From: Rhodococcus erythropolis NBRC 15567
Lineage (GTDB): Bacteria > Actinomycetota > Actinomycetes > Mycobacteriales > Mycobacteriaceae
Assembly: GCF_001552595.1 (NCBI RefSeq)
Contig: NZ_BCRM01000001.1
Span: 1,116,001 to 1,180,000, forward strand
Length of the DNA stretch: 64,000 bases
Direction: 5' to 3'
Of the stretch, positions 1 through 64,000 are shown one piece after another. Each line of letters starts with the position of its first letter. Within the stretch, counting starts at the first letter, position 1. The notes under the pieces are model-generated. The model did no database searches. It saw only the letters and a list, made by a program, of their open reading frames with translations, and was not told the DNA's origin. The position numbers and the translations under genes are program-made.

Positions 1-2
1 TT

Positions 3-338
3 CGACGGTGGGTCGACGGTGGGCTTCTCACCGCGAGGACGGACGACTCCGGCCGCAAGGTCATCGACGGTGCCGAGTTGGCGGGCTTCGCCCGGTCCAA
101 CGCCGGACCCGCACCGGCCGATCCGCTCGCGGGTGCGAGTTCGGCCCGCAACCGGTTCGCCGGCCTCGTCACCAAGGTCGTCACCGACAAGGTGATGGCC
201 CAGGTCGAAATGCAGTGTGGGCCCTTCACTGTCGTCTCGTTGATGAGTACCGACGCGGTTCGGGAGCTCGGACTCGAGGTCGGGAGTATCGGAGTCGCAA
301 TCGTGAAGGCCACCACGGTCATCGTGGAAACGCCGTAG
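3..338 (+). CDS. Mop/TOBE-domain molybdate-binding regulator, 5' end cut by the window edge
   Basis: The reading frame is open from the first bases of the window, so the true start lies upstream. The visible N-terminal residues (RRWVDGG..., then DSGRKVIDGAELAGFAR) look like the second half of a MerR/excisionase-type helix-turn-helix. Roughly the last 65 residues form a TOBE/Mop domain (NRFAGLVTKV...MAQVEM...VVSLMSTDAV...VGSIGVAIVKATTVIVE), which in this family binds molybdate. The gene ends 24 bp before modA on the same strand, so it probably heads or senses for the modABC operon. A role as molybdate-responsive DNA-binding protein is inferred from architecture and context; a plain storage molbindin is the alternative. 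Confidence 0.8.
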   Translation, partial: RRWVDGGLLTARTDDSGRKVIDGAELAGFARSNAGPAPADPLAGASSARNRFAGLVTKVVTDKVMAQVEMQCGPFTVVSLMSTDAVRELGLEVGSIGVAIVKATTVIVETP

Positions 339-362
339 TTCTGAACATACTGGAGGAAATTC

Positions 363-1172
363 GTGAAGCGTGTAGTCGGACTTGTTGCAGCAGGTGCCTT
401 TTCGCTTGCCCTGGTGACCGGTTGTAGTTCCTCCGACAATTCGTCGTCGGAGACGTCGTCGGCCGCTCCGACCACGACCACTTCCAGTGACAGTGCCACG
501 GGAAGCATCACCGTCTTCGCGGCGGCGTCACTCAAGAACAGCTTCACCGAACTCGGCAAGGAGTTCGAGTCCGAGAACCCCGGTTCATCGGTCACATTCA
601 GCTTTGCCGGGTCCTCGGATCTCGTCGCCCAGATCACCCAGGGCGCACCGGCTGACGTGTTCGCCTCGGCTGACGCCGCCAACATGACCAAGGCCACCGA
701 TGCCGGTGTCGTCGCGGGGTCGCCCTCGGATTTCGCGAGCAATACCTTGACGATCGTTGTACCGCCTGGCAATCCGAAGGGCATCGCGTCCTTCGCCGAT
801 CTGGCAAAGGAGGGGACACAACTGGTGATCTGCGCTCCGCAGGTCCCGTGTGGCGCGGCTACGAAGAAGGTCGAGACGGCCACAGGTGAGACCCTCTCGC
901 CCGTCAGTGAGGAATCGTCGGTGACCGACGTTCTCAACAAGGTGACGTCCGGGCAGGCCGATGCCGGCATCGTTTACGTCACCGACGCGAAGTCCGCGGG
1001 TGACAAGGTGCAGACGGTCGCGTTCCCGGAAGCCACCACGGTGGTCAACCTGTACCGGATTGCGGTGCTGAAGAATTCGAAGAATTCGGAAACGGCAACC
1101 AAGTTCGTCGATCTCGTCAAGGGGCCCAAGGGCCTGGCAGTTCTGAGTGACGCGGGATTCGCTGCCCCGTGA
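363..1172 (+). CDS. modA: Molybdate ABC transporter substrate-binding lipoprotein
   Basis: A 269-residue exported lipoprotein. A short positive N-terminus and hydrophobic segment lead to a lipobox LVTGC with the lipidated Cys at residue 21, followed by a Ser/Thr-rich linker to about residue 47. The mature domain starts [17 protein letters not shown], the ModA signature with the oxyanion-contacting Ser at 56, and continues with [12 protein letters not shown] and a typical type II binding-protein fold. GAGGAAATTC before the ATG is a clear ribosome site. The stop overlaps the modB GTG by four bases (GTGA), showing translational coupling. ModA hands molybdate or tungstate to the ModB channel outside the membrane. 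Substrate is inferred from family and the modBC/Mop neighbours. Confidence 0.93.
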
Positions 1173-1978
1173 CACACCTAAGACCGGCAGTCCGGGCTCC
1201 GCTCGGGTTGCCGGTATGGATTTACCTTCCGGCGCTGATCGGCGGAGCGTTTGTCATCGCGCCCTTGGCGGCGATGCTGGCCACCGTGCAGTGGTCGCAG
1301 TTCTGGGAACTCGTGACTTCCGAATCGTCGGTTGCCGCGTTGAAACTGAGTTTGAAGACAGCGGCAATGAGCACGCTGCTGTGCATCCTGTTCGGGGTAC
1401 CGATGGCCGCGGTATTGGCGCGCAGTCATTTTCGGGGACTGTCCGTTCTTCGATCGTTGATTCTGCTCCCGCTGGTTCTGCCGCCCGTGGTGGGCGGTAT
1501 CGCGTTGCTGTACACGTTCGGGCGCAAAGGGTTGATCGGTGAGCAGTTGGAAGTGCTCGGCATCCAGATAGCATTCTCGACAACCGCGGTGGTCCTGGCG
1601 CAGACGTTTGTTGCGCTACCGTTCCTCGTCGTCAGCCTCGAAGGTGCACTACGCACTGCGGGTACAAGATACGAGGCCGTTGCCTCGACGCTCGGAGCCC
1701 GCCCGACCACCGTGCTTCGCCGGGTGACTCTGCCGCTGGTGCTTCCCGGTCTGGTGTCAGGGGCAGTTCTGGCTTTCGCTCGAGCGCTGGGGGAATTCGG
1801 TGCGACGCTGACCTTCGCGGGAAGTCTGCAAGGGGTGACGCGTACCCTGCCGCTGGAAATCTATCTCCAGCGTGAGACCGATCCGGATGCAGCGGTGGCG
1901 CTTTCGCTGGTGCTGGTTGTAGTCGCGGTGGTCATCGTGGTTGCGGTGCGTGGACGCGGATCGGCGGGTTCGTTGTGA
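1169..1978 (+). CDS. modB: Molybdate ABC transporter permease
   Basis: A 269-residue inner-membrane protein with about six hydrophobic segments. The EAA loop that docks on the ATPase is visible at residues 169-177 (EAVASTLGA) followed by [11 protein letters not shown], as in ModB/CysT permeases. It starts at a GTG that overlaps the modA stop (GTGA), and its own 3' end overlaps the modC start by four bases (GTGA), so the three genes are one translationally coupled operon. Function: forms the transmembrane path for molybdate delivered by ModA, driven by ModC. Confidence 0.93.
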
Positions 1979-3060
1979 GTGGCCTCCACGTCGACATCGA
2001 GATTCCGGAGCGCGACGTCGTTGCGACGTTCGACGTAGCGGCGGGCGAGGTGACCGCCATCCTCGGGCCGAACGGCGCCGGCAAGTCGACGGTACTGGCG
2101 GCGGTTGCCGGACTGCATCATCCGCGGCGCGGGTTGATCGAACTCAATTCCCGCGTTCTCACCGATACCCGTAGGGGAGTCGTGTTGGCACCCCATCGGC
2201 GCGGCACTGCCCTACTCGCGCAAGAGGCACTTCTCTTTCCCCATCTCAGTGCGGCTGCGAACGTGGCGTTCGCGCCGCGCAGTGCAGGGCGGTCGCGTCG
2301 CGATTCCGCCGAGTCCGCGCGCCATTGGCTGGACGCAGTCGACGCCGGCGATTTGGCTGACCGCAAGCCTTCACAACTCTCCGGTGGCCAAGCGCAACGG
2401 GTTGCAGTGGCGAGGGCATTGGCTGCTGAACCCGAACTGCTTCTACTCGACGAACCGATGTCCGCGCTCGATGTCGCCTCCGCCCCCGCGCTGCGGTCGT
2501 TACTGCGCCGAGTGCTCAGGACCGGCGATCGCACTGCCGTACTCGTCACGCACGACGCTCTGGACGCACTTGCGCTGGCCGACACGGTTGTCGTCATGGA
2601 CGGTGGCCGGGTCGTCGAACGTGGTGACGTACGAACAGTTCTGACCCGCCCGCGTAGTGCATTCGCAGCACGCATCGCCGGAATCAACTTGCGCAGCGGC
2701 ACGATGGCCGGAGACGGAGTGCTCAGAAGTCCGGTCGGGGTGGATATCGCGGGCCAGACGGAGACCGACCTACCGGCCGGCAGTGCCGCCGTGGCGGTCT
2801 TCGAGCCGCGAGCAGTGTCGGTCTACCTGGATCCGCCGCACGGCAGCCCACGAAATGCGTTTGCGGTCACGATCGCGGAGATCGAAAACCGAGGCGATGT
2901 CGTCCGAGTGCGAGCGGAGGACGAAGCCGGCCAGCCGGGTTTGTCTGCCGACATCACGGCGAGCGCAGCGGCCGAACTCGATCTGGTTCCGGGATCGGCC
3001 GCTACGTTTGTGGTCAAGGCCACCGAGACGCTGATCTATGCGCAGGGTGCAGGCTCGTAG
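1975..3060 (+). CDS. modC: Molybdate ABC transporter ATP-binding protein
   Basis: A 361-residue ATPase. Walker A is GPNGAGKS (31-38), the ABC signature LSGGQAQR (136-143), Walker B LLLLDEP (156-162), and the switch His lies in [13 protein letters not shown]. Residues from about 240 to the end form a C-terminal TOBE/Mop-type regulatory domain, as in classical ModC, which lets the ATPase sense cytoplasmic molybdate. The GTG start overlaps modB. The 3' end overlaps the convergent acyl-CoA synthetase gene by 25 bp (3036-3060), with no room for a conventional terminator between them. Confidence 0.93.
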
Positions 3061-4838
3061 ACGTCCTCAACGACCGAATCCGCATAGAGGGCTGCAATTT
3101 CGGACGCGTACTTCTCGGCTATCGGCTTGCGCCTGAGCTTCATCGTCGGTGTCAGCTCGTCGCCGCCTGGCTCCCAGAACATGGTGAGTACGTGAAACCG
3201 CTTGATCTGCTCGGCCCTCGACAGACGCGAGTTTCCCTCGGCGACAGCAGTTGCAACGACGTCGACGATCCGAGCGTCCTTGGCGAGTACCGCGGCCTCG
3301 GCCGCAAGTCCCAGTGAGCGTGCCGCTCCGACCGCGGCGTCGGCGCTGAGAGTGATCAACGCTGTGTTGAACTTTCGGCCGTCTCCGATCGTCACGACCT
3401 CACCGATCAACGACGACGACGTCTTCACTGCCGTCTCGATGGCGGCCGGTGACATGTTCTTTCCCGACGCGTTGATGATCAACTCCTTCTTGCGATCGAT
3501 CACCGTGAGGTAGCCGTCCGCGTCGGCGGTGACGACATCTCCGGTCGAGAGCCACCCGTCTGCACTGATCGCTTCGGCCGTTTTTGCCGGTTCGCCGCGG
3601 TACCCCTTCATGACCAACGGGCCTCGAACCAGTAGCTCGCCGTCCGCCTCGATGCGCATTTCCATGCCTGGGAGTAACTTTCCGACCGTTCCGAGCTTGG
3701 TCGGCTCGGCCGGCGCGGTGCTCGCGATGCATGTCAGCTCGGACATTCCCCAGATCTCCGAGATCGGAACTCCCAGGGCCGCAAAGAATGCCAACGTGTC
3801 CGGCGGAATTGGTGCGGCGCCAGAGATGGCCCACTTCAGTTCGGCAAAGCCGAGTTTCGCACGCAGAGCGGACAGGACCATCGTATCGGCTCGGGCGTAG
3901 TCCGCTTCCAGTTCGGCGGGGACTGTTTCACCGGCTCGTAAGTGTGCGAGACGAGTGCGACCGACGTCGAGTGCCCACTGCAACGCCGCTCGCCGCGCGT
4001 CGTCCGGTTCGTTGGCGACAGCCGATTCGACTGCAACTTTCAGCTTTTCCCACACACGGGGGACGCTGCCCCAGATCGTGGGGCGACAGTCCGGAAGCGC
4101 GGCCGCTACCTGGCTCGGATCCGGCACGACAGTGATCTGGGTGCCGAACACCATTTGCATGTACAGGCAGGTGAGCCGATCGGCGATGTGCGCCGACGGC
4201 ATGTACGAGGTGATGCGGTCACCGAATTCGACGGGGAGTACAGCGCTTACGGCGTTGGTTTCGAACAACAGGCATGCATGAGTCGTCTCGACGCCCTTGG
4301 GGTTGCCGGTCGTGCCGGAGGTGTAGATCAACGTGGCGACGTCGTTCGGTTTCACCGCACGCCAGGTGCCCTCGAAATCGAAATCCGATGCGGCAGAATT
4401 CTTCATCTGCTCCAGGGTCACGGTGCCGGGCTGGTGGACATGCGATTGCGCGTCGACGACGACGATCGTCTCGAGTGTGGCGCCCGAGCGGCGGACCGTA
4501 TCCACGTACCGGTCTTCGCAGACGAGAACCCGTGCACCGGAATTGGCGAGGATGTAACGGATGGCTTCGGGTGCCGACGTGTTGTAGATGGAGAAGGACG
4601 TCGCGCCGAGATGTTGGGCACCGACGTCGATCGGATAGAACTCGATGCGGTTACTCATCATCAAGGCAACCGTATCGCCGTGTCCCACGCCGATTCCGGC
4701 CAATCCCGCGGCAACCTCGCGGACCTGTTCGGCGTACTCGCGCCACGTCAGTGTTCGCGCATCGCCGATGTCTCGCAGGGCCACCGAGTCGGGCGCTACC
4801 GCCGACACTCGCTGGAAGGCTGCACACAACGTGGTCAT
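3036..4838 (-). CDS. Long-chain acyl-CoA synthetase (AMP-forming), FadD family
   Basis: A 600-residue adenylate-forming enzyme. The AMP-binding P-loop is YTSGTTGNPKG (172-182); later motifs are WGMSELTC, GWLSTGDV and the hinge DRKKELIINASGKNMSP. The inserts and length resemble the FadD11/FadD15 long-chain group more than short-chain synthetases. It activates a carboxylic acid to acyl-AMP and then acyl-CoA in the cytoplasm. I chose the ATG at 4838: AGGAGATCATC sits before it and the family N-terminus (MTTLCAAFQR...) begins there; the frame is open further upstream but not family-like. The ATG overlaps the SDR stop (ATGA). It is last in the seven-gene operon, so the likely substrate is the acid made by the upstream oxidative enzymes (inference). 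Confidence 0.9.
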   Translation of the reverse strand: MTTLCAAFQRVSAVAPDSVALRDIGDARTLTWREYAEQVREVAAGLAGIGVGHGDTVALMMSNRIEFYPIDVGAQHLGATSFSIYNTSAPEAIRYILANSGARVLVCEDRYVDTVRRSGATLETIVVVDAQSHVHQPGTVTLEQMKNSAASDFDFEGTWRAVKPNDVATLIYTSGTTGNPKGVETTHACLLFETNAVSAVLPVEFGDRITSYMPSAHIADRLTCLYMQMVFGTQITVVPDPSQVAAALPDCRPTIWGSVPRVWEKLKVAVESAVANEPDDARRAALQWALDVGRTRLAHLRAGETVPAELEADYARADTMVLSALRAKLGFAELKWAISGAAPIPPDTLAFFAALGVPISEIWGMSELTCIASTAPAEPTKLGTVGKLLPGMEMRIEADGELLVRGPLVMKGYRGEPAKTAEAISADGWLSTGDVVTADADGYLTVIDRKKELIINASGKNMSPAAIETAVKTSSSLIGEVVTIGDGRKFNTALITLSADAAVGAARSLGLAAEAAVLAKDARIVDVVATAVAEGNSRLSRAEQIKRFHVLTMFWEPGGDELTPTMKLRRKPIAEKYASEIAALYADSVVEDVYEPAPCA

Positions 4839-5797
4839 GATGATCTCCTGGATGCCTTTGTCAGGGCTGATGCATTCGTCGGGGCCGCAGCGGTGGTTCT
4901 GTCTTCGAGTTCGCGGATCAGGTCGTGTGCCTGTTTGTCCCTGGCCAGATAGCCGTCGGCCAGGACATTGATGAATCCGCGTCCCCACGCCCAGGGTTCC
5001 CAGGCAGCGGGGGCAAGGGTCCGGGCGGCGCGGCGCGCGATCGCGTCTGCGATCACCGTGGCGGCACGGTCCGGGGAGATTCGATGACGGAGGGGACCGG
5101 GTAGTCGAGCGTCGAGTTTGCGCCCGATCTCGTCGTCGTCGAGTGTGGCGCGTGCAAGTTGTGTATCCACCATCCCGAAGTACGCGATGCCGGCAGTGGC
5201 GCCGTAGCCGGCAACCTCGAGACGCAGCGCCCGGCCGAGCGCTTCGACCCCAGCCTTGCTGATCATGTACGAAGCGCCGCCCAAACCGGGGGCGAACGAC
5301 GCTGCCGATGACACGACGACGACGTGCCCACTGTTGCGGATCACCTCGTCGATGGTCGGATGCACTGTGTTGAAGACGCCGGTGAGATTGACGTCGAGCA
5401 CGCGATCGAATGCGTCGGGATCGATCTGGCGCAATGTTGCCGGGGGAGGGGTGATTCCGGCGTTGGCCACCACGACGTCGATTCTGCCCAGCCGCTCGAT
5501 GATCGTTTGCACGGCTGCGGTCATGCCGTCCCGATCTCGGACATCGGCCGTCACCGTCACGACTCGCTGTGACTCGAATGAGCGCTCGGCCGTTGCCAAT
5601 GAACTTTCGTTGACGTCGACCAGCGCCACGGTGGCCCCACGCCGGTGGAGAGTGCGCGCCAGCGCGGAACCGATACCGTCGCCTCCGCCGGTGATCAGCA
5701 CGACCTTTCCGGCGACGTCGTAGTCGATTCGGCGTCCGGGCAGTGGAATGCCCAGATCGCGGACTGTTCCCGCAATTGCGGACATGCGTCCCGTCAT
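4835..5797 (-). CDS. Short-chain dehydrogenase/reductase (SDR)
   Basis: A 320-residue classical SDR. The cofactor loop is TGGGDGIG (36-43), the structural motif NAG is at 112-114, and the catalytic set is Ser163/164, Tyr177 and Lys181 (YMISK). Asp61 after the second beta strand (VALVDVN) favours NAD(H). An N-terminal extension of about 28 residues and a long tail after the Rossmann core resemble SadH-type mycobacterial SDRs. A second Met at residue 5 is an alternative start. It likely interconverts a hydroxyl and a keto group on a lipid-like substrate between the oxygenase step and CoA activation (inference). The stop overlaps the synthetase ATG by four bases; the aldehyde dehydrogenase ends only 4 bp before this start. 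Confidence 0.88.
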   Translation of the reverse strand: MTGRMSAIAGTVRDLGIPLPGRRIDYDVAGKVVLITGGGDGIGSALARTLHRRGATVALVDVNESSLATAERSFESQRVVTVTADVRDRDGMTAAVQTIIERLGRIDVVVANAGITPPPATLRQIDPDAFDRVLDVNLTGVFNTVHPTIDEVIRNSGHVVVVSSAASFAPGLGGASYMISKAGVEALGRALRLEVAGYGATAGIAYFGMVDTQLARATLDDDEIGRKLDARLPGPLRHRISPDRAATVIADAIARRAARTLAPAAWEPWAWGRGFINVLADGYLARDKQAHDLIRELEDRTTAAAPTNASALTKASRRSS

Positions 5798-5801
5798 TGC
5801 T

Positions 5802-7235
5802 TCAGTGCCTTCCGTGTAGAGCGCGGATGAGAACCTTGACCAGCCAGTCGATTCGGGCGGTCCGTCGAAACGTCGTCAGTGGTAGGGGCGAACGGAATCG
5901 TTGCCGGGTCGTCGAACGAGCGTAGGTGAACTCCTTCAGACCATCTGGGCCGTGAACGCGTCCGAAACCAGATGCTCCGACCCCACCCAGTGGCAGGTTG
6001 GGAACCGCGGCATACATCACGTAAGAGTTCACCGACGCTCCTCCGGATCGGAGCCGATCGGCAACAGCCACTCCATGCTTGCCGAACACGCTTGCTCCCA
6101 ATGCATATGGCGACGCATTGACCAACTCCACCGCCTCGTCCATCGAGGCGACCTTGGTGATCGTCATCGTCGGGCCGAAAGTTTCCTCCGTGACGGCGAG
6201 GCTGTCTTCGGGGACGTCGACCATGATGGTCGGTTGCACGTACTGGCCGGAGATCGAGCCGAGCCCTCCGAGAACGACACGTCCACCCCGCGACATCGCG
6301 TCGTCGATGTGGCGCCGGATTACAGCCACTTGCGCGGGCATGGTGATCGGACCGATCTTGTCCTCGGCACCCGGACCGGCATGAACTCGGGCAGCCAAAG
6401 TGATTGTCTTGTCGATAAACTCGTCGTAGACCTGTTCGTGCACGTATACACGCTCGACGCCCAGACAGGTTTGACCGGAGTTGGACAATGCGCCCCACAC
6501 CGCAGCATCCGCGGCGGCACCAACATTTCCGTCGGCATCAAGGATGAGCGCGTCCTTACCGCCACATTCCATCAACACCGGTGTGAGGGTCTCGGCGCAC
6601 GCTGCCATGACTTTCTTGCCCGTCGCGGTCGATCCGGTGAACCCGATCTTGTCGACACCGGCCAGGCACAGTGCCGCGCCGACCGAACCGTCGCCTGTGA
6701 CAACTTGCAGCACAGGATGTTCAGGGACGACCTCGGCAAACGCTCGGACCAACCATTGCCCGACTGCCGGGGCGAACTCACTCGGCTTGTAGACCACGGC
6801 ATTGCCTGCAGCCAGCGAGAACGAGAGCGAACCGAGCGGGGTGAAGACCGGATAGTTCCACGGACCGATCACACCGATCACCCCGAGAGGTCGATACTCC
6901 ACCGAGGCGGCCTGATTGACCGTCAACAAACTGGAGCGGACGCTGCGCCTGCCCAATACCTTTCGGGCATTCTTCGACGCCCACGCGAGATGTTCGAGTG
7001 CCATGGCGATTTCGAGCATCGCGTCAGGGTGCGGCTTGCCCATGTCCCGGTGCACGACGTCGGCGAGTTCGGATGCTCGACGAGCGATGATTCCACGCCA
7101 CCGATCCAGTCGACGAGCGCGTTGCTCGAATGTCAGTTCTGCCCACCACTCGGAAGCAGTTCGGGCGTCGCGCACTGCCTGTGTCACCGTGTCGTCGGAC
7201 GCCTGTGTGGTCGTGTCGATCTCGGTCGCCGTCAT
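5802..7235 (-). CDS. Aldehyde dehydrogenase, NAD(P)-dependent
   Basis: A 477-residue ALDH superfamily enzyme. Catalytic residues are visible: oxyanion Asn127 (GPWNYP), general base Glu223 (LMECGGKD) and nucleophile Cys257 (SGQTCLG); the cofactor site has FTGSTATGKKV (199-209). Short length and a hydrophobic/basic tail (IDWLVKVLIRAL) recall class 3/coniferyl and fatty-aldehyde dehydrogenases, where such a tail can touch membranes. The ATG at 7235 has AAGGAACTCCACA before it and overlaps the SRPBCC stop (ATGA); longer upstream reading frame is rejected because it overlaps the neighbouring genes. Predicted to oxidise an aldehyde intermediate to the acid used by the adjacent acyl-CoA synthetase. 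Confidence 0.9.
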   Translation of the reverse strand: MTATEIDTTTQASDDTVTQAVRDARTASEWWAELTFEQRARRLDRWRGIIARRASELADVVHRDMGKPHPDAMLEIAMALEHLAWASKNARKVLGRRSVRSSLLTVNQAASVEYRPLGVIGVIGPWNYPVFTPLGSLSFSLAAGNAVVYKPSEFAPAVGQWLVRAFAEVVPEHPVLQVVTGDGSVGAALCLAGVDKIGFTGSTATGKKVMAACAETLTPVLMECGGKDALILDADGNVGAAADAAVWGALSNSGQTCLGVERVYVHEQVYDEFIDKTITLAARVHAGPGAEDKIGPITMPAQVAVIRRHIDDAMSRGGRVVLGGLGSISGQYVQPTIMVDVPEDSLAVTEETFGPTMTITKVASMDEAVELVNASPYALGASVFGKHGVAVADRLRSGGASVNSYVMYAAVPNLPLGGVGASGFGRVHGPDGLKEFTYARSTTRQRFRSPLPLTTFRRTARIDWLVKVLIRALHGRH

Positions 7236-7732
7236 TGTGGAGTTCCTTGAAGTGTGTGGTGGACGGCGCCGTCGGCCCAGCTGCGAGTGACGCGTTCGAG
7301 GATCGGTCGGGACAGAGCCAGAATCGGGGCGAACCACGGCTGCGCTTGTACGGCGAATGTCCAGGTGAGGCGGCTGCCTGTCGAAGTCGGTTCCAGCACC
7401 AGATCTTCGGCGAAGCGTTTGAACCCCGGCAGTGACGCCGACTCCACGTAGAACGTCATTCGGTGCCCCTCGTCCCAGCGGAAGAATCTCTCGTTCAGTG
7501 CAGCAAAAGCGCCGGCGCGCACGGTTCGGGTAGTCCCGATGCCGAATGGTCTGGCCGAGGTCCAGTCGGCTCCGGTGATCCCGCGCGCCCACGACGTGAG
7601 CGCTCCGTCCGAGGTCAACGTCTGCCACAAGCTTTCGCACGTCGCTTCGGATTCGATCCGGTGAGTGATCACCAGCGGCGCGGATCGGACGAAGTCTGCG
7701 TCGGCTGCCGCAAGAGAGAATTTTCCCCTCAC
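7232..7732 (-). CDS. SRPBCC (START/Bet v 1-like) family protein
   Basis: A 166-residue protein with the SRPBCC helix-grip pattern: VITHRIESEATCESLWQTLTS near the start, WARGITG, FGIGTTRTVRA in the middle and a long C-terminal helix (WFAPILALSRPILERVTRSWADGAVHH). This fold encloses a hydrophobic cavity for lipids, polyketides or aromatic ligands. It lies inside the oxidative operon, with four-base overlaps at both ends (GTGA with the reductase, ATGA with the aldehyde dehydrogenase), so it may hold or hand over the hydrophobic substrate. Start GTG 7732 is set by the overlap. No catalytic residues can be assigned. Confidence 0.8.
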   Translation of the reverse strand: MRGKFSLAAADADFVRSAPLVITHRIESEATCESLWQTLTSDGALTSWARGITGADWTSARPFGIGTTRTVRAGAFAALNERFFRWDEGHRMTFYVESASLPGFKRFAEDLVLEPTSTGSRLTWTFAVQAQPWFAPILALSRPILERVTRSWADGAVHHTLQGTPQ

Positions 7733-8820
7733 AGGTCCACCACCAAAGATGCACCGGTGGAACGTGATCGACAGGTCAACATCGAATCGGCACGTTCGGA
7801 TTCGGTGAGCAAGGTGTCTCGATGATCGACGCTCCCCGAGAGCACCCGAACCTTGCACGTACCGCAGAAGCCCTGTTGGCAGGAATACGCGACTCCGGGA
7901 AGTGCACGTCGTATCGCAGCCAAAGCACTTTCGGACTCGCCCACATCGACGGTGAGACCGGTGCGCGCCAGATGCACCGTGAACTCCTTGCCGTCGACTA
8001 CCGGGAGTGGGGAGAACCTCTCGCTGTGCACCGATCCGGTCGGATTGCCGGCGAAGGTCGCCGCGCGCACCATGTTCATCAGCGGCGCCGGTCCGCACGT
8101 GTACACCGCGGCACCGGGATCCGCAGCAGCGACCAGTGTTTCGATATCCGTCGGGCCCAACTCGTCGTCCGGTCGGATGGTTACCCGGCCGCTGGAGTAT
8201 TCCTCGATCTCGTCGAGAAATGGCATGGCCGTCCGAGTTCGTCCGAGATAATCCAAACGCCACGGGATTCCGCGGCGGTGACAACGTTGCACCATGGGAA
8301 GGAGCGGAGTGATCCCGATTCCGCCCGCAACGAAGAGGTACGACGGAGCAGCGACAAACGGAAATGCATTGCGTGGCCCTCGAACGTCCACAACCATGCC
8401 GGGTTTCAGCGACTCGTGTATCTCGCGCGAGCCGCCCCCACCCTCGTCGATCCTCCGGACGGCGATCCGATACGAGGACAAGTCGTCGGGGTCGCCGCAC
8501 AGCGAATACTGTCGTTGCCTTCCCGAGGGGAGAAAGATGTCGAGGTGGGCGCCGGGAATCCACGACGGAAGGGTGATTCCTTCCCTCGGGGTCAAGGTGA
8601 CACTCAGGACGTCGTCGCACTCTGACCGGACGGACTTCACGTCCAGAGTCATGTCGAACCCGCTGTAGCGGACCGGGCTGGGGCGCGAAAGTATGTGCGC
8701 TGCTGGACTTGCTGCAAAGATTCGGCGGTATGCGCCGGTGGCTTGCGCGGCAAACCTCAACGACCGGGTCGGTGTGAAGTCGGGTGCGTCGTGGGGACTG
8801 TCGGCAGTCGTCTTGTTCAT
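7729..8820 (-). CDS. Phthalate-dioxygenase-reductase-type flavin/2Fe-2S reductase
   Basis: A 363-residue electron-transfer protein. Flavin site RQYS (103-106), pyridine-nucleotide loop GGIGITP (166-172), CGPAPLM (242-248), and a C-terminal plant-type 2Fe-2S domain with C314-x4-C319-x2-C322-x27-C350. The order FNR-NAD-2Fe-2S is that of phthalate dioxygenase reductase and VanB. About 55 extra N-terminal residues precede the flavin domain. The ATG at 8820 overlaps the upstream gene's stop (ATGA). No Rieske oxygenase or P450 is nearby; the adjacent predicted di-iron protein is the obvious electron acceptor (inference). Confidence 0.9.
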   Translation of the reverse strand: MNKTTADSPHDAPDFTPTRSLRFAAQATGAYRRIFAASPAAHILSRPSPVRYSGFDMTLDVKSVRSECDDVLSVTLTPREGITLPSWIPGAHLDIFLPSGRQRQYSLCGDPDDLSSYRIAVRRIDEGGGGSREIHESLKPGMVVDVRGPRNAFPFVAAPSYLFVAGGIGITPLLPMVQRCHRRGIPWRLDYLGRTRTAMPFLDEIEEYSSGRVTIRPDDELGPTDIETLVAAADPGAAVYTCGPAPLMNMVRAATFAGNPTGSVHSERFSPLPVVDGKEFTVHLARTGLTVDVGESESALAAIRRALPGVAYSCQQGFCGTCKVRVLSGSVDHRDTLLTESERADSMLTCRSRSTGASLVVDL

Positions 8821-9749
8821 CCTGCGCTCGCTTCGGAAGAACGATTGGCAGCAGGCGAGCGAGCGAGGTAACGCATGGCGACGTCCATGTCCCCGATCTG
8901 GGAAGGATGGAAGCTCGGCCGCAGATACGGAGGAATCTCGGTGATCAGGAATTTCATGTTGGGTACCAGGCCACGACGGGTGGCGCTTATCAGTTGGAGA
9001 GGCCACAGTCGGCCCTTCGTCGTGGACGGGTCCTGTCGGAACAGGTAGTTCATCGAGGCGATGAACAGCACGAACAATGTGAAGCTGGCCAGCAGCGCCG
9101 TGCGAACGCGTCTGGCGTAGCTGCCGTCCACGTACATGTAGGCGTCGAAGGCTACGTTGCGGTGTTCGACTTCCTCGGCGCCGTGCCACTTGACCATGTC
9201 GAGCATCATCGGGTGCATGCCGGCATCTTCGAGGGCGGGATCGGTGAGCAGCCATTCCCCGACCACTGCCGTGTAGTGCTCCATGGCGGCAAACAAGCCG
9301 AGACGTTCACAGAGCCAGGCGTGCTTGGCTTTTCCGGTCAATCCTTTGTCGCCCAATATCTTGTCCACGAGCCAGTCCATCCGGCGTGACATCGGTTTCA
9401 TGTCCATGCCGAGGTCCGCAAGATGCTCGCGTGCACCTTTGTGCGACGACGCGTGTGTTGCTTCCTGGCCGACGAATCCCACCACCTCTTCGTGCAGGCG
9501 GGTGTCCTCGATGAGCGGGAGTGCTTCGGCGAGCGTTGCGGACATGGCCCGCTCTCCCTCGGGTAACACGAGATGCATGAAGTTGATGACGTGGGTGACC
9601 ATCGGTTCGTTCGGCACGTAATGCAGTGGTACGCCGTCCCAGTCGAAATCGACGTCACGGGCGGCGATCGCATGTGCTTCGTCGGTGTAGCGGCGAGCGC
9701 CGGACGGTGCGACGACGGGTGTGCCTCGGAAGGCGTTGATGCCGAGCAT
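8817..9749 (-). CDS. PF10118-type 'metal-dependent hydrolase'; residue pattern of a di-iron carboxylate oxygenase
   Basis: A 310-residue protein that I place in the family usually called predicted metal-dependent hydrolase (PF10118). Its acidic/His residues follow a di-iron pattern: Glu64 or Glu66, E96-x-x-H99 (QEATH), Glu157 (AMEHYT) and E193-x-x-H196 (EEVEH). The spacings (about 32, 61 and 36) resemble the four-helix bundles of R2-type and AurF-like proteins. Residues 214-236 are hydrophobic (membrane contact possible), and His103 and His158 lie beside the core. The ATG shares one base with the BVMO stop (TAATG); the stop overlaps the reductase start. I infer an O2-activating oxygenase or desaturase fed by the adjacent reductase rather than a hydrolase; this is not proven. 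Confidence 0.8.
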   Translation of the reverse strand: MLGINAFRGTPVVAPSGARRYTDEAHAIAARDVDFDWDGVPLHYVPNEPMVTHVINFMHLVLPEGERAMSATLAEALPLIEDTRLHEEVVGFVGQEATHASSHKGAREHLADLGMDMKPMSRRMDWLVDKILGDKGLTGKAKHAWLCERLGLFAAMEHYTAVVGEWLLTDPALEDAGMHPMMLDMVKWHGAEEVEHRNVAFDAYMYVDGSYARRVRTALLASFTLFVLFIASMNYLFRQDPSTTKGRLWPLQLISATRRGLVPNMKFLITEIPPYLRPSFHPSQIGDMDVAMRYLARSPAANRSSEASAG

Positions 9750-11305
9750 TATCGGCTCCTCACGGTTTCTCGAGCAGTGGTGAGTGCTGCAGACGAGACG
9801 GGTTGTACCTGCGCGTAGTGAGCGAGGTCGGCTCGTTTGGTCCTGGCGCGGAATGATCGGTTGAATCCGGGATAGAATGTGTAGTTGCGGCCGCCGTCGA
9901 CGAGGTAGTAACTACTGCACCCGCCGGCGTTCCACACGCTGGTGGCGAGTCGGCGGTCTGTCGCGCGTACGAACTCGCGTTGCACGTCTGCGCGGACGTC
10001 GATGCTGCCGATGCCGCGCTCGTCCATTTGAAGAATGCAGCTCACGATGTACTCGACCTGGGCTTCGATCGTGACGACTTGCGAGGTGTAGACCACGGAA
10101 TTGGGTCCGAGGATCATGAAGAAGTTCGGAAAACCGCTGATAGTGGTGCCGAGGAAGGCCTCGGCACTGCCGTTCCACGTCTGCGCGAGGCTGCGGCCGT
10201 CCTGGCCTCGGATGATGTCGAAAGACGGGTTGTCTCCCATCCGAAAGCCGGTTCCCATGACTATGGTGTCGACTTCCCGGAAGGTTCCGTCCGCGGTGAG
10301 AACTCCGCGCTCCTGCACCTCGACGATTCCGTCCGTCACCACCTCCACATTGGGTGACGCCAGCGCGGGATAGTAGGTGTTCGAGAACGTCGGACGCTTG
10401 CATCCGAATGCGTAGTGGGGGAGCAGCTTTGCGCGAAGCTCCGGGTCCCGCACCTGCCGGCGAAGGTGTGCTCGGCCGAGTGCGGCCAGCCCTTTGAGAA
10501 GTGACGGCTTGTACACGAATCCGGGTACCAGGGCTTCTTGAAGCAGGTCGAGTCCCTTGCGTGCCAGTCGTTGGGTGAGCGGCACCCGCTCGAAGAGAGC
10601 GCTTGGCCAGCCGGTCATCGGCTGATCCGGATGCGGCAGGATCCACGTCGGTGTCCGTTGGAACACGGTCAACGTGTCCGCGAGCGGTTGCAGTCTGGGG
10701 ATGATCTGCACCGCAGAGGCGCCGGTGCCGACCACGGCTATCCGCTCACCGCGAAGGTCGTGGTCGTGGTTCCAGTCCGCGGTGTGGAACATCTGACCAC
10801 GAAACGATTCGAGCCCGGGAAGGTCGGGTGTGGCTGGGGCACTGAACGGGCCGGTGGCCGCGACCAGGAACTGTGCCTCCCAGACGGTTTCCGCAGTGTG
10901 TACCCGCCAGATCTGGGCTTGCTCGTCCCACGAAGCTTCTGTCACGTCCTGGTTGCAGTGGAAATGACCGGCCAGTCCGAAGCGATGGACGCAATCCCGG
11001 AGATAGTCGTAGATCTCGGGCTGTAGCGGATACAGCCGCGTCCAGTTCGGATTGGGCGCAAACGAGAACGAATACAGAATCGACGGGATGTCGCACTGTG
11101 CACCGGGGTAGGTATTGACCTGCCAGGTCCCCCCGGGCTCCGCGGCACGTTCCAGAACGACGAAGTCGTCGATCCCGGACTGCTTCAAGCGGACAGCCGT
11201 TCCGATGCCGCCGAAACCGGCTCCGATGACGACGACTCGTGTTCGGCGAGTTCGAGTTTCCTCGTCACCGGCCGATGGCCCCGAGGTTGGGTCGATGTCG
11301 ACCAT
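9749..11305 (-). CDS. Flavin-containing (Baeyer-Villiger-type) monooxygenase
   Basis: A 518-residue class B flavoprotein monooxygenase. FAD loop GAGFGGIG (28-35), the fingerprint F168-R-G-Q-M-F-H174-T-A-D-W178 and the NADPH loop GTGASA (193-198) are all present; the residue after the fingerprint Trp is Asn instead of the usual Pro/Asp. Such enzymes insert oxygen next to a ketone or oxygenate heteroatoms using NADPH and O2. It is the first gene of the seven-gene operon, facing two TetR genes across a 183-bp operator region. Neighbouring SDR (alcohol to ketone) and downstream aldehyde dehydrogenase and acyl-CoA synthetase fit a ketone-to-ester-to-acid route. It resembles MymA-type enzymes of mycobacteria (inference). 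Confidence 0.9.
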   Translation of the reverse strand: MVDIDPTSGPSAGDEETRTRRTRVVVIGAGFGGIGTAVRLKQSGIDDFVVLERAAEPGGTWQVNTYPGAQCDIPSILYSFSFAPNPNWTRLYPLQPEIYDYLRDCVHRFGLAGHFHCNQDVTEASWDEQAQIWRVHTAETVWEAQFLVAATGPFSAPATPDLPGLESFRGQMFHTADWNHDHDLRGERIAVVGTGASAVQIIPRLQPLADTLTVFQRTPTWILPHPDQPMTGWPSALFERVPLTQRLARKGLDLLQEALVPGFVYKPSLLKGLAALGRAHLRRQVRDPELRAKLLPHYAFGCKRPTFSNTYYPALASPNVEVVTDGIVEVQERGVLTADGTFREVDTIVMGTGFRMGDNPSFDIIRGQDGRSLAQTWNGSAEAFLGTTISGFPNFFMILGPNSVVYTSQVVTIEAQVEYIVSCILQMDERGIGSIDVRADVQREFVRATDRRLATSVWNAGGCSSYYLVDGGRNYTFYPGFNRSFRARTKRADLAHYAQVQPVSSAALTTARETVRSR

Positions 11306-11354
11306 GTGTGACGCCTCCTGATTGGTGCGTGAACAACTGAACGAAGAGTAAGTC

Positions 11355-11419
11355 TGACATCAAGTGATGTCAACAGCGATTGATGTCAGAATTGAATTGA
11401 TTGACATCGTGCGATGTCA
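11355..11419. promoter_or_regulatory. Operator cluster, two and a half palindromes TGACATC-N4-GATGTCA
   Basis: Two 18-bp perfect inverted repeats, TGACATCAAGTGATGTCA at 11355-11372 and TGACATCGTGCGATGTCA at 11402-11419, lie 47 bp apart, with a half-site TGATGTCA at 11381-11388 between them. They sit in the divergent gap between the monooxygenase operon (start 11305) and the first TetR gene (start 11489). The arrangement is what a TetR-family dimer would bind to repress both directions. Which of the two adjacent TetR proteins binds is not shown by the sequence. Confidence 0.85.
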
Positions 11420-11488
11420 GTTCGCTTGCCGAGGTCGCCGCGATAACCTGAGGTCGAGAGCACTGCCGGTCAGTGAGAACATGGGGAC

Positions 11489-12145
11489 ATGACGGATACC
11501 GAGGCTCGGCGCACCGGCCCGCGCAGGTGGCGTGGGCAGGAACCAGAAGATCGCCGCGCCGCGCGCCGGGCACAGCTGATCGAAGCCGGGTTGCAGATCA
11601 TGGGCACCGAGGGTGCGGCCGCCGCGACCATGCGTGCGACCTGCCGCGAGGCTGCGCTGACCGAACGGTACTTCTACGAGAGCTTCGCCAATCGTGACGA
11701 ACTGCTGGTCGCCGTGCTCGACGAGGTCGTTCTCGGGGCACGCGACACTATTCTGGACGCTCTCGAGGCGGCGCCTTCCGAACCGTCGGCCCTGATCCGT
11801 CACGTGGTGAAGGCCTTCACCACCTACGTATTCAAGGATCCGCGCCGTGGACGCATCATGTTCGTCGAATCCCAGGCGGAACCTGCGCTGTGGGATCGAG
11901 GGCGAGAATTGATGGCGGAGTTCACCAATCCGATCTCCGCGTCGCTCGAGCTGATGTACGGCGGCGAGGCAACCGACTCCGCGAACTCCGAACTCAATTC
12001 GGTGGGGCTGTTCGGTGCCCTCGCGTTCATCTATCAGGCGCACACCCCGTCCTCCAAGATCTCTCGAAAGCGTTTGGTGGAACACATTTCGCTCATGGTC
12101 GAAGCGCAGGCGACGGTCAACAGCACGCCCGCGAGAAAAGAATGA
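11489..12145 (+). CDS. TetR-family transcriptional regulator (first of a pair)
   Basis: A 218-residue one-domain regulator with an N-terminal TetR helix-turn-helix (RAQLIEAGLQIMGTEGAAAATMRATCREAALTERYFYESFANRDELLVAVLDEV, about residues 28-82) and an all-helical ligand domain. It is divergent from the Baeyer-Villiger operon and its start is 70 bp from the last operator palindrome, making it the most likely local repressor. The stop overlaps the next TetR gene's ATG by four bases. The inducer is unknown; by context a lipid, ketone or acyl-CoA is plausible. Confidence 0.9.
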   Translation: MTDTEARRTGPRRWRGQEPEDRRAARRAQLIEAGLQIMGTEGAAAATMRATCREAALTERYFYESFANRDELLVAVLDEVVLGARDTILDALEAAPSEPSALIRHVVKAFTTYVFKDPRRGRIMFVESQAEPALWDRGRELMAEFTNPISASLELMYGGEATDSANSELNSVGLFGALAFIYQAHTPSSKISRKRLVEHISLMVEAQATVNSTPARKE

Positions 12146-12768
12146 CGTCCGCGTCGGCCACAGGCGGAAAGCGTCTCGGTCCTGAAGACCGGCGTGAGCA
12201 GATCATTGTCAGCGCGGCAAAGGTTTTCGAGGAGAAGTCTTTTGCCGACGTCTCGATGACCGAGTTGGCCAAGGCGGCCGGGGTCGGTCGTCCGCTGCTC
12301 AATCATTACTTCGGCTCCAAGCGGGAGTTGTACCTCGACGTCGTGCGGCGATTCGTCTTCATTCCCGAAGTGGCGGTGGACCGCATTCCGCGATCGGCGA
12401 GCCAGGAGAAGCGGATCGGCGCCGTGATCGATCGGTGGCTCGACGTCGCCTGGCGTCATCGCGACATGTGGATCTCGACTGTCATGTCCGACGACCTCCG
12501 CCGTGACCCCGAGATGGACCGGATCCTGCAGGACGCTGACGACGTTGCTGCGCGACGGATGATGGATGCGCTCGAGATTCGACCGAGTGAAGGCAGCGAG
12601 GCTGCTGTTCATTCGATGATCGTGGCGTACGGAGGATTGGCCAAGGCCGCCAGTAAGCAGTGGTTGGTGACGGGAGCGCTCGACCGCGAACAGGTGCACC
12701 TTCTGCTGGTACACAGTTTGCTCGCCATCGTGCGTGACGTTCTGCCGGCGTGCGAGGCGGATTCCTGA
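12142..12768 (+). CDS. TetR-family transcriptional regulator (second of a pair)
   Basis: A 208-residue TetR protein: helix-turn-helix SAAKVFEEKSFADVSMTELAKAAGVGRPLLNHYFGSKRELYLDVV (about residues 24-69), then a helical effector domain. The ATG at 12142 overlaps the preceding tetR stop (ATGA), so the pair is translationally coupled; the frame is open further upstream but only inside the first gene. The two proteins differ clearly in sequence, so they are not a recent duplication. Only 4 bp separate it from the convergent acyl-CoA dehydrogenase. Possible targets are the operator cluster at 11355-11419 or the palindrome at 14018. Confidence 0.88.
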   Translation: MTSASATGGKRLGPEDRREQIIVSAAKVFEEKSFADVSMTELAKAAGVGRPLLNHYFGSKRELYLDVVRRFVFIPEVAVDRIPRSASQEKRIGAVIDRWLDVAWRHRDMWISTVMSDDLRRDPEMDRILQDADDVAARRMMDALEIRPSEGSEAAVHSMIVAYGGLAKAASKQWLVTGALDREQVHLLLVHSLLAIVRDVLPACEADS

Positions 12769-12772
12769 TTGC

Positions 12773-13951
12773 TCAGAGTGATCTCGCCACGAGGTCCTTC
12801 ATGACTTCGTTCGATCCGGCGTAGATTCGCTGAATACGAGCGTCGGCGTACATCTGAGCGATGGGATATTCGAGTATGTAGCCGTACCCGCCGTGTAGTT
12901 GCACGCAGCGGTCGATCACGGCGCACTGCTGGTCGGTGAGCCAGTACTTGGCCATCGCGGCGGTAGTCGCATCGAGCTGTCCGGCAAGGTATTTGACGAT
13001 GCAGTCGTCGATGAACGTTCGTGAGATACGAGCGATGGACGCACACTCGGCAAGTTCGAAGCGGGTGTTCTGCAGATCGAAGAGCGTTTGCCCGAACATG
13101 TTTCGGGATTTGGTGTACTCGACGGTGAGGGCGACGGCACGCTCCATTGCCGCAGTGGCTGCAACCCCACAGATCAATCGTTCGGGCAGTAGTTGCTGCA
13201 TCAGCTGGGCAAACCCCGTGCCTTCGCGGTCCCCGAGCAGGTTTGTTGCAGGCACCCGCAAGCGGTCGAAGAACAGCTCGGTGGTGTCCTGGCCCTTCTG
13301 TCCGACCTTCTCGAGTATTCGCCCGCGCTCGAAACCCGGTGTGTTGTCATCGACCTCGGCCACGATGAGCGACACTCCACGCGCTCCGAGGCTGGGATCG
13401 GTCTTGGCGGCAATGATCACCAGATCACAATTGCGACCGTTCGAGATGAATGTCTTTGCGCCGCTGATCAGATAGTCGTCACCGTCGCGGACGGCGCGGG
13501 TGGTGATGTTCTGCAAGTCGGATCCGGTGCCGGGCTCGGTCATGGCGATTGCGCCCACCCACTCGCCACTCACCAGCTTCGGTAGCCAGCGCAGTTTGTG
13601 CTCGTGATCGGCGTAGGCATTGAGGTAGTGCGGCACGATTCCCGAGTGCACGCCGAGTTGGAGTGAATGATCACCCGCCATGACCTGCTCGTGGAACAGC
13701 ACGGCGTCGTGCGCAAACGTTCCTCCTCCGCCGCCGTACTCGGTGGGGATCGACATGCCGGCGAGCCCGAGCGTCCCGAGTTCCCGATATGCGGATTTGT
13801 CGGGAAAACCCTGGGACGCGAAGCGTTTCTGATGCGGTGTGACGTGTTTGGCGAAGAAGTTCCTTGCCAGGTCGGCCACGGCCTCCAATTCGTCGTCCAT
13901 CCACGGGGACCGGCGTTCGGTGGTTCGGGTTGCGGTAGATCCTTGCGTCAT
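12773..13951 (-). CDS. Acyl-CoA dehydrogenase (LCAD/isovaleryl-type active site)
   Basis: A 392-residue FAD enzyme introducing the alpha-beta double bond in acyl-CoA. Family motifs: AMTEPGTGSDL (136-146), GAKTFISNG (164-172), QLHGGYGYI (351-359). The MCAD-type catalytic Glu in the 'IYEGT' position is Ala378 here (IYAGSNEV), while Glu257 in LLPERL matches the alternative base of long-chain and isovaleryl-CoA dehydrogenases. Start ATG 13951 has GGGAGAATCACG before it. It is convergent with the second TetR gene and preceded by its own palindrome-bearing promoter. It may continue beta-oxidation of the acyl-CoA made by the neighbouring operon (inference). Confidence 0.9.
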   Translation of the reverse strand: MTQGSTATRTTERRSPWMDDELEAVADLARNFFAKHVTPHQKRFASQGFPDKSAYRELGTLGLAGMSIPTEYGGGGGTFAHDAVLFHEQVMAGDHSLQLGVHSGIVPHYLNAYADHEHKLRWLPKLVSGEWVGAIAMTEPGTGSDLQNITTRAVRDGDDYLISGAKTFISNGRNCDLVIIAAKTDPSLGARGVSLIVAEVDDNTPGFERGRILEKVGQKGQDTTELFFDRLRVPATNLLGDREGTGFAQLMQQLLPERLICGVAATAAMERAVALTVEYTKSRNMFGQTLFDLQNTRFELAECASIARISRTFIDDCIVKYLAGQLDATTAAMAKYWLTDQQCAVIDRCVQLHGGYGYILEYPIAQMYADARIQRIYAGSNEVMKDLVARSL

Positions 13952-14017
13952 CGTGATTCTCCCGATCGATGAAGTGCGACCCGCGAGCGGATCCGACTCC
14001 ACCTATCATCCACACTG

Positions 14018-14032
14018 TTGACAGAGTGTCAA
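14018..14032. promoter_or_regulatory. Palindrome TTGACA-GAG-TGTCAA over a putative promoter -35 element
   Basis: A perfect 15-bp inverted repeat around a 3-bp centre in the gap before the acyl-CoA dehydrogenase. Read on the minus strand it supplies a consensus -35 TTGACA, with TGATAG about 18 bp further as a possible -10 for the dehydrogenase. A repressor bound here would block that promoter. The outer halves TGACA/TGTCA also occur in the operators at 11355-11419 but with a different spacer, so binding by the same TetR is uncertain. Confidence 0.6.
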
Positions 14033-14039
14033 TAACGGG

Positions 14040-15860
14040 GTGGTCGAATCGACCTCCGGACCCGCCTCGAATTCCACGTCGGCCGCCCGCAAGAATGGGA
14101 GGACACAGACACGAACAGGCCGGCGCGAAGGATGGGCAGTGGACCCCGAAGAAACATCAGCGGGTCACGAGTCCAACCTCCCGGCTCCGCGGCCGGCGCG
14201 CAGCGTCCTGTTCGGATTGCCGCCGGTGGGAAACAGGTACCCCGGAGCGGTTCGCGTCGCCCTCGCCCTGGCGATTCCGGCGGCCATCGCCACACTGCTC
14301 GGATTCGGGTCTGCTTCGCTCCTGGTCGGCCTCGGTGCATTTGCATCGATCTACGGTGAGGGTCGTCCGTACCGGAGCAGGTGGAAGGCAGTCGGTATCG
14401 CCGCGACGGCGCTGACGATCCTGTCCTTCATCGGGGCATCAGTGGGTGAGCCCGTCCACCGAGCCATCGCCGAGGGAGCGCCGACGGTGCTGCTCGTCTT
14501 TGTCGTGCTGATCATGGCCGTCGTGGTGTCGACCTGCGCCTTCACCGTCGACGCGCTTCGATTGGGTCCTCCGGGCGCGTTCTTTCTGTTGCTCACCACC
14601 GAGATCAGCTCCGTGATCGCCACTCCCGGCCAGCCGCCGGTCGAGGTCGCGATGTGGACGGCAATCGGTGGGATCAGCGCGGTGGTCGTCTCGATGACGG
14701 GAATCGTGTGGGCACCGAGAGCTGTCGAACGCAGCGCTGTACAGGCAGCCGTATCGGCCGTTGCGGAGTACACGGACGCTCAGGCGGCGTACGCCCCACC
14801 CGAACTCACGCGAGACAAACGCCACGCTGCAGCACTTCGGCTGCACGACGCGTGGCAGTGCCTTTACCGCGGCGCAATCGTCGGGAAAGACCACCCGTTG
14901 ACCCGTGAACTCGAACGAGCGCAGATCTCGATGGCCAGAGCGATCTCCGACGACCACGATCCGGAGCTCATGGCGGACCCCGCGTTCGACGTCGACGAGG
15001 TCGGGGCTCACCCGCCTCTGCCCGATCCGACGATCCGATATCGGTTCCTCCGCGCCTGCAATCCGTCCAGCCGAGCGTCGGTCACGGCACTTCGGCTGTC
15101 CATTGCCTGCATGGCCGCGGGAACCCTCACCGTCCTGCTCGGCATCGATCGCCCGGACTGGGCGGTGATCGCCGCGGCGATGGTCCTTCATCAAGGACCG
15201 GATCGAATACTGGGCACCTATCGCGGAATTCACCGCATCGGCGGAACCGTCCTCGGGTTGATTCTGTTGGGTGCCATCTACGCCTGGAGTCCGACCGGTC
15301 TGTGGTTGGTGGCGGTACTTGCCGTCCTGATGGCCGGGATCGAGCTGTTCCTGGTGCGGAATTACGGGATAGCCGTCATCTTCATCACCGCCCTCGCGAT
15401 TCTCCTCGGCGCGGCCGGTGGTGCGCACGGCACCGTCCAACATCTGATCCTCAGCCGCATGCTCGAGACGGCAATCGGCGTCGTCGTGGCGTTGGTGGTC
15501 CTGTGGACGGTGGGGCGCGGTGCGCATCGACGCACTCTGATCTGGGTCGACGAACGGGCGAGTAGCGTCCTGTTCAAGCTACTGACCGAAATTCGCGCGA
15601 GGCACTATGCACCACAGGCGAATTGGTCGGAGCTTTCGGAGCTTCGACGGGACCTGGACTTCGAACTGCGAGGTAGCGCGATGGCCGGGATCGACGCCGC
15701 CCACAACGAACCCGAGTGGGCGTCGCAGCAGTGGAGGACGCACACCGAATTGCATCATCTGGGATCGGATGTACTGCACCGACTGTGGTTCGGAACGCAG
15801 GTGTCCAGATCACACCTCGAGGAATGGGAGTCTCGCTACTTGCGTTCGGGTTCGGTGTGA
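14040..15860 (+). CDS. FUSC-family aromatic acid exporter-like membrane protein
   Basis: A protein of up to 606 residues. Two blocks of hydrophobic helices (about 70-225 and 355-495) flank a soluble middle domain and are followed by a soluble C-terminal domain, the layout of FUSC/YccS/AaeB-type transporters. Family-like stretches include RALRLSIA-type helix starts and VLHQGPDRILGTYRGIHRIGGTVLG, close to the conserved repeat in FUSC-2 domains. GTG 14040 lacks a good ribosome site; GTG 14139 (after GCGAAGGATGGGCA) is a credible alternative giving 573 residues. The 3' end overlaps the convergent sigma-factor gene by 25 bp. Substrate unknown; weak-acid or aromatic efflux is only a family-based guess. 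Confidence 0.8.
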   Translation: MVESTSGPASNSTSAARKNGRTQTRTGRREGWAVDPEETSAGHESNLPAPRPARSVLFGLPPVGNRYPGAVRVALALAIPAAIATLLGFGSASLLVGLGAFASIYGEGRPYRSRWKAVGIAATALTILSFIGASVGEPVHRAIAEGAPTVLLVFVVLIMAVVVSTCAFTVDALRLGPPGAFFLLLTTEISSVIATPGQPPVEVAMWTAIGGISAVVVSMTGIVWAPRAVERSAVQAAVSAVAEYTDAQAAYAPPELTRDKRHAAALRLHDAWQCLYRGAIVGKDHPLTRELERAQISMARAISDDHDPELMADPAFDVDEVGAHPPLPDPTIRYRFLRACNPSSRASVTALRLSIACMAAGTLTVLLGIDRPDWAVIAAAMVLHQGPDRILGTYRGIHRIGGTVLGLILLGAIYAWSPTGLWLVAVLAVLMAGIELFLVRNYGIAVIFITALAILLGAAGGAHGTVQHLILSRMLETAIGVVVALVVLWTVGRGAHRRTLIWVDERASSVLFKLLTEIRARHYAPQANWSELSELRRDLDFELRGSAMAGIDAAHNEPEWASQQWRTHTELHHLGSDVLHRLWFGTQVSRSHLEEWESRYLRSGSV

Positions 15861-16798
15861 TCGAGCATCGGCACAGCGCTGAACTTGGCTGGATTCGCAA
15901 TGTCGTAGGCTGCGCACACAACTCCGTCGCGGACAGTGAAGCCGGCAACGCGAGCGGCGAACTTCGGGTACTGGTCATCCCCTGGTGAGCCGGCGAATAC
16001 ACCGCCGAGCCGTCCGTTGACGAGAACCGGTGACATCGAGAACACCGCTGCCGGTCCGTACTTGCGGGCCAATCCCAGGTAGAACCGTGCCACACGATCG
16101 CTGCCGCGCACAATGTTGACAGCCGTGCGGGTCGTTCCGCCTGCGTCACCGATCAGGACGGCATCGGGATCGAGTGCATCGATCACGGCGTTCAGATCTC
16201 CACTCGCGATAGCCGTCACCAATCGCTCGACGGCGGCAGCATGCTCCTCGCTACTGACCGGGACCGGCGCCGACGCTGCGGCTTTACGGGCCCGCGAGGC
16301 CAACTGACGGGCAGTGGCTACTTCGATGTCGAGGATGCGCGCAACCTCGGCGAAGGGCACGTCGAAGCCGTCATGCAGGACGAAGGCAACGCGCTGAGCG
16401 GGAGTAAGGGTGTCCAGGACGACGAGGGCCGCAAAACGATTCTGTTCCTGCGTCACGACGTACTCCAGCGGATCGGGTGTCGCTGAGGGTGTGCCCGCGG
16501 TGGCGTCGACGGGCGTGACGATCGGCTCCGGAAGCCACTGTCCGACATAGCTTTCTCTTCTGACTGCGGCCGATTTGAGATGATCGAGGCAGATCCGACC
16601 GACAACAGTGGTGAGCCATCCGCGCAGCTCCCGGATCTCGAGGTCGCTTCCTTGTCTCGATTGTGCGACTTGCAAGCGTATCCATGCCTCCTGCACCGCA
16701 TCCTGAGCGTCGCTGAAACTTCCGGTGAGACGGTAGGCCACCGACGTCAGGTGGCCACGGTGTTGCTCGAAGTCCTGCGCAGTCGTCGGCGAAAGCAT
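15836..16798 (-). CDS. ECF41/SigJ-type RNA polymerase sigma factor with SnoaL-like C-terminal domain
   Basis: A 320-residue sigma factor. Region 2 spans about residues 10-75 (AYRLTGSFSDAQDAVQEAW...), the linker carries the ECF41 hallmark WLPEP (88-92), region 4 spans about 125-172 (LTPAQRVAFVLHDGFDVPFAEVARIL), and residues 180-315 form a SnoaL-like domain (LVTAIASGDLNAVIDALDPDAVLIGD). In this group the C-terminal domain replaces a separate anti-sigma factor, and no anti-sigma gene is nearby. ECF41 genes usually adjoin an oxidoreductase or carboxymuconolactone decarboxylase-like target, but neither neighbour fits, so the regulon is unknown. ATG at 16798; the stop overlaps the FUSC gene end. 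Confidence 0.88.
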   Translation of the reverse strand: MLSPTTAQDFEQHRGHLTSVAYRLTGSFSDAQDAVQEAWIRLQVAQSRQGSDLEIRELRGWLTTVVGRICLDHLKSAAVRRESYVGQWLPEPIVTPVDATAGTPSATPDPLEYVVTQEQNRFAALVVLDTLTPAQRVAFVLHDGFDVPFAEVARILDIEVATARQLASRARKAAASAPVPVSSEEHAAAVERLVTAIASGDLNAVIDALDPDAVLIGDAGGTTRTAVNIVRGSDRVARFYLGLARKYGPAAVFSMSPVLVNGRLGGVFAGSPGDDQYPKFAARVAGFTVRDGVVCAAYDIANPAKFSAVPMLDHTEPERK

Positions 16799-16987
16799 GC
16801 CCTCATGATACGGACCTCACACATTAAATCCGGCATGAATGTAACCGTTGACCCAGGTAGTGGGTGCCGACGTATGGTTTCGGCACTGCTAACGGCTCGA
16901 TTCTGTCTTCACATTCATTGGAGTCTCACGTGTTTCGGTCTTTCCCGCTCATGTCGCTCAACTGTTGTCGTTGAACTGACATTCCCC

Positions 16988-17033
16988 ACACCTGCCTGTG
17001 CCGAGCGCCGCACACGGCGCTCCGGACAGGTGT
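16988..17033 (+). promoter_or_regulatory. Two-tier hairpin in the leader of the sulfonate-type ABC operon
   Basis: Outer arms ACACCTG (16988-16994) and CAGGTGT (17027-17033) enclose a perfect inner stem GAGCGCCG (17003-17010), loop CACA, CGGCGCTC (17015-17022). It ends 42 bp before the binding-protein ATG. No T-run follows, so it is not a classical terminator; it may be a structured leader or operator. I could not match it to a known sulfur riboswitch. The rest of the 277-bp gap to the sigma-factor gene shows no open frame. Confidence 0.5.
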
Positions 17034-17075
17034 AGCCGAGAACTGAACCAATCATCTTCTACAGGAAGCAACTTC

Positions 17076-18155
17076 ATGATTCGCCCTCGTTTCGCGCGCT
17101 CGGTAGCCGCGGCCGTCGCCTTTGTCACTCTGTCCAGCCTTGCCGTTGCCTGCTCGGGCTCCTCCGACGAAGTCGTCAAGACCGCCGACGGCAAGACCGT
17201 CCTGCGGTACGAGGGCAGCACCGGACAGGTCATCTACCCCGAACTGGCCGCTGACCTCGGCTACTTCAACGACGTGGAGCTCAACTGGATCGGCGATACG
17301 ACCAGCGGCCCTCAGAGCATTCAGAACGCAGCGACCGGTCAAACCGAGTTCGGTGGAGCGTTCAACGGTGCGGTGGTGAAGTTGGCTTCCGCCGGTTCAC
17401 CGATCACCTCGGTCATCGGGTACTACGGCTCCGACAAGGAGAGCTTCAACGGGTACTACGTACTCGACGACAGTCCGATCAAGTCGGCGAAGGACTTGAT
17501 CGGCAAGAAGGTCGGGATGAACACCCTCGGTGCGCACCACGAGTTCGTCGTCCGTGAATGGCTTGCGCGGCAGGGACTTACGCCTGACGAGATCAAGCAG
17601 GTTGAATTGATCGTCGTTCCGCCGGTCAACACGGAACAGGCGCTGCGGCAGGGACAGATCGATGTCGCCACCCTCGGCTCGGTCTTCCGTGACTCAGCGC
17701 TCGAACGCGGTGGTCTTCGCGAGCTGTTCACCGACGAATCGCTGTTCGGCTCGTTCACCTACGGCACGTTGGTGTTCCGTGACGACTACATCGCGCAGAA
17801 CAAGGAGGCGGTCGCCGATTTCGTACAGGGAACAGCACGGGCCATTCGCTGGACCCAGACGCACCCACGAGAAGAAGTGATCGCGAAGCTGACGTCGATC
17901 ATCAACAGCCGCGGACGCAACGAGGACACCAAGCTCATCAGCTACTGGAAGAGCCCAGGAGTCGCCGGTCCCGGCGGAACGATCACCGATACCGAGATCA
18001 GCACGTGGATCGACTGGCTCACCCGTAACGGTGAACTCGAAGAAGGAAAGTTGAAGCCGTCGGACATCTACACCAACGAATTCAACCCGTACGCCAACGG
18101 AACGTATTCACCCGACAGCGGCGCTGACGGACAGGCACTGGAGGCAGCAAAATGA
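17076..18155 (+). CDS. ABC transporter substrate-binding lipoprotein, sulfonate/nitrate (SsuA-like) family
   Basis: A 359-residue lipoprotein with signal peptide and lipobox LAVAC (Cys26). The mature part follows the SsuA/TauA/NMT1 pattern: GSTGQVIYPELAADLGYFNDVELNWIGD, then the LIGKKVGMNTLGAHHEFVVREWLARQGL segment. ATG 17076 has ACAGGAAGCAACTTC before it. The stop overlaps the ATPase ATG (ATGA). With the ATPase, permease, FMN monooxygenase and MFS gene downstream it forms an organosulfur-type import and cleavage operon. Exact ligand (alkanesulfonate, aromatic sulfonate or sulfone-derived) is inferred only. Confidence 0.88.
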   Translation: MIRPRFARSVAAAVAFVTLSSLAVACSGSSDEVVKTADGKTVLRYEGSTGQVIYPELAADLGYFNDVELNWIGDTTSGPQSIQNAATGQTEFGGAFNGAVVKLASAGSPITSVIGYYGSDKESFNGYYVLDDSPIKSAKDLIGKKVGMNTLGAHHEFVVREWLARQGLTPDEIKQVELIVVPPVNTEQALRQGQIDVATLGSVFRDSALERGGLRELFTDESLFGSFTYGTLVFRDDYIAQNKEAVADFVQGTARAIRWTQTHPREEVIAKLTSIINSRGRNEDTKLISYWKSPGVAGPGGTITDTEISTWIDWLTRNGELEEGKLKPSDIYTNEFNPYANGTYSPDSGADGQALEAAK

Positions 18156-18973
18156 GCACAGAACCGAAACTACGGCTCGAGCACGTCACCAAACAGTTCG
18201 ACATTCGTGGGACCGACGAAGTTTTCACCGCGGTCGAGGACATCAACATCGACGTGGCGCCGGGGGAGTTCCTGGTCCTCGTCGGGCCGAGTGGTTGCGG
18301 CAAGTCGACTCTGCTGGACCTCCTCGGAGGACTCAGTTCGCCCACTTCTGGTCGAATCCTTCTGGACGGCAAGCAGATCACGGGCCCAGGCTTGGATCGG
18401 GGAATCGTCTTCCAGCAATACGCGCTACTTCCATGGCGAACTGCACGTCACAATATCGAGTTCGGACTCGAAGCGAAGGGCGTGAAGAAGAGCGAGCGGC
18501 GCGAGCTCGCCGAGCATTACCTCGAACTGGTCGGTCTGCAAGGTTTCGCGGATCGCTATCCGCACGAGTTGTCCGGTGGAATGAAGCAGCGAGTCGCGAT
18601 CGCCCGCAGCTTGGCATTCGATCCCGAAGTGTTGCTGATGGACGAACCATTTGCAGCGCTGGACGCACAGACGCGAGAGTCGCTGCAGGACGAGCTTCTG
18701 CGCATCTGGAAGGCCACCGGCAAGACCATCCTGTTCATCACCCACGGAATCGACGAGGCCATCTACCTCGGGCAACGTGTTGCAGTACTGACTTCGAGGC
18801 CGGGGCGCGTCAAGACGATCGTCGACATCAACATCGACCGGTCCGGCGACGACGTGCGATCAGGTGAGGAGTTCCGTGTGTTCCGGCACCGGATCTGGAC
18901 GCTGCTGCACGGTGAAGTCGAGCGCGCTCGGGCCGGCGAACTCGATCCTGCCAAGGAGGTTGCACATGTCTAG
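18152..18973 (+). CDS. ABC transporter ATP-binding protein, SsuB/TauB family
   Basis: A 273-residue ATPase with Walker A GPSGCGKS (45-52), Q-loop VFQQYALLPWRTA, signature LSGGMKQR (140-147), Walker B LLMDEP (161-166) and switch His in FITHGIDEAIYLG. The PW in the Q-loop region is typical of nitrate/sulfonate/taurine importers. It starts on the binding-protein stop (ATGA) and its last eight bases overlap the permease ATG, so the operon is tightly coupled. Confidence 0.92.
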   Translation: MSTEPKLRLEHVTKQFDIRGTDEVFTAVEDINIDVAPGEFLVLVGPSGCGKSTLLDLLGGLSSPTSGRILLDGKQITGPGLDRGIVFQQYALLPWRTARHNIEFGLEAKGVKKSERRELAEHYLELVGLQGFADRYPHELSGGMKQRVAIARSLAFDPEVLLMDEPFAALDAQTRESLQDELLRIWKATGKTILFITHGIDEAIYLGQRVAVLTSRPGRVKTIVDINIDRSGDDVRSGEEFRVFRHRIWTLLHGEVERARAGELDPAKEVAHV

Positions 18974-19838
18974 CGCATTGGCGACGCCGGAGGTGGTCGC
19001 CACCCCGAAACCGTTGCCCGACAAAACACCTGACATTGCGCAGCGGAGCCAGGCCGGCGGCAAGGCGGCGCGCTACATTGGTTCCACCGCCTGGCGGATT
19101 GCCAAGCCGTCGATTGCGATCGCGATCTTCCTCGGGATCTGGGAAGCGGCACCTCGGCTCGGGCTGGTGGACAAGGTCTTCCTCCCGCCTTTCACCGAAG
19201 TTGTGTCCGCATTCTTCACTCTCGCCGAGAACGGACAATTGCAAGAGCATGTTTCGGCCAGTCTGACGCGTGCCCTGACCGGATTCTTCGTGGCCATTGC
19301 GATCGCGATTCCGTTGGGAATCGCGATCGCCTGGTACCGCCCGGTCTCCGACTTCCTCAACCCGATTCTCGAATTGTTCCGCAACACAGCAGCCTTGGCT
19401 CTGCTTCCCGTCTTCGTGCTGATTCTCGGAATCGGTGAGGAATCGAAGATCGCCCTGGTGATCTACGCCTGCACCTTCCCGATTCTGCTCAACACGATCT
19501 CCGGTGTGCGGACAGTGGACCCCCTGCTGATCAAGTCCGCTGCCTCGCTGGGGTTCTCCTCGATTCGGCTGTTCCAGAAGGTGGTTCTGCCCGCCGCGGT
19601 TCCCACGATCTTCACGGGTATCCGCATGGCCGCCGCGTCGTCGATTCTCGTGCTGATCGCCGCCGAAATGGTCGGGGCCAAAGCCGGTCTCGGGTATCTG
19701 ATCACCGCTTCCCAACTCAACTTCCAGATCCCGAACATGTATGCGGGCATCGTCGCGATCTCGTTGTTGGGTCTGACAATCAACGCGATTCTGGTCCTGA
19801 TCGAACGTCGGCTCTCGCGCTGGCGCGTCACCACCTGA
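18966..19838 (+). CDS. ABC transporter permease, SsuC/TauC family
   Basis: A 290-residue membrane protein. A charged, Pro-rich N-terminal tail of about 45 residues precedes six hydrophobic segments; the EAA-type loop is IKSAASLGFSSIRLFQKVVLPAAVPTIFTGIR. The ATG at 18966, after CAAGGAGGTTGCAC, is a strong start inside the ATPase gene's final codons, so the longer open frame upstream is rejected. It completes the SsuABC-like importer. Confidence 0.92.
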   Translation: MSSALATPEVVATPKPLPDKTPDIAQRSQAGGKAARYIGSTAWRIAKPSIAIAIFLGIWEAAPRLGLVDKVFLPPFTEVVSAFFTLAENGQLQEHVSASLTRALTGFFVAIAIAIPLGIAIAWYRPVSDFLNPILELFRNTAALALLPVFVLILGIGEESKIALVIYACTFPILLNTISGVRTVDPLLIKSAASLGFSSIRLFQKVVLPAAVPTIFTGIRMAAASSILVLIAAEMVGAKAGLGYLITASQLNFQIPNMYAGIVAISLLGLTINAILVLIERRLSRWRVTT

Positions 19839-19869
19839 CCACACTTTCACGGAAAGATTCTGCGAACTC

Positions 19870-21216
19870 ATGTCCGAACGACAATTTCATCTGAACGCCT
19901 TCCTGATGGGCGTCGGCCATCATGAGGCGGCGTGGCGCCACCCACGCACAAATGCGGCCAACCTTCTGGACGTCAAGCACTTCCAGGAACTGGGGAGAAT
20001 CGCCGAGCGTGGAAGGTTGGACTCGGTGTTCTTCGCCGACGGTCTAGCAGTCGGCCCGCGGGTCAAATACAACACTCAGGCGATCTTCGAACCCGTCACC
20101 TTGCTGTCGGCGATCGCTGCGGCCACCGAGAAGGTGGGGTTGATTGCAACCGCGTCGACCAGTTACAGCGATCCGTACACTCTTGCAAGGAAGTTCGCTT
20201 CCCTCGATCACATCAGTGGCGGACGAGGCGGGTGGAACATCGTGACGTCGGCCGGCGCCGACGAGGCCGCGAACTTCGGCCTCGATGCGGTACCGACGCA
20301 CAGCGGTCGTTACGAGCGCGCCGAGGAGTTTCTCGACGTGACGCTCGGACTCTGGGACAGCTGGGAAGAGGGGGCAGTTGTCCTGGACGAAGAGACCGGA
20401 ATCTTCGCCGATCCTGATCGTGTCCATCGCATCGACCATGACGGTCAACGATTCACGGTGGCTGGCCCGCTCAATTCGCCGAGGTCTCCACAGGGACGTC
20501 CGCTGCTTGTACAGGCCGGTTCCTCCGAGAGCGGTAAGGATTTCGCGGCGAGGTATGCCGAAGCCGTGTTCACCGCTCAACGAACACTCGAGCAGGGGCA
20601 GGATTTCTACAACGATCTCAAAGCGCGGCTGATCAAGTACGGGCGTAGTCCCGACGAGATCAAGGTGCTGCCGGGCATCGTGCCCTTCATCGCGGATACG
20701 GAAGAAGAAGCGAAGGCTCTGGAGCAGTCATTCACGGACCTGATCTCTCCGGAGTATTCGCTGCGCCAGCTCTCGAACATGGTGGGTGTCGATCTCACCG
20801 AGCATTCTCTGGATGCCCCGCTGCCACCGTTGCCGGACATCGATCGCATCCAAGGGAACAAGAGTCGATACCAGCTCGTCAAAGATCTTGCAGAGAGCGA
20901 AAACCTCACCGTCCGTGAATTGATCGGCAAACTCGGCGGTGGCCGTGGGCATCGGACATTTGCCGGGACACCGGAGCAGGTCGCGGACGAGTTGACCGAA
21001 TGGTTCGACAAGGGCGCCGCGGACGGCTTCAACATCATGCCGCCCTATCTGCCCGGAGGGCTCGAGGTGTTCGTCGACCGGGTCGTGCCGATTCTGCAGG
21101 CGCGTGGGCTCTTCCGAACCGAGTACACCGAATCGACCCTGCGGGGCCACTACGGCCTCGATCGTCCGGCGAACCGGTTCTCGCGGGCCGCTGACGCGGC
21201 AGAAGTGAGCGCGTGA
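19870..21216 (+). CDS. FMN-dependent monooxygenase, NtaA/SnaA/DszA family
   Basis: A 448-residue luciferase-like flavin monooxygenase: N-terminal FHLNAFLMGVGHHEAAWRHP, then ARKFASLDHISGGRGGWNIVTSA, the signature run of the DszA/NtaA/SoxA group, with GRYERAEEF and later AGSSESGKDFAARYAEAVFTAQ. These two-component enzymes use FMNH2 from a separate reductase and cleave C-S or C-N bonds or hydroxylate sulfones. No flavin reductase gene is in the operon, so one must be supplied elsewhere. The position behind an SsuABC-type importer supports organosulfur use. The stop overlaps the MFS start (GTGA). Confidence 0.88.
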   Translation: MSERQFHLNAFLMGVGHHEAAWRHPRTNAANLLDVKHFQELGRIAERGRLDSVFFADGLAVGPRVKYNTQAIFEPVTLLSAIAAATEKVGLIATASTSYSDPYTLARKFASLDHISGGRGGWNIVTSAGADEAANFGLDAVPTHSGRYERAEEFLDVTLGLWDSWEEGAVVLDEETGIFADPDRVHRIDHDGQRFTVAGPLNSPRSPQGRPLLVQAGSSESGKDFAARYAEAVFTAQRTLEQGQDFYNDLKARLIKYGRSPDEIKVLPGIVPFIADTEEEAKALEQSFTDLISPEYSLRQLSNMVGVDLTEHSLDAPLPPLPDIDRIQGNKSRYQLVKDLAESENLTVRELIGKLGGGRGHRTFAGTPEQVADELTEWFDKGAADGFNIMPPYLPGGLEVFVDRVVPILQARGLFRTEYTESTLRGHYGLDRPANRFSRAADAAEVSA

Positions 21217-22445
21217 CGGAAACACTGCCCAAGGAACAGCCGGCGATTGCCGGACTCAAGCCACTGGTCACAACGGTTTTCGTGCCGGCGGCCATCTTCG
21301 GGATCGGTCAGGGTGCGGCTGCCCCCATCATGGCCGTCACCGCGCGCGACCTGGGCGCATCGGTCGCCGTCGCCGGCCTGATCGTAGCGCTCGGTGGCTT
21401 GGGTGCCGTACTCGGTGACCTCCCTGCCGGCCGGATAGTGTCGCGTTTCGGTGAGCGTAGATCGATCATCGGCGGAAGTTCTTTGGGTGCAACAGGAGTG
21501 GTGATCTGTCTGCTTGCGCAGACTCCGTGGATGCTCGGTATCGGCGCACTGTTGACCGGACTGGCGAATGCGGTGTGGGGCCTTGCGCGGCAGAGCTACC
21601 TCGCCGAGACCGTGCCACTCGGTCTTCGGGCCCGAGCAATGTCGTCGTTCGCCGCGATGTGGCGGTTGGGTTTCTTCCTGGGACCGCTCATCGGTGCCGG
21701 CGTGATTCTCCTGGTGGGAGCGCGCGGAGGATTCCTCGTCCAGTTGGTGGGCGTCGTCCTCGCCGGGGCGCTGATGGCCCGCGTTCCCGACCCGCCACGA
21801 AAGGTGCAGGCGGGCAACAGCGATCACGGGCACGTCACCCTCCCGGAGATCCTTCGCCGTCATCGTGCCGCTCTGTCCACGCTCGGGACAGGCTCCCTTC
21901 TGATGGGCGCCGCCCGCGCTTCGCGTGAGGCCGTTCTTCCATTGTGGGCATTGCACCTCGGGTTGGATGCAGCCCAGGTGAGTGTGATCTTCGGTATCGG
22001 TGCGGCCGTGGACCTGCTGTGCTCGTATCCGGCCGGACACATCATGGACCGATACGGCCGCAGGCTGGTCGCGGTGCCTTCGCTGACGGTGATCGGTGTG
22101 TCGTACCTGATGTTGCCGTTCTCGACGGGTGCAGTGGGATTGACCGTGGTCGCTGTCGTGATGGGGATCGGCAACGGACTGGGCAACGGCGTGATCATGA
22201 CTCTCGGTGCTGATATCGCCCCACCCGAAGAGCGCGCCGAGTTCCTCGCTGCATGGCGATTGACGCACGACACGGGCATGTTCGGTGGGCCGCTCGCGAT
22301 CGGTCTTCTCGCCGCGGTGTTCCCGCTCGGGTGGGCATTTGCCGCACTGGGCGCGACTTCGTTCGCCGGCGCGGCGATGATGTTCCGCTTCATTCCGGTC
22401 TATTCTCCGCGGGTGTCACCCCGGTCGCGCGCCGGGAAACTGTAG
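21213..22445 (+). CDS. MFS transporter of the organosulfur operon
   Basis: A 410-residue protein with about twelve hydrophobic segments and the MFS loop 2-3 motif G-x-x-x-D/G-R-x-x (LGDLPAGRIVSRFGERR) and its half-repeat (LLCSYPAGHIMDRYGRR). It begins at a GTG overlapping the monooxygenase stop, so it is made with it. A likely job is export of the desulfurised product or a toxic analogue (inference). The short C-terminal tail ends in a basic stretch. Confidence 0.88.
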   Translation: MTETLPKEQPAIAGLKPLVTTVFVPAAIFGIGQGAAAPIMAVTARDLGASVAVAGLIVALGGLGAVLGDLPAGRIVSRFGERRSIIGGSSLGATGVVICLLAQTPWMLGIGALLTGLANAVWGLARQSYLAETVPLGLRARAMSSFAAMWRLGFFLGPLIGAGVILLVGARGGFLVQLVGVVLAGALMARVPDPPRKVQAGNSDHGHVTLPEILRRHRAALSTLGTGSLLMGAARASREAVLPLWALHLGLDAAQVSVIFGIGAAVDLLCSYPAGHIMDRYGRRLVAVPSLTVIGVSYLMLPFSTGAVGLTVVAVVMGIGNGLGNGVIMTLGADIAPPEERAEFLAAWRLTHDTGMFGGPLAIGLLAAVFPLGWAFAALGATSFAGAAMMFRFIPVYSPRVSPRSRAGKL

Positions 22446-22458
22446 GTAGGCTCGCTAC

Positions 22459-23445
22459 ATGCGATTCGGACTGTTCGTACCTCAAGGCTGGCGTCTGGAC
22501 CTGGTCGGCATCGACCCCGCGAAGCAGTGGGAGGTGATGCGAGACTTCACGCTGCGCGCGGAGGCAGGGCCGTGGGAGTCGGTGTGGGTCTACGACCACT
22601 TCCACACCGTTCCCCAGCCGACGGAAGAAGCGACTCACGAGGCGTGGACGTTGATGGCCGCACTCGGTGCGTCGACCTCGCGTATCCGACTCGGCCAGAT
22701 GTGTACCGCCATGAGCTACCGAAACCCGGCGTACCTTGCCAAGGTCGCCGCGACCACCGACCTGATCACGGGTGGACGCGTCGAGATGGGTATCGGCGGC
22801 GGTTGGTACGAGCAGGAGTGGCGCGCGTACGGCTACGGTTTCCCCTCTGCCGGTGAGCGTCTGGGCCGCCTCGACGAAGGAATCCAGATCATGCAGCAGG
22901 CGTGGTCGACCGGCAGCTCGACGCTCGACGGCAAGTACTACCAGGTCGACGGAGCGCTGTGCCGTCCACTTCCGTTGCAAGAGGGCGGAATTCCCATCTG
23001 GGTTGCCGGTGGCGGCGAGAAGGTCACACTCAAGATCGCGGCCAAGTACGCGCAGTACACAAACTTCGACGGCACCCCGGCCGGCTTCGCGCACAAGTCC
23101 GAGATCCTGAAGAAGCACTGCGACACCGTCGGTACCGATTTCGACGCCATCGTCCGTTCGGCCAACTACAACGTGGCCATCGGCGCGACGGAAGCCGAGG
23201 TGGCTCAGCGGTTGGAGACACTGAAGGACAGACTGACGCCGTTGGTCGGCGAAGCTGCCGCCGATGCGTCGCTCGATGCGTTCCGCGGAATGCCTGCCGT
23301 AGGTACACCCGAGCAGATCATCGAGAACCTGTCGGCGCTCAAGGCGCAGGGACTCGAGTACGGAATCTTCTACTTCCCCGAGGCCGCGTACGACACGTCG
23401 GGAATCGAGATGTTCGAGAAGGAAGTGCTGCCCGCGCTTGCGTAA
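22459..23445 (+). CDS. LLM-class F420-dependent oxidoreductase
   Basis: A 328-residue luciferase-like TIM-barrel enzyme: MRFGLFVPQGW, ESVWVYDHFHTVPQPTEEATHEAWTLMAALGA, then RIRLGQMCTAMSYRNPAYLAKVAATTDLITGGRVEMGIGGGWYEQEWRAYG. This run is typical of F420-using oxidoreductases abundant in Rhodococcus and mycobacteria. It starts 13 bp after the MFS gene and may belong to the same transcript. Reaction unknown; hydride transfer with F420 is a family-level prediction. It could use FMN instead. Confidence 0.82.
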   Translation: MRFGLFVPQGWRLDLVGIDPAKQWEVMRDFTLRAEAGPWESVWVYDHFHTVPQPTEEATHEAWTLMAALGASTSRIRLGQMCTAMSYRNPAYLAKVAATTDLITGGRVEMGIGGGWYEQEWRAYGYGFPSAGERLGRLDEGIQIMQQAWSTGSSTLDGKYYQVDGALCRPLPLQEGGIPIWVAGGGEKVTLKIAAKYAQYTNFDGTPAGFAHKSEILKKHCDTVGTDFDAIVRSANYNVAIGATEAEVAQRLETLKDRLTPLVGEAAADASLDAFRGMPAVGTPEQIIENLSALKAQGLEYGIFYFPEAAYDTSGIEMFEKEVLPALA

Positions 23446-23454
23446 CCGTTAGGG

Positions 23455-24117
23455 CTAGCGCAGGGAGTCAGGAAGATCGGCCGGGTTGATCAGAACCCGG
23501 CGATCGGGGTGGGTGCGAACTTCTTCGGAGTCGGGGATCCGGCTCTGCAGGAAGTTCCACTCGCTCGCACTGACAGTTGCGATCGCGCGTGCCAGCACTG
23601 CCGAGTCCTTGGTTCCCCACTCGATCGGCATGGGGCTGACCATCTGCCACGTGTCAGCCTTGCTGCGGGTGGAACGATCCGAACGCAGTGCTACCGACGG
23701 AATGCGGTCGCCGACTCGCCACTTCGGATTGAGTCGAACATTGCGGCTGACGAGCGCGTACTTCGGTGCTCCGGCCGCCGGCTTCGCGATGTCGATCAGT
23801 GCCGTCAGGGTCGCCGCTCGAGGGTGAACCTCGGTGACGATCGCGGGAACCAGTGGGTTGTCCGCATACAGAGATTCGACGCTTCCCACCTTGCGAGGTG
23901 CCCACAAGGCGACCCACAGTGAACTGGCCGCACCGATGGCGAGGACCGCGCCGATGATGATGGACCACACCTCACCCATGCTGATCAGCCAGGCTCCGAC
24001 CGCGGCGAGGACGATCGCGAAGATCACCGCAGAAATCTGCAGGCGGCGTACGTCGGCCAGTGTGTCGTTGACCGACTTGGCGTGGGCCTTGTCGACGGTG
24101 AACTGGAAGTCAGCCAC
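23455..24117 (-). CDS. DUF3239-like membrane-anchored protein
   Basis: A 220-residue protein with two adjacent hydrophobic segments (about residues 29-47 and 51-71) and a soluble C-terminal part (GSVESLYADNPLVPAIVTEVHPRAATLTALIDI...). It resembles the DUF3239 family of corynebacteria and relatives; no enzyme motif is visible. The GTG at 24117 starts a family-like N-terminus (MADFQFTVDK). Convergent with the F420-type oxidoreductase, 9 bp apart. Function unknown. Confidence 0.75.
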   Translation of the reverse strand: MADFQFTVDKAHAKSVNDTLADVRRLQISAVIFAIVLAAVGAWLISMGEVWSIIIGAVLAIGAASSLWVALWAPRKVGSVESLYADNPLVPAIVTEVHPRAATLTALIDIAKPAAGAPKYALVSRNVRLNPKWRVGDRIPSVALRSDRSTRSKADTWQMVSPMPIEWGTKDSAVLARAIATVSASEWNFLQSRIPDSEEVRTHPDRRVLINPADLPDSLR

Positions 24118-24191
24118 GAAAAAATCCTTCGGGTGGTGCCGGACGATCTAGGACCGGCCCCCGATCTCCCGGGAGCCGTCCACCAGCGTAG

Positions 24192-26270
24192 CTAGTTTCG
24201 CGCGCGCTCCCACATCTGCAGGTAAGCCTCGGCGCCACGGCTCATGTCCTCGATGATCGTGTCACCGTCGGCGCCCGCAGCAATACGCATGTCCGCGATC
24301 CAGTCGGGAATCATCCCGTACTGGGCAACACCGTCGGTGTTCACGTCGAAAACCCTGGTGCCGGCGCGCTGCTGGTCCATGACGGTGCCGTCGAAGGCGG
24401 TGTACGGATATTGGAGCGGATTTTCGGCGGCGTCACCGCGCGGTGCGGCTTGCGGCCCGAAGCCGTTGGTGTCTGCGCCGTAGCCGAAACCGAAGTAGTA
24501 GTTCTCGCTTCGCATTGCCCGTGCGTCGCGCCACTGGTCGATGAACCCACGCTCCTCGGGCTTGTCGTCCGATGCGTCCAGTTGCCCGGCGTACAGGGCG
24601 ACAAATCCGCCGAGCGCGTAGATCCGCTTGTAGAGGCTCGGGTCGCTCCAGCTGTGACTGGAAACAACACCGGAATAGTTCGCTGCTTCGAGAATGTCGA
24701 GGGCTGCTTCGGCGGTCTTGACGCTCATGTGATCGATGTCCACGATCATCCCTCGGTCCATCAAACCTCGGATCGTGTATGCGCCGAGGTCGGTCAGGCC
24801 GTGCGAATTGCATTGCGGACCAGAGGGGTACACCGGAAGCGTCACTCCGGGTGGGAGTACCGCGAGAAGATTCTGTGCGCCGTCGACCTTGGTGGGCAGC
24901 ACATTGTCCTCGGCAACGCCGGTGCATGGTTCCGACTGCCAGAACTCCCCGGTGCCCAGGTAGTTGCCGATATTGACGGCCACTCCGGTGACGCCGCCGT
25001 CGAAACGGGCACCGCCGAGGGCGTTGTCGAACTTGTGCGTGACGATCATCTGCCGAACACCGAGGTCGTACAACTCGTCCAGGCCGCGGTCGATGTCGTC
25101 CTCGGTGCACTGCGGAATACCGTTGCGCACAGAGCAACCGAAGGGTTCGGACACCTCCACCCCGAGGGTGACGGCCAGCTTTCCGTCGGCGGCCACCTGC
25201 CTGGCCTGTTCAGGGGAGCTCACGATGCGGAACCAACCCCGGCCGGGACCGCCGTACTGGGCGTCGATGTAGTCCTGGAGTTCGCGTGTCTGCTGCGCCT
25301 GGATCCGGACGGTCTCCATCTCGTCACAGGGATTTCGTTTACTCGGATACAGCTCGCACAGCACACGGTTGGCGACAAAGAGATTGGTGAAGATTCGCAG
25401 ACCACCACGCCAGGCGCGCTCGACCCACTTGTAGTACGTCTGCTCGTGCGTCAGTGAATCGTGCGCCGGCCAGTCGGCGAAACTCGGCCAGCCGGTGGTG
25501 TCGTGAGTTTCGAAGGGATTGCCGTACGATAGAACGTTTTCGAGGAGCGCCGGTATCCCGTCGGGTTGATGGTCCGGGCAGTCGACGAGCGCTGCGGTGA
25601 CGCCCTGAGGGTCGAAAGGTCGGCCGCAGTGCAGGTTTCCGCCCATGAACTCGGAAGCGTTCATGTGCACGTGTGTGTCGATGAATCCGGTGACTTCACC
25701 GTTCGGTCCGATTTCTCCTGGAACGCCGTTTGCGCCCACCTCCGCTTCGGGGAAGTCGGCGCAGCCGTCGCGCGGGATCAGCGTGAACGCAGATTCGGGA
25801 ACGTCACCGGGATCGGACATCGTGAGCATCAAATCGCGCGAGATCAGTTGACGGCCGTTCGAGGTCGCGGTCAGAACGAACGATTCACCGGTGGACATCA
25901 CGGTCCAGTCGGTGGAGGGAGTTGCTTCGGAAGTGGCGAGTACCGAGTCCGCGCCGTCGTGCGAGAGCATCGACCCGTCCGGGCCGTACAGCATGAAACG
26001 ACCCAACTGGGCCGCATGTAGCCGGAACGGTTCGGCGTCTGCGGCTTTCGTTACGTCGGTGAGGTACGCCGACCCGTCACGACGGACGAAATCACCAGAC
26101 TCGGTGCGCAGCGCGAAGCAACCGTTCGCAAGTGCGTACACCGAGTTCTGCGCGGTAGGAGCAGGACTCGGTGCCGCGGCGCTGACGCCTGTCGTGGCGA
26201 CGACGACGGCGGCAGTCAGCAGCGAGATGGTTCCGGCGAGCCGACCCCGTAGACGTGGAACTGAGCGCAT
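24192..26270 (-). CDS. Secreted M19/amidohydrolase-type dipeptidase-like protein
   Basis: A 692-residue exported protein with a Sec signal (hydrophobic stretch to ...VSAAAPSPAPTAQ, cleavage near residue 33). Residues about 40-165 look like a beta-rich, trefoil-like region (FALRTESGDFVRRDGSAY...). The rest is a TIM-barrel amidohydrolase: FIDTHVHMN gives the first metal His pair, IDIDHMSVKTA and VVSSHSWSD match the renal dipeptidase (M19) metal and substrate motifs. Probably a zinc hydrolase acting outside the cell; substrate unknown. An ATG start at 26270. The 102-bp gap to the XPB gene carries two palindromes. Confidence 0.75.
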   Translation of the reverse strand: MRSVPRLRGRLAGTISLLTAAVVVATTGVSAAAPSPAPTAQNSVYALANGCFALRTESGDFVRRDGSAYLTDVTKAADAEPFRLHAAQLGRFMLYGPDGSMLSHDGADSVLATSEATPSTDWTVMSTGESFVLTATSNGRQLISRDLMLTMSDPGDVPESAFTLIPRDGCADFPEAEVGANGVPGEIGPNGEVTGFIDTHVHMNASEFMGGNLHCGRPFDPQGVTAALVDCPDHQPDGIPALLENVLSYGNPFETHDTTGWPSFADWPAHDSLTHEQTYYKWVERAWRGGLRIFTNLFVANRVLCELYPSKRNPCDEMETVRIQAQQTRELQDYIDAQYGGPGRGWFRIVSSPEQARQVAADGKLAVTLGVEVSEPFGCSVRNGIPQCTEDDIDRGLDELYDLGVRQMIVTHKFDNALGGARFDGGVTGVAVNIGNYLGTGEFWQSEPCTGVAEDNVLPTKVDGAQNLLAVLPPGVTLPVYPSGPQCNSHGLTDLGAYTIRGLMDRGMIVDIDHMSVKTAEAALDILEAANYSGVVSSHSWSDPSLYKRIYALGGFVALYAGQLDASDDKPEERGFIDQWRDARAMRSENYYFGFGYGADTNGFGPQAAPRGDAAENPLQYPYTAFDGTVMDQQRAGTRVFDVNTDGVAQYGMIPDWIADMRIAAGADGDTIIEDMSRGAEAYLQMWERARN

Positions 26271-26329
26271 GGTGCTGGTGACCCCCGGCCGATGGACACG
26301 ACTGTGACAGGGGACACTCTACAGATAAC

Positions 26330-26343
26330 TGGACGTATGTCCA
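26330..26343. promoter_or_regulatory. Inverted repeat TGGAC-GTAT-GTCCA
   Basis: A 14-bp perfect inverted repeat 60 bp upstream of the secreted dipeptidase-like gene and just past the end of XPB. Its place fits an operator in that gene's promoter. Seven base pairs further lies a second, longer palindrome. Confidence 0.5.
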
Positions 26344-26348
26344 TTTGA

Positions 26349-26368
26349 TTCTGCAACGTGTTGCAGAA
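26349..26368. promoter_or_regulatory. Perfect 20-bp palindrome TTCTGCAACGTGTTGCAGAA
   Basis: Perfect dyad symmetry over 20 bp, centred on GT-like CG, 5 bp beyond the XPB stop and about 80 bp upstream of the dipeptidase-like ATG. It could be an operator of a dimeric regulator. As RNA it would also form a stem, but it lacks the T-run of an intrinsic terminator. The regulator is not identifiable here. Confidence 0.6.
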
Positions 26369-26372
26369 ATGC

Positions 26373-28031
26373 TCAGCCGATTGCAGGTCCGAGCAGGTCA
26401 TCGGCGTCGGTGATCCGGTAGGCGTAGCCCTGTTCGGCGAGGAATCGCTGACGATGTGCCGCATATTCCGCATCGAGAGTGTCGCGGGAAACCACCGAAT
26501 AGAAGTGGGCCTGACCGCCGTCGTGCTTGGGGCGCAACAGTCGTCCGAGCCGCTGAGCTTCTTCCTGCCTCGATCCGAAGGTTCCCGAAACCTGCACGGC
26601 GACAGACGCCTCCGGAAGGTCGATCGAGAAGTTCGCGACCTTGCTCACCACCAGCGTCTGGATCTCACCGTTGCGGAACTGATCGAACAGGATCTCACGT
26701 TCCTTGTTCTTGGTGGATCCCTTGATCACCGGGGCGTTCAGGGCTTCGCCGAGTTCGTCGAGCTGATCGAGATACGCACCGATAACCAAGGTCGGTGAAT
26801 CCGGGTGCTTGGCCAGAATCGACTTCACGACAGCAATTTTGGTGTGCGCGGTCGAGCACAGTTTGTAGCGCTCCTCCGGCTCGGCGACGGCATAGGACAT
26901 GCGCTCGGCGTCCGTCATCGTCACTCGCACCTCGACGCAGTCAGCCGGCGCGATCCAGCCCTGCGCTTCGATGTCCTTCCACGGAGCGTCGTAGCGCTTG
27001 GGGCCGATGAGCGAGAAGACGTCGCCTTCGCGGCCGTCCTCACGAACCAGCGTTGCGGTCAGGCCGAGACGGCGGCGCGACTGCAGGTCTGCCGTCATCC
27101 GGAAGACGGGCGCGGGCAGCAAGTGGACCTCGTCGTAGATCACCAGTCCCCAGTCTCGGGAGTCGAAAAGTTCGAGGTGCTTGTACTCGCCCTTCGTACG
27201 ACGCGTGATCACCTGGTAGGTCGCGATCGTGACCGGCCGAATCTCCTTGCGCTCGCCGGAGTATTCGCCGATTTCTTCCTCGGTCAACGACGTGCGGGCG
27301 ATGAGCTCACGCTTCCACTGACGACCGGCGACGGTATTTGTGACGAGGATGAGTGTGGTGGCTTTGGCCTTTGCCATGGCTGCTGCGCCCACCATCGTCT
27401 TGCCGGCGCCACATGGCAGCACGACGACGCCCGAGCCGCCGGCCCAGAACGAATCCGCTGCCATCTGCTGGTAGTCGCGCAGTTCCCAGTGGCCCTCTTC
27501 GAAAGCGAGATCGATCGGGTGCGCTTCGCCGTCCACATAGCCGGCGAGGTCCTCGGCCGGCCAGCCCACCTTGAGCAACATCTGCTTGAGGCGGCCGCGT
27601 TCGCTCGGGTGGACAATCACGGTGTCGTCGTCGACCTTCTCACCGAGCATCGGTGAGATCTTCTTGTGTCGCATCACCTCGGTGAGGACTGCCCGGTCGA
27701 GGCTGACCAGGATGAGGCCGTGCACCGGGCTCTTGACCAGCTGCAAGCGTCCGTACCTGGCCATCGTGTCGACGATGTCGACCAGCAGCGGTTGCGGAAC
27801 TGCGAATCGTGAGAACGAAACCAGAGCGTCGACAACCTGCTCGGCGTCGTGTCCGGCGGCACGGGCATTCCACAAGGCCAGGGGAGTGATGCGATACGTG
27901 TGGACGTGCTCGGGGGCGCGTTCGAGTTCCGCGAAGGGGGCGATTGCCTGCCTGGCATCGCCGGCGCGCTCGTGGTCGACCTCCAACAGCAGCGTCTTGT
28001 CGGATTGGACGATCAACGGTCCGTCGGTCAC
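26373..28031 (-). CDS. XPB/Ssl2-type DNA repair helicase
   Basis: A 552-residue superfamily 2 helicase. N-terminal domain 1-170, then the Q-like LRDYQQMAADSFW, Walker A CGAGKT (207-212), DEVH box (300-303), GLTATL (323-328), the XPB-specific RED motif (R330-E331-D332) and motif VI QRLGRLLRP. Matches the 3'-5' bacterial XPB proteins (Rv0861c orthologue by order and family) that translocate on DNA, probably for repair. No thumb/Cys-rich C-terminal extension is seen. In relatives the helicase-associated protein (here at 32353-34677) is adjacent; here about 4.3 kb of accessory genes separate them. Confidence 0.93.
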   Translation of the reverse strand: MTDGPLIVQSDKTLLLEVDHERAGDARQAIAPFAELERAPEHVHTYRITPLALWNARAAGHDAEQVVDALVSFSRFAVPQPLLVDIVDTMARYGRLQLVKSPVHGLILVSLDRAVLTEVMRHKKISPMLGEKVDDDTVIVHPSERGRLKQMLLKVGWPAEDLAGYVDGEAHPIDLAFEEGHWELRDYQQMAADSFWAGGSGVVVLPCGAGKTMVGAAAMAKAKATTLILVTNTVAGRQWKRELIARTSLTEEEIGEYSGERKEIRPVTIATYQVITRRTKGEYKHLELFDSRDWGLVIYDEVHLLPAPVFRMTADLQSRRRLGLTATLVREDGREGDVFSLIGPKRYDAPWKDIEAQGWIAPADCVEVRVTMTDAERMSYAVAEPEERYKLCSTAHTKIAVVKSILAKHPDSPTLVIGAYLDQLDELGEALNAPVIKGSTKNKEREILFDQFRNGEIQTLVVSKVANFSIDLPEASVAVQVSGTFGSRQEEAQRLGRLLRPKHDGGQAHFYSVVSRDTLDAEYAAHRQRFLAEQGYAYRITDADDLLGPAIG

Positions 28032-28164
28032 GGAAGCCTCCTAGTGAAACAAACGCAGCAGCCACAGAGCGTTGCACCGCGTTGTCGGCTGACGCCAACC
28101 CTGCCATTGTCCTGGTATCGGAGCGCATACGCCAACAGGCGACGCTCGCACAGCCAGAAGTAGA

Positions 28165-28184
28165 GGTGCCCGAGTTCGGGCACC
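28165..28184 (-). terminator. Hairpin between the ADH operon end and XPB
   Basis: Arms GGTGCCCGA and TTCGGGCACC form a compact stem just downstream of the zinc alcohol dehydrogenase stop (28212) on the minus strand. There is no long T-run after it, so it may be a weak or Rho-assisted terminator. The rest of the 180-bp gap before XPB has no open frame. Confidence 0.5.
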
Positions 28185-28211
28185 CCTACGTCAACAGAGC
28201 AGGACCAACCG

Positions 28212-29291
28212 CTATTCCGGACGACCTGCGGCGGGCAGGACGAGGATCTTCACGTGCTCGTCGGGTGCGCGAAGAGCCGCAAAAGCGTCCGAAACTCCGT
28301 CGAGCCCGACACGGCCGGTAATGATCGCTTCGGCGTCGATCTCGCCGGCGGCCAACCGAGCAAGAGTGATGTCGTACGCGTTCTCGTAGGGGCCATGACC
28401 GAAGTTGATCGAGATCCTTCGGAACTGCCCGATGACGGGAACGATGGTCTCGTCGCCGAACGGCGCAGCCAGGACCTGAATCCGCGAGTTGAACGGCAGG
28501 GTGCGCATCAGTTCGCCGATGACCCCCGCCCGGCCGCTGCATTCGTAGGCGATCAGGATGCCGTTCGCGGCCTGGCCCACGAGCGGGTTGCCTTCGGCGA
28601 CCATCTGATTCCACAGTTCGATCGGATCCTGTTCGAAGGGGTCGACGACGATGTCCGCGCCCATCTTCTTGGCGAGCTCGCGGCGTTTGGGGGAGGGTTC
28701 GGACGCGATGACGATCTGTGCCCCTCTCGCTTTCGCAGCGACGATGGCACCCAGTCCGATCGTCCCGCAACCGACGACGAGCGCTGAATCGGCCGAGGTG
28801 AGGCCGGACTGCTGGAGATGCATCTCGCCGACGTGTAGAGGTTCGGCCAGTGTGGCGTGCTCGAGTGACAGATGGTCGGGAACCTTGCGGACCCAGAATG
28901 CGTCGACAACGATGTGATCGCCAAACGCGCCGTGGTATTCGTTCGAGTAACCGATGATCGTCGGGATCCCGGTAGCCGTGTCGGTGGCCAAGCCGATGCC
29001 GGACACCCGATCACCGATCATGAAATCGTCTACTGCAGAACCGGTCTCGGAGACGATACCCGCGTACTCGTGGCCCAGCACCACGGGTGCGTCTGGATCG
29101 AAGGTGGCGAGCGGGTAGCCACCGTTGTGTGCGACCTCGACGAATCGGCACGGGTCCTTCGACATACTCAGGTCGCTGCCGCAGATTCCGCAGGCGACGA
29201 CGTCGATGCGGATCTGATGGGGTGCCAACGGCGGCGCGTCGGCCATCTCGGCGACGGCGAATTCTCCCTGGTGGAATCGGACAGCCCTCAT
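28212..29291 (-). CDS. Zinc-dependent medium-chain alcohol dehydrogenase
   Basis: A 359-residue MDR enzyme: catalytic zinc ligands Cys34 (ACGICGSD) and His74-Glu75 (GHEYAG), Rossmann loop VVGCGTIGLGA. The four-Cys structural zinc lobe is not visible, as in some sorbitol/threonine dehydrogenase relatives. The ATG at 29291 overlaps the luciferase-like gene stop (ATGA), which fixes the start; the frame is open upstream only inside that gene. Operon with the LLM oxidoreductase suggests successive oxidation of one substrate. Substrate unknown. Confidence 0.88.
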   Translation of the reverse strand: MRAVRFHQGEFAVAEMADAPPLAPHQIRIDVVACGICGSDLSMSKDPCRFVEVAHNGGYPLATFDPDAPVVLGHEYAGIVSETGSAVDDFMIGDRVSGIGLATDTATGIPTIIGYSNEYHGAFGDHIVVDAFWVRKVPDHLSLEHATLAEPLHVGEMHLQQSGLTSADSALVVGCGTIGLGAIVAAKARGAQIVIASEPSPKRRELAKKMGADIVVDPFEQDPIELWNQMVAEGNPLVGQAANGILIAYECSGRAGVIGELMRTLPFNSRIQVLAAPFGDETIVPVIGQFRRISINFGHGPYENAYDITLARLAAGEIDAEAIITGRVGLDGVSDAFAALRAPDEHVKILVLPAAGRPE

Positions 29292-30481
29292 GCGCGCAAG
29301 GCTCCCGTCTCGGCCGGTTGGCCGTAGTAGTCGGTATGGGCTTTGGTGATCGCTCCGACCAGCCCGCCGATCAGGTATTCGCGGTTGTCCTCGGCGAACT
29401 GCATGCTCGCCTGACGTCCGACATTCCGCTTCCGGAAGTGCGGGACCACCTCGGAGGCGAACAATTCGTAGCTGCGTTTGGTGTCCTCCCAGCTCGCCAT
29501 GTCCACGTGAAGGATCAGGAACGTGCCGAACCCTCCTGTCTTCTCGATCAGACGCTCGATCTGAGCAATCGCATCTTCGGGCGTACCGATGATCGCCTGA
29601 CCGAACTCGCCGAGCGTGTCGTTGCGCCACTGGTCGATGATTCCGGCAGGTGTATCTGCCCAGGCCGGGTTCTGGCCGGTCTGTCGATTCACGTAGGAGG
29701 CCATCGATCCGATCCGTCGGCTCACGGCGCGCTCGGCCTCGGCTCGGGTCTCGGCGATGAACATCGGATTGACCACACGCCACGTCGCCCGGTCGGCGTG
29801 GTGGCCGTGCTCGGCCGAGACCTTCTCGTACACATCCCAGTTGCGATCCAGTGCGTCGAATCCGCTGGGTGAACTCGCCGCGAGTGACAGCAGGGAGAGC
29901 CCGTTCTTGCCGGCGAGCACCGAACCGTTGGGGGAAATCGTCGACGCTGTCACGGTCTCGATGCCGTCCGCACGGTATGTGGGCAGCTGTGCGCGTGCGT
30001 CACGCAACGTGAACCAGTCGGTTTCCATGTTGACGACCTCGCCGCGGAGCAACGCGAGAATGGCCTCGAGCGCTTCGCCCTGGCGACGACGCTGGTCCGA
30101 CGGGTTGATGCCCATCATGTGTGCATCGAGGGGGATCTTGCCCGGGCCGGTGCCGAAGATGAGCCGTCCGCGGGTCTGCAGATCGAGCTGAGTGATGCGG
30201 TCGGCCGTGATCAGCGGGTGGTGATAGGGCAGGGACGTCACGCCTGTGCCGAACTGGATGCGCTCGGTTCGCTCTGCGGCGGCCGCGATGAACATGTCCG
30301 GGGCCGGCACGATCTCGGCGCCGGTCGAATGATGCTCACCCATCCACGCTTCTTCGAATCCGAGGTGGTCCAGGTGTGTCATGAGGTCGATGTCGCGTCT
30401 GAGTTGCAGGGCGGGATCGGCGTCGAGCGGATGGTACGGGGCGAGGAAGGCTCCGAAGCGGATGGACGATGCGGACCACAC
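29288..30481 (-). CDS. LLM-class flavin-dependent monooxygenase
   Basis: A 397-residue luciferase-like enzyme: RFGAFLAPYHPLDADPALQLRRDIDLMTHLDHLGFEEAWMGEHHSTG is the bacterial-luciferase alpha/limonene-monooxygenase pattern, followed by RIQFGTGVTSLPYHHPLITADRI and GRLIFGTGPG. The GTG at 30481 lies eight bases after AGGAGATG and is preferred to an upstream ATG at 30520. It is the first gene of a two-gene operon with the alcohol dehydrogenase and is preceded by a palindromic operator. Terpene or ketone oxygenation is plausible but unproven. Confidence 0.85.
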   Translation of the reverse strand: MWSASSIRFGAFLAPYHPLDADPALQLRRDIDLMTHLDHLGFEEAWMGEHHSTGAEIVPAPDMFIAAAAERTERIQFGTGVTSLPYHHPLITADRITQLDLQTRGRLIFGTGPGKIPLDAHMMGINPSDQRRRQGEALEAILALLRGEVVNMETDWFTLRDARAQLPTYRADGIETVTASTISPNGSVLAGKNGLSLLSLAASSPSGFDALDRNWDVYEKVSAEHGHHADRATWRVVNPMFIAETRAEAERAVSRRIGSMASYVNRQTGQNPAWADTPAGIIDQWRNDTLGEFGQAIIGTPEDAIAQIERLIEKTGGFGTFLILHVDMASWEDTKRSYELFASEVVPHFRKRNVGRQASMQFAEDNREYLIGGLVGAITKAHTDYYGQPAETGALRA

Positions 30482-30544
30482 GATGACATCTCCTGTCGAC
30501 AGGGGAGTGATTTGGATCACTCGCTCTGATGCAGATGTCTAACA

Positions 30545-30560
30545 TGGATCAACTGATCCA
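30545..30560. promoter_or_regulatory. Operator palindrome TGGATCA-AC-TGATCCA
   Basis: A 16-bp inverted repeat with perfect 7-bp arms, 64 bp upstream of the LLM/ADH operon start, in the 216-bp divergent gap. A near copy with 14 of 16 identities lies at 30652-30667 in front of the opposite gene, so one regulator probably binds both. Confidence 0.75.
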
Positions 30561-30570
30561 ATAAGTTGAG

Positions 30571-30589
30571 CCTCCCGCACAGTGGGAGG
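30571..30589. terminator. Hairpin CCTCCC-N7-GGGAGG between divergent promoters
   Basis: A 6-bp G/C stem followed on the plus strand by TTTGT. Its place between two divergent transcription units is unusual for a terminator; it may insulate the two promoters or be part of a leader RNA. Confidence 0.4.
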
Positions 30590-30651
30590 TTTGTAATCAC
30601 TTGTAGCTCAATGCTATCTGGCGCAGTCATGTCGTCTAAGGTTGTTTCAAG

Positions 30652-30667
30652 TCGATCAACTGAACCA
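30652..30667. promoter_or_regulatory. Second operator copy TCGATCA-AC-TGAACCA
   Basis: Imperfect copy of the palindrome at 30545-30560, differing at two of 16 positions, 30 bp before the ATG of the 103-residue unknown gene. It could cover that gene's promoter and link its control to the LLM/ADH operon, probably through the TetR protein encoded at 31064. Confidence 0.65.
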
Positions 30668-30697
30668 GGCATTTTGAGAAGGAGCGTTGAAGAGGTC

Positions 30698-31009
30698 ATG
30701 CGACTGGACGTCACAATCACCCCCACCTCCTCGACCGTCGAACTGAACGGGGTCGACGACTTCACCAGTCTCTCGGTCGTCGTAGGCGGCGACGATCAAT
30801 CCGCGACTCTGAGTCGGGCATTGGAACCGTGGGGGGAACTCGAGGACGATCATGTCTGGCTCGACATTGCTCACCTGGAACAAGCCGTCGCGGCCCAGGT
30901 CGGAAACGCGCAGTGGAAGCAGAAGTTCTCCGCGATGGTGGACTACGCGCGCGCCCACGGCTGGGTCGATCGCGACAACAGGGTGCGAGCACACCGTGAA
31001 TCACTCTGA
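30698..31009 (+). CDS. Unknown 103-residue protein next to LLM/ADH operon
   Basis: Starts at ATG 30698 after GAAGAGGTC. The protein (MRLDVTITPTSSTVELNGVDDF...) is acidic in the middle and Trp-rich (ALEPWGEL, HVWLDI, AQWKQ, HGWVDRD), with an amphipathic helix EQAVAAQVGNAQWKQKFSAMVDYARAHGW. No signal peptide or membrane segment. I do not recognise a family. It is divergent from the flavin monooxygenase and sits between the second operator copy and the TetR gene, so it is probably co-regulated with them. Confidence 0.7.
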   Translation: MRLDVTITPTSSTVELNGVDDFTSLSVVVGGDDQSATLSRALEPWGELEDDHVWLDIAHLEQAVAAQVGNAQWKQKFSAMVDYARAHGWVDRDNRVRAHRESL

Positions 31010-31063
31010 CTCCGCGGTCAGCGCTTCGGAGAAGTTCGGCGAGCCCGTGCGAAGCTCGTTCGT

Positions 31064-31714
31064 ATGACCGACTCCCGGCAGAACCGTCAAGGCGACGTGA
31101 CACGTCTGCGTTTGCTCAAAACTGCTGAACGGCTTTTCGCGACAGAGGGATTGGATGCAGTTTCGCTGCGCGCGGTCAACGCGGCGGCCGGTCTCGGACC
31201 GTCGTCCGTCCACTACCATTTCGGCACCAAGGAGGATCTGGTCGCCGCGGTGCTGTTGGACATGGGAACGTCGGTGCGAGATCAGATCAGCGCGAACGTG
31301 GACGACCTAGCCGCCGACAAGGAGCCGCCGACGGTCGAAGCGTTGGTGCGGGCCGTCACGGCGCCATACAAGACACTGCTTCTTCGCCATCGCACGCGGG
31401 GAATGCGATGGATCAGAATCGTCACGCAGATTTCGCAGCCGCAGATGTCACGACCGGGCCATCCAGCCCTCGAGGCGACCGAGATGCACCTTCGTGATCA
31501 TCTTCTCGACCAGGTCCGTCGTACCTTTCCTGCTACCGATCCCGAAAGGCTCGAGACTCGCTGGGCGGTTGCCTTGATGGGCTTCCTCCAGGCGTTGAGC
31601 CGAGCGGACGATTGGAGCGGAAGCAGCAAGCCGCTCGCGCCGGAGCGACTTGCCGACTTCTACGAGGACCAGGTCGTCTTTCTGGTGGGTGGAGTGCGAC
31701 AGTTATTGGGATGA
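31064..31714 (+). CDS. TetR-family regulator beside the LLM/ADH operon
   Basis: A 216-residue TetR protein: helix-turn-helix RLRLLKTAERLFATEGLDAVSLRAVNAAAGLGPSSVHYHFGTKEDLVAAVL (about residues 14-64), then a helical effector domain. It follows the 103-residue gene by 54 bp on the same strand. It is the best candidate to bind the paired palindromes at 30545 and 30652. Confidence 0.9.
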   Translation: MTDSRQNRQGDVTRLRLLKTAERLFATEGLDAVSLRAVNAAAGLGPSSVHYHFGTKEDLVAAVLLDMGTSVRDQISANVDDLAADKEPPTVEALVRAVTAPYKTLLLRHRTRGMRWIRIVTQISQPQMSRPGHPALEATEMHLRDHLLDQVRRTFPATDPERLETRWAVALMGFLQALSRADDWSGSSKPLAPERLADFYEDQVVFLVGGVRQLLG

Positions 31715-31734
31715 GCGCCTAACTGATGCGCCTC

Positions 31735-31899
31735 CTATTTCTGCGCGACCACTGACTTCCGCATTTCCATTACATGAGTAATAGCTTCGGAAATTCCGGA
31801 TCTATAACCGATATTCTTTTCGGAATCACCCGGAGTGGAATCAAGCTCCGATTCGAGTCTCGTCTGAATACGGTCCAGGGTGTGGATTGTTCTTTTCAC
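31735..31899 (-). CDS. Small AT-rich gene, 54 residues, unknown
   Basis: GTG at 31899 overlaps the stop of the preceding small gene (GTGA). The product begins MKRTIHTLDRIQTRL and is helical and polar, ending MEMRKSVVAQK. Base composition here is far richer in A/T than the window, and third codon positions are often A or T, so the gene is probably acquired. No homologue recognised. A longer frame from 31974 exists but overlaps the neighbour. Confidence 0.5.
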   Translation of the reverse strand: MKRTIHTLDRIQTRLESELDSTPGDSEKNIGYRSGISEAITHVMEMRKSVVAQK

Positions 31900-32096
31900 G
31901 ATGGTTGATTCTCTTTCTGCGGTAAATCCGAAAGAAGTATTCCGGATTGCCGAGCGTGTTCGTCGAGGACACACAGTGATGCCAGGGTCATGCCCGCTGC
32001 GTAGCCGCGCGAGCGTGCATCAGTTCCTCGACTACGTGACTTGAACAGGTTGAATGTTTCGTGCAGGTGCACGAGGGTGTCGGTGGAGGCAGGCAT
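31896..32096 (-). CDS. Small gene, 66 residues, unknown
   Basis: ATG at 32096 with only a weak ribosome site. The product MPASTDTLVHLHETFNLF... contains a helical core SRGYAAGMTLASLCVLDEHARQSG and no membrane segment. It is coupled by a four-base overlap to the 54-residue gene downstream. Both lie in the atypical AT-rich stretch between the TetR gene and the helicase-associated gene. Not recognised. Confidence 0.5.
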   Translation of the reverse strand: MPASTDTLVHLHETFNLFKSRSRGTDARSRGYAAGMTLASLCVLDEHARQSGILLSDLPQKENQPS

Positions 32097-32139
32097 TGGT
32101 CAGCTTCGCAGTCAGCTCGTCTTCCTCTGGACTGTGCTG

Positions 32140-32265
32140 TCAGCTCCGCTTCCGCTTACGAATGAACTCGGAAGACTCCGTAGTTTTCGCCCGCTTTTCT
32201 GCGCGGCGTTCCTTGATCGACTGAGCGGGTTTCTTCATGTTCTTTCCCGGCGCCTTGTCAGCCAT
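32140..32265 (-). CDS. Very small basic protein, 41 residues
   Basis: ATG 32265 is preceded by AATGAGGAGCGACA, a strong ribosome site. The product (MADKAPGKNMKKPAQSIKER, then RAEKRAKTTESSEFIRKRKRS) has about 15 Lys/Arg in 41 residues, no hydrophobic stretch, and a Lys-rich start. Coding-like codon use and the ribosome site argue that it is real. Such short basic proteins are common in actinobacteria; nucleic-acid or ribosome contact is a guess. It lies 87 bp downstream of the helicase-associated gene on the same strand. Confidence 0.7.
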   Translation of the reverse strand: MADKAPGKNMKKPAQSIKERRAEKRAKTTESSEFIRKRKRS

Positions 32266-32324
32266 TGTCGCTCCTCATTTTTCGAAGTGGCAATCACAAA
32301 CTGACCTCGACCATACTTCATTTA

Positions 32325-32352
32325 CAGAAAAAAGCCAGTTGCTTCTTTTCTG
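32325..32352 (-). terminator. Hairpin after the helicase-associated gene
   Basis: On the minus strand, CAGAAAA...GAAGC-AACTG-GCTTTTTTCTG forms an interrupted stem with a run of six T directly after the inner arm, immediately beyond the stop at 32353. It is a plausible intrinsic terminator for that gene. Confidence 0.6.
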
Positions 32353-34677
32353 CTACTTTTTTCCGGAGTCGACGGGGCTGACGGAAGTAATGCGGTGCAA
32401 CGTGAAACGGCGTACGGCACCACTTGCCGGGTCGAAGGCGTCCAGCTGTCCGCCGCCCACGCTGACGGGGTCGACGATGCGATGAGTCGCTACCCCCTGA
32501 GCGTCGACATAGCCGATGTTGACGCTCGAATTGTCCCGGGCCGCTGTGGCCAGTAACGCGATGGTGGCGGCATTGTTCTCCCTCGAACCGTCCGTCCGGA
32601 CACCACCACGGCCCGGGGCGGAAGCGCGGTCGCCTGCTCGCATCGTGCGGACCAACGACGCCAATTGATCCGCCGACGGGCTTGCGGGCATTCGCGAGGC
32701 CGGTCGGCTGCGACGGTTCGGTACCCGCGCCCCGCGTGGGCGGAGATCGACCAACGTGCCCGAGGAGTCCTCACCTGCCGGCGCGAATCCGGCTGCGCGC
32801 AGCTCGGCCAGGACCTCGCGCAGTGGGGCCTGCGAAATCGCGACTGTGGGAGCCAAGGCGCGCAATGCCAGGGGCTCCGCCACCGCCGAAGCGAGGACCT
32901 CCGCCAGCAGTGATGCGTCCTCACATCGAATGAACGACGCCGCCACTCCGGCACGCAGTCGCCCGTGTCGACGGGCGACATCGTCGATCAGATACGAAAG
33001 TGATTGGGGAACAGGCGTCTTCGATTTCGAGGCGAACATCGCATGCAGTTCGGTGGCCGTCAGACCGGCGTCGAGCGCACGACGCACGCTGTCCTCGCTG
33101 ATGCGGTACATGGACGCCGATCCTGCCGACTCGATGTCCGCGACCAGGCTCACCTGCTCGAGCAGGTCCGGTACGAGCGGGCCGGGCGCAACCAGAGTCA
33201 GATCTGCCTGGACCAGGATGTAGTCGATGGGCTCGGGTAGGGCGGACTGCATTTCGGCTTCGGCGTCCCCGCCGTGCAGCAAAGCTCGTCCAGGTGACGA
33301 CAACGCGCCGCGGGCCACCAACCCGAGGGCGGCGGCCTCGTCCAGAGTCCGCTCGATTGCGAACGTCCGTAGGCGCCCGCTCCATCGCGGGCGTCGCCAC
33401 GCCAGTAGTCGACTTACCTCGACGGCCGATGCAGTCTGGCCACTGTCGAGTTCGGAGAGCAGCCCCAAAATGGCCTGGCGATCGCGCGGAGCCGCCGGGG
33501 CCCGGCCTTCCTCGGACAGCGCCGCGATGGGCTTGTCGGTGGAATCCCTCAGCCCGATCATCCACGGAACTCGCGGTACGTCGACCCAGGCGGACGCCAG
33601 CACCTCCCACCGACGCGCTGTGGACGCGTTGAGCCAGCCGTCGACGGCGAGTGTGGGCGTCCAGTATTCGTCCGCGTTGTCCGAGACCGGCGCCGGATCG
33701 GGCGTTCCACTGGCGATGAGTCCGGCTGCCGAGAGCAATTCGACGAGCAGGCTCACTCGCGCTTCGTCGAGATCGGCCGTCTTGGCCACGCGTCGTAGTT
33801 CTCGAACACCGAGTCCACCGGCTCGCAGTGCTGGGGCCGGTGCTGCGCCCAGAACAGCGATCACGCTCTCGCATTGGCGTACCAACTCGAGCGCCTCGCC
33901 GGCCGCTGCGGCGTTCACGTCCGCGGGTTTGAGTTTGTCGCCCCCGATGACGGGTGCGGTCAGCGTCGTCGGATCGAAAACCGGCTCGCCGCGGATGACC
34001 TGACGAACCGTCGCCGGAAGCTCGACGGTCTGCTCGTCGAGCCACCGCAGCAGGCCGGCCGCCAGCAGTCGCTGAACCGGGCGCTCAGGCGGCGTTCCGG
34101 GGGCGGCGTCGCGGGTGCGACCGATCGGGCTGGAGTTGGCGAGAGTCTCGAGGAGATCCCGCTCGCGGGTGTCCAGAGCGTCGAGGGCTGCCGAGATCTC
34201 GGTCTCGGTCATCGCCTCGGCAGGTTCGAGGGCTCGCCCCACACGCCACGGAATCATCCCGATGACTGCCGGGACGACGCTGATGGGATCGACACCCCAG
34301 ACGAGGGCGGACTCACGCATCTTCGACAGTGACTTGTCGACGGCCTTCTTGGTGACCTTGCCCTTGCCGGTCAGGGCGCGTTCGGCGATTGCACTGTTGA
34401 GCTCCGCCCGCGTCATCGGAGTTTCCTCGGCGCCGGCCAGTGCCAACAATTCGAGAAGACCGAAATCGAGGGTGTCGAGTTCGTCCGCCGCTCGGCTGAC
34501 CGACGCGCGTTGCTGCGCCCGACCACTGAGAACCACCATCGTGCTCGGCGGCGGTACGGCCAGATCGGGGCGCAGACGCAGCAGCTCCGTCAACTCGGCG
34601 TCACTGCGCGCCGAGAGCCAATCGGTCAGACTTTCGGCTGCGGAACTGCCCGCCGGGGTGCCACGTGTTTCGGTCAT
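32353..34677 (-). CDS. Helicase-associated (winged-helix) domain protein, partner of XPB
   Basis: A 774-residue protein matching the large actinobacterial helicase_C_3-type proteins encoded next to XPB (Rv0862c in M. tuberculosis by order). It begins ESLTDWLSARSDAELTELLRLRPDL, continues with helical repeats and winged-helix-like parts (FGLLELLALAGAEETPMTRAELNSAI) and ends with a WYL-like segment (NNAATIALLATAARDNSSVNIGYVDAQGV...). No ATPase motifs are present. It probably helps load or regulate the helicase. ATG at 34677; divergent from a 62-residue gene. Confidence 0.85.
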   Translation of the reverse strand: MTETRGTPAGSSAAESLTDWLSARSDAELTELLRLRPDLAVPPPSTMVVLSGRAQQRASVSRAADELDTLDFGLLELLALAGAEETPMTRAELNSAIAERALTGKGKVTKKAVDKSLSKMRESALVWGVDPISVVPAVIGMIPWRVGRALEPAEAMTETEISAALDALDTRERDLLETLANSSPIGRTRDAAPGTPPERPVQRLLAAGLLRWLDEQTVELPATVRQVIRGEPVFDPTTLTAPVIGGDKLKPADVNAAAAGEALELVRQCESVIAVLGAAPAPALRAGGLGVRELRRVAKTADLDEARVSLLVELLSAAGLIASGTPDPAPVSDNADEYWTPTLAVDGWLNASTARRWEVLASAWVDVPRVPWMIGLRDSTDKPIAALSEEGRAPAAPRDRQAILGLLSELDSGQTASAVEVSRLLAWRRPRWSGRLRTFAIERTLDEAAALGLVARGALSSPGRALLHGGDAEAEMQSALPEPIDYILVQADLTLVAPGPLVPDLLEQVSLVADIESAGSASMYRISEDSVRRALDAGLTATELHAMFASKSKTPVPQSLSYLIDDVARRHGRLRAGVAASFIRCEDASLLAEVLASAVAEPLALRALAPTVAISQAPLREVLAELRAAGFAPAGEDSSGTLVDLRPRGARVPNRRSRPASRMPASPSADQLASLVRTMRAGDRASAPGRGGVRTDGSRENNAATIALLATAARDNSSVNIGYVDAQGVATHRIVDPVSVGGGQLDAFDPASGAVRRFTLHRITSVSPVDSGKK

Positions 34678-34737
34678 CAGGTATCAGATTAGAGACCTGG
34701 TCTGTACGGCGTAACGGCGTCCTGTCAAAATGACTTC

Positions 34738-34926
34738 GTGGCCAACAATTCGAAGCAACACTATGTAGATCCAGGATGGCCGGAAACTGCAGACGGAGAT
34801 CACGCAGTGACCGAATTGTCATCGACCCGCGCAGGTGGACTTTCACCCTTCGGCGAGGACACCACCTTTCCGGTTCCGGTGGAGTCACTTCCTTACGTAC
34901 ACCCGCACACCGTCATCAACCGATAA
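34738..34926 (+). CDS. Conserved short actinobacterial protein, 62 residues
   Basis: GTG 34738 begins MANNSKQHYVDPGWPETADGDHAV..., a Pro/Asp/Glu-rich, probably disordered protein ending LPYVHPHTVINR. In M. tuberculosis a small gene (Rv0863) holds the same place between the XPB partner and the rpfA region, so I take it as the counterpart by order. No domain is recognised. A strong bidirectional hairpin follows 14 bp after its stop. Confidence 0.7.
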   Translation: MANNSKQHYVDPGWPETADGDHAVTELSSTRAGGLSPFGEDTTFPVPVESLPYVHPHTVINR

Positions 34927-34940
34927 CAACTCGACACGAA

Positions 34941-34971
34941 GAAGGCCCGCACCGATTCGGTGCGGGCCTTC
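34941..34971. terminator. Bidirectional intrinsic terminator
   Basis: Perfect 14-bp arms GAAGGCCCGCACCG and CGGTGCGGGCCTTC around a 3-base loop, with TTCTTG on the plus side. It lies between the convergent 62-residue gene and rpf and can stop both. Confidence 0.85.
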
Positions 34972-35009
34972 TTGATGTTCGAGCGTCCGAGCGGACAGTC
35001 TTACCGGTG

Positions 35010-35795
<786 letters not shown>

Positions 35796-36006
35796 GCGGG
35801 ACAAGGCTTGGCGCGGCGGGCCGGAGGTGGCCGAGTTTCCCGGCCGAAAACGACGGTAACGGCTCGAGTCTCTCGTGTCACCATTTGATAACGCGGCGTG
35901 GCGAAGGACGTACAACGCGTCACACAAAGCGCAGGAGACTCTTCCCAGGTAGGTGGGGGTGACTGAGTGAATGTCCGGTTGTGTCCGTTCCGTTATCCAT
36001 CCGTAA

Positions 36007-36022
36007 TGTGAGCAAGGTCACA
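36007..36022. promoter_or_regulatory. Perfect CRP/GlxR-type site TGTGA-N6-TCACA
   Basis: TGTGAGCAAGGTCACA matches the CRP consensus without mismatch. It lies in the 612-bp divergent gap between rpf and the iron-box gene: about 210 bp upstream of the riboswitch and 164 bp before the beta-propeller ATG. In M. tuberculosis and corynebacteria cAMP-dependent CRP/GlxR controls rpf genes (established knowledge), so rpf is the favoured target. Confidence 0.75.
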
Positions 36023-36111
36023 CGTTATGTGGAAATGGAATTCCGGCCGAGTGAGAGGTGTGCCGATCCAGGCCGAAGATGTGTTCTGTGTCTCAACATC
36101 GAGATTGAAAC

Positions 36112-36130
36112 TTAGGTTAGGTTTGCCTGA
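36112..36130. promoter_or_regulatory. DtxR/IdeR iron box
   Basis: TTAGGTTAGGTTTGCCTGA matches the 19-bp iron-box consensus at 15 of 19 positions, including the whole left half. It ends 55 bp before the beta-propeller ATG, where iron-bound DtxR/IdeR would block transcription. Confidence 0.8.
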
Positions 36131-36185
36131 CTTGCCCCGAATGGGCAGGGTTCGCAGAGTCTTCCAAAGAAGTAGGGCACCCCTC

Positions 36186-37583
36186 ATGAAACTGCAATAC
36201 CGTCGGCGTGCGGTCACCGCGTCACTCGCCGTCGCCGCTGCTGCTGTCGGCCTGGCCGTCACTGCTCCCGCTGCACACGCCTCACCCGAGGATCCGACAC
36301 ACGGTGTTGTCGGAAGCTATTCCGCAACCCAGCCCGGCGACATCGTCGTCGACTCGGCAACCCACCGCGGATACATCACGCAGTACGGCGGACCGACCAG
36401 CTCGTTATCCGTCGTCGACACGAACACCGGCAAGTCCGTCGGCACCATCAACGGTGTCGTCGGTTACCCGTCGGCACTTGCCGTGGACTCGGACCTCGGA
36501 CGCGCATATGTGTCCTCCTCCTACGGCGGCGCGATCTCGATTGTCGACACGAAGACCGGCAAGGTCGAAAAGACGGTCACGCTGAGCGAGAAGAACCCCG
36601 ACGGCTCGCGGCCGCAGATCAACGATGTCGTCGTCGACCCCACAACACACCGCGCGTACTTCTCGGACTACAAGTCCGGCAACATCCGAGTCGTCGACCC
36701 CAACGCCGCCGACGCCGTGTCGAGCATTCTGGTCGACAAGTCGGCAACGCCGACCAAGCTCGCCTTCGACACTGTCCGCGGCTTCCTCTACATCGCGGAC
36801 ACCAACTTCTTCGACGAGAATTACGGCCGCACGCTGTGGCAGGCGGACGTACGCAAGGGCGGAGCACTCAAGTCGATCGTGCGTGCCGACAACCTCTACC
36901 CGGTCGACGTCGATGTCGACACGAACACCGGCAACATCTACATGACCGACACCCGGGCAACCAACCTGTGGGCGATCACCCCGGCCGGCGCGGTTCTGTC
37001 GAAGACCACGCTGTCTCCGACCGCGATTCCCAACGGCGTGGTCGTCGACGCTGCTGCAGGCATTGCATATGTCGCGGACGTCATGAACGGACACCTGTGG
37101 TCGGTCGATCTGACGACCCGCGCCACCACCGCTCTGACCGATACCAAGGTTCCGGCACTGGAGAAGGTCAAAAACCTCGCGCTCGACACCTCGACCGGCG
37201 CCATCGCGTCGACGACCAACGGGGGCAAGGTGACCGTCGTTGCTGCGTACCCGCTACCCGCGACCGTCGAACTGCCTGCCGCTCAGGTCGGTAAGGCGTA
37301 TTCGCAGAAGCTCACTGCCGCTGATACCCGGGCAGCCTTTGCGCTCACCAACGGCACTCTGCCCGGCGGACTGTCCCTCGCACAGGACGGCACCATCTCG
37401 GGAACCCCCACGGCCGTCGGGAGCGTCACCGTCGAGATCACTGCGAAGAGCGTGCTTTCGCGGGTTTCGAGTGTGACCATCGTGGTCTCCGAGGGTCCGG
37501 TCGGCCCCGTTGATCCGGGCAACCCGGGAACGGGTACCGGTTCGCTCGGTAACCTCCCCGGACTCGGTAGCCTCGGCCGCTGA
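36186..37583 (+). CDS. Secreted YncE-like beta-propeller protein with Ig-like C-terminal domain, iron-box controlled
   Basis: A 465-residue exported protein: Sec signal ending AAHAS (about residue 33), then repeated YncE-type blades (DIVVDSATHRGYIT, LAVDSDLGRAYVSSS, DVVVDPTTHRAYFSD, DVDVDTNTGNIYMTD, GVVVDAAAGIAYVAD), and at about 355-440 a putative-Ig domain (LPAAQVGKAYSQKLTA...GTLPGGLSLAQDGTISGTPTAVG). It ends in a Gly/Pro-rich tail, with no cell-wall anchor motif visible. ATG 36186 follows GAAGTAGGGCACCCCTC. An iron box upstream suggests a role when iron is scarce, for example binding haem, siderophore or a surface receptor (inference). A strong terminator follows. Confidence 0.82.
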   Translation: MKLQYRRRAVTASLAVAAAAVGLAVTAPAAHASPEDPTHGVVGSYSATQPGDIVVDSATHRGYITQYGGPTSSLSVVDTNTGKSVGTINGVVGYPSALAVDSDLGRAYVSSSYGGAISIVDTKTGKVEKTVTLSEKNPDGSRPQINDVVVDPTTHRAYFSDYKSGNIRVVDPNAADAVSSILVDKSATPTKLAFDTVRGFLYIADTNFFDENYGRTLWQADVRKGGALKSIVRADNLYPVDVDVDTNTGNIYMTDTRATNLWAITPAGAVLSKTTLSPTAIPNGVVVDAAAGIAYVADVMNGHLWSVDLTTRATTALTDTKVPALEKVKNLALDTSTGAIASTTNGGKVTVVAAYPLPATVELPAAQVGKAYSQKLTAADTRAAFALTNGTLPGGLSLAQDGTISGTPTAVGSVTVEITAKSVLSRVSSVTIVVSEGPVGPVDPGNPGTGTGSLGNLPGLGSLGR

Positions 37584-37600
37584 TCCGACCTGATACGAGA

Positions 37601-37634
37601 GAACCCGACCACAGCACCTGCTGTGGTCGGGTTC
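37601..37634 (+). terminator. Intrinsic terminator
   Basis: Near-perfect stem GAACCCGACCACAGCA / TGCTGTGGTCGGGTTC followed by TTCTGT, 17 bp after the beta-propeller stop. Confidence 0.9.
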
Positions 37635-37656
37635 TTCTGTCTCCGGGCCCGCTTAC

Positions 37657-37729
37657 GCGTAATTGACGCGGTCCACGGCTATGCGTAATTGACGCGGTCC
37701 ACGGCTATGCGTAATTGACGCGGTCCACG
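37657..37729. repeat. 26-bp tandem repeat duplicating the 3' end of the YccF gene
   Basis: Two exact 26-bp units (37657-37682, 37683-37708) and a third copy identical for its first 21 bp (37709-37729), which is the coding end of yccF. Each downstream unit repeats the last codons and the stop, so the array extends the gene's tail without changing the protein. Confidence 0.9.
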
Positions 37730-38094
37730 TCGACGATCTCCTTGCCGAGCGGCATCAGCGAGATCGGAATCATCTTCAGGTTCGCGACCGCGAGCGGAAT
37801 TCCGATGATCGTGATCGCCATCGCGACGGCGGTGACGATGTGTCCGATCGCCAACCAGATACCGGCGATGATCACCCAGATGACATTGCCGATCATCGAA
37901 CCGACACCAGCGGTCGGCTTGTCGACGACGGTCTTACCGAACGGCCACAGTGCGTAGATGCCGATGCGGAATGCCGCGATTCCGAAGGGAATCGTGATGA
38001 TGAGGATGCAGCAGATGATGCCTGCGGCGAAGTAACCCAACGCCAGCCAGAAGCCGCCGAACACCAGCCAGATCACGTTCAGGAGGATTCTCAT
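37705..38094 (-). CDS. YccF-domain membrane protein
   Basis: A 129-residue protein with two copies of the YccF pattern: NVIWLVFGGFWLALGYFAAGIICCILIITIPFGIAAFRI and NVIWVIIAGIWLAIGHIVTAVAMAITIIGIPLAVANLKM, each followed by LWPFG/LMPLG. Four hydrophobic segments. Function in bacteria is not established. The stop codon lies inside a 26-bp tandem repeat. Start ATG 38094 after GAAAGGTCACTGACC. Confidence 0.85.
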   Translation of the reverse strand: MRILLNVIWLVFGGFWLALGYFAAGIICCILIITIPFGIAAFRIGIYALWPFGKTVVDKPTAGVGSMIGNVIWVIIAGIWLAIGHIVTAVAMAITIIGIPLAVANLKMIPISLMPLGKEIVDVDRVNYA

Positions 38095-38127
38095 GGTCAG
38101 TGACCTTTCGGTTGAAGGCGGGGGTGA

Positions 38128-38355
38128 TCAGCGCACGCGTCGGCCGGATCTGAGCGTGTAGACGATGGCCAGAAGGAAGCCGATCGGGCACGCGAGTGCC
38201 ACCAGGTACAACGCCAGGCCGGGCGGGGTGTCGCTGAAGATGTGGACTGCGAAGATGGCCACGATCGCCAGGAATCCGACGATGAACAGTGCCATCGCCG
38301 TACGGAACAGACCGTTTCCGGTGCCGGAAGTGCGCGGGTTCGGTTGAGGGTCCAC
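38128..38355 (-). CDS. Small two-helix membrane protein, 75 residues
   Basis: GTG 38355 gives MDPQPNPRTSGTGNGLFR followed by two hydrophobic segments (about 20-40 and 46-66) and a basic tail RSGRRVR. It lies 33 bp upstream of yccF on the same strand, probably in one transcript. Such proteins are common near csp genes in mycolata; function unknown. Confidence 0.7.
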   Translation of the reverse strand: MDPQPNPRTSGTGNGLFRTAMALFIVGFLAIVAIFAVHIFSDTPPGLALYLVALACPIGFLLAIVYTLRSGRRVR

Positions 38356-38426
38356 ACCTACGAGGATAGTGCCTGTAAACCTGGGTGCCGACCCGGGTTC
38401 GTCACAGGTAGACTGTTAACAGACTG

Positions 38427-38456
38427 CGCGCCCCGCTGAAGCAAGTGTGGGGCGCG
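38427..38456 (+). promoter_or_regulatory. Terminator-like hairpin in the cold-shock gene leader
   Basis: CGCGCCCC (38427-38434) pairs with GGGGCGCG (38449-38456), followed by TTCTTTTG. It looks like an intrinsic terminator but sits about 115 bp upstream of the cspB GTG with no gene ending before it on this strand, so an attenuator or a small RNA end is likely. Confidence 0.6.
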
Positions 38457-38570
38457 TTCTTTTGCATTCTTCCACCGGAAGCGATGCGAGCAAGGCCATG
38501 AGGCTCTTCCGAGAGCCTCCCGAGCACATTGGGGCAGATGCCCCAGTCGAGTGATGAGCAGGTGAACGCG

Positions 38571-38984
38571 GTGCCGACCGGCAAGGTGAAGTGGTACGAC
38601 GTCGAAAAGGGTTTCGGCTTTCTGTCGCAGGAAGAGGGCGAGGACGTCTACGTCCGTGCTTCCGCTCTCCCCGAGGGCGTCGAAGGCTTGAAGGCCGGCC
38701 AGCGCGTCGAGTTCGGCATGGCTGCGGGCCGCCGCGGTCCGCAGGCGCTGAGCCTGAAGGTGCTGGAGCCGGCGCCGTCGTTGCGGGGCGCTACGGCGAC
38801 GCGTCGTGAGCCGGTCGAGCGTAAGCACACCCCTGACCAGCTGCACGGCATGGTCGAGGACATGATCACGTTGCTCGAGGCGAAGGTCCAGCCGGATCTG
38901 CGCAACGGCAAGTACCCGGACCGCAAGACCGCTCAGCGGATCTCCGAGGTCGTCCGAGCCGTCGCTCGCGAGCTCGATACCTGA
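38571..38984 (+). CDS. cspB: Cold-shock domain protein, CspB (Rv0871) type
   Basis: A 137-residue protein: N-terminal cold-shock domain ([49 protein letters not shown]) with the RNP1 KGFGFL and RNP2 DVYVR motifs, then a C-terminal extension ([52 protein letters not shown]) characteristic of the mycobacterial CspB-like protein. It binds single-stranded RNA/DNA. GTG 38571 matches the family start; an in-frame start at 38529 is less likely. A perfect terminator follows. Confidence 0.92.
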
Positions 38985-39020
38985 TCGCTCGATTCGAGCT
39001 GCCGTACACGGCTTCGAAAC

Positions 39021-39058
39021 AAAATGCCCTGCACACCAATCGGTGTGCAGGGCATTTT
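39021..39058. terminator. Bidirectional intrinsic terminator
   Basis: Perfect 17-bp arms AAAATGCCCTGCACACC and GGTGTGCAGGGCATTTT around AATC, giving T-runs on both strands. It lies between convergent cspB and the DUF2771 gene. Confidence 0.95.
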
Positions 39059-39072
39059 CGTTCTTCCGGGGA

Positions 39073-39570
39073 TCAGGCGGTCTTGATCGACCAGATCAGT
39101 AGTCCCTGTTCGCTTCCCTCACCGACGGCGAGGTGGATTTCGACGCCGACGAGTTGCTTGACGGGATCGCTCGAAGATTCGACCGTCACTGCCAGGGCCT
39201 CGCCGGGCTCGAAGACTCGGGGTTCGCCGGTCTGGTTGCCGTCGGCATCCTCGTAGACCGCCAGCAGGGCCCACTGCGCATCGGAGACGTCCGTCGACAA
39301 CGACAGCTGCAGCGGGTAGCCCGCGGGAACGTCGAGGGCATAGATGTCGCCCACCTGGGCGCACTGGGACAGATCGATGGTGCAGAACCCGGCAGGGTTC
39401 GTCTCGATCGTCTTGCCGTGTGCGTACGCAGTGATGACCGGCAGCTTTTCGGGGTCGTCGTTGATGTTCTTGATGATCACGAAAAGAACGGAGACGTAAG
39501 CAACTAGTGCCACCACCATCAGGACACTGATCGCTGCCACGATCTTCTTTGTTCTCGAGCGCATCATCAC
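39073..39570 (-). CDS. DUF2771 membrane-anchored exported protein
   Basis: A 165-residue protein: basic start, one N-terminal hydrophobic anchor (about residues 11-33), then an extracytoplasmic domain with two Cys (GFCTIDLSQCAQVG) that may form a disulfide. It matches the actinobacterial DUF2771 proteins found beside the same MFS gene in mycobacteria (Rv0875c). GTG 39570 overlaps the MFS stop (GTGA); two ATG codons follow directly, so the start may be 3-6 bases later. Function unknown. Confidence 0.82.
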   Translation of the reverse strand: MMMRSRTKKIVAAISVLMVVALVAYVSVLFVIIKNINDDPEKLPVITAYAHGKTIETNPAGFCTIDLSQCAQVGDIYALDVPAGYPLQLSLSTDVSDAQWALLAVYEDADGNQTGEPRVFEPGEALAVTVESSSDPVKQLVGVEIHLAVGEGSEQGLLIWSIKTA

Positions 39571-41264
39571 TGCGGAGTACTTCCTTGTCCTCGGTTGGAT
39601 TTACCGGTGTAAATCACTTCGGTCACTTCTTGTTCGGCCAGATCGGGTCGCTTCCCGCCGAGGCCGGGCAGGAGGCTGCTTCCTCGGTAGCTCAGGAAGG
39701 TCTGCAGAAGCCCGATCGTCAGGAACACCGATACAACAGTGAACCCGATCCAGTATTCGGTCGGAAGCAGAACCCCCAATGCGCCGCCGAGTACCCAGCT
39801 CAACTGCAGAACCGTCTCGGATCTGCCGAATCCGGACGCGATCGATTCCTCGGGCAGGTCGTGCTGGAGTGACGCGTCGAGTGAGACCTTGGCGAGTGCG
39901 CTGGCTGCGGAGGCTACGAGTGTGGCCAGCGCAGCGGTCATCAGGTTGTCCGTCAGCGCTGCGATCACCGCGATGATCCAGACCGACGCAGTGCACCGGA
40001 GCACGATCAGTGCGGGCCGGCCGAGCTTGAGGCGCGCACCCGTGGCATTTCCGGCGAAGTTTCCCAGACCGGCCGCTGCGCCGACCAGGCCGAGCATCAT
40101 GGCCTGCTGGAGCGGCTCGTGATCGGTGCGTGATTTGGCGACGAACGCGATGTAGAGCGTCAGGAAGCCGGTGAGCACGCGAATGGTGCCGTTGCCCCAG
40201 AGTCCGATGATCACGGCGCGTCCGAGAGGCTGTCGGACCTTGGCCGGTTTCGCGTTCGGCTGTGGTGGGGCGCTGCCGGCGTGGTGCGCCTCGTCTTGGT
40301 GGTAGGTGATGGTCGCGGGAACCTCACCCTCGGTGACTTCGACCCACGACGGGATTCGCATGCTCAGATATGCGCCGAAGACGGTGACGGCGACGGCGAA
40401 CCACAAGGCTCCGGTGGAACCGAAAGCGAGCGCGAGCGCACCCGCGACGGCGCCGGCGCCGATCGTTCCGCCGATCAACCCGAAGACCGTCAGACGCGAA
40501 TTGACGCGCACCAGGTCTATTTCCGGTGGTAGGACGCGTGGTGTCACCGCACTCTTGAGTACCGAGAACGATTTACTGAGCACCATCATGCCGAGCGCGG
40601 CCGGATAGAGGATCCAACTGTCGAAGTTGAAGACCAGGATCACTGCGAGGAGCGTCCGGATTCCGAACGACGACGCGAGTGCGATGCGGCGGCCGCGCTG
40701 CAACCGGTCGAGCATCGGACCGATGAGCGGTGCGATGACCGCGAACGGTGCGATCGTGATCAGGAGATAGAGCGCGACCTTGGTCTTGTCCTCACCCGTC
40801 GCAGCCGAGAAGAACAGCGTGTTCGCAAGGGCGACGGAGATCGCGGCGTCGGTGGCGTTGTTCGTCATCACTGCGTAGGTGAGAGCGGTCAGACCGGACT
40901 TGTCCGCGCCGTCGGCCTTCGCTGCGCGCTGGAAGGTCGCGATGCCCTTGTTCGTCAGTTCGCGGCTGCGCATCGCTGCGACGCGGGTGACGGTGAGCTT
41001 GCGGGGCATCGGGGGAGCCTTGGGGGCGTCCGCACCCGGTGCCTTCGAACCGGACGCAGAATCCGAGTCTCCCCGTGATTCGGGGATCGGGTGCAGCGGC
41101 GGCAAAGGCGTGCGACGCGCAGCGGGGCGAGCCGAAGGCGGGTAGTTGTCCGGGCGGGCCGCGGGTGGGTAATTGTCGTAACCGGGGTGCACCTGTTGCC
41201 CCTCCGGCTCGTCGTGGATTCGCCGAGTTTCGGGGTCGTAGGGTTCGCGCGGTCCGGTCACCAC
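39567..41264 (-). CDS. MFS transporter with long Pro-rich N-terminal tail (Rv0876c type)
   Basis: A 565-residue protein. About 115 residues of polar, Pro/Tyr-rich tail (PGYDNYPPAARPDNYPPSARP is a short internal repeat) precede twelve hydrophobic segments starting near TALTYAVMTNNATDAAISVALANTLFF. Loop motif GPMLDRLQRGRR is present. The order DUF2771-MFS-DUF3027 is conserved in mycolata. GTG 41264 or the next GTG may be the start; the ribosome site is weak. Substrate unknown. Confidence 0.85.
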   Translation of the reverse strand: MVTGPREPYDPETRRIHDEPEGQQVHPGYDNYPPAARPDNYPPSARPAARRTPLPPLHPIPESRGDSDSASGSKAPGADAPKAPPMPRKLTVTRVAAMRSRELTNKGIATFQRAAKADGADKSGLTALTYAVMTNNATDAAISVALANTLFFSAATGEDKTKVALYLLITIAPFAVIAPLIGPMLDRLQRGRRIALASSFGIRTLLAVILVFNFDSWILYPAALGMMVLSKSFSVLKSAVTPRVLPPEIDLVRVNSRLTVFGLIGGTIGAGAVAGALALAFGSTGALWFAVAVTVFGAYLSMRIPSWVEVTEGEVPATITYHQDEAHHAGSAPPQPNAKPAKVRQPLGRAVIIGLWGNGTIRVLTGFLTLYIAFVAKSRTDHEPLQQAMMLGLVGAAAGLGNFAGNATGARLKLGRPALIVLRCTASVWIIAVIAALTDNLMTAALATLVASAASALAKVSLDASLQHDLPEESIASGFGRSETVLQLSWVLGGALGVLLPTEYWIGFTVVSVFLTIGLLQTFLSYRGSSLLPGLGGKRPDLAEQEVTEVIYTGKSNRGQGSTPQ

Positions 41265-41330
41265 TCAATTCTGTCCTAGTGTCGGCGCGGCTACCACGCA
41301 CACCCCTGCGAGTCCTGTGTCATGTCGGAC

Positions 41331-42161
41331 TCAGTTAACAAAACGGACTTCGAACATCTGCGGCCAATACTTGCCGGTGAGCAGGAATCGATCGGTACCG
41401 GGAATCTGCGCGATGCCGTTGAGAACGTCGACGGTGCTGGTCGATCCATCCGTGACGAGTTCTTCGCGTAGCGCCGATGCGTCGTACACGTTCGTGACGG
41501 CGCCGTCCGACGGGTCGATTCGGACGACGGTGTCGGTGGTCCAGACATTGGCGTAGACGGAGCCGTCTTCGGCGCATTCCAATTCGTTCAGCTTGCCGAC
41601 GGACTCCGAAGATCTGGTGACGTCGACTGTCGAGATCGGCGCAAAGGTTTCGGGATCGCGAAAGGTCAACGTGGCCGAACCGTCGCTGGAGACCAGCCGA
41701 TCCCCGAGCGAACAGATTCCCCATCCCTCGGTGTCGAGTGGGAACCGCCCACGTTCGGTCAAGGTGTCCTTGTCACGGGCGATGGCGACGCCGTCTTTCC
41801 AGGTGAGTTGCCACAGTGTGTCTCCGGCGACCGTGATGCCCTCACCGAACAACGGCGGGTCGAGATCTGCACGCGCAACTTCCGGTCCCGAAGCGGGGGA
41901 CTGCTCGTCGGAGATCTCGCTCGAGCGCACCCAGGACTGCCCGACGCGTCCGGTGCTTTCGTACAACCGGTTTCCGTCGATCTCGAGGCCCTGCGTGAAC
42001 GCGTCGGGATCGTGCGCGGACACTCGAACGATCTCGACGGAGCCGGTTTCGGACGTGAGGTTGTCGGGAGCACCGGGGGAATCGGAGCACCCCGCCAGGG
42101 CCGACGCGATCACGGCGACCACTGCAAAAGTGCGCACGGAATTGGCGTGTGACCTACTCAT
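41331..42161 (-). CDS. Glutaminyl-peptide cyclotransferase (glutamine cyclotransferase family) lipoprotein
   Basis: A 276-residue lipoprotein with lipobox ALAGC (Cys25). The mature region has the bacterial/plant-type QC pattern: DPDAFTQGLEIDGNRLYESTGRVGQS, FGEGITVAGDTLWQLTWKDG, DTEGWGICSLGDRLVSSDGS, LNELECAEDGSVYANVWTTDTVVRIDP, LNGIAQIPGTDRFLLTGKYWPQMFEV. It forms a five-bladed beta-propeller that cyclises N-terminal Gln to pyroglutamate on exported proteins. ATG 42161; divergent from the DUF3027 gene. Confidence 0.9.
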   Translation of the reverse strand: MSRSHANSVRTFAVVAVIASALAGCSDSPGAPDNLTSETGSVEIVRVSAHDPDAFTQGLEIDGNRLYESTGRVGQSWVRSSEISDEQSPASGPEVARADLDPPLFGEGITVAGDTLWQLTWKDGVAIARDKDTLTERGRFPLDTEGWGICSLGDRLVSSDGSATLTFRDPETFAPISTVDVTRSSESVGKLNELECAEDGSVYANVWTTDTVVRIDPSDGAVTNVYDASALREELVTDGSTSTVDVLNGIAQIPGTDRFLLTGKYWPQMFEVRFVN

Positions 42162-42220
42162 CTGCCCAGCATGGCAGCCCAGTGCGTTGCGGACTTGCGG
42201 TGGTGCGGCAAACTGGAGGA

Positions 42221-43021
42221 GTGAGTGTTGCTACTTCTCCAGAGCGTGCAGTGCCGCGCCCAGTACTGGCCGATGCGGTCGAGCTTGCCCGAACGGCAGT
42301 CGTCGACCTGCATGAAGGCGGTGTGGGGGCATACCTCGGCGTGACGTCGGAGGACGAATTTGCCGCCACCCATCGATTTGCAGCAGACATTCCCGGATAC
42401 CGCGGTTGGCAGTGGGCGGTTGTCGTCGCTGCCGGACCGGAGGACACCCGCGCAACTGTCAGTGAGTTGGCGCTGCTGCCGGGTCCCGACGCGTTGGTTG
42501 CGCCGGAATGGCTGCCATGGGATCAGCGGATTCGTCCCGGCGATCTCTCCGTCGGTGACCTACTCGCCCCGCCGGCCGAGGATCCTCGGCTCGTTCCCGG
42601 CTACGTCGCCACCGGTGACCCGGAAGTCGACGAGGTAGCTCTCGAAATCGGGCTAGGCCGCAAACAGGTCATGAGCCTCGAGGGCCGACTCGATGCCGCG
42701 CAGCGTTGGTTCGACGGTGACTTCGGCCCGGAGTCGGAGATGGCCAAGGCTGCCCCGTCGACGTGTGGGCTGTGTGGATTCTTCCTTCCACTCGCAGGTT
42801 CGCTGCACGCAGCGTTCGGCGTGTGCGGCAACGAACTCTCCGCAGACGGCCGGGTGGTCAGCGTGTCCTACGGCTGTGGCGCGCATTCGGACACCAGCTT
42901 GCCGCTCGGTGCGGGCTCGCCGCAGTTCGACGCATTCGACGACGGAGCAGTCGAGCTGATTGCGGTGCCCGCTCGCCCGTCGAGCGTTGTTGCAGTTGAG
43001 GATTCGGTATCCACCGAGTAG
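42221..43021 (+). CDS. DUF3027 protein with Cys-rich centre (Rv0877 type)
   Basis: A 266-residue protein conserved in mycolata. A Cys cluster (STCGLCGFFLPL, FGVCGNELS, VSYGCGAHSDT) could bind zinc. The segment HRFAADIPGYRGWQWAVVVAAGP is typical of the family. GTG 42221 follows GGAGGA with almost no spacer; a GTG slightly upstream (near 42200) would give a better spacing, so the start is uncertain. The stop TAG overlaps the region where the next gene's conserved N-terminus begins. Function unknown; gene order suggests a core cell role. Confidence 0.85.
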   Translation: MSVATSPERAVPRPVLADAVELARTAVVDLHEGGVGAYLGVTSEDEFAATHRFAADIPGYRGWQWAVVVAAGPEDTRATVSELALLPGPDALVAPEWLPWDQRIRPGDLSVGDLLAPPAEDPRLVPGYVATGDPEVDEVALEIGLGRKQVMSLEGRLDAAQRWFDGDFGPESEMAKAAPSTCGLCGFFLPLAGSLHAAFGVCGNELSADGRVVSVSYGCGAHSDTSLPLGAGSPQFDAFDDGAVELIAVPARPSSVVAVEDSVSTE

Positions 43022-45762
43022 AAGATCCGTTCGGCACGGACGCACTCCGCGAGGCGACGCTGCGCGCGTGGTCGGAATCTCCGACGCGATTGCGTGAAGA
43101 CGCGGCTGCGGAATCCGACCTCGCGAAGGCCGGGTACCGCGACCGTCTGCTCACCGAACTGGCGCAGAACGCTGCCGATGCAGCTGCACGCGAGGGCGTC
43201 GAGGGCTCTTTGTGGGTGGACGTGGACGGTCGGACGCTGACCGTCGCGAACACCGGCCGTCCGCTGGACGAATCCGGCGTTCACGCACTCACGGCGCTGC
43301 GTGCGTCGAACAAGGTCGACGCCGACGAAGGCGTGACGGGGCGGTTCGGAGTCGGATTCTCGGCAGTTCTCTCGGTCGGTGACGAGGTTGAACTGCGCTC
43401 GTCGACGGGATCGATTCGATTCTCTGCCTCGCAAACTCTGCGCGAGATCGAGTCTCGCGAACTCCCCGTGCCGGAAACCGGTGTCCCCGTACTTCGTTTG
43501 GTGTGGCCGTCTGGCGAATTGCCGAGCGACGGTGCCGATTCGGAGGTGGTGCTGACGCTTCGGCCGGACGTCGATGCCGCGGCGCTGCTTTCGCAGATGA
43601 CACGTGAGGCAGTCGATCTGCTGCTCGAACTCCCGGCTCTCGGATCAATTCGTTTGGGTGAGAAGACTTTTCGGCGATCGGAACGAGTGCTGGATTCCGG
43701 TCTCGTCGAGGTGGTCATCGGAGATCGCACGTGGTGGCAGTACTCGGCGCCGAACGCACGGTGGTTGGTGCCGGTCCGCGACGGGGTCGTCGAGCCGGTC
43801 GCAGACGACGTGCTGCGGGCGCCGACCCGATCCGATGAGGAACTGTCGATCCCGGCGATCATCATTGCCGACATTGCAATGCAACCCGATCGGCGACGCC
43901 TCATGCCCGCTGCACCGATCGCTCCGCTTGCCGAGGGGTACGCGAAGTTCCTTGCTGCACTACCTCCTCGGCAGCGAACGGCACTCGTCCCGATTCCTGC
44001 CTTTGCCCGCAGCGAAACCGATTCGCTTCTGCGCGAAGCACTTCTGAAGGAGCTGCAGGAAAACGAGTGGCTTCCGGTGGTCGGTGAACCCGACCGCGCG
44101 CCGCAGCGAGCATCCGTGGTGCCCGGGCTCAGTGACGATCTTGCCGAGTTGCTCACCGACATCATCGGCGGCCTGGTCGTCCCCGAGCTCTCCGGCCCCA
44201 AGCACGAGCGAGCGCTCGCGGCGGTGTCGACGCACCGCATCGGGCTCGCGCGTATCGCGGAACTGCTCAGCGGCTTGGAACGTGAACCGAAGTGGTGGAA
44301 TCGACTCTATTCGGCTCTCGAGCCCTTGGTGATCGACACTCTTGCGGTGGAAGAGCTTGGAACACTGCCGGTTCCGCTCTCCGATGGACGAACGGTGACC
44401 GGACCGCGGACCGTCGTCGTCGGCGTCGAATTGGGCGAAGACGCACCGTCTGTGCAGTGGACGAGGTTGGTTCATCCTGTCGCAGCGCACCCGTTGCTGT
44501 CTCGATTGGGAGCACAGACCGCGAGTGCCACCGACCTGCTGTCCGATCCGGCACTGCGAGCCTTGATCGAAGATGCTGCGGATCAGGATGATTCGGTAGC
44601 GACGGAGTTGGCGCAAGTGGTGCTCGGATTGGCGGCCCACGTGGCGCCAGGGGCGCTGCCGTCGTGGATCGGTGAAGTGCTGCTTCCTGATTCGGAGGGC
44701 GAATTGCGTTCCGCCGACCAACTTCTGCTTCCGGGCGCTCCCCTTGCAAGCGTCCTGGTCGAGGATTCTCCCTTCGGCATCGTCGACGCTGATTTTGTTC
44801 AGCGGGTGGGGGAGCAGGCGCTACGGGTAGTCGGTGTCGGGTGGGGTTTCACGGTGGTCCGTGAGGAATTGCCGTCCGGCCCCGATCACGATCTCGACGC
44901 CGAAGACGCATGGTGGGACACCCTCGACGAGGACCCCGAATACATCGAAGCCGTGCGCGATCTCGATCTCGTGGACGAAGACCGCTGGCCGCAGGCGCTG
45001 TCGCTGCTGGTCGAGTCGCCGGCGACGCGGGCGCTGCTCACCGACCGTCGTGGATACACGGCGTGGTGGTTGCGTTCGAATGCCGAACTCGGCGGTGAGG
45101 TGCTTGGCTTGCTGCGCGCTCCAGGCGATCGCACCTTCGAGGGATTACTCGATGCTGCCGAACACCCCGACGCCGGATTCTTCGCCGGATTACTGGCATC
45201 CGATACCGTCGACGATCCGGAACTGGCTCAGCTGCTGCTCGATCGGCTTGCCGACCCACTACGGATGCCGGCCTCCGCCGTCGTCGCGCGGACGCACCGA
45301 CTGCTGGGTGAGGCAGCGCAGCGACGGGTTCTCGACCTGGAGGAACTGCACCTGCCGCCGTTCGTGCGAGGCCTTTCCGGCGATCTGGTCGATCCCGGCG
45401 ACGCCCTTGTTCTCGACCGACCGTGGCTGGGAGCGGCACTGCCTGCACAACGAGTGGTGCTCGGCAGTTTCGAGACAGCTGACGCACTGGCAGATCTGCT
45501 CGACGTCGCTACGGCGTCCACATCCGTTCACGGACGAGTGAGCAGCACCGGCGTTGTGACGACGTGGGCGAACGAACCACAGGCAGTTCTCGGCTTCGCA
45601 GCCCTCGGCCGTGAGGTTCCCGGCGGCGAGGTAGTGATCCATCACGAACTGTCGGTGGAACTGACAGGAGCGGTGGAGGCGACAGTGACCGTGCCGTGGT
45701 GGGTGGACTCGGACGGCGTTCATCACGTGATGCGCACGTGGACTCTGCCGCAAGGGATGTGA
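43021..45762 (+). CDS. GHKL (sacsin/Hsp90-like) ATPase protein, start codon unclear
   Basis: About 900 residues. Counting from TTG 43090: N-box E23-L-A-Q-N27-x-x-D30, DVDGRTLTVANTG (G1, 44-56), RFGVGFSAVLSVGDEV (85-100). These define a Hsp90/MutL/histidine-kinase ATP fold like that at the N-terminus of sacsin; the remaining 700 residues are helical with no known domain. Protein-like sequence (DPFGTDALREATLRAWSESPTRL) continues upstream of the TTG to about 43021, but no ATG, GTG or TTG precedes it before an in-frame stop at 42997. Either the TTG is used or translation begins at a rare codon near the DUF3027 stop. Chaperone-like role inferred. Confidence 0.8.
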   Translation, partial: EDPFGTDALREATLRAWSESPTRLREDAAAESDLAKAGYRDRLLTELAQNAADAAAREGVEGSLWVDVDGRTLTVANTGRPLDESGVHALTALRASNKVDADEGVTGRFGVGFSAVLSVGDEVELRSSTGSIRFSASQTLREIESRELPVPETGVPVLRLVWPSGELPSDGADSEVVLTLRPDVDAAALLSQMTREAVDLLLELPALGSIRLGEKTFRRSERVLDSGLVEVVIGDRTWWQYSAPNARWLVPVRDGVVEPVADDVLRAPTRSDEELSIPAIIIADIAMQPDRRRLMPAAPIAPLAEGYAKFLAALPPRQRTALVPIPAFARSETDSLLREALLKELQENEWLPVVGEPDRAPQRASVVPGLSDDLAELLTDIIGGLVVPELSGPKHERALAAVSTHRIGLARIAELLSGLEREPKWWNRLYSALEPLVIDTLAVEELGTLPVPLSDGRTVTGPRTVVVGVELGEDAPSVQWTRLVHPVAAHPLLSRLGAQTASATDLLSDPALRALIEDAADQDDSVATELAQVVLGLAAHVAPGALPSWIGEVLLPDSEGELRSADQLLLPGAPLASVLVEDSPFGIVDADFVQRVGEQALRVVGVGWGFTVVREELPSGPDHDLDAEDAWWDTLDEDPEYIEAVRDLDLVDEDRWPQALSLLVESPATRALLTDRRGYTAWWLRSNAELGGEVLGLLRAPGDRTFEGLLDAAEHPDAGFFAGLLASDTVDDPELAQLLLDRLADPLRMPASAVVARTHRLLGEAAQRRVLDLEELHLPPFVRGLSGDLVDPGDALVLDRPWLGAALPAQRVVLGSFETADALADLLDVATASTSVHGRVSSTGVVTTWANEPQAVLGFAALGREVPGGEVVIHHELSVELTGAVEATVTVPWWVDSDGVHHVMRTWTLPQGM

Positions 45763-45768
45763 GGGCAG

Positions 45769-46320
45769 ATGTCTTTTGATCAGTGGGTACTCGACAGTGC
45801 AGTGAGCCAGCGGACGGCGTGGCTCGTGGACGTGGTCGACGTCATCACCGACAGCGGCGGAACCCTCGCGTCGTGGCTGATCGCGACGCTGCTCACGATC
45901 GTGCTTCTGGTTCGGGGGCTCCGAACGGACGCTCTGCTGATCGCCGGATCGATGTTGACCGGTCTGCTCGTGATGAGCGGATTGAAGCGCATCTTCACGC
46001 GAACCCGTCCACCCCTGCCGGAGCGTTTGATCGAAATCGATTCGTATTCGTTCCCGTCGGGCCACGCGATGATGAGCGCGATACTCGCGACTTCGGTTGC
46101 CGCAGTGATTCTTCGGCTTGCTCTGCCGAGGCTCGCGAAGATGGCAATGCTCGCGAGCCTCGGCCTGTACACGATCGCTGTCGGATTCTCCCGCGTCTAC
46201 CTGGCTGCCCATTGGATGACCGATGTGCTGGCAGGTTGGGCGTTCGGGATGGTGTGGGCCGGAGTGTGGATCTGGGGAACTGCGCAGATCAGGAAGCGCC
46301 GGGCGCTGGTTACTTCGTGA
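45769..46320 (+). CDS. PAP2-family membrane phosphatase
   Basis: A 183-residue integral membrane protein with the three phosphatase motifs: K73-x6-R80-P81, PSGH (96-99) and S141-R-x5-H148-x3-D152. About five hydrophobic helices. Such enzymes remove phosphate from lipid phosphates (undecaprenyl-PP, phosphatidate) at the outer face. It starts 6 bp after the GHKL gene, so it is in its operon. Its last 11 bases overlap the convergent siderophore-binding gene. Confidence 0.9.
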   Translation: MSFDQWVLDSAVSQRTAWLVDVVDVITDSGGTLASWLIATLLTIVLLVRGLRTDALLIAGSMLTGLLVMSGLKRIFTRTRPPLPERLIEIDSYSFPSGHAMMSAILATSVAAVILRLALPRLAKMAMLASLGLYTIAVGFSRVYLAAHWMTDVLAGWAFGMVWAGVWIWGTAQIRKRRALVTS

Positions 46321-47350
46321 GTTCGGCGAGTAGTTGGCTTGTCGCCCACGGCAAGCTCAGTGCTGAACTCGCGGTCAGGGCCGCACCGACCTGCGGGGCC
46401 TGATCGTCGTTGACGTAGACGACGCGATTGTTCTTGACCACGTCGAGTTGCTGGAAGCCCGGATTGTTTCGGACCGCCTGGGCGGCATCGGGATTGCCGA
46501 TGACAACGAGACGGTCCACGTCGAGGAGATCTAGTCGCTCGGTGGAGATGGGCGCGTAGAACTCACCGTTCATCAATGCCTCGACCGCGGGAGCAGGTTT
46601 GAATCCGAGACTGCCGAGGACCCGTCCGCGGGCGTCCTCGGAGGAGAAGGCGTAGAACTCCGGGGTCGTGTCGATGCTGATGATCACCGCGGTCTGGTCT
46701 GCAAATTCCGGGTGAGCGCTTCTGGCGTCGGCGAACTGCTTGTCGATATCGGCGACCAACTTCGCGCCGTCGGCTTCGCGACCCACTGCCTTCGCTGCGG
46801 TCTTCGTCGTGATCTGCCACGGAGTTGCGTAGTCGCCGTAGGCCGGATCCTTCGCGACGGTCGGGGCGATCGCGGAAAGTGTGCTGTACAGGTCTTTGTC
46901 GATGCTCGAGTAGAGCGCGAGGATCAAGTCGGGCTCGAGCGCAGCGATCTTTTCGACGCTGATCGTGGTTTCGGGATTGCTGCCGACGACGGTCGGTTCG
47001 GTTCCGCCCCAAGGGCCGGTGACCCACGGCCACGTGCGGTTGACGTCCGGCTCGCCCGGGTACTGATTGACCATTCCGACGGGCTTGATGCCCAAGGCCA
47101 GCAGAGCCTGCTCGTCGTTGTAACCGACGGTGACGATCCGTTGTGGTTCGGAATCGATCGTGGTGCTGCCGAAAGCGTGATCGATCGTGACGGGGAAGGC
47201 GCCGCCACCGGAACTCGACGAACTACTTGCTGCGTCGTCGTTCGAACTGCAGGAGACGAGTGCTGTGCCGACCAGGGCGACCAGAGCAACGGATGTCAGT
47301 CTCATCCAACGTCCTCGGCTTTTCCAACGATTTCGGTGGGAGATCTTCAC
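46310..47350 (-). CDS. Iron-siderophore ABC transporter substrate-binding lipoprotein
   Basis: A 346-residue FecB/FepB-like binding protein with lipobox LVSC (Cys34) and a Ser-rich linker. Mature signature: FPVTIDHAFGSTTIDSEPQRIVTVGYNDEQALLALGIKPVGMVNQYPG, then ISVEKIAALEPDLILALYSSID. Captures ferric siderophore outside the membrane; the cognate permease/ATPase genes are not in this window, so it is an orphan here. GTG 47350 follows AAAGGAACCACGTAACC. An iron-box-like palindrome lies 50 bp upstream. Confidence 0.92.
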   Translation of the reverse strand: MKISHRNRWKSRGRWMRLTSVALVALVGTALVSCSSNDDAASSSSSSGGGAFPVTIDHAFGSTTIDSEPQRIVTVGYNDEQALLALGIKPVGMVNQYPGEPDVNRTWPWVTGPWGGTEPTVVGSNPETTISVEKIAALEPDLILALYSSIDKDLYSTLSAIAPTVAKDPAYGDYATPWQITTKTAAKAVGREADGAKLVADIDKQFADARSAHPEFADQTAVIISIDTTPEFYAFSSEDARGRVLGSLGFKPAPAVEALMNGEFYAPISTERLDLLDVDRLVVIGNPDAAQAVRNNPGFQQLDVVKNNRVVYVNDDQAPQVGAALTASSALSLPWATSQLLAELTK

Positions 47351-47399
47351 GGTTACGTGGTTCCTTTCAGCATTGACAAGCTAAGACCGACACTAGAGT

Positions 47400-47418
47400 G
47401 CAGGGTAGGCTTACCATG
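47400..47418. promoter_or_regulatory. Iron-box-like site upstream of the siderophore-binding gene
   Basis: GCAGGGTAGGCTTACCATG matches the 19-bp DtxR/IdeR consensus at 12 positions, with the palindromic core GGTAGGCTTACC. Position before an iron-uptake gene supports it. Confidence 0.65.
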
Positions 47419-47440
47419 CTGGCAGGGTGAATCGACCTGC

Positions 47441-47698
47441 TCAGTCGACCAGACCGGCGCCCTGTTGTGCGCCCTTGTCACCGCGCACAGCTGCGCGTCG
47501 TTGAATGGAGAACAGAGCGAGGCCGAGGAAGCCGACTCCGATACCCGCGTAACAGATCGGGAGTGCATCCGACCAACGATCGCCGCTCACCGCGACCACG
47601 ATCGTGGCGACCACCCACAACGCGGTGCCGATGATCAGTGCCGGCGCGGGTGCGGACAATTTGCCGATCACGCCTGTTGTGTTGCGAGTCTCCGTCAC
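47441..47698 (-). CDS. DUF2530 two-helix membrane protein (Rv0879c type)
   Basis: An 85-residue protein starting at GTG 47698 (MTETRNTTGVIGKLSAPAPALIIGTALWVVATIVVAVSG), with two hydrophobic segments and a basic C-terminus rich in Arg/Gln. Order DUF2530-permease-MarR-TrmH matches mycolata genomes. It ends 23 bp before the iron box of the siderophore-binding gene. Function unknown. Confidence 0.8.
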   Translation of the reverse strand: MTETRNTTGVIGKLSAPAPALIIGTALWVVATIVVAVSGDRWSDALPICYAGIGVGFLGLALFSIQRRAAVRGDKGAQQGAGLVD

Positions 47699-47800
47699 AA
47701 AATTAACGCTACCCGTACCCCGGTGGCCTACTCTCCCTAGTGCGACCGGCTTCATGTGCGCCGGCACACGGCGACCTACAGCGATGGGGAAAGAACAAAC

Positions 47801-49255
47801 ATGGCGGCACCCGGCAAGATCCTCGACACCTATTTCAAGATCAGCGAACGAGGGTCGACGATCTCGACAGAGGTTCGCGGCGGTGTCGTCACCTTCGTGG
47901 CGATGGCCTACATCGTGGTCCTCAACCCCCTGATCCTCGGCAGTTTCTCGGCTGACGACGCTGCAGCGAAGACCGACGTTCTCGGCAACATCCTTCCGGT
48001 CAACCAGGTGGCTGCGGTCACCGCTCTGGTTGCCGGCCTGATGAGCATCGTCTTCGGTCTCGTTGCCAACTATCCGTTTGCCATCGCCGCGGGTCTCGGC
48101 ATCAACAGCCTGCTCGCCGTCACCATCGCACCTCAGGTCACCTGGCCCGAGGCGATGGGCCTGGTGGTCATCGACGGTGTGATCATCGTTCTGTTGGCAC
48201 TCACCGGTTTCCGAACTGCGGTGTTCAATGCGATTCCCTCGGCATTGAAGTCCGCGATCGCGGCCGGTATCGGCATGTTCATCGCCTTCATCGGACTGGT
48301 CGACGCCGGATTCGTCCGCCGCATCCCCGATGCCGCCGGTACGACGGTTCCCGTCGGACTCGGAATCAACGGCTCGATCGCTTCGTGGCCGACCGTGGTG
48401 TTCATCTTCGGTGTCCTGCTCATGGGTGTTCTGGTCGTGCGCAAGGTTCGTGGTGGACTGCTGATCGGCATCGTTGTCACGACGATCCTCGCTGCGATCA
48501 TCGAGGCAGTTGCCGACGTCGGACCCTCGCTCGGAACCAACCCCAAGGGCTGGAACCTCAGCATCCCCGCGATCCCGGAGATGCTCGGTGGTATGCCTGA
48601 TCTGAGCCTGGTCGGCGACGTCAGCATCTTCGGCGCGTTCACCCGCATCGGTGTTCTGGCCGCCAGCCTGCTTGTCTTCACCCTCGTGCTCGCGAATTTC
48701 TTCGACGCCATGGGCACGATGACGGGTCTCGGTAAGGAAGCCGGCCTGACCGACAAGGATGGAAACCTCCCCAACGTCGGTCGCGCGCTTGTCGTCGAAG
48801 GCGCCGGTGCCATCGTCGGCGGTGGCGCTTCGGCGTCGTCGAACACCGTGTTCGTGGAATCCGCGTCGGGTATCGCCGAAGGCGCCCGCACGGGCCTGGC
48901 AAATGTCGTGACCGGACTGCTCTTCCTCGTCGCGATGTTCCTGACGCCGCTCTACTCCGTCGTGCCGATCGAGGCAGCTGCGCCTGCCCTTGTCGTCGTC
49001 GGTGCGCTGATGATCGGACAGGTCCGAGACATCGATTTCACCAAGTTCTCGGTGGCACTCCCGGCGTTCCTGACCATGATCGTCATGCCGTTCACCTACT
49101 CGATCGCCAACGGCATCGGCGTCGGCTTCATTTCATGGGTGGTCCTGCACGCTGCCAGCGGTGGTATCAAGAAGATCCACCCGTTGCTCTGGATCGTGGC
49201 GGCACTTTTTGTGGCCTACTTCACTGTCGGACCCATTACCGACGCCCTTACGTGA
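47801..49255 (+). CDS. Purine (adenine/hypoxanthine/guanine) permease, AzgA/PbuG type NCS2
   Basis: A 484-residue transporter with 12-14 hydrophobic segments. Family stretches: RGGVVTFVAMAYIVVLNPLIL, NYPFAIAAGLGINSLLAVTIAPQVTWPEAMGLVVIDGVIIVLLALTGFR, LANFFDAMGTMTGLGKEAGL, IVGGGASASSNTVFVESASGIAEGARTGLANVVTGLLFL. This is the AzgA-like branch of nucleobase:cation symporters. ATG 47801 follows GGGGAAAGAACAAAC. No purine riboswitch is recognisable upstream. Divergent from DUF2530. Confidence 0.92.
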   Translation: MAAPGKILDTYFKISERGSTISTEVRGGVVTFVAMAYIVVLNPLILGSFSADDAAAKTDVLGNILPVNQVAAVTALVAGLMSIVFGLVANYPFAIAAGLGINSLLAVTIAPQVTWPEAMGLVVIDGVIIVLLALTGFRTAVFNAIPSALKSAIAAGIGMFIAFIGLVDAGFVRRIPDAAGTTVPVGLGINGSIASWPTVVFIFGVLLMGVLVVRKVRGGLLIGIVVTTILAAIIEAVADVGPSLGTNPKGWNLSIPAIPEMLGGMPDLSLVGDVSIFGAFTRIGVLAASLLVFTLVLANFFDAMGTMTGLGKEAGLTDKDGNLPNVGRALVVEGAGAIVGGGASASSNTVFVESASGIAEGARTGLANVVTGLLFLVAMFLTPLYSVVPIEAAAPALVVVGALMIGQVRDIDFTKFSVALPAFLTMIVMPFTYSIANGIGVGFISWVVLHAASGGIKKIHPLLWIVAALFVAYFTVGPITDALT

Positions 49256-49320
49256 AATCAGGGTTGACCGGTATTCGATTACGTGAGCTACCGGCCAGCT
49301 CTTGACGTATTGTCTGACGC

Positions 49321-49752
49321 GTGACCACCGAAACTCGTGCGCTGGCCAGCGATCTTTCCCTGGCTGTAGTGCGTCTCACCAGGCATCTGCGCGGCCGCAG
49401 AGTCGACGCTCAGGTATCGCTGACGCAACTGTCCGCTTTGGCGAGCCTGGATCAGTACGGCCCGATGACCCCTGGCGTACTCGCAGCACGTGAGAAAGTT
49501 CAGCCGCCGTCGATGACGCGCGTTGTTGCTTCTCTCGCCGAGCTCGGTCTGGTCGAGCGCTCGCCGCATCCCACGGACGGTCGTCAGATCATCGTGAATC
49601 TCTCCGACGCCGGGCAGGCGTTGCTCGCGGACGAGACCCATGCGCGTGAGGCGTGGATGAACGAGCAGCTGGCCGGGCTGGGTGGCGAAGAACTCGCGAC
49701 GCTGCGCGGTGCCGTCGGGATCATCACGGAGATGGTCAACAAGACGGAGTAG
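49321..49752 (+). CDS. MarR-family regulator (Rv0880 type)
   Basis: A 143-residue winged-helix regulator: dimer helices at both ends, recognition region TPGVLAAREKVQPPSMTRVVASLAELGLVERSPHPTDGRQIIVNLSDAG with the wing D-G-R. GTG start at 49321. Same place as Rv0880 in mycobacteria. Probably responds to phenolic or oxidative ligands (family inference). Two short tandem repeats follow its stop. Confidence 0.9.
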   Translation: MTTETRALASDLSLAVVRLTRHLRGRRVDAQVSLTQLSALASLDQYGPMTPGVLAAREKVQPPSMTRVVASLAELGLVERSPHPTDGRQIIVNLSDAGQALLADETHAREAWMNEQLAGLGGEELATLRGAVGIITEMVNKTE

Positions 49753-49767
49753 TTCCGCGAGTTATGC

Positions 49768-49815
49768 GGTCGCGTAGCTCCGCTACGCAGAGGTCGCGTA
49801 GCTCCGCTACATTGA
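49768..49815. repeat. Two 24-bp tandem repeats, each with an internal hairpin
   Basis: Units 49768-49791 and 49792-49815 share GGTCGCGTAGCTCCGCTAC; the motif GTAGC-TCC-GCTAC in each can fold as a small stem. The start of a third unit (GGTCG) follows. They sit between the MarR stop and the MFS start, so may influence termination or MFS expression. Confidence 0.85.
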
Positions 49816-49857
49816 GGTCGTTGCCCAAACGAATTACTCGAGGGGCAAGATGGTGGG

Positions 49858-51189
49858 GTGCCCCGAGACCCCGATTCCGGCATGTTTGCCGCGCTCCACA
49901 ACCGCAACTACCGCCTTTGGGCTTCCGGACAGATTGTTTCTCTGGTCGGCACGTGGATGCAACGTATTGCCCAGGACTGGCTGGTACTGACGCTCTCGGA
50001 CGGCAACGCGTTGGCGGTGGGCATCGTCATGGCCTTGCAGTTCGGTCCGACGCTGTTTCTGTCGGTGTGGGGTGGGGTGCTGGCCGATCGGTACGACAAG
50101 CGTCGGATCCTGATCTTCACGCAGTGGGCGAGTGCGGTATGCGCACTGGTGTTGGGTCTGTTGGACGTCGGTGGGCTCGTTGCGCTGTGGCACGTCTTCC
50201 TGATCGCCTTTGCCCTCGGCTGTGTCTCGGCGCTCGACGCACCGGTGCGTCAGTCGTTCACTATCGAGATGGTGGGCAAGGAACACCTGTCCAATGCCAT
50301 CGCGCTCAACTCGATGACGTTCAACACGGCCCGCATCGTCGGTCCGGCCATCTCGGGTGTTTTGATCAATCTGATCGGAACTGGATGGGTGTTCCTGCTC
50401 AACGTCGCGACGTTCGGTGGGGTCCTCATCGCGCTGTACCTGATGAACAAGAAGGAGCTGATCCCGTCCGAACCGGCGCCGCGTACCAAGGGGCAGGTGC
50501 GCGACGGGTTCCGATATGTGTGGGGTCGCAAGGACCTTCGGGTGATCATGGTGTCCGTCTTCATGGTCTCGACGTTCGGCCTGAACTTCGCGATCAGCCT
50601 GGCGGTGATGGCGCGCAACACGTTCGGTCTCGAAGCCGACGGTTACGGACTGCTGTCCACGACGCTTGCTGTGGGAACCCTTGCAGGCGCTGCGTATGCC
50701 GCAAGGCGCAAGGAAGCGCCGCGGTTGCGGACGTTCCTCGGTGCCGCCGTGGCTTTCGGCGTGTTCGAGGTCGCGGTGGGATTGATGCCTACCTACGCGT
50801 TGGTGGCGCTGATGTTGATTCCCACGGGCGCACTGACGTTGACGTTCACGACGTCCGCGATGAACATCCTGCAGATGTCGGTTCCCTCCGAGATGCGCGG
50901 GCGGGTGATGGGCATCTACATGCTCAGCTTCCTCGGTGGCACACCGCTGGGAAGCCCGCTGCTTGGTTGGCTCGCCGACTCCGTGGATCCCCGTGCGCCT
51001 TTGATCGTGGGCGGAGTGATCTCGCTCGTCTCGGGCACAGCGGCCGGGGTGTACCTGCTACGTAGCGAAGGGCTGAAACTTCGTCTTGCGAGGCCGGAAG
51101 ACGGTGGCAGGTTGCCGGTGTTCGTCCTGCGTCCGGTGATCGTGTGCGACGCGACCGAACAGGCAGTCGAGGCTAGCCGCGCGCCGTGA
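49858..51189 (+). CDS. MFS transporter (EntS/MFS_3-like)
   Basis: A 443-residue twelve-helix transporter with FAALHNRNYRLWASGQIVSLVGTWMQRIAQDWLVLTLS and loop WGGVLADRYDKRRIL typical of the enterobactin-exporter-like MFS_3 group. GTG 49858; an upstream GTG is possible. 105 bp after the MarR gene on the same strand, so perhaps its target. The end overlaps a convergent membrane gene by 17 bp. Substrate unknown; multidrug or siderophore export is family-level. Confidence 0.87.
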   Translation: MPRDPDSGMFAALHNRNYRLWASGQIVSLVGTWMQRIAQDWLVLTLSDGNALAVGIVMALQFGPTLFLSVWGGVLADRYDKRRILIFTQWASAVCALVLGLLDVGGLVALWHVFLIAFALGCVSALDAPVRQSFTIEMVGKEHLSNAIALNSMTFNTARIVGPAISGVLINLIGTGWVFLLNVATFGGVLIALYLMNKKELIPSEPAPRTKGQVRDGFRYVWGRKDLRVIMVSVFMVSTFGLNFAISLAVMARNTFGLEADGYGLLSTTLAVGTLAGAAYAARRKEAPRLRTFLGAAVAFGVFEVAVGLMPTYALVALMLIPTGALTLTFTTSAMNILQMSVPSEMRGRVMGIYMLSFLGGTPLGSPLLGWLADSVDPRAPLIVGGVISLVSGTAAGVYLLRSEGLKLRLARPEDGGRLPVFVLRPVIVCDATEQAVEASRAP

Positions 51190-51721
51190 CCTTCTCGCGC
51201 TTGGGAAACACCGTGTAGCTCAGGGCGATTGCTCCCCAGATTCCCAGCACCACTGTCAGCTTGCTGATCCATCCGTCGAGGGCACCCGTACGTGCAGGGT
51301 CGTCGACGAGGAAGATGGCCGCGCCGAGAAGTCCGCACGCGATGGCCCAGGCGATCGCGGCTTTGCCGAACTCGCGCCATTCGCGCAGTGCTCGCGCACT
51401 CCCGTACTTGGGTGGCGCGACGGGAGCCGGGCCGCCGGCGAATCGGTAGGCGAACCTGGCGTCGGCCCAGGAGATGAGACTGTGCCCGAACGCAACGGAG
51501 AAGCCGATGTAGGCCGCAGCAAGCCCGTGGGTGAAGTTCGCCTCGCCGCCGCCCCGAAGATCGAGGGCTGTGGCGACGAGCAGGACGACGTCGACCAGGG
51601 GTGCGCAGATGAGCAGTGCGGCACCCAGCGTCTTGCGGCGCAGCAGATAGCGGGCGGCGAGACCGGCGGCGATGAACACCCAGAACATGATTTCGCACGC
51701 GATGATCAGATGGACGATCAT
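51173..51721 (-). CDS. Unknown membrane protein, 182 residues
   Basis: ATG 51721 gives MIVHLIIACEIMFWVFIAAGLAARYLLRRKTLGAALLICAPLVDVVLLVATALDL, two hydrophobic segments, a loop, further segments at about 68-85 and 123-172 and a basic tail. It recalls Bacillus YmcC-like proteins, but I am not sure of the family. It is divergent from a TetR gene and shares the operator-bearing gap, so it is probably that regulator's target. Confidence 0.7.
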   Translation of the reverse strand: MIVHLIIACEIMFWVFIAAGLAARYLLRRKTLGAALLICAPLVDVVLLVATALDLRGGGEANFTHGLAAAYIGFSVAFGHSLISWADARFAYRFAGGPAPVAPPKYGSARALREWREFGKAAIAWAIACGLLGAAIFLVDDPARTGALDGWISKLTVVLGIWGAIALSYTVFPKREKVTARG

Positions 51722-51736
51722 GACATCAGCTCATTT

Positions 51737-51784
51737 CTAGTACGACTGTGTTAGTGGTCGAAAACTAGCACAGCTGTGTTAGTT
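51737..51784. promoter_or_regulatory. Paired operator copies in the TetR/membrane-gene gap
   Basis: A 22-bp near-perfect palindrome at 51763-51784 (arms AACTAGCACAG and CTGTGTTAGTT) and a related copy CTAGTACGACTGTGTTAG at 51737-51754, 28 bp apart and sharing 15 of 18 positions. Both lie between the divergent starts at 51721 and 51792. The classic layout of TetR autoregulation. Confidence 0.8.
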
Positions 51785-51791
51785 TTGTGAA

Positions 51792-52382
51792 GTGGTGAAA
51801 CGAAGCAGCCCCGATGAGCGACGGGAAGAGATCGCCGAGGCTGTCTGGCGTGTGATCCGTCGCGATGGTGTGGCGAGCGCGAGCGTCCGGGCCGTCGCGG
51901 ACGAGGCGAAGATGTCGACGGGGTCGCTAAGGCACTTCTTCGCGACGCAGTCCGAACTCTTGCTGTTCGCGATGACGCTCGTGACCGTCCGAGTGGAGAA
52001 GAGAATCGCCGGCATCGACTTCGATCCCGACATCCGCCGCGCGATCCGCCAGTTCACCGATCAGTTCGTTCCCCTCGACGAAGATCGGCGTGAAGAAATG
52101 CAGGTCTGGGAGGCGTTTGCTGCTGCCGCCCAGACCGATTCGACGTTGACCGCAGTGCGTGACGAGACGGACCGGACGCTGTTCGAGCACTATCGAACAT
52201 TTGTCGAGGCCGTACATGATGCAGGATTCCTGCAGCCGGACGCTTCGGTCGACATCGAGGCGATGAGGTTGCATGCGCTCGCCGACGGGCTCGCGTCGCA
52301 CGGCGTCGACAATCCCGAGCGAACCAATCCGCAGGTGATCGGCCGGGTGCTCGACGCGCATTTCGCTACGCTGCTGCGCTAG
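51792..52382 (+). CDS. TetR-family regulator
   Basis: A 196-residue protein with helix-turn-helix EEIAEAVWRVIRRDGVASASVRAVADEAKMSTGSLRHFFATQSELLLFAM (about 12-61) and a BetI-like C-terminal domain. GTG 51792 begins 8 bases after the 22-bp palindrome; the upstream gene on the other strand is an unknown membrane protein. Autoregulated repressor by layout. Confidence 0.9.
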   Translation: MVKRSSPDERREEIAEAVWRVIRRDGVASASVRAVADEAKMSTGSLRHFFATQSELLLFAMTLVTVRVEKRIAGIDFDPDIRRAIRQFTDQFVPLDEDRREEMQVWEAFAAAAQTDSTLTAVRDETDRTLFEHYRTFVEAVHDAGFLQPDASVDIEAMRLHALADGLASHGVDNPERTNPQVIGRVLDAHFATLLR

Positions 52383-52431
52383 GTCGGGAGTAGTGGTGGG
52401 GGGCTCGCGGTGCGTACGGCACGATAGACCC

Positions 52432-53238
52432 GTGGTTCACGTCATCGACATCTCAGATCCCGCCGACCCCCGGTTGGATGACTTTCGCGATCTCAACTCC
52501 TCGGATCGGCGCCCCGACCTGCCGGAGGGCAAGGGATTGGTCATCGCCGAAGGAGTGTTCGTCACTCAGCGGCTGCTGACGTCGCGGTTCCAGCCGATCA
52601 GTCTTCTCGGCGTCGAACGACGGCTCCTGGAGCTCGCTGACGATCTCGACGGTGTGGACGTGCCGTTCTACCGTACGAGCGCCGAAGTGATGGCCGAGGT
52701 CGTCGGATTCCACCTGAACCGTGGCGTCCTCGCTGCAGCGGCCCGCCCGGCGCCACTCGCGGTCTCGGACGTGCTGAAGGACGCAAAGACCGTCGTGGTC
52801 CTCGAAGGCGTCAACGATCACGAGAACCTCGGCTCGATGTTCCGCAACGCTGCAGGGCTCGGCGTGGACGCCGTTCTGTTCGGGAAGGGTTGTGCTGACC
52901 CGCTCTACCGGCGGTCGGTCCGTGTGTCGATGGGGCACGTGCTGCGAGTGCCCTTCGCGCATGTGGCAAAGTGGCCACACGACTTGGATGAGCTGCGTGG
53001 CAACGGTTTTCAGCTCATATCCTTGACTCCGAATCCGGAAGCGGTCACTTTGGCCGAAGCGATGACCGGGGAGAAGGTGGCGCTACTGCTGGGAGCCGAG
53101 GGGCCAGGTCTGACCGAACATGCGATGCGGGCCACCGACATTCGTGCCAAGATACCGATGGCACCTGGTACCGATTCGCTCAACGTCGCAACCGCAGCGG
53201 CGATGGCCTTCTACGAACGTGTCAGGACCGGCCGGTGA
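52432..53238 (+). CDS. SpoU/TrmH-family RNA methyltransferase (Rv0881 type)
   Basis: A 268-residue SPOUT enzyme: N-terminal L30e-like substrate-binding part (about 1-105), then motif 1 LEGVNDHENLGSMFRNAAGLGVDAV (124-148) with Asn128 and Arg138, motif 2 LLLGAEGPGLT (218-228) and motif 3 DSLNVATAAAMAFYE (248-262), which form the AdoMet-binding trefoil knot. It methylates a ribose 2'-OH on tRNA or rRNA; the target is unknown. GTG 52432. The stop overlaps the DUF2537 start. Confidence 0.9.
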   Translation: MVHVIDISDPADPRLDDFRDLNSSDRRPDLPEGKGLVIAEGVFVTQRLLTSRFQPISLLGVERRLLELADDLDGVDVPFYRTSAEVMAEVVGFHLNRGVLAAAARPAPLAVSDVLKDAKTVVVLEGVNDHENLGSMFRNAAGLGVDAVLFGKGCADPLYRRSVRVSMGHVLRVPFAHVAKWPHDLDELRGNGFQLISLTPNPEAVTLAEAMTGEKVALLLGAEGPGLTEHAMRATDIRAKIPMAPGTDSLNVATAAAMAFYERVRTGR

Positions 53239-53495
53239 CTCTGGACCGCACGCCCTGGTTCACCGGAATCGCGGTGTCGGTATTCGCCGCGATGCTCTCG
53301 ACCAGCGCCGTCGCGGCGTTCTGCATCGCGCTCGGCAACGTGAACGTGCTCCTGGCGGTTGTCGTCAATATCATTGCGGTAGGCGGACTTGCGCCGACCG
53401 TGTGGCGCTGGCGAGCCGTCCCCGTGTGGCGATGGGTGGTCTACGGCGCGGTAGTCGGCGTTCCGCTCGGGTGGATCGCAGCGATAGCCGCGTGA
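53235..53495 (+). CDS. DUF2537 membrane protein (Rv0882 type)
   Basis: An 86-residue protein with three hydrophobic segments (about 8-28, 34-52, 66-85). The GTG overlaps the methylase stop (GTGA), the conserved arrangement in mycolata. Function unknown. Confidence 0.8.
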   Translation: MTLDRTPWFTGIAVSVFAAMLSTSAVAAFCIALGNVNVLLAVVVNIIAVGGLAPTVWRWRAVPVWRWVVYGAVVGVPLGWIAAIAA

Positions 53496-53515
53496 CTGTG
53501 TGATGCTTGTTCGCG

Positions 53516-54301
53516 CTACTTGAACCCGAAGTACCGGGCGAGGCGACCGCGCGGCTTGGCCACGGGTGTGTCGTGGATCGGCGGCATGTTTTCGGGCATG
53601 GGTATCTCTGTCGGCGCCTGCTCGGGTACCGGTACGGGAGCTGGGGGCGCAGGTTTGGGTGCCTCGCCGGGGCGGTGAATCTTGAAGCCCCACAGGAGAA
53701 TCTGCGTTGTGTCGAGTTCGTGTTCTCGCGGCGCGCCGGTGTATCGGAATCCCAGCCACTCGAGGTTGGCGGACTCCGCGAACTGCTGCGGGTGGAACGG
53801 AAGTGACTGCGGATCGGGCAGGATCCCGGGCGGGTAACGCAGGGGATGGTTGCCGGCCCAGAATTCCAGTTCCCACGTCTGCGGGATCCCCAGATTTTCG
53901 ACGATGTCGATCGGGATGGCACTGAACGAGCGTCGTAGCTCGCCGTTCTCCCACAGTGCAAACGAACCCTGCGCGGTTTCGGGGACGGAGCTGATCAACA
54001 GCGTCGAGCCACCCTCGGCCGAAAGGTGCCAGGAATCAGGCAGTTTCGAGGGGACAAATGTGCTGAGTTCGGAGCTGCAGACGACGCTCACTCGGCCGTA
54101 CGCGCCGACGAAGACGTAGCCGGGGCTCACCGTCGCGGCCATCGACAGCGGCTGAGGACCGAGAGACTCGAACTCCTTGTCCGGGTACAGCGACATGGCG
54201 ATTTTCAGCGCCTCGGTCTGATCCGGCTGTGGGTACTTGCTCAATTCGGTGCGAGCGTCTGCGCCGCCCAGAAACCAGATCGTCGATACCCGTGCAGCCA
54301 C
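53516..54301 (-). CDS. DUF6928-like protein, 261 residues
   Basis: The start MAARVSTIWFLGGADARTEL resembles actinobacterial DUF6928 proteins (short strand then 'D-x-R'). About 210 structured residues rich in Trp and aromatic pairs are followed by a Pro-rich linker (PKPAPPAPVPVPEQAPTEIP) and a basic end RGRLARYFGFK. No signal peptide or membrane segment. ATG 54301. It lies downstream of sepH on the same strand, 52 bp away. Family call is tentative. Confidence 0.6.
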   Translation of the reverse strand: MAARVSTIWFLGGADARTELSKYPQPDQTEALKIAMSLYPDKEFESLGPQPLSMAATVSPGYVFVGAYGRVSVVCSSELSTFVPSKLPDSWHLSAEGGSTLLISSVPETAQGSFALWENGELRRSFSAIPIDIVENLGIPQTWELEFWAGNHPLRYPPGILPDPQSLPFHPQQFAESANLEWLGFRYTGAPREHELDTTQILLWGFKIHRPGEAPKPAPPAPVPVPEQAPTEIPMPENMPPIHDTPVAKPRGRLARYFGFK

Positions 54302-54353
54302 CGGCAGCCCTCTCTCCTCAGCCTCGCTCGAAAGAAGAATACTTCCCTTCGGG

Positions 54354-55295
54354 TCAGCGACCGCTGCTGCGGACCCCGAGGAGTACGTCGTCCCACGAGG
54401 GAAGAGCAGGCCGTCCGCGCTTGTCCTTGGTCTGCGTCTGCTGCGGAGCGGTTTTCGGGGTCACGTCCGGTGCAGGCTCGGGAACCTCTTCGTCGACGAC
54501 GGTTTCCGGCTCGACAGCAATCGGCTCGGGCGCCACGATTCGTTCAGCCACCACCGTCCGCTCGGAAACTGCTGTCCGCTCGGAAACTGCAGTCCGCTCG
54601 GAAACTGCTGCGGGCTCCGGCTCGATCTCCGCCACCGGTTCGGCGTCGAATCGGGACAGTTCAAGCTGCTGCGGCTCGTTCGAGACCACCGGTACCAGGC
54701 CGCGGAGCGGGCGACCGAAGTCGGGATCGATCAAGTCGAATGCCGCGTCGTCGAGTGCGACGATCGTTCCGCCGTGCGCGTCGGGCTGGTAGCGCCAGTG
54801 TGCGGCGTTGGTGGTGCGGCCGGCCTGCCACTGCAACTGCGCGACCCACTGATTGTCCTCGTCGCGCCAGGCATCCCAGGTGGCCTCGTCGATGCTGTGG
54901 CCGCGGGCGCGGAATGCGTGGGTCACGATTTCGGAGAGGGTGGGAACTGTCGGACCGTTGTCGCGCACCGGGTGTCCGCCCTGCGCCATTTCCGCGGCGC
55001 GGGAACGCTCGAGCAGAACGGGGTACGCAAAGCGCTCGACCTTGCTGATGGGGATCTTCGCTTCTTCGGCGACCTGCTCTACGGAAGCACCGGAACGAAT
55101 GCGCGCCTGAATTTCGCGGGGACGGAGTTGGCTTTCCATTTCGATCTCAATCTGGCCGAGTCGAGCCACGTCTCCGCGGGAAGCTGCACGAAGTTTGTCA
55201 TCGGCGGGAAGCCGGAATTTCTGGCCGGTTTCAGCATCTGCGCACACCACATGCGATCCATCGGGTTCAAGTCCGATCACTCGAAGCTCTCGCAC
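54354..55295 (-). CDS. sepH: Septation protein SepH (DUF3071)
   Basis: A 313-residue protein. The N-terminal half (MRELRVIGLEPDGSHVVC...EIQARIRSGASVEQVAEEAKIPISKVERFAYPVLLERSRAAE) is the SepH domain with its helix-turn-helix; SepH stimulates FtsZ assembly in actinobacteria. The C-terminal half is an acidic, low-complexity linker with a six-residue tandem repeat (TAVSER) and ends in the conserved RGRPALPSWDDVLLGVRSS motif. GTG 55295 follows AAGGAGGTCAAT, an optimal ribosome site. Order sepH-serC-citA is conserved. Confidence 0.92.
   Translation of the reverse strand: MRELRVIGLEPDGSHVVCADAETGQKFRLPADDKLRAASRGDVARLGQIEIEMESQLRPREIQARIRSGASVEQVAEEAKIPISKVERFAYPVLLERSRAAEMAQGGHPVRDNGPTVPTLSEIVTHAFRARGHSIDEATWDAWRDEDNQWVAQLQWQAGRTTNAAHWRYQPDAHGGTIVALDDAAFDLIDPDFGRPLRGLVPVVSNEPQQLELSRFDAEPVAEIEPEPAAVSERTAVSERTAVSERTVVAERIVAPEPIAVEPETVVDEEVPEPAPDVTPKTAPQQTQTKDKRGRPALPSWDDVLLGVRSSGR
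54554..54607. repeat. 18-bp tandem repeats inside sepH
   Basis: Three near-identical 18-bp units (TCCGCTCGGAAACTGCTG and variants) encode repeated TAVSER hexapeptides in the linker of SepH. Copy number is likely to vary between strains. Confidence 0.8.
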
Positions 55296-55442
55296 ATTGA
55301 CCTCCTTATCGCGCCGGCTCGCGACTTTGCGCCGCGCTCAACTGTAATTCATTCGTGACCATGGACTCGGCAGGACACGCAGGGCGAGATGACCTCGGAT
55401 CCGACCACCGGTGTGGTAGCTCACAAGGCCTGGCGCAAACGA

Positions 55443-55477
55443 CGCTCGGCCCCCGACATCATGTCGGGGGCCGAGCG
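55443..55477 (-). terminator. Strong hairpin after serC
   Basis: Perfect 17-bp arms CGCTCGGCCCCCGACAT and ATGTCGGGGGCCGAGCG around one base, 18 bp past the serC stop. The T-run is poor, but the stem is very stable. It separates serC from sepH. Confidence 0.8.
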
Positions 55478-55494
55478 GTGAAGCAGTATGAAAA

Positions 55495-56649
<1,155 letters not shown>

Positions 56650-56679
56650 CTACCGTGATTGGCGAATTCGAGCGGGGTA

Positions 56680-57807
56680 CTACGCGTGGCTGATCTGGTC
56701 CCAGCCCTCGACCGACTCCGGAGTACGGGGCGCCGGGCCGGTGTAGATGGCGGCCGGGCGTACCAGCTTACCGAGACGCTTCTGCTCGAGGATGTGTGCA
56801 CACCAGCCGGCGGTGCGGCCACAGGTGAACATGGCAGGCATCATGTGCGCGGGAACCTCGGCGAAGTCGAGGATGACGGCGGCCCAGAACTCGACGTTGG
56901 TCTCGATCGCGCGATCGGGACGACGCTCACGCAGTTCTGCCAGTGCAGCCTGCTCGAGAGCTGCGGCAGCTTCGTAGCGGGGAGCGTTGAGGCGCTTCGC
57001 GGTAGCGCGAAGCACGCGAGCACGGGGATCTTCGGCGCGGTAGACGCGGTGTCCGAAGCCCATGAGCTTTTCCTTGCGGTCGAGGATTCCCTTGACCAGT
57101 GCGCGGGCGTCGCCGGTCTTCTCGGTCTCTTCGATCATCGGAAGAACGCGGGCCGGTGCGCCGCCGTGCAGCGGGCCGGACATCGCGCCGATGGCGCCGG
57201 AAAGCGAGGCAGCGACGTCGGCGCCGGTGGAGGCGATGACGCGGGCCGTGAAGGTGGAGGCGTTCATGCCGTGCTCGGCTGCCGAGACCCAGTACGCGTC
57301 GATTGCCTCGACGTGTGCCGGATCAGGCTCACCCTTCCATCGAACCATGAAGCGCTCGGTGACCGTCTTGGCCTCGTCGATGCGGCTCTGTGGGACTGCA
57401 GGCTGGTAGATGCCGCGAGCGGACTGCGCGACGTACGACAGTGCCATGACGGATGCGCGGGCGAGCTGGTCGCGGGCGGTCTCGTCATCGATGTCGAGGA
57501 GCGGCTGGTATCCCCAGATGGGAGCCAGCATCGCCAGTCCGGCCTGGACGTCGACACGGACGTCGCCGGTGTGAATGGGGAGGGGGAAGGGCTCGGCCGG
57601 CGGGAGGCCGGGGCCGAAGCGGCCGTCGACGAGAAGGGCCCATACGTTGCCGAAGGTGACCCTCTGGCCGACCAGGTCTTCGATGTCGACACCGCGGTAG
57701 CGCAGTGCGCCGCCGTCCTTGTCGGGTTCTGCGATATCGCTGGTGAAGGCGACGACGCCTTCGAGTCCGCTCACAAAATCGTCCGGTATTGCTGCGCTCG
57801 CTGCCAT
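56680..57807 (-). CDS. citA: Citrate synthase 2 (CitA type)
   Basis: A 375-residue citrate synthase fold: His214 (GPLHGGAPA), His253 (MGFGHRVYRA) and, where the catalytic Asp is normally found (NVDF), Glu306 (NVEFW). This matches the Rv0889c-type second citrate synthase of mycolata. It is expected to join acetyl-CoA or propionyl-CoA with oxaloacetate, but activity may be low or altered by the Asp-to-Glu change. ATG 57807 after AGGAGAGTCCACGAGA. Separate from gltA, 3.6 kb away. Confidence 0.9.
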   Translation of the reverse strand: MAASAAIPDDFVSGLEGVVAFTSDIAEPDKDGGALRYRGVDIEDLVGQRVTFGNVWALLVDGRFGPGLPPAEPFPLPIHTGDVRVDVQAGLAMLAPIWGYQPLLDIDDETARDQLARASVMALSYVAQSARGIYQPAVPQSRIDEAKTVTERFMVRWKGEPDPAHVEAIDAYWVSAAEHGMNASTFTARVIASTGADVAASLSGAIGAMSGPLHGGAPARVLPMIEETEKTGDARALVKGILDRKEKLMGFGHRVYRAEDPRARVLRATAKRLNAPRYEAAAALEQAALAELRERRPDRAIETNVEFWAAVILDFAEVPAHMMPAMFTCGRTAGWCAHILEQKRLGKLVRPAAIYTGPAPRTPESVEGWDQISHA

Positions 57808-58052
57808 TCTCGTGGACTCTCCTCGTTCGAGTGCGCCAGGTCTACAGTCGCACTGCCTCAGCTTCAGTGACTGCGCCTCGGTGCTCGCAGGGATGAGCAC
57901 GCACCGTGTTTTGTACTGCGCAATCGTCTCGTCCCGATTCGGTTGCTGTCGCTGGTGCGGCTCGCGGTCCGGGTCGGGTCTAGCCACGGCAAACTTTAGC
58001 GCGTGCCGCGTAGCCGTCGGCCAGTGAGTACCCGGGAGTAGCGTTCTCGGCT

Positions 58053-58766
58053 GTGTCGAATGAACGTCAGGACCCGCAGGCGGTGGACAACGAGCTCGCG
58101 GCCATGCGTGTGGGCTATCCGCAAGCAGGCAGCGAATCGGAGTCCGTCGAGGACCGCATGAGTGCGGAATTGGATACCTCGGTCGTCGAGACCGGTTGGC
58201 TGCCCCTCATGCGTCAATGGCTCGTGGACGCCGTCGAAGCTGACGCGCCGGAGCCCAACGCCATGACTCTGTCGACGGTGGACGACGGTGGGCATCCGGC
58301 GTCGCGCACCGTGCTCTGTAAAGGGCTCAGCGAAGACGGTGTCCTCTTCTTCACCAACTACGGATCCGACAAGGCTCGTCACCTCGCCGCCCACCCGTAC
58401 GCGTCGGCCAACTTCACGTGGCTGACCCTTGCCAGGCAGGTGATCGTCCGCGGCACCACCGAGCGCGTGAGTGCTCAACTGACGCAGGAGTATTGGCGAA
58501 CCAGGCCTCGTGGATCGCAGCTCGGCGCGTGGGCGTCGTCGCAGTCTCGTCCGATCGACTCGCGTGCCGATCTCGACGAGCAACTGCGTGAGGTCGCCGC
58601 CCGATTCGGCGTGGACGGTGAGATTCCGGTGCCACCGAACTGGGGCGGGATTCTGATTCGGCCCGAGTCCGTCGAGTTCTGGCAAGGACGCGCCAACCGT
58701 ATGCACAATCGAGTTCGCACGAGCCTGGTCGACGGACAGTGGTCCGCCGTCCGTCTCCAGCCGTGA
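58053..58766 (+). CDS. pdxH: Pyridoxamine/pyridoxine 5'-phosphate oxidase
   Basis: A 237-residue FMN oxidase that makes pyridoxal 5'-phosphate. Visible family stretches: AMTLSTVDDGGHPASRTVLCKGLSEDGVLFFTNYGSDKARHLAAHP, WLTLARQVIVRGTTERV, SRPIDSRADLDEQL, PPNWGGILIRPESVEFWQGRANRMHNR. Length and ends are normal. GTG 58053. The end overlaps the MFS start by four bases. Confidence 0.95.
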   Translation: MSNERQDPQAVDNELAAMRVGYPQAGSESESVEDRMSAELDTSVVETGWLPLMRQWLVDAVEADAPEPNAMTLSTVDDGGHPASRTVLCKGLSEDGVLFFTNYGSDKARHLAAHPYASANFTWLTLARQVIVRGTTERVSAQLTQEYWRTRPRGSQLGAWASSQSRPIDSRADLDEQLREVAARFGVDGEIPVPPNWGGILIRPESVEFWQGRANRMHNRVRTSLVDGQWSAVRLQP

Positions 58767-60028
58767 GCCGGTTACTCGCGGACACGACTCCGCTCGAGAA
58801 TCGCGACTATCGACGGCTGTGGACGGCCGGCATCGTCACCGTCATCGGCGCTCAGCTCAGTGTGGTCGCCGTACCGCAACAGGTGTACGAGATCACCCGA
58901 AGCTCGGCCTACGTCGGTCTGACGGGAATCTTCGGTCTGGTCCCGCTGGTCGTTTTCGGTCTGTGGGGCGGCGCACTGGCCGACGTCATGGATCGACGAC
59001 GGCTGTTGATGATCACCTCGATCGGACTCGGTGTCACGTCGGTGCTGTTCTGGATCCAGGCTGCTCTGAACGTGAACAACGTGTGGTTGGTGCTCGGATT
59101 GTTCTCGGTTCAACAGGCGTTCTTCGCGGTGAACCAACCGACGCGAGCGGCGATCATCCCTCGGTTGATTCCGGGCAGGCAGTTACCTGCCGCGAACTCG
59201 CTGAACATGACTGTCGTGCAGTTCGGTGCGATAGCCGGCCCGCTACTGGCGGGTGTCCTCATACCGTCGGCCGGTCTGCAACTGCTGTACCTGCTCGACT
59301 CGATCTTTCTGATCGCCACGTTGTGGGCAGTGTGGAAGCTCCCGGCGATTCCGCCGACCGGCACGTCTCGGCGGGCCGGGCTCAGCGAGGTTCTGGGCGG
59401 TTTCACGTATCTCGCGACGCAGAAGGTTCTGCTCGCGTCGTTCGTGGTGGACATCATCGCGATGGTGTTCGGGATGTCGCGAGCACTGTTCCCGGAAATC
59501 GCACACGAATCCTTCGGTGACCCCGCCAGCGGCGGTTTTGCGCTCGGACTGCTGTTCGCAGCGATGTCGGTGGGAGCCGTTCTGGGCGGAGTGTTCTCGG
59601 GTTGGTTGCCACGGGTTCAGTACCAGGGGCGGGCCGTGCTGGTCTGCATCGCGCTGTGGGGGCTGTCCATGGTCGGCTTCGGCGTAGCGGTGTACTTCGC
59701 GAGTCCCGGTTCCAGTGTGATTCTGCTCTGGGTGGCGGTTGCATTCCTGGCATTCGGCGGCGCCGTCGACATGGTCTCGGCCGCATTCCGCAGCACGATG
59801 CTTCAGCAAGTGGCAACCGACGACATGCGCGGACGACTGCAGGGCGTGTTCATCGTGGTCGTGGCAGGTGGTCCGCGTATCGGTGACGTCCTGCACGGCG
59901 GTGCGGCCTTCCTGTTCGGGACCGGTGTCGCGGCAGCGGGCGGCGGCTTCCTGGTGATTGTCGGTGTTGTCCTTTCTGCCCTCGCATTTCCGGCGTTCGT
60001 TCGCTACAAGGTGGGACGCGCCGTCTGA
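58763..60028 (+). CDS. MFS transporter, coupled to pdxH
   Basis: A 421-residue twelve-helix transporter (LENRDYRRLWTAGIVTVIGAQLSVVAVPQQVYEITRSSAYVG; loop WGGALADVMDRRRLL). GTG 58763 overlaps the pdxH stop (GTGA). A coupled start suggests expression together with PLP synthesis, though the substrate is unknown. MFS_3 type, related to the transporter at 49858. Confidence 0.87.
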   Translation: MSRLLADTTPLENRDYRRLWTAGIVTVIGAQLSVVAVPQQVYEITRSSAYVGLTGIFGLVPLVVFGLWGGALADVMDRRRLLMITSIGLGVTSVLFWIQAALNVNNVWLVLGLFSVQQAFFAVNQPTRAAIIPRLIPGRQLPAANSLNMTVVQFGAIAGPLLAGVLIPSAGLQLLYLLDSIFLIATLWAVWKLPAIPPTGTSRRAGLSEVLGGFTYLATQKVLLASFVVDIIAMVFGMSRALFPEIAHESFGDPASGGFALGLLFAAMSVGAVLGGVFSGWLPRVQYQGRAVLVCIALWGLSMVGFGVAVYFASPGSSVILLWVAVAFLAFGGAVDMVSAAFRSTMLQQVATDDMRGRLQGVFIVVVAGGPRIGDVLHGGAAFLFGTGVAAAGGGFLVIVGVVLSALAFPAFVRYKVGRAV

Positions 60029-60069
60029 CGTCCTGGTTAACCGGTCGCTCGTGGTGGAAACTGGTACGT

Positions 60070-61017
60070 ATGACTGCGCCGCACAGCACGGGTAGGGGAG
60101 GGTTCGAGATCCGTGGTGGCGGCTATCGAGCCGAGATCGCCGCGGCCGGTGCCGGGTTGCGGCTTCTCGACCACGAAGGTCCGAACGGTCAGCGCGCGCT
60201 GACCGAGACCTGGGCGCTCGGATCGAAGCCACCGCTGTCGGCCGGATTGGTTCTCGCGCCGTGGCCCAACCGAATTCGCGACGGGCACTTCATGTTCGAC
60301 GGCATCGAGCATCAACTCGAGATCACCGAACCTGCGCTGGGGAACGCGAGCCACGGGTTCGTCCGTCGTCGCAATTGGAGCCTCGTGGACCACACCTACG
60401 AGCGCGTCGAACTGTCGGTGGACGTCGGACTGCACAAGGGTTGGCCGTATCCGTTGCAGCTGACGATCGCCTATGAGGTCGGTGCCGACGGGTTGACCGT
60501 CACGCATACGGCCACGAACAAGGGTGCGACCTCGTCTCCGTTCGGGCTCGGAATGCACACTTTCATTCGCGCCGGCGACTTTCCGCTCGACGAATGTGCG
60601 CTGCATCTGGCCGCAGGCACGCGGTTGCCGATCGATCCGGCGAGGATGCTGCCGAACGCGTATTCGCAGGCAGTCGCCGGTACGGATTACGACTTCCGGA
60701 CACCGAGACTGCTCGACGGGGTTCAGTTGGACACGCCGTACAGCGCATTGGACGTCGTCGACGGCAGTGGTCGGACGCAACACGAGCTGCTGGCTCCGGA
60801 TGGAACGGGCACTGCCCTGTGGACCAACCGCGAGTTCCCGTGGATTCAGGCCTTCATCGCAGATCCCGCCAACGACAAGGGGTATCCCGATCGCGGCCGC
60901 GCATTGGCTTTGGAACCGATGACCTGCCCGCCTGACGCCTTCAATTCGGGCATCGACCTCCTGGTGCTTCACCCGGGGCAGACGTGGACGGGTAGCTGGG
61001 GCATCAAGGCTCTGTGA
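60070..61017 (+). CDS. Aldose 1-epimerase family protein
   Basis: A 315-residue galactose-mutarotase-like enzyme: LAPWPNRIRDGHF (62-74), NASHGFVRRRNW with His95, FGLGMHTFIRAGDF with His163, and ALALEPMTCPPDAFNSG with the catalytic-type Glu. These are the residues that open the sugar ring and return the proton. Substrate sugar not known. ATG 60070; no operon partner on either side. Confidence 0.88.
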   Translation: MTAPHSTGRGGFEIRGGGYRAEIAAAGAGLRLLDHEGPNGQRALTETWALGSKPPLSAGLVLAPWPNRIRDGHFMFDGIEHQLEITEPALGNASHGFVRRRNWSLVDHTYERVELSVDVGLHKGWPYPLQLTIAYEVGADGLTVTHTATNKGATSSPFGLGMHTFIRAGDFPLDECALHLAAGTRLPIDPARMLPNAYSQAVAGTDYDFRTPRLLDGVQLDTPYSALDVVDGSGRTQHELLAPDGTGTALWTNREFPWIQAFIADPANDKGYPDRGRALALEPMTCPPDAFNSGIDLLVLHPGQTWTGSWGIKAL

Positions 61018-61375
61018 TCCGGCTCTCATACCGTGGGATCGTGTAACGCCGAGTAGGCATCGGCCGATAACAATCGGTTTTCGGTACCTCGTGTCAGTGC
61101 TCCGGACGGTCCGACATTGGTCCCATTCTCGGATTGCTGCCGAGATTTGCAGATCAGTGTGGGTAAATGCGCGATTCCGTAGACTGGAGTACCGGTCACG
61201 CGAGTGGGAAAACCCAGCCTGGAACGTGTTTCAGTTTCGGTGGGTATGTCGGGTTCGTGAGTACCCGAAAAATAGCCGTGGAGCGACCCTCCTTCGGCAC
61301 GATCTCTCCCGTGCGACTAGTTTCTAGTTGATCGCATGTAGTTACTCGTTGGTTCGAGCTTGAGAGGGATCCTTC
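61018..61375. other. Intergenic region upstream of gltA, no gene found
   Basis: 358 bp with no supportable reading frame. It must hold the gltA promoter. I found no match to the CRP/GlxR consensus, iron box or a riboswitch; ATTTGCAGA near 61142 is only loosely like a RamB site. GAGAGGGATCCTTC before the GTG is the gltA ribosome site. Confidence 0.6.
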
Positions 61376-62674
61376 GTGCCCGCTGACAATGACACAAAGC
61401 CCACGCTTACTTACCCCGGTGGTGAGTACACGATGTCCATTGCCAGGGCAACAGAGGGCAATGACGGCATCGAGCTGGGAAAGCTGCTGGCCACAACGGG
61501 GTACACCACCCTTGACCCCGGTTTTGTGAACACTGCATCCACCAGTTCTGCAATCACCTACATCGACGGTGAGAAGGGAATCCTGCGTTACCGCGGATAT
61601 CCCATCGAGCAGTTGGCAGGTAAGTCGACGTTCATCGAGGTCAGCTACCTGCTGATCTACGGCGAACTGCCGACCGACGCCCAGCTCGAGTCCTTCACGG
61701 ACCGCATTCGTCGACACACCCTGCTCCACGAGGACCTCAAGCGGTTCTTCGACGGATTCCCGCGCAACGCTCACCCGATGCCGGTTCTCTCTTCCGCAGT
61801 GAACGCACTGTCGGCGTACTACCAGGATTCGCTCGATCCCGAGGATCCGGAGCAGGTGGAACTGTCCACCATCCGTCTTCTTGCGAAGCTGCCGACCATC
61901 GCTGCGTACGCGTACAAGAAGTCCGTCGGACAGCCGTTCCTGTACCCGGACAACTCGTTGAACCTGGTCGAGAACTTCATGCGTATGACGTTCGGCTTCC
62001 CGGCCGAGCCGTACCAGGGTGATCCCGAGGTCGCCAAGGCACTCGACATGCTGCTGATCCTGCACGCAGACCACGAGCAGAACTGCTCCACGTCGACCGT
62101 GCGCATGGTCGGCTCGTCGGACGCCAACCTGTTCACCTCCGTCTCTGCCGGCATCAACGCACTGTGGGGCCCGCTGCACGGCGGCGCGAACCAGGCAGTG
62201 CTCGAGATGCTCGACGAGATCAAGGCCAGCGGCAGCACCGCAGCCGAGTTCGTCCGCAAGGTCAAGAACAAGGAAGACGGCGTGAAGCTCATGGGCTTCG
62301 GGCACCGCGTCTACCGCAACTACGATCCGCGCGCTGCGCTGGTCCGCGAAACCGCGCACACCATCCTCGCCAAGCTCGGCGGCGACGACGAACTGCTCAA
62401 CATCGCAATGCAACTCGAAGAGGCCGCCCTCACGGACGACTACTTCATCGAGCGCAAGCTCTACCCGAATGTCGACTTCTACACCGGCCTCATCTACCGC
62501 GCGATGGGCTTCCCGCCGCGCATGTTCACGGTGCTGTTCGCCATGGGCCGTCTGCCCGGCTGGATTGCGCACTGGCGTGAAATGCACGAGGATCCGGCTA
62601 CGAAGATCGGCCGCCCGCGCCAGATCTACACCGGCTACACCGAGCGTGACTACAGAGACATCACGTCCCGCTGA
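61376..62674 (+). CDS. gltA: Citrate synthase, main TCA-cycle enzyme
   Basis: A 432-residue hexameric-type citrate synthase with the full triad: His268 (GPLHGGANQ), His310 (MGFGHRVYRN), Asp367 (NVDFYTG). The N-terminal beta-rich extension (LTYPGGEYTMSIARATEGNDGIELGKLL) is that of Gram-negative/actinobacterial GltA (Rv0896 type). It makes citrate from acetyl-CoA and oxaloacetate. GTG 61376. The last coding bases and the stop are tandemly duplicated just downstream. Confidence 0.95.
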   Translation: MPADNDTKPTLTYPGGEYTMSIARATEGNDGIELGKLLATTGYTTLDPGFVNTASTSSAITYIDGEKGILRYRGYPIEQLAGKSTFIEVSYLLIYGELPTDAQLESFTDRIRRHTLLHEDLKRFFDGFPRNAHPMPVLSSAVNALSAYYQDSLDPEDPEQVELSTIRLLAKLPTIAAYAYKKSVGQPFLYPDNSLNLVENFMRMTFGFPAEPYQGDPEVAKALDMLLILHADHEQNCSTSTVRMVGSSDANLFTSVSAGINALWGPLHGGANQAVLEMLDEIKASGSTAAEFVRKVKNKEDGVKLMGFGHRVYRNYDPRAALVRETAHTILAKLGGDDELLNIAMQLEEAALTDDYFIERKLYPNVDFYTGLIYRAMGFPPRMFTVLFAMGRLPGWIAHWREMHEDPATKIGRPRQIYTGYTERDYRDITSR

Positions 62675-62718
62675 CGCGTGACCTAGCGACATCACGTCCC
62701 GCTGACGCGTGACCTAGC
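62657..62718. repeat. 31-bp tandem repeat duplicating the gltA 3' end
   Basis: Two exact 31-bp units (62657-62687, 62688-62718) and the start of a third. The unit holds the last codons of gltA (DITSR) and its TGA stop. It lies between gltA and the FKBP gene. Confidence 0.9.
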
Positions 62719-62775
62719 GATATCACCACCCGCTAGTCTTCTGTACCCAACATTTCGCCTCAACGAGGAGGACCC

Positions 62776-63138
62776 ATGAGTAGCAAGCCCGTAATCGAGT
62801 TCCAGGAAGGCCCCGCGCCGACCGATCTGGTCATCAAGGATCTGGTTGTCGGAGAAGGCGCCGAAGCCGTTCCCGGTGGCACCGTCGACGTTCACTACGT
62901 CGGTGTCGAGTTCGAGTCCGGTGAAGAGTTCGACTCTTCCTGGAGCCGTGGCGAGTCCATTCAGTTCCCGCTTCGTGGCCTGATCAAGGGTTGGCAGGAC
63001 GGCATCCCGGGCATGAAGGTCGGCGGACGTCGCCAGCTCACCATTCCGCCGGAGCTGGCATACGGCCCCGCCGGTGCAGGGCACCAGCTTTCCGGCAAGA
63101 CCTTGGTCTTCGTGATCGATCTGCTGGAAGCCAAGTAA
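62776..63138 (+). CDS. FKBP-type peptidyl-prolyl cis-trans isomerase
   Basis: A 120-residue single-domain FKBP: VHYVGVEFESGEEFDSSWSRGESIQFPLRGLIKGWQDGIPGMKVGGRRQLTIPPELAYGP...LVFVIDLLEAK, with the usual active-site aromatics (Tyr, Phe, Asp, Trp). No signal peptide, so cytoplasmic. ATG 62776 follows GAGGAGGACCC. It may be co-transcribed with gltA. Two hairpins follow. Confidence 0.93.
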   Translation: MSSKPVIEFQEGPAPTDLVIKDLVVGEGAEAVPGGTVDVHYVGVEFESGEEFDSSWSRGESIQFPLRGLIKGWQDGIPGMKVGGRRQLTIPPELAYGPAGAGHQLSGKTLVFVIDLLEAK

Positions 63139-63142
63139 TTCA

Positions 63143-63186
63143 CTGTGCGCCTTTATTAACCCCCCGCGGTTAATAAAGGCGCACAG
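63143..63186 (+). terminator. Long perfect hairpin after the FKBP gene
   Basis: 19-bp perfect arms CTGTGCGCCTTTATTAACC and GGTTAATAAAGGCGCACAG around six bases. It lacks a T-run; a second terminator follows. Confidence 0.75.
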
Positions 63187-63193
63187 CACAAGC

Positions 63194-63226
63194 AGCCCCG
63201 CACCGTCAGGTGTGGGGCTTTCTTGC
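63194..63226 (+). terminator. Intrinsic terminator
   Basis: AGCCCCGCACC-GTCA-GGTGTGGGGCT followed by TTCTTGC. Stem has one wobble. Serves the FKBP transcript and lies next to the convergent permease stop at 63231. Confidence 0.85.
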
Positions 63227-63230
63227 GTAG

Positions 63231-63992
63231 TCAGCTCGCGGTCTTTCGTCGGTAGAGCCAGTTCGACCACACGAATCCCGCGGCGGCGATGCCCAGGCAC
63301 CACGCGAGGGCGATGGCCGCGCTGTTCCCGATCGGCGTGCCCATCAGGAGTCCGCGCACCGTCTCGATGATCGGGGTTACCGGTTGGTGCCGGGCAAATC
63401 CCTGCAGCCATGACGGCATTGTCTCAGCCGGTACGAAAGCAGTGCTGACGTAGGGCAGGAACATGATGGCGAAGGTGAATCCGCTTGCAGCCTCCGGGTT
63501 CTTGGCCAAGAGCCCCAAAGCTGTCGAGAGGTACGACATGGCAAAGACGAAGGCGACGATCACAGCGGCGACGCCGAGCCAGCGCAACGGATCGCTGGTC
63601 GGGCGAAATCCCATGATCAGCGCAACGACGACCACGATCGCCGTAGTCAGGACGTTGCGGACGACGCTGGCCAGTACATGACCGGTCAGGACCGACGACG
63701 GAGAGATCGCCAAGGTCCGGAAACGGTCTATGATCCCGTCCTTCATGTCGCTCGAGACGCTGACCGCGGTGGTCGAGGCGCCGAATCCGGCGCACAGAAG
63801 GATGATTCCTGGCACGACGTAGTCGATGTACTCGCTACCGGTGTTGATGGCGCCGCCGAAGACGTAGACGAACAGCAGCATGAGCATGACCGGAAGGGCT
63901 ATCGCGGTGATCATCGAATCCGGACTGCGCAGAACGTGTTTGAGATTCCGGCGGAGCATCACCGCGGAATCGATTGCAATGGTGGAGGTCAT
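63231..63992 (-). CDS. ABC-2 type (DrrB-like) export permease
   Basis: A 253-residue permease with six hydrophobic segments: LRRNLKHVLRSPDSMITAIALPVMLMLLFVYVFGGAI, GFGASTTAVSVSSDMKDGIIDRFRTLAISPSSVLTGHVLASVVRNVLTT, and the closing LYRRKTAS. The DMKDGIIDRFRTL loop is typical of daunorubicin-type exporters. The ATG at 63992 is preceded by TGA overlap geometry (ATGA), so the partner ATPase gene probably ends just beyond the right edge. Substrate unknown. Confidence 0.85.
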   Translation of the reverse strand: MTSTIAIDSAVMLRRNLKHVLRSPDSMITAIALPVMLMLLFVYVFGGAINTGSEYIDYVVPGIILLCAGFGASTTAVSVSSDMKDGIIDRFRTLAISPSSVLTGHVLASVVRNVLTTAIVVVVALIMGFRPTSDPLRWLGVAAVIVAFVFAMSYLSTALGLLAKNPEAASGFTFAIMFLPYVSTAFVPAETMPSWLQGFARHQPVTPIIETVRGLLMGTPIGNSAAIALAWCLGIAAAGFVWSNWLYRRKTAS

Positions 63993-64000
63993 CGAACGCT

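What the first reader, a model, noticed from the sequence alone, without database searches (positions are those of the whole stretch)
8817..9749. PF10118 'hydrolase' looks like a di-iron oxygenase paired with its own reductase
Seen: Glu64/66, E96xxH99, Glu157, E193xxH196, with gaps of about 32, 61 and 36 residues, the pattern of ferritin-like di-iron carboxylate enzymes (R2, AurF, desaturases). Known: phthalate-dioxygenase-type reductases (the next gene, overlapping by four bases) feed oxygenases, yet no Rieske or P450 gene is near. Inference: the protein is an O2-activating oxygenase or desaturase and the reductase is its electron donor, so the 'hydrolase' label would be wrong and the pair a new two-component oxygenase.
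Basis: partly seen in the sequence, partly recalled or inferred. Interest (0 to 1): 0.85.

Follow-up and report, generated by a model that had tools for sequence, protein, structure and literature searches.

The report
Mislabelled hydrolase: likely di-iron oxygenase
A bacterial protein family labelled 'metal-dependent hydrolase' carries the metal-binding signature of iron enzymes that activate oxygen, and in this Rhodococcus operon and many relatives it sits beside its own electron-supplying reductase, so it is probably an oxygenase and not a hydrolase.

Summary
The gene (minus strand, 8817-9749, 310 aa) is PF10118 (E=5.1e-72). In 44 aligned rows (the window protein and 43 relatives, down to 19% identity, phage proteins included) E66, Q95, E96, H99, H103, E157, H189, E192, E193 and H196 are in 44 of 44; E64 is in 20 of 44. 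The pattern QExxH...E...HxxEExxH matches the three-histidine AurF-type di-iron set. The next gene is a phthalate-dioxygenase-reductase-type protein overlapping by ATGA. It lies directly downstream of PF10118 in 27 of 49 loci, all within one clade. No P450, Rieske or PF00487 match lies in the window. Best reading: a reductase-fed di-iron oxygenase, probably hydroxylating a lipophilic substrate for the neighbouring SDR and Baeyer-Villiger enzymes. My library searches showed no biochemical study of a PF10118 protein.

The parts
8817..9749 (-). PF10118 protein (310 aa), proposed AurF-type di-iron oxygenase component
   Evidence: Pfam PF10118 E=5.1e-72; invariant ligand set in 44 of 44 rows
9552..9554 (-). 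codon of E66 (equivalent of AurF E101), proposed ligand on helix 1
   Evidence: 44 of 44 rows; aligned to the AurF-family Glu by unforced hhalign
9441..9467 (-). Q95-E96-x-x-H99-x-x-x-H103, proposed helix-2 motif (E96, H99 ligands; Q95 second sphere; H103 extra invariant His)
   Evidence: 44 of 44 rows; QExxH as in CylC/NocO halogenases (PMC12101540, passages)
9279..9281 (-). codon of E157 (equivalent of AurF E196), proposed ligand on helix 3
   Evidence: 44 of 44 rows; aligned to the AurF-family Glu
9162..9188 (-). W188-H189-x-x-E192-E193-x-E195-H196, proposed helix-4 motif (H189, E193, H196 ligands; E192 second sphere)
   Evidence: 44 of 44 rows; HxxEExxH, same spacing as HxxD/EExxH of AurF
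9039..9110 (-). hydrophobic segment, residues 214-237, possible membrane-surface contact (weak)
   Evidence: best 19-residue Kyte-Doolittle mean 1.96 at 219; the most hydrophobic stretch lies in this place in 27 of 36 A2 rows; conservation has helical periodicity (2 of 1000 shuffles as high)
7729..8820 (-). reductase: flavin domain - NAD domain - C-terminal plant-type 2Fe-2S (phthalate dioxygenase reductase type), proposed electron donor
   Evidence: Pfam; PDB 2pia E=1.6e-53; best NCBIfam profile TIGR02160 PaaE E=7.7e-28, 97 bits against a cutoff of 421; adjacency
8817..8820 (-). ATGA overlap of PF10118 stop and reductase start
   Evidence: sequence
9749..11305 (-). type I Baeyer-Villiger/FMO-like flavin monooxygenase (fingerprint FRGQMFHTADWN), 1-nt TAATG overlap with PF10118
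   Evidence: Pfam; fingerprint; overlap
7232..7732 (-). SRPBCC/Polyketide_cyc2 protein (GTG start inferred)
   Evidence: Pfam E=1.2e-12; start candidates
5802..7235 (-). aldehyde dehydrogenase
   Evidence: Pfam E=9.4e-118; ATG 7235
4835..5797 (-). short-chain dehydrogenase (candidate alcohol-to-ketone step)
   Evidence: Pfam; NF004526 over its cutoff
11489..12145 (+). TetR-type regulator, divergent from the operon
   Evidence: Pfam
12130..12768 (+). second TetR-type regulator
   Evidence: Pfam

Best explanation
The PF10118 protein is a non-haem di-iron carboxylate enzyme of the ferritin-like, AurF-like kind. E66, E96, H99, E157, H189, E193 and H196 hold two iron atoms; Q95 and E192 are second-sphere partners. 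The overlapping reductase takes electrons from NAD(P)H through its flavin and C-terminal 2Fe-2S cluster and reduces the di-iron site, which then activates O2. In this operon the oxygenase most likely hydroxylates a C-H bond of a lipophilic substrate; the SDR oxidises the alcohol to a ketone and the Baeyer-Villiger enzyme turns the ketone into an ester, with the ALDH acting on a later aldehyde. Shown here: the residues, their invariance, the profile match, the gene pairing and the gene order. Inferred: fold, metal, electron transfer, reaction and substrate.
For: Ligand set in 44 of 44 rows, with Actinobacteria, Pseudoalteromonas, Acinetobacter, Nostoc and phages. Unforced hhalign aligns all seven ligand columns to AurF-family E,E,H,E,H,E,H, and E192 to the Glu where AurF itself has D226. 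Scores: AurF 29.0 and 29.8 (0 of 60 column shuffles reach either), R2 27.2 (0 of 60), versus the acyl-CoA dehydrogenase bundle 12.8 (31 of 60) and eight unrelated neighbour families 10.0-21.9. The AurF-family alignment is tied to solved AurF 3chh (E101 and D135-E136 numbering checked). QExxH and HxxDExxH are the motifs of CylC/NocO, where NocO's di-iron site was shown by Moessbauer (PMC12101540, passages). Reductase directly downstream, same strand, in 27 of 49 loci (14 of the 30 phylum-sampled ones; 11 of the 27 are near relatives L001-L011), plus 2 with one alpha/beta-hydrolase gene between; the label needs 4 changes on the tree against a shuffled mean of 14.4. PaaE, the best NCBIfam profile for the reductase though far below its cutoff, serves a ferritin-like di-iron epoxidase (recalled). 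BVMO in 14 of 14 and SDR in 13 of 14 loci of the window subclade, in two gene orders.
Against: hhalign's own probability is only 5-11% for AurF and 6% for R2. Reversed AurF profiles score 19.5 and 20.8, above the shuffle mean of about 14.6; a BVMO control reached 21.9 over 14 columns. An earlier run with A2 had 1 of 100 shuffles reach the AurF score. hmmsearch of the profile in PDB sequences gave no AurF or R2: the best hit was BesC at E=0.065, then a bacterioferritin at 0.26. FA_desaturase_2 and SDIMO alpha profiles did not stand out. With R2, E66 does not fall on a residue that I can equate with the first ligand. Helical periodicity of conservation is clear for only some segments (32, 5, 157, 835 and 2 of 1000 shuffles as high). 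20 of 49 loci have no such reductase, so the family as a whole does not depend on this partner. No fold model, no metal or activity data.
Confidence: 0.75

Rival explanations
1. The protein is a di-iron enzyme of the haem-oxygenase-like di-iron oxidase (HDO) fold (BesC, SznF, UndA kind), not of the ferritin-like fold.
For: BesC 7twa is the best PDB profile hit (E=0.13 and 0.065); the PF14518 profile scores 22.8, and its E40, H50, E106, H135, D139 and H142 align with E96, H103, E157, H189, E193 and H196. It would explain invariant H103.
Against: Lower score than AurF or R2 and level with the best of its 40 shuffles (22.7); invariant E66 has no partner and H99 falls on Ser; a gap is needed inside helix 2.
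Confidence: 0.12
2. A di-iron desaturase or epoxidase of fatty-acyl or other lipid chains, fed by the same reductase.
For: Reductase pairing; hydrophobic segment; lipid-type neighbours of some relatives: acyl-CoA ligase, mycolic-acid methyltransferase about 4 kb away, PaaI thioesterases.
Against: No profile similarity to acyl-ACP desaturases beyond shuffles (19 of 60 as high); the BVMO and SDR beside it ask for a ketone, hence a hydroxylation (inference).
Confidence: 0.2
3. An AurF-type N-oxygenase or a CylC-type halogenase.
For: Third histidine H189 as in AurF; Q95 as in CylC/NocO, where AurF has D135.
Against: The CylC motif HxxDExxH is HxxEExxH here; no carrier-protein, FAAL or peptide-synthase domain among the nine proteins scanned, PF10118 and its neighbours; PF11583 does not match the protein at E<=0.01.
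Confidence: 0.08
4. The database label is right: a metal-dependent hydrolase that happens to lie beside a reductase.
For: Pfam and RefSeq name; alpha/beta-hydrolase genes sometimes neighbour it. One paper lists PF10118 among candidate proteases (PMC8960859, one passage).
Against: No PDB sequence matches at E<=10 by phmmer, and none of the 3 and 4 weak profile hits is a hydrolase; carboxylate- and histidine-rich helix motifs fit a di-iron site; repeated redox-partner pairing.
Confidence: 0.04
5. The reductase serves another enzyme elsewhere in the genome, and PF10118 gets its electrons otherwise.
For: Relatives without the reductase keep the ligands (20 of 49 loci lack it; ligands); one paralogue has a class I ferredoxin reductase (Reductase_C) downstream instead (L092).
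Against: In all 29 loci with such a reductase it is downstream on the same strand, within about 1 kb, and only one copy was seen per stretch; no P450, Rieske or PF00487 match in the window.
Confidence: 0.12

Closest known systems
AurF (p-aminobenzoate N-oxygenase, PF11583, PDB 3chh)
   Same: E, ExxH, E, HxxD/EExxH with the extra helix-4 histidine; all seven ligand columns of the family align without forcing
   Different: Not a PF11583 match; Q95 replaces D135, E192 replaces D226; extra invariant H103, E195, W188, D82; paired with a dedicated reductase, which AurF lacks (recalled)
CylC/NocO dimetal-carboxylate halogenases
   Same: QExxH on helix 2, HxxxExxH on helix 4 (PMC12101540, passages)
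   Different: Asp of HxxDExxH is Glu here; shorter spacing between motifs (Q95-E192 is 97; NocO Q128-D282 is 154); no carrier-protein or FAAL domain among the window proteins scanned. No CylC sequence was compared directly.
Class I ribonucleotide reductase R2 (PF00268)
   Same: E96, H99, E157, E193, H196 align with the R2 ExxH...E...ExxH residues over 170 columns (that the aligned Glu151 is a ligand is recalled)
   Different: No histidine at the H189 position (Ile in the template); first ligand not aligned; different function
PaaABCE phenylacetyl-CoA epoxidase (PaaE reductase)
   Same: Di-iron ferritin-like oxygenase fed by a reductase with C-terminal 2Fe-2S (recalled); PaaE is the best NCBIfam profile for the window reductase, E=7.7e-28
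   Different: 97 bits against a PaaE cutoff of 421; the oxygenase here has no PaaA/PaaC Pfam match
Phthalate dioxygenase reductase (2pia) and the reductase part of self-sufficient P450s (6kbh, 6laa)
   Same: Same domain order, E=1.6e-53 and 6.5e-64
   Different: Those serve Rieske or P450 oxygenases, neither of which is in the window
BVMO_4041 of Rhodococcus erythropolis XP (sub-terminal alkane pathway)
   Same: Type I BVMO of 524 aa (window: 518) with Asn closing the fingerprint, acting on 2-dodecanone and 2-hexadecanone (PMC12724338, section 17)
   Different: Reported as 83.4% similar to RHA1 BVMO7, while the window BVMO is 69.7% identical to the R. opacus BVMO of the same operon: probably another paralogue; not established

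Membership tests
Ferritin-like di-iron carboxylate enzymes | E ... ExxH ... E ... ExxH ligand set, invariant | tested here: met
   E66, E96/H99, E157, E193/H196 in 44 of 44 rows and in 14 of 15 left-out rows, the fifteenth being partial
Ferritin-like di-iron carboxylate enzymes | Detectable profile similarity to established members | tested here: inconclusive
   AurF and R2 beat all 60 shuffles each; FA_desaturase_2 and SDIMO do not; hhalign probability at most 11%; 1 of 100 shuffles as high with A2
Ferritin-like di-iron carboxylate enzymes | Four-helix bundle bringing the ligands together | not testable with these tools
   Structure prediction switched off; helical periodicity only partly clear
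Ferritin-like di-iron carboxylate enzymes | Two iron atoms bound, O2 reactivity | not testable with these tools
   needs purified protein
AurF N-oxygenase family (PF11583) | Match to the PF11583 model | tested here: not met
   only PF10118 reported for the protein at E<=0.01
AurF N-oxygenase family (PF11583) | Third histidine on helix 4, HxxxExxH | tested here: met
   H189xxxE193xxH196 in 44 of 44 rows, aligned to the AurF-family His
CylC-type dimetal halogenases | QExxH and HxxDExxH motifs | tested here: not met
   QExxH met in 44 of 44; the second motif is HxxEExxH
Haem-oxygenase-like di-iron oxidases (HDO) | Profile similarity and E...H / HxxxDxxH ligand pattern | tested here: inconclusive
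   score 22.8, best of 40 shuffles 22.7; E66 has no partner, H99 falls on Ser
Soluble di-iron monooxygenases (PF02332) | Profile similarity to Phenol_Hydrox | tested here: not met
   score 13.5, 16 of 40 shuffles as high
Two-component (oxygenase + reductase) systems | Dedicated NAD(P)H reductase encoded with the oxygenase, conserved across loci | tested here: met
   ATGA overlap; adjacent in 27 of 49 loci, clustered on the tree
Two-component (oxygenase + reductase) systems | Reductase-dependent turnover | not testable with these tools
   needs enzyme assay
Metal-dependent hydrolases (current label) | Homology to a hydrolase of known structure | tested here: not met
   no PDB sequence at E<=10 by phmmer; the 3 and 4 weak profile hits include no hydrolase

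The most novel reading that the evidence does not exclude
All of PF10118 ('Metal_hydrol') is an unrecognised branch of three-histidine, AurF/CylC-like di-iron O2-activating enzymes; one large actinobacterial clade has a dedicated PDR-type reductase; and in the Rhodococcus operon the pair is a sub-terminal C-H hydroxylase that makes the alcohol which the SDR and Baeyer-Villiger enzyme convert to an ester, that is, a candidate for the poorly defined first step of sub-terminal oxidation of hydrocarbon-like substrates.
Probability: 0.3. Interest if true: 0.85.

Novelty: new variant of a known kind. Interest (0 to 1): 0.62.

Why it matters
If right, a curated family found in Actinobacteria, Proteobacteria, a cyanobacterium and phages carries a wrong functional label that already steers work: one paper listed PF10118 proteins among candidate proteases for lanthipeptide maturation (PMC8960859, one passage). 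It would add a branch of AurF-like di-iron oxygenases with a conserved dedicated reductase (I know of no other AurF-like one; recalled, not searched), and give a testable candidate hydroxylase for operons that hold Baeyer-Villiger enzymes. PMC12724338 (passage) says that few studies have elucidated the enzymes of the sub-terminal alkane pathway.

Tried and rejected
Plain hydrolase reading: set aside for lack of any hydrolase similarity and because of the redox pairing. E64 as ligand: rejected, 20 of 44 rows. Acyl-ACP-desaturase-like reading: FA_desaturase_2 profile no better than shuffles. SDIMO-like reading: no better than shuffles. Identity of the window BVMO with BVMO_4041: left open because the identities do not fit. 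A fusion of PF10118 with the reductase in one frame was sought in 54 loci and not found. Literature searches: 'PF10118' (1 paper), predicted metal-dependent hydrolase/COG3687/ferritin-like (0), metal-dependent hydrolase/AurF/di-iron, halogenase/CylC/AurF/Metal_hydrol, COG3687/IPR016516/UCP07580/Metal_hydrol/PIRSF007580/predicted metal-dependent hydrolase, metal-dependent hydrolase with Rhodococcus/BVMO/transcriptome (30 of 46 listed), with diiron, with ferritin-like, with VanB family oxidoreductase (0): no title, abstract start or passage that I saw reports a biochemical study of a PF10118 protein. Passages were read in PMC8960859, PMC12101540, PMC4520260, PMC8406957, PMC12724338 (plus its section 17), PMC10637631, PMC4428276 and PMC12753306; the 'metal-dependent hydrolase' mentions in PMC10637631 and PMC4428276 could not be tied to PF10118 by sequence. 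Subscription papers are not held. I could not check whether Pfam, InterPro or structure databases already place PF10118 in the ferritin clan. No CylC/NocO sequence was compared directly.
Full report
WHAT IS THERE. The window is from a Rhodococcus; the closest PF10118 protein fetched is 99% identical, from R. qingshengii. The finding's gene lies on the minus strand, 8817-9749, and is a full PF10118 'Metal_hydrol' protein (E=5.1e-72). It is the second gene of a tightly packed run: Baeyer-Villiger/FMO-like monooxygenase (9749-11305), PF10118, reductase (7729-8820), SRPBCC protein (7232-7732, start inferred), aldehyde dehydrogenase (5802-7235) and SDR (4835-5797), with two TetR-type regulators divergent. 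The BVMO stop and the PF10118 start overlap by one base (TAATG), the PF10118 stop and the reductase start by four (ATGA). That they form one transcript is inferred from this packing.

THE OBSERVATION. In 44 rows (the window protein and 43 relatives from Actinobacteria, Gammaproteobacteria, Nostoc and phages; A5; realigned) the following are in 44 of 44: E66, D82, Q95, E96, H99, H103, E157, W188, H189, E192, E193, E195, H196. E64 is in 20 of 44. Fifteen rows had been left out of A5 as near-copies, partial or fetched later; 14 keep all 13 residues, and the partial row L068 (98 residues) shows the helix-4 motif and a gap at 157. Indels spare the motifs; positions with more than 20% gaps are 1-19, 133-141, 172, 245-246, 267-269 and 304-310.

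WHICH DI-IRON PATTERN. The helix-4 motif is H189xxE192E193xxH196. AurF has H223xxD226E227xxH230 and, on helix 2, D135E136xxH139 (E101 and D135-E136 checked on the chain; D135, D226, H139, H230 and E196 are named in passages of PMC12101540; H223 and E227 recalled). CylC/NocO have QExxH and HxxDExxH; nine active-site residues of NocO were all essential, and its di-iron site was shown by Moessbauer (same passages). PF10118 has Q95 like the halogenases and a Glu where AurF has D226. The AurF-family profile from 16 genome sequences (A3; PF11583 matches, some of them weak) reaches solved AurF (3chh, 2jcd), a VlmB homologue (6d9f), an R2-like ligand-binding oxidase and other chains in the PDB (8 distinct sequences at E<=0.01).

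PROFILE COMPARISON AND CONTROLS. Without forcing, hhalign aligns E66, E96, H99, E157, H189, E193 and H196 with E, E, H, E, H, E, H of the AurF family and E192 with the Glu before the ExxH; with R2 it aligns E96, H99, E157, E193 and H196 with the R2 motif residues, while E66 falls on a Glu that I cannot equate with the first R2 ligand. Scores against column shuffles: AurF 29.0 and 29.8 (0 of 60 each; reversed profiles 19.5 and 20.8), R2 27.2 (0 of 60; reversed 10.7), FA_desaturase_2 16.3 (19 of 60), acyl-CoA dehydrogenase C-terminal bundle 12.8 (31 of 60); PF14518 (HDO-type) 22.8 (0 of 40, best shuffle 22.7), SDIMO 13.5 (16 of 40), and eight unrelated neighbour families 10.0-21.9, the highest being BVMO over only 14 columns (1 of 40). 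With the smaller alignment A2, 1 of 100 shuffles reached the AurF score. hhalign's own probabilities are low (at most 11%). hmmsearch against PDB sequences found no AurF or R2; the best was BesC, an HDO, at E=0.13 and 0.065, so I keep HDO as a rival fold. Both folds are O2-activating di-iron enzymes (recalled).

THE REDUCTASE. Domain order is flavin, NAD, C-terminal 2Fe-2S. Closest solved chains: reductase parts of self-sufficient P450s (E about 7e-64) and phthalate dioxygenase reductase 2pia (1.6e-53). The best NCBIfam profile is PaaE, at 97 bits against a cutoff of 421; PaaE feeds a ferritin-like di-iron epoxidase (recalled), so this reductase architecture has a di-iron precedent. No P450, Rieske or PF00487 match lies in the window.

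HOW GENERAL THE PAIR IS. I scanned the flanks of 49 loci for relatives of the window reductase (phmmer, over 100 bits): directly downstream, same strand, under 200 bases between the matched stretches in 27; one alpha/beta-hydrolase gene between in 2; none in 20. Eleven of the 27 are near relatives of the window (L001-L011). Among the 30 loci from an even sample of 296 genomes of the phylum (17 of 296 with PF10118) it is 14 adjacent, 2 near, 14 none. On a tree of 44 rows all 19 reductase-paired rows lie in one 24-row clade; the label needs 4 changes against a shuffled mean of 14.4. Deep branches and the phage, Nostoc and gammaproteobacterial rows in the tree lack it but keep every ligand, so the enzyme site is probably older than this partnership. 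One paralogue (L092) has a class I ferredoxin reductase next to it instead.

LIKELY ROLE. In the 14 loci of the window type (L001-L011, L077, L096, L100) the BVMO is present in 14, the reductase in 14, the SDR in 13 (the contig of L005 ends early), the SRPBCC protein in 12 and an ALDH in 10; the BVMO is upstream of PF10118 in L001-L011 and downstream of the reductase in L077, L096 and L100. Hydroxylation, oxidation to a ketone and Baeyer-Villiger insertion is the simplest sequence that uses these enzymes; this is inference, and no esterase was found among the operon proteins scanned. The most hydrophobic 19-residue stretch lies just after the last motif in 27 of 36 A2 rows (window: residues 219-237, mean 1.96). 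An acyl-CoA ligase, a P450-ferredoxin-reductase set and thioesterases and a mycolic-type methyltransferase near some relatives point to lipophilic substrates. BVMO_4041 of R. erythropolis XP, which also ends its fingerprint in Asn, oxidises 2-dodecanone and 2-hexadecanone (PMC12724338, section 17), but the identities suggest that it is another paralogue.

VERDICT. My estimates: di-iron oxygen chemistry about 0.9; reductase as its donor in this operon about 0.8; hydroxylase rather than desaturase, N-oxygenase or halogenase about 0.6. I saw no biochemical study of a PF10118 protein in the library searches named under Tried and rejected, and I could not check whether structure databases already place it among ferritin-like proteins.

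Noticed in passing
L067/L069, L070, L072, L075, L076 (viral contigs) and L082 (Pseudomonas phage record OQ658364, 3899-4747): Viral contigs and a phage record encode PF10118 proteins with every ligand kept: phage-borne candidate di-iron oxygenases. In L067 the next ORF (4891-5478) has no Pfam or PHROG match at E<=0.001.
   Followed up: partly
own genome G000 contig C20, 137527-138300 and 140151-141005 (L109): A PF10118 paralogue with its own adjacent reductase lies about 1.8 kb from an AurF-family (PF11583) gene on the other strand.
   Followed up: no
L081 (Acinetobacter sp. Tol 5 plasmid pTol5) and other Acinetobacter records of the plasmid collection: 52 of the 72 plasmid-collection records with a PF10118 relative are Acinetobacter (some of chromosome size); in pTol5 the gene lies near a 2Fe-2S protein, P450 and FAD oxidoreductase set and PaaI thioesterases.
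   Followed up: no
PMC8960859: The 'hydrolase' label has led to PF10118 being listed as a candidate protease group for lanthipeptide maturation (one passage).
   Followed up: no
window 9749-11305: The operon's BVMO fingerprint ends in Asn (FRGQMFHTADWN) rather than Pro/Asp; five further near-full-length BVMO paralogues in the genome are 39-43% identical.
   Followed up: partly
L095 6011-6925 and L094 5983-7038: In two actinobacterial paralogues an alpha/beta-hydrolase gene stands between PF10118 and the reductase, as an esterase or epoxide hydrolase step might.
   Followed up: partly
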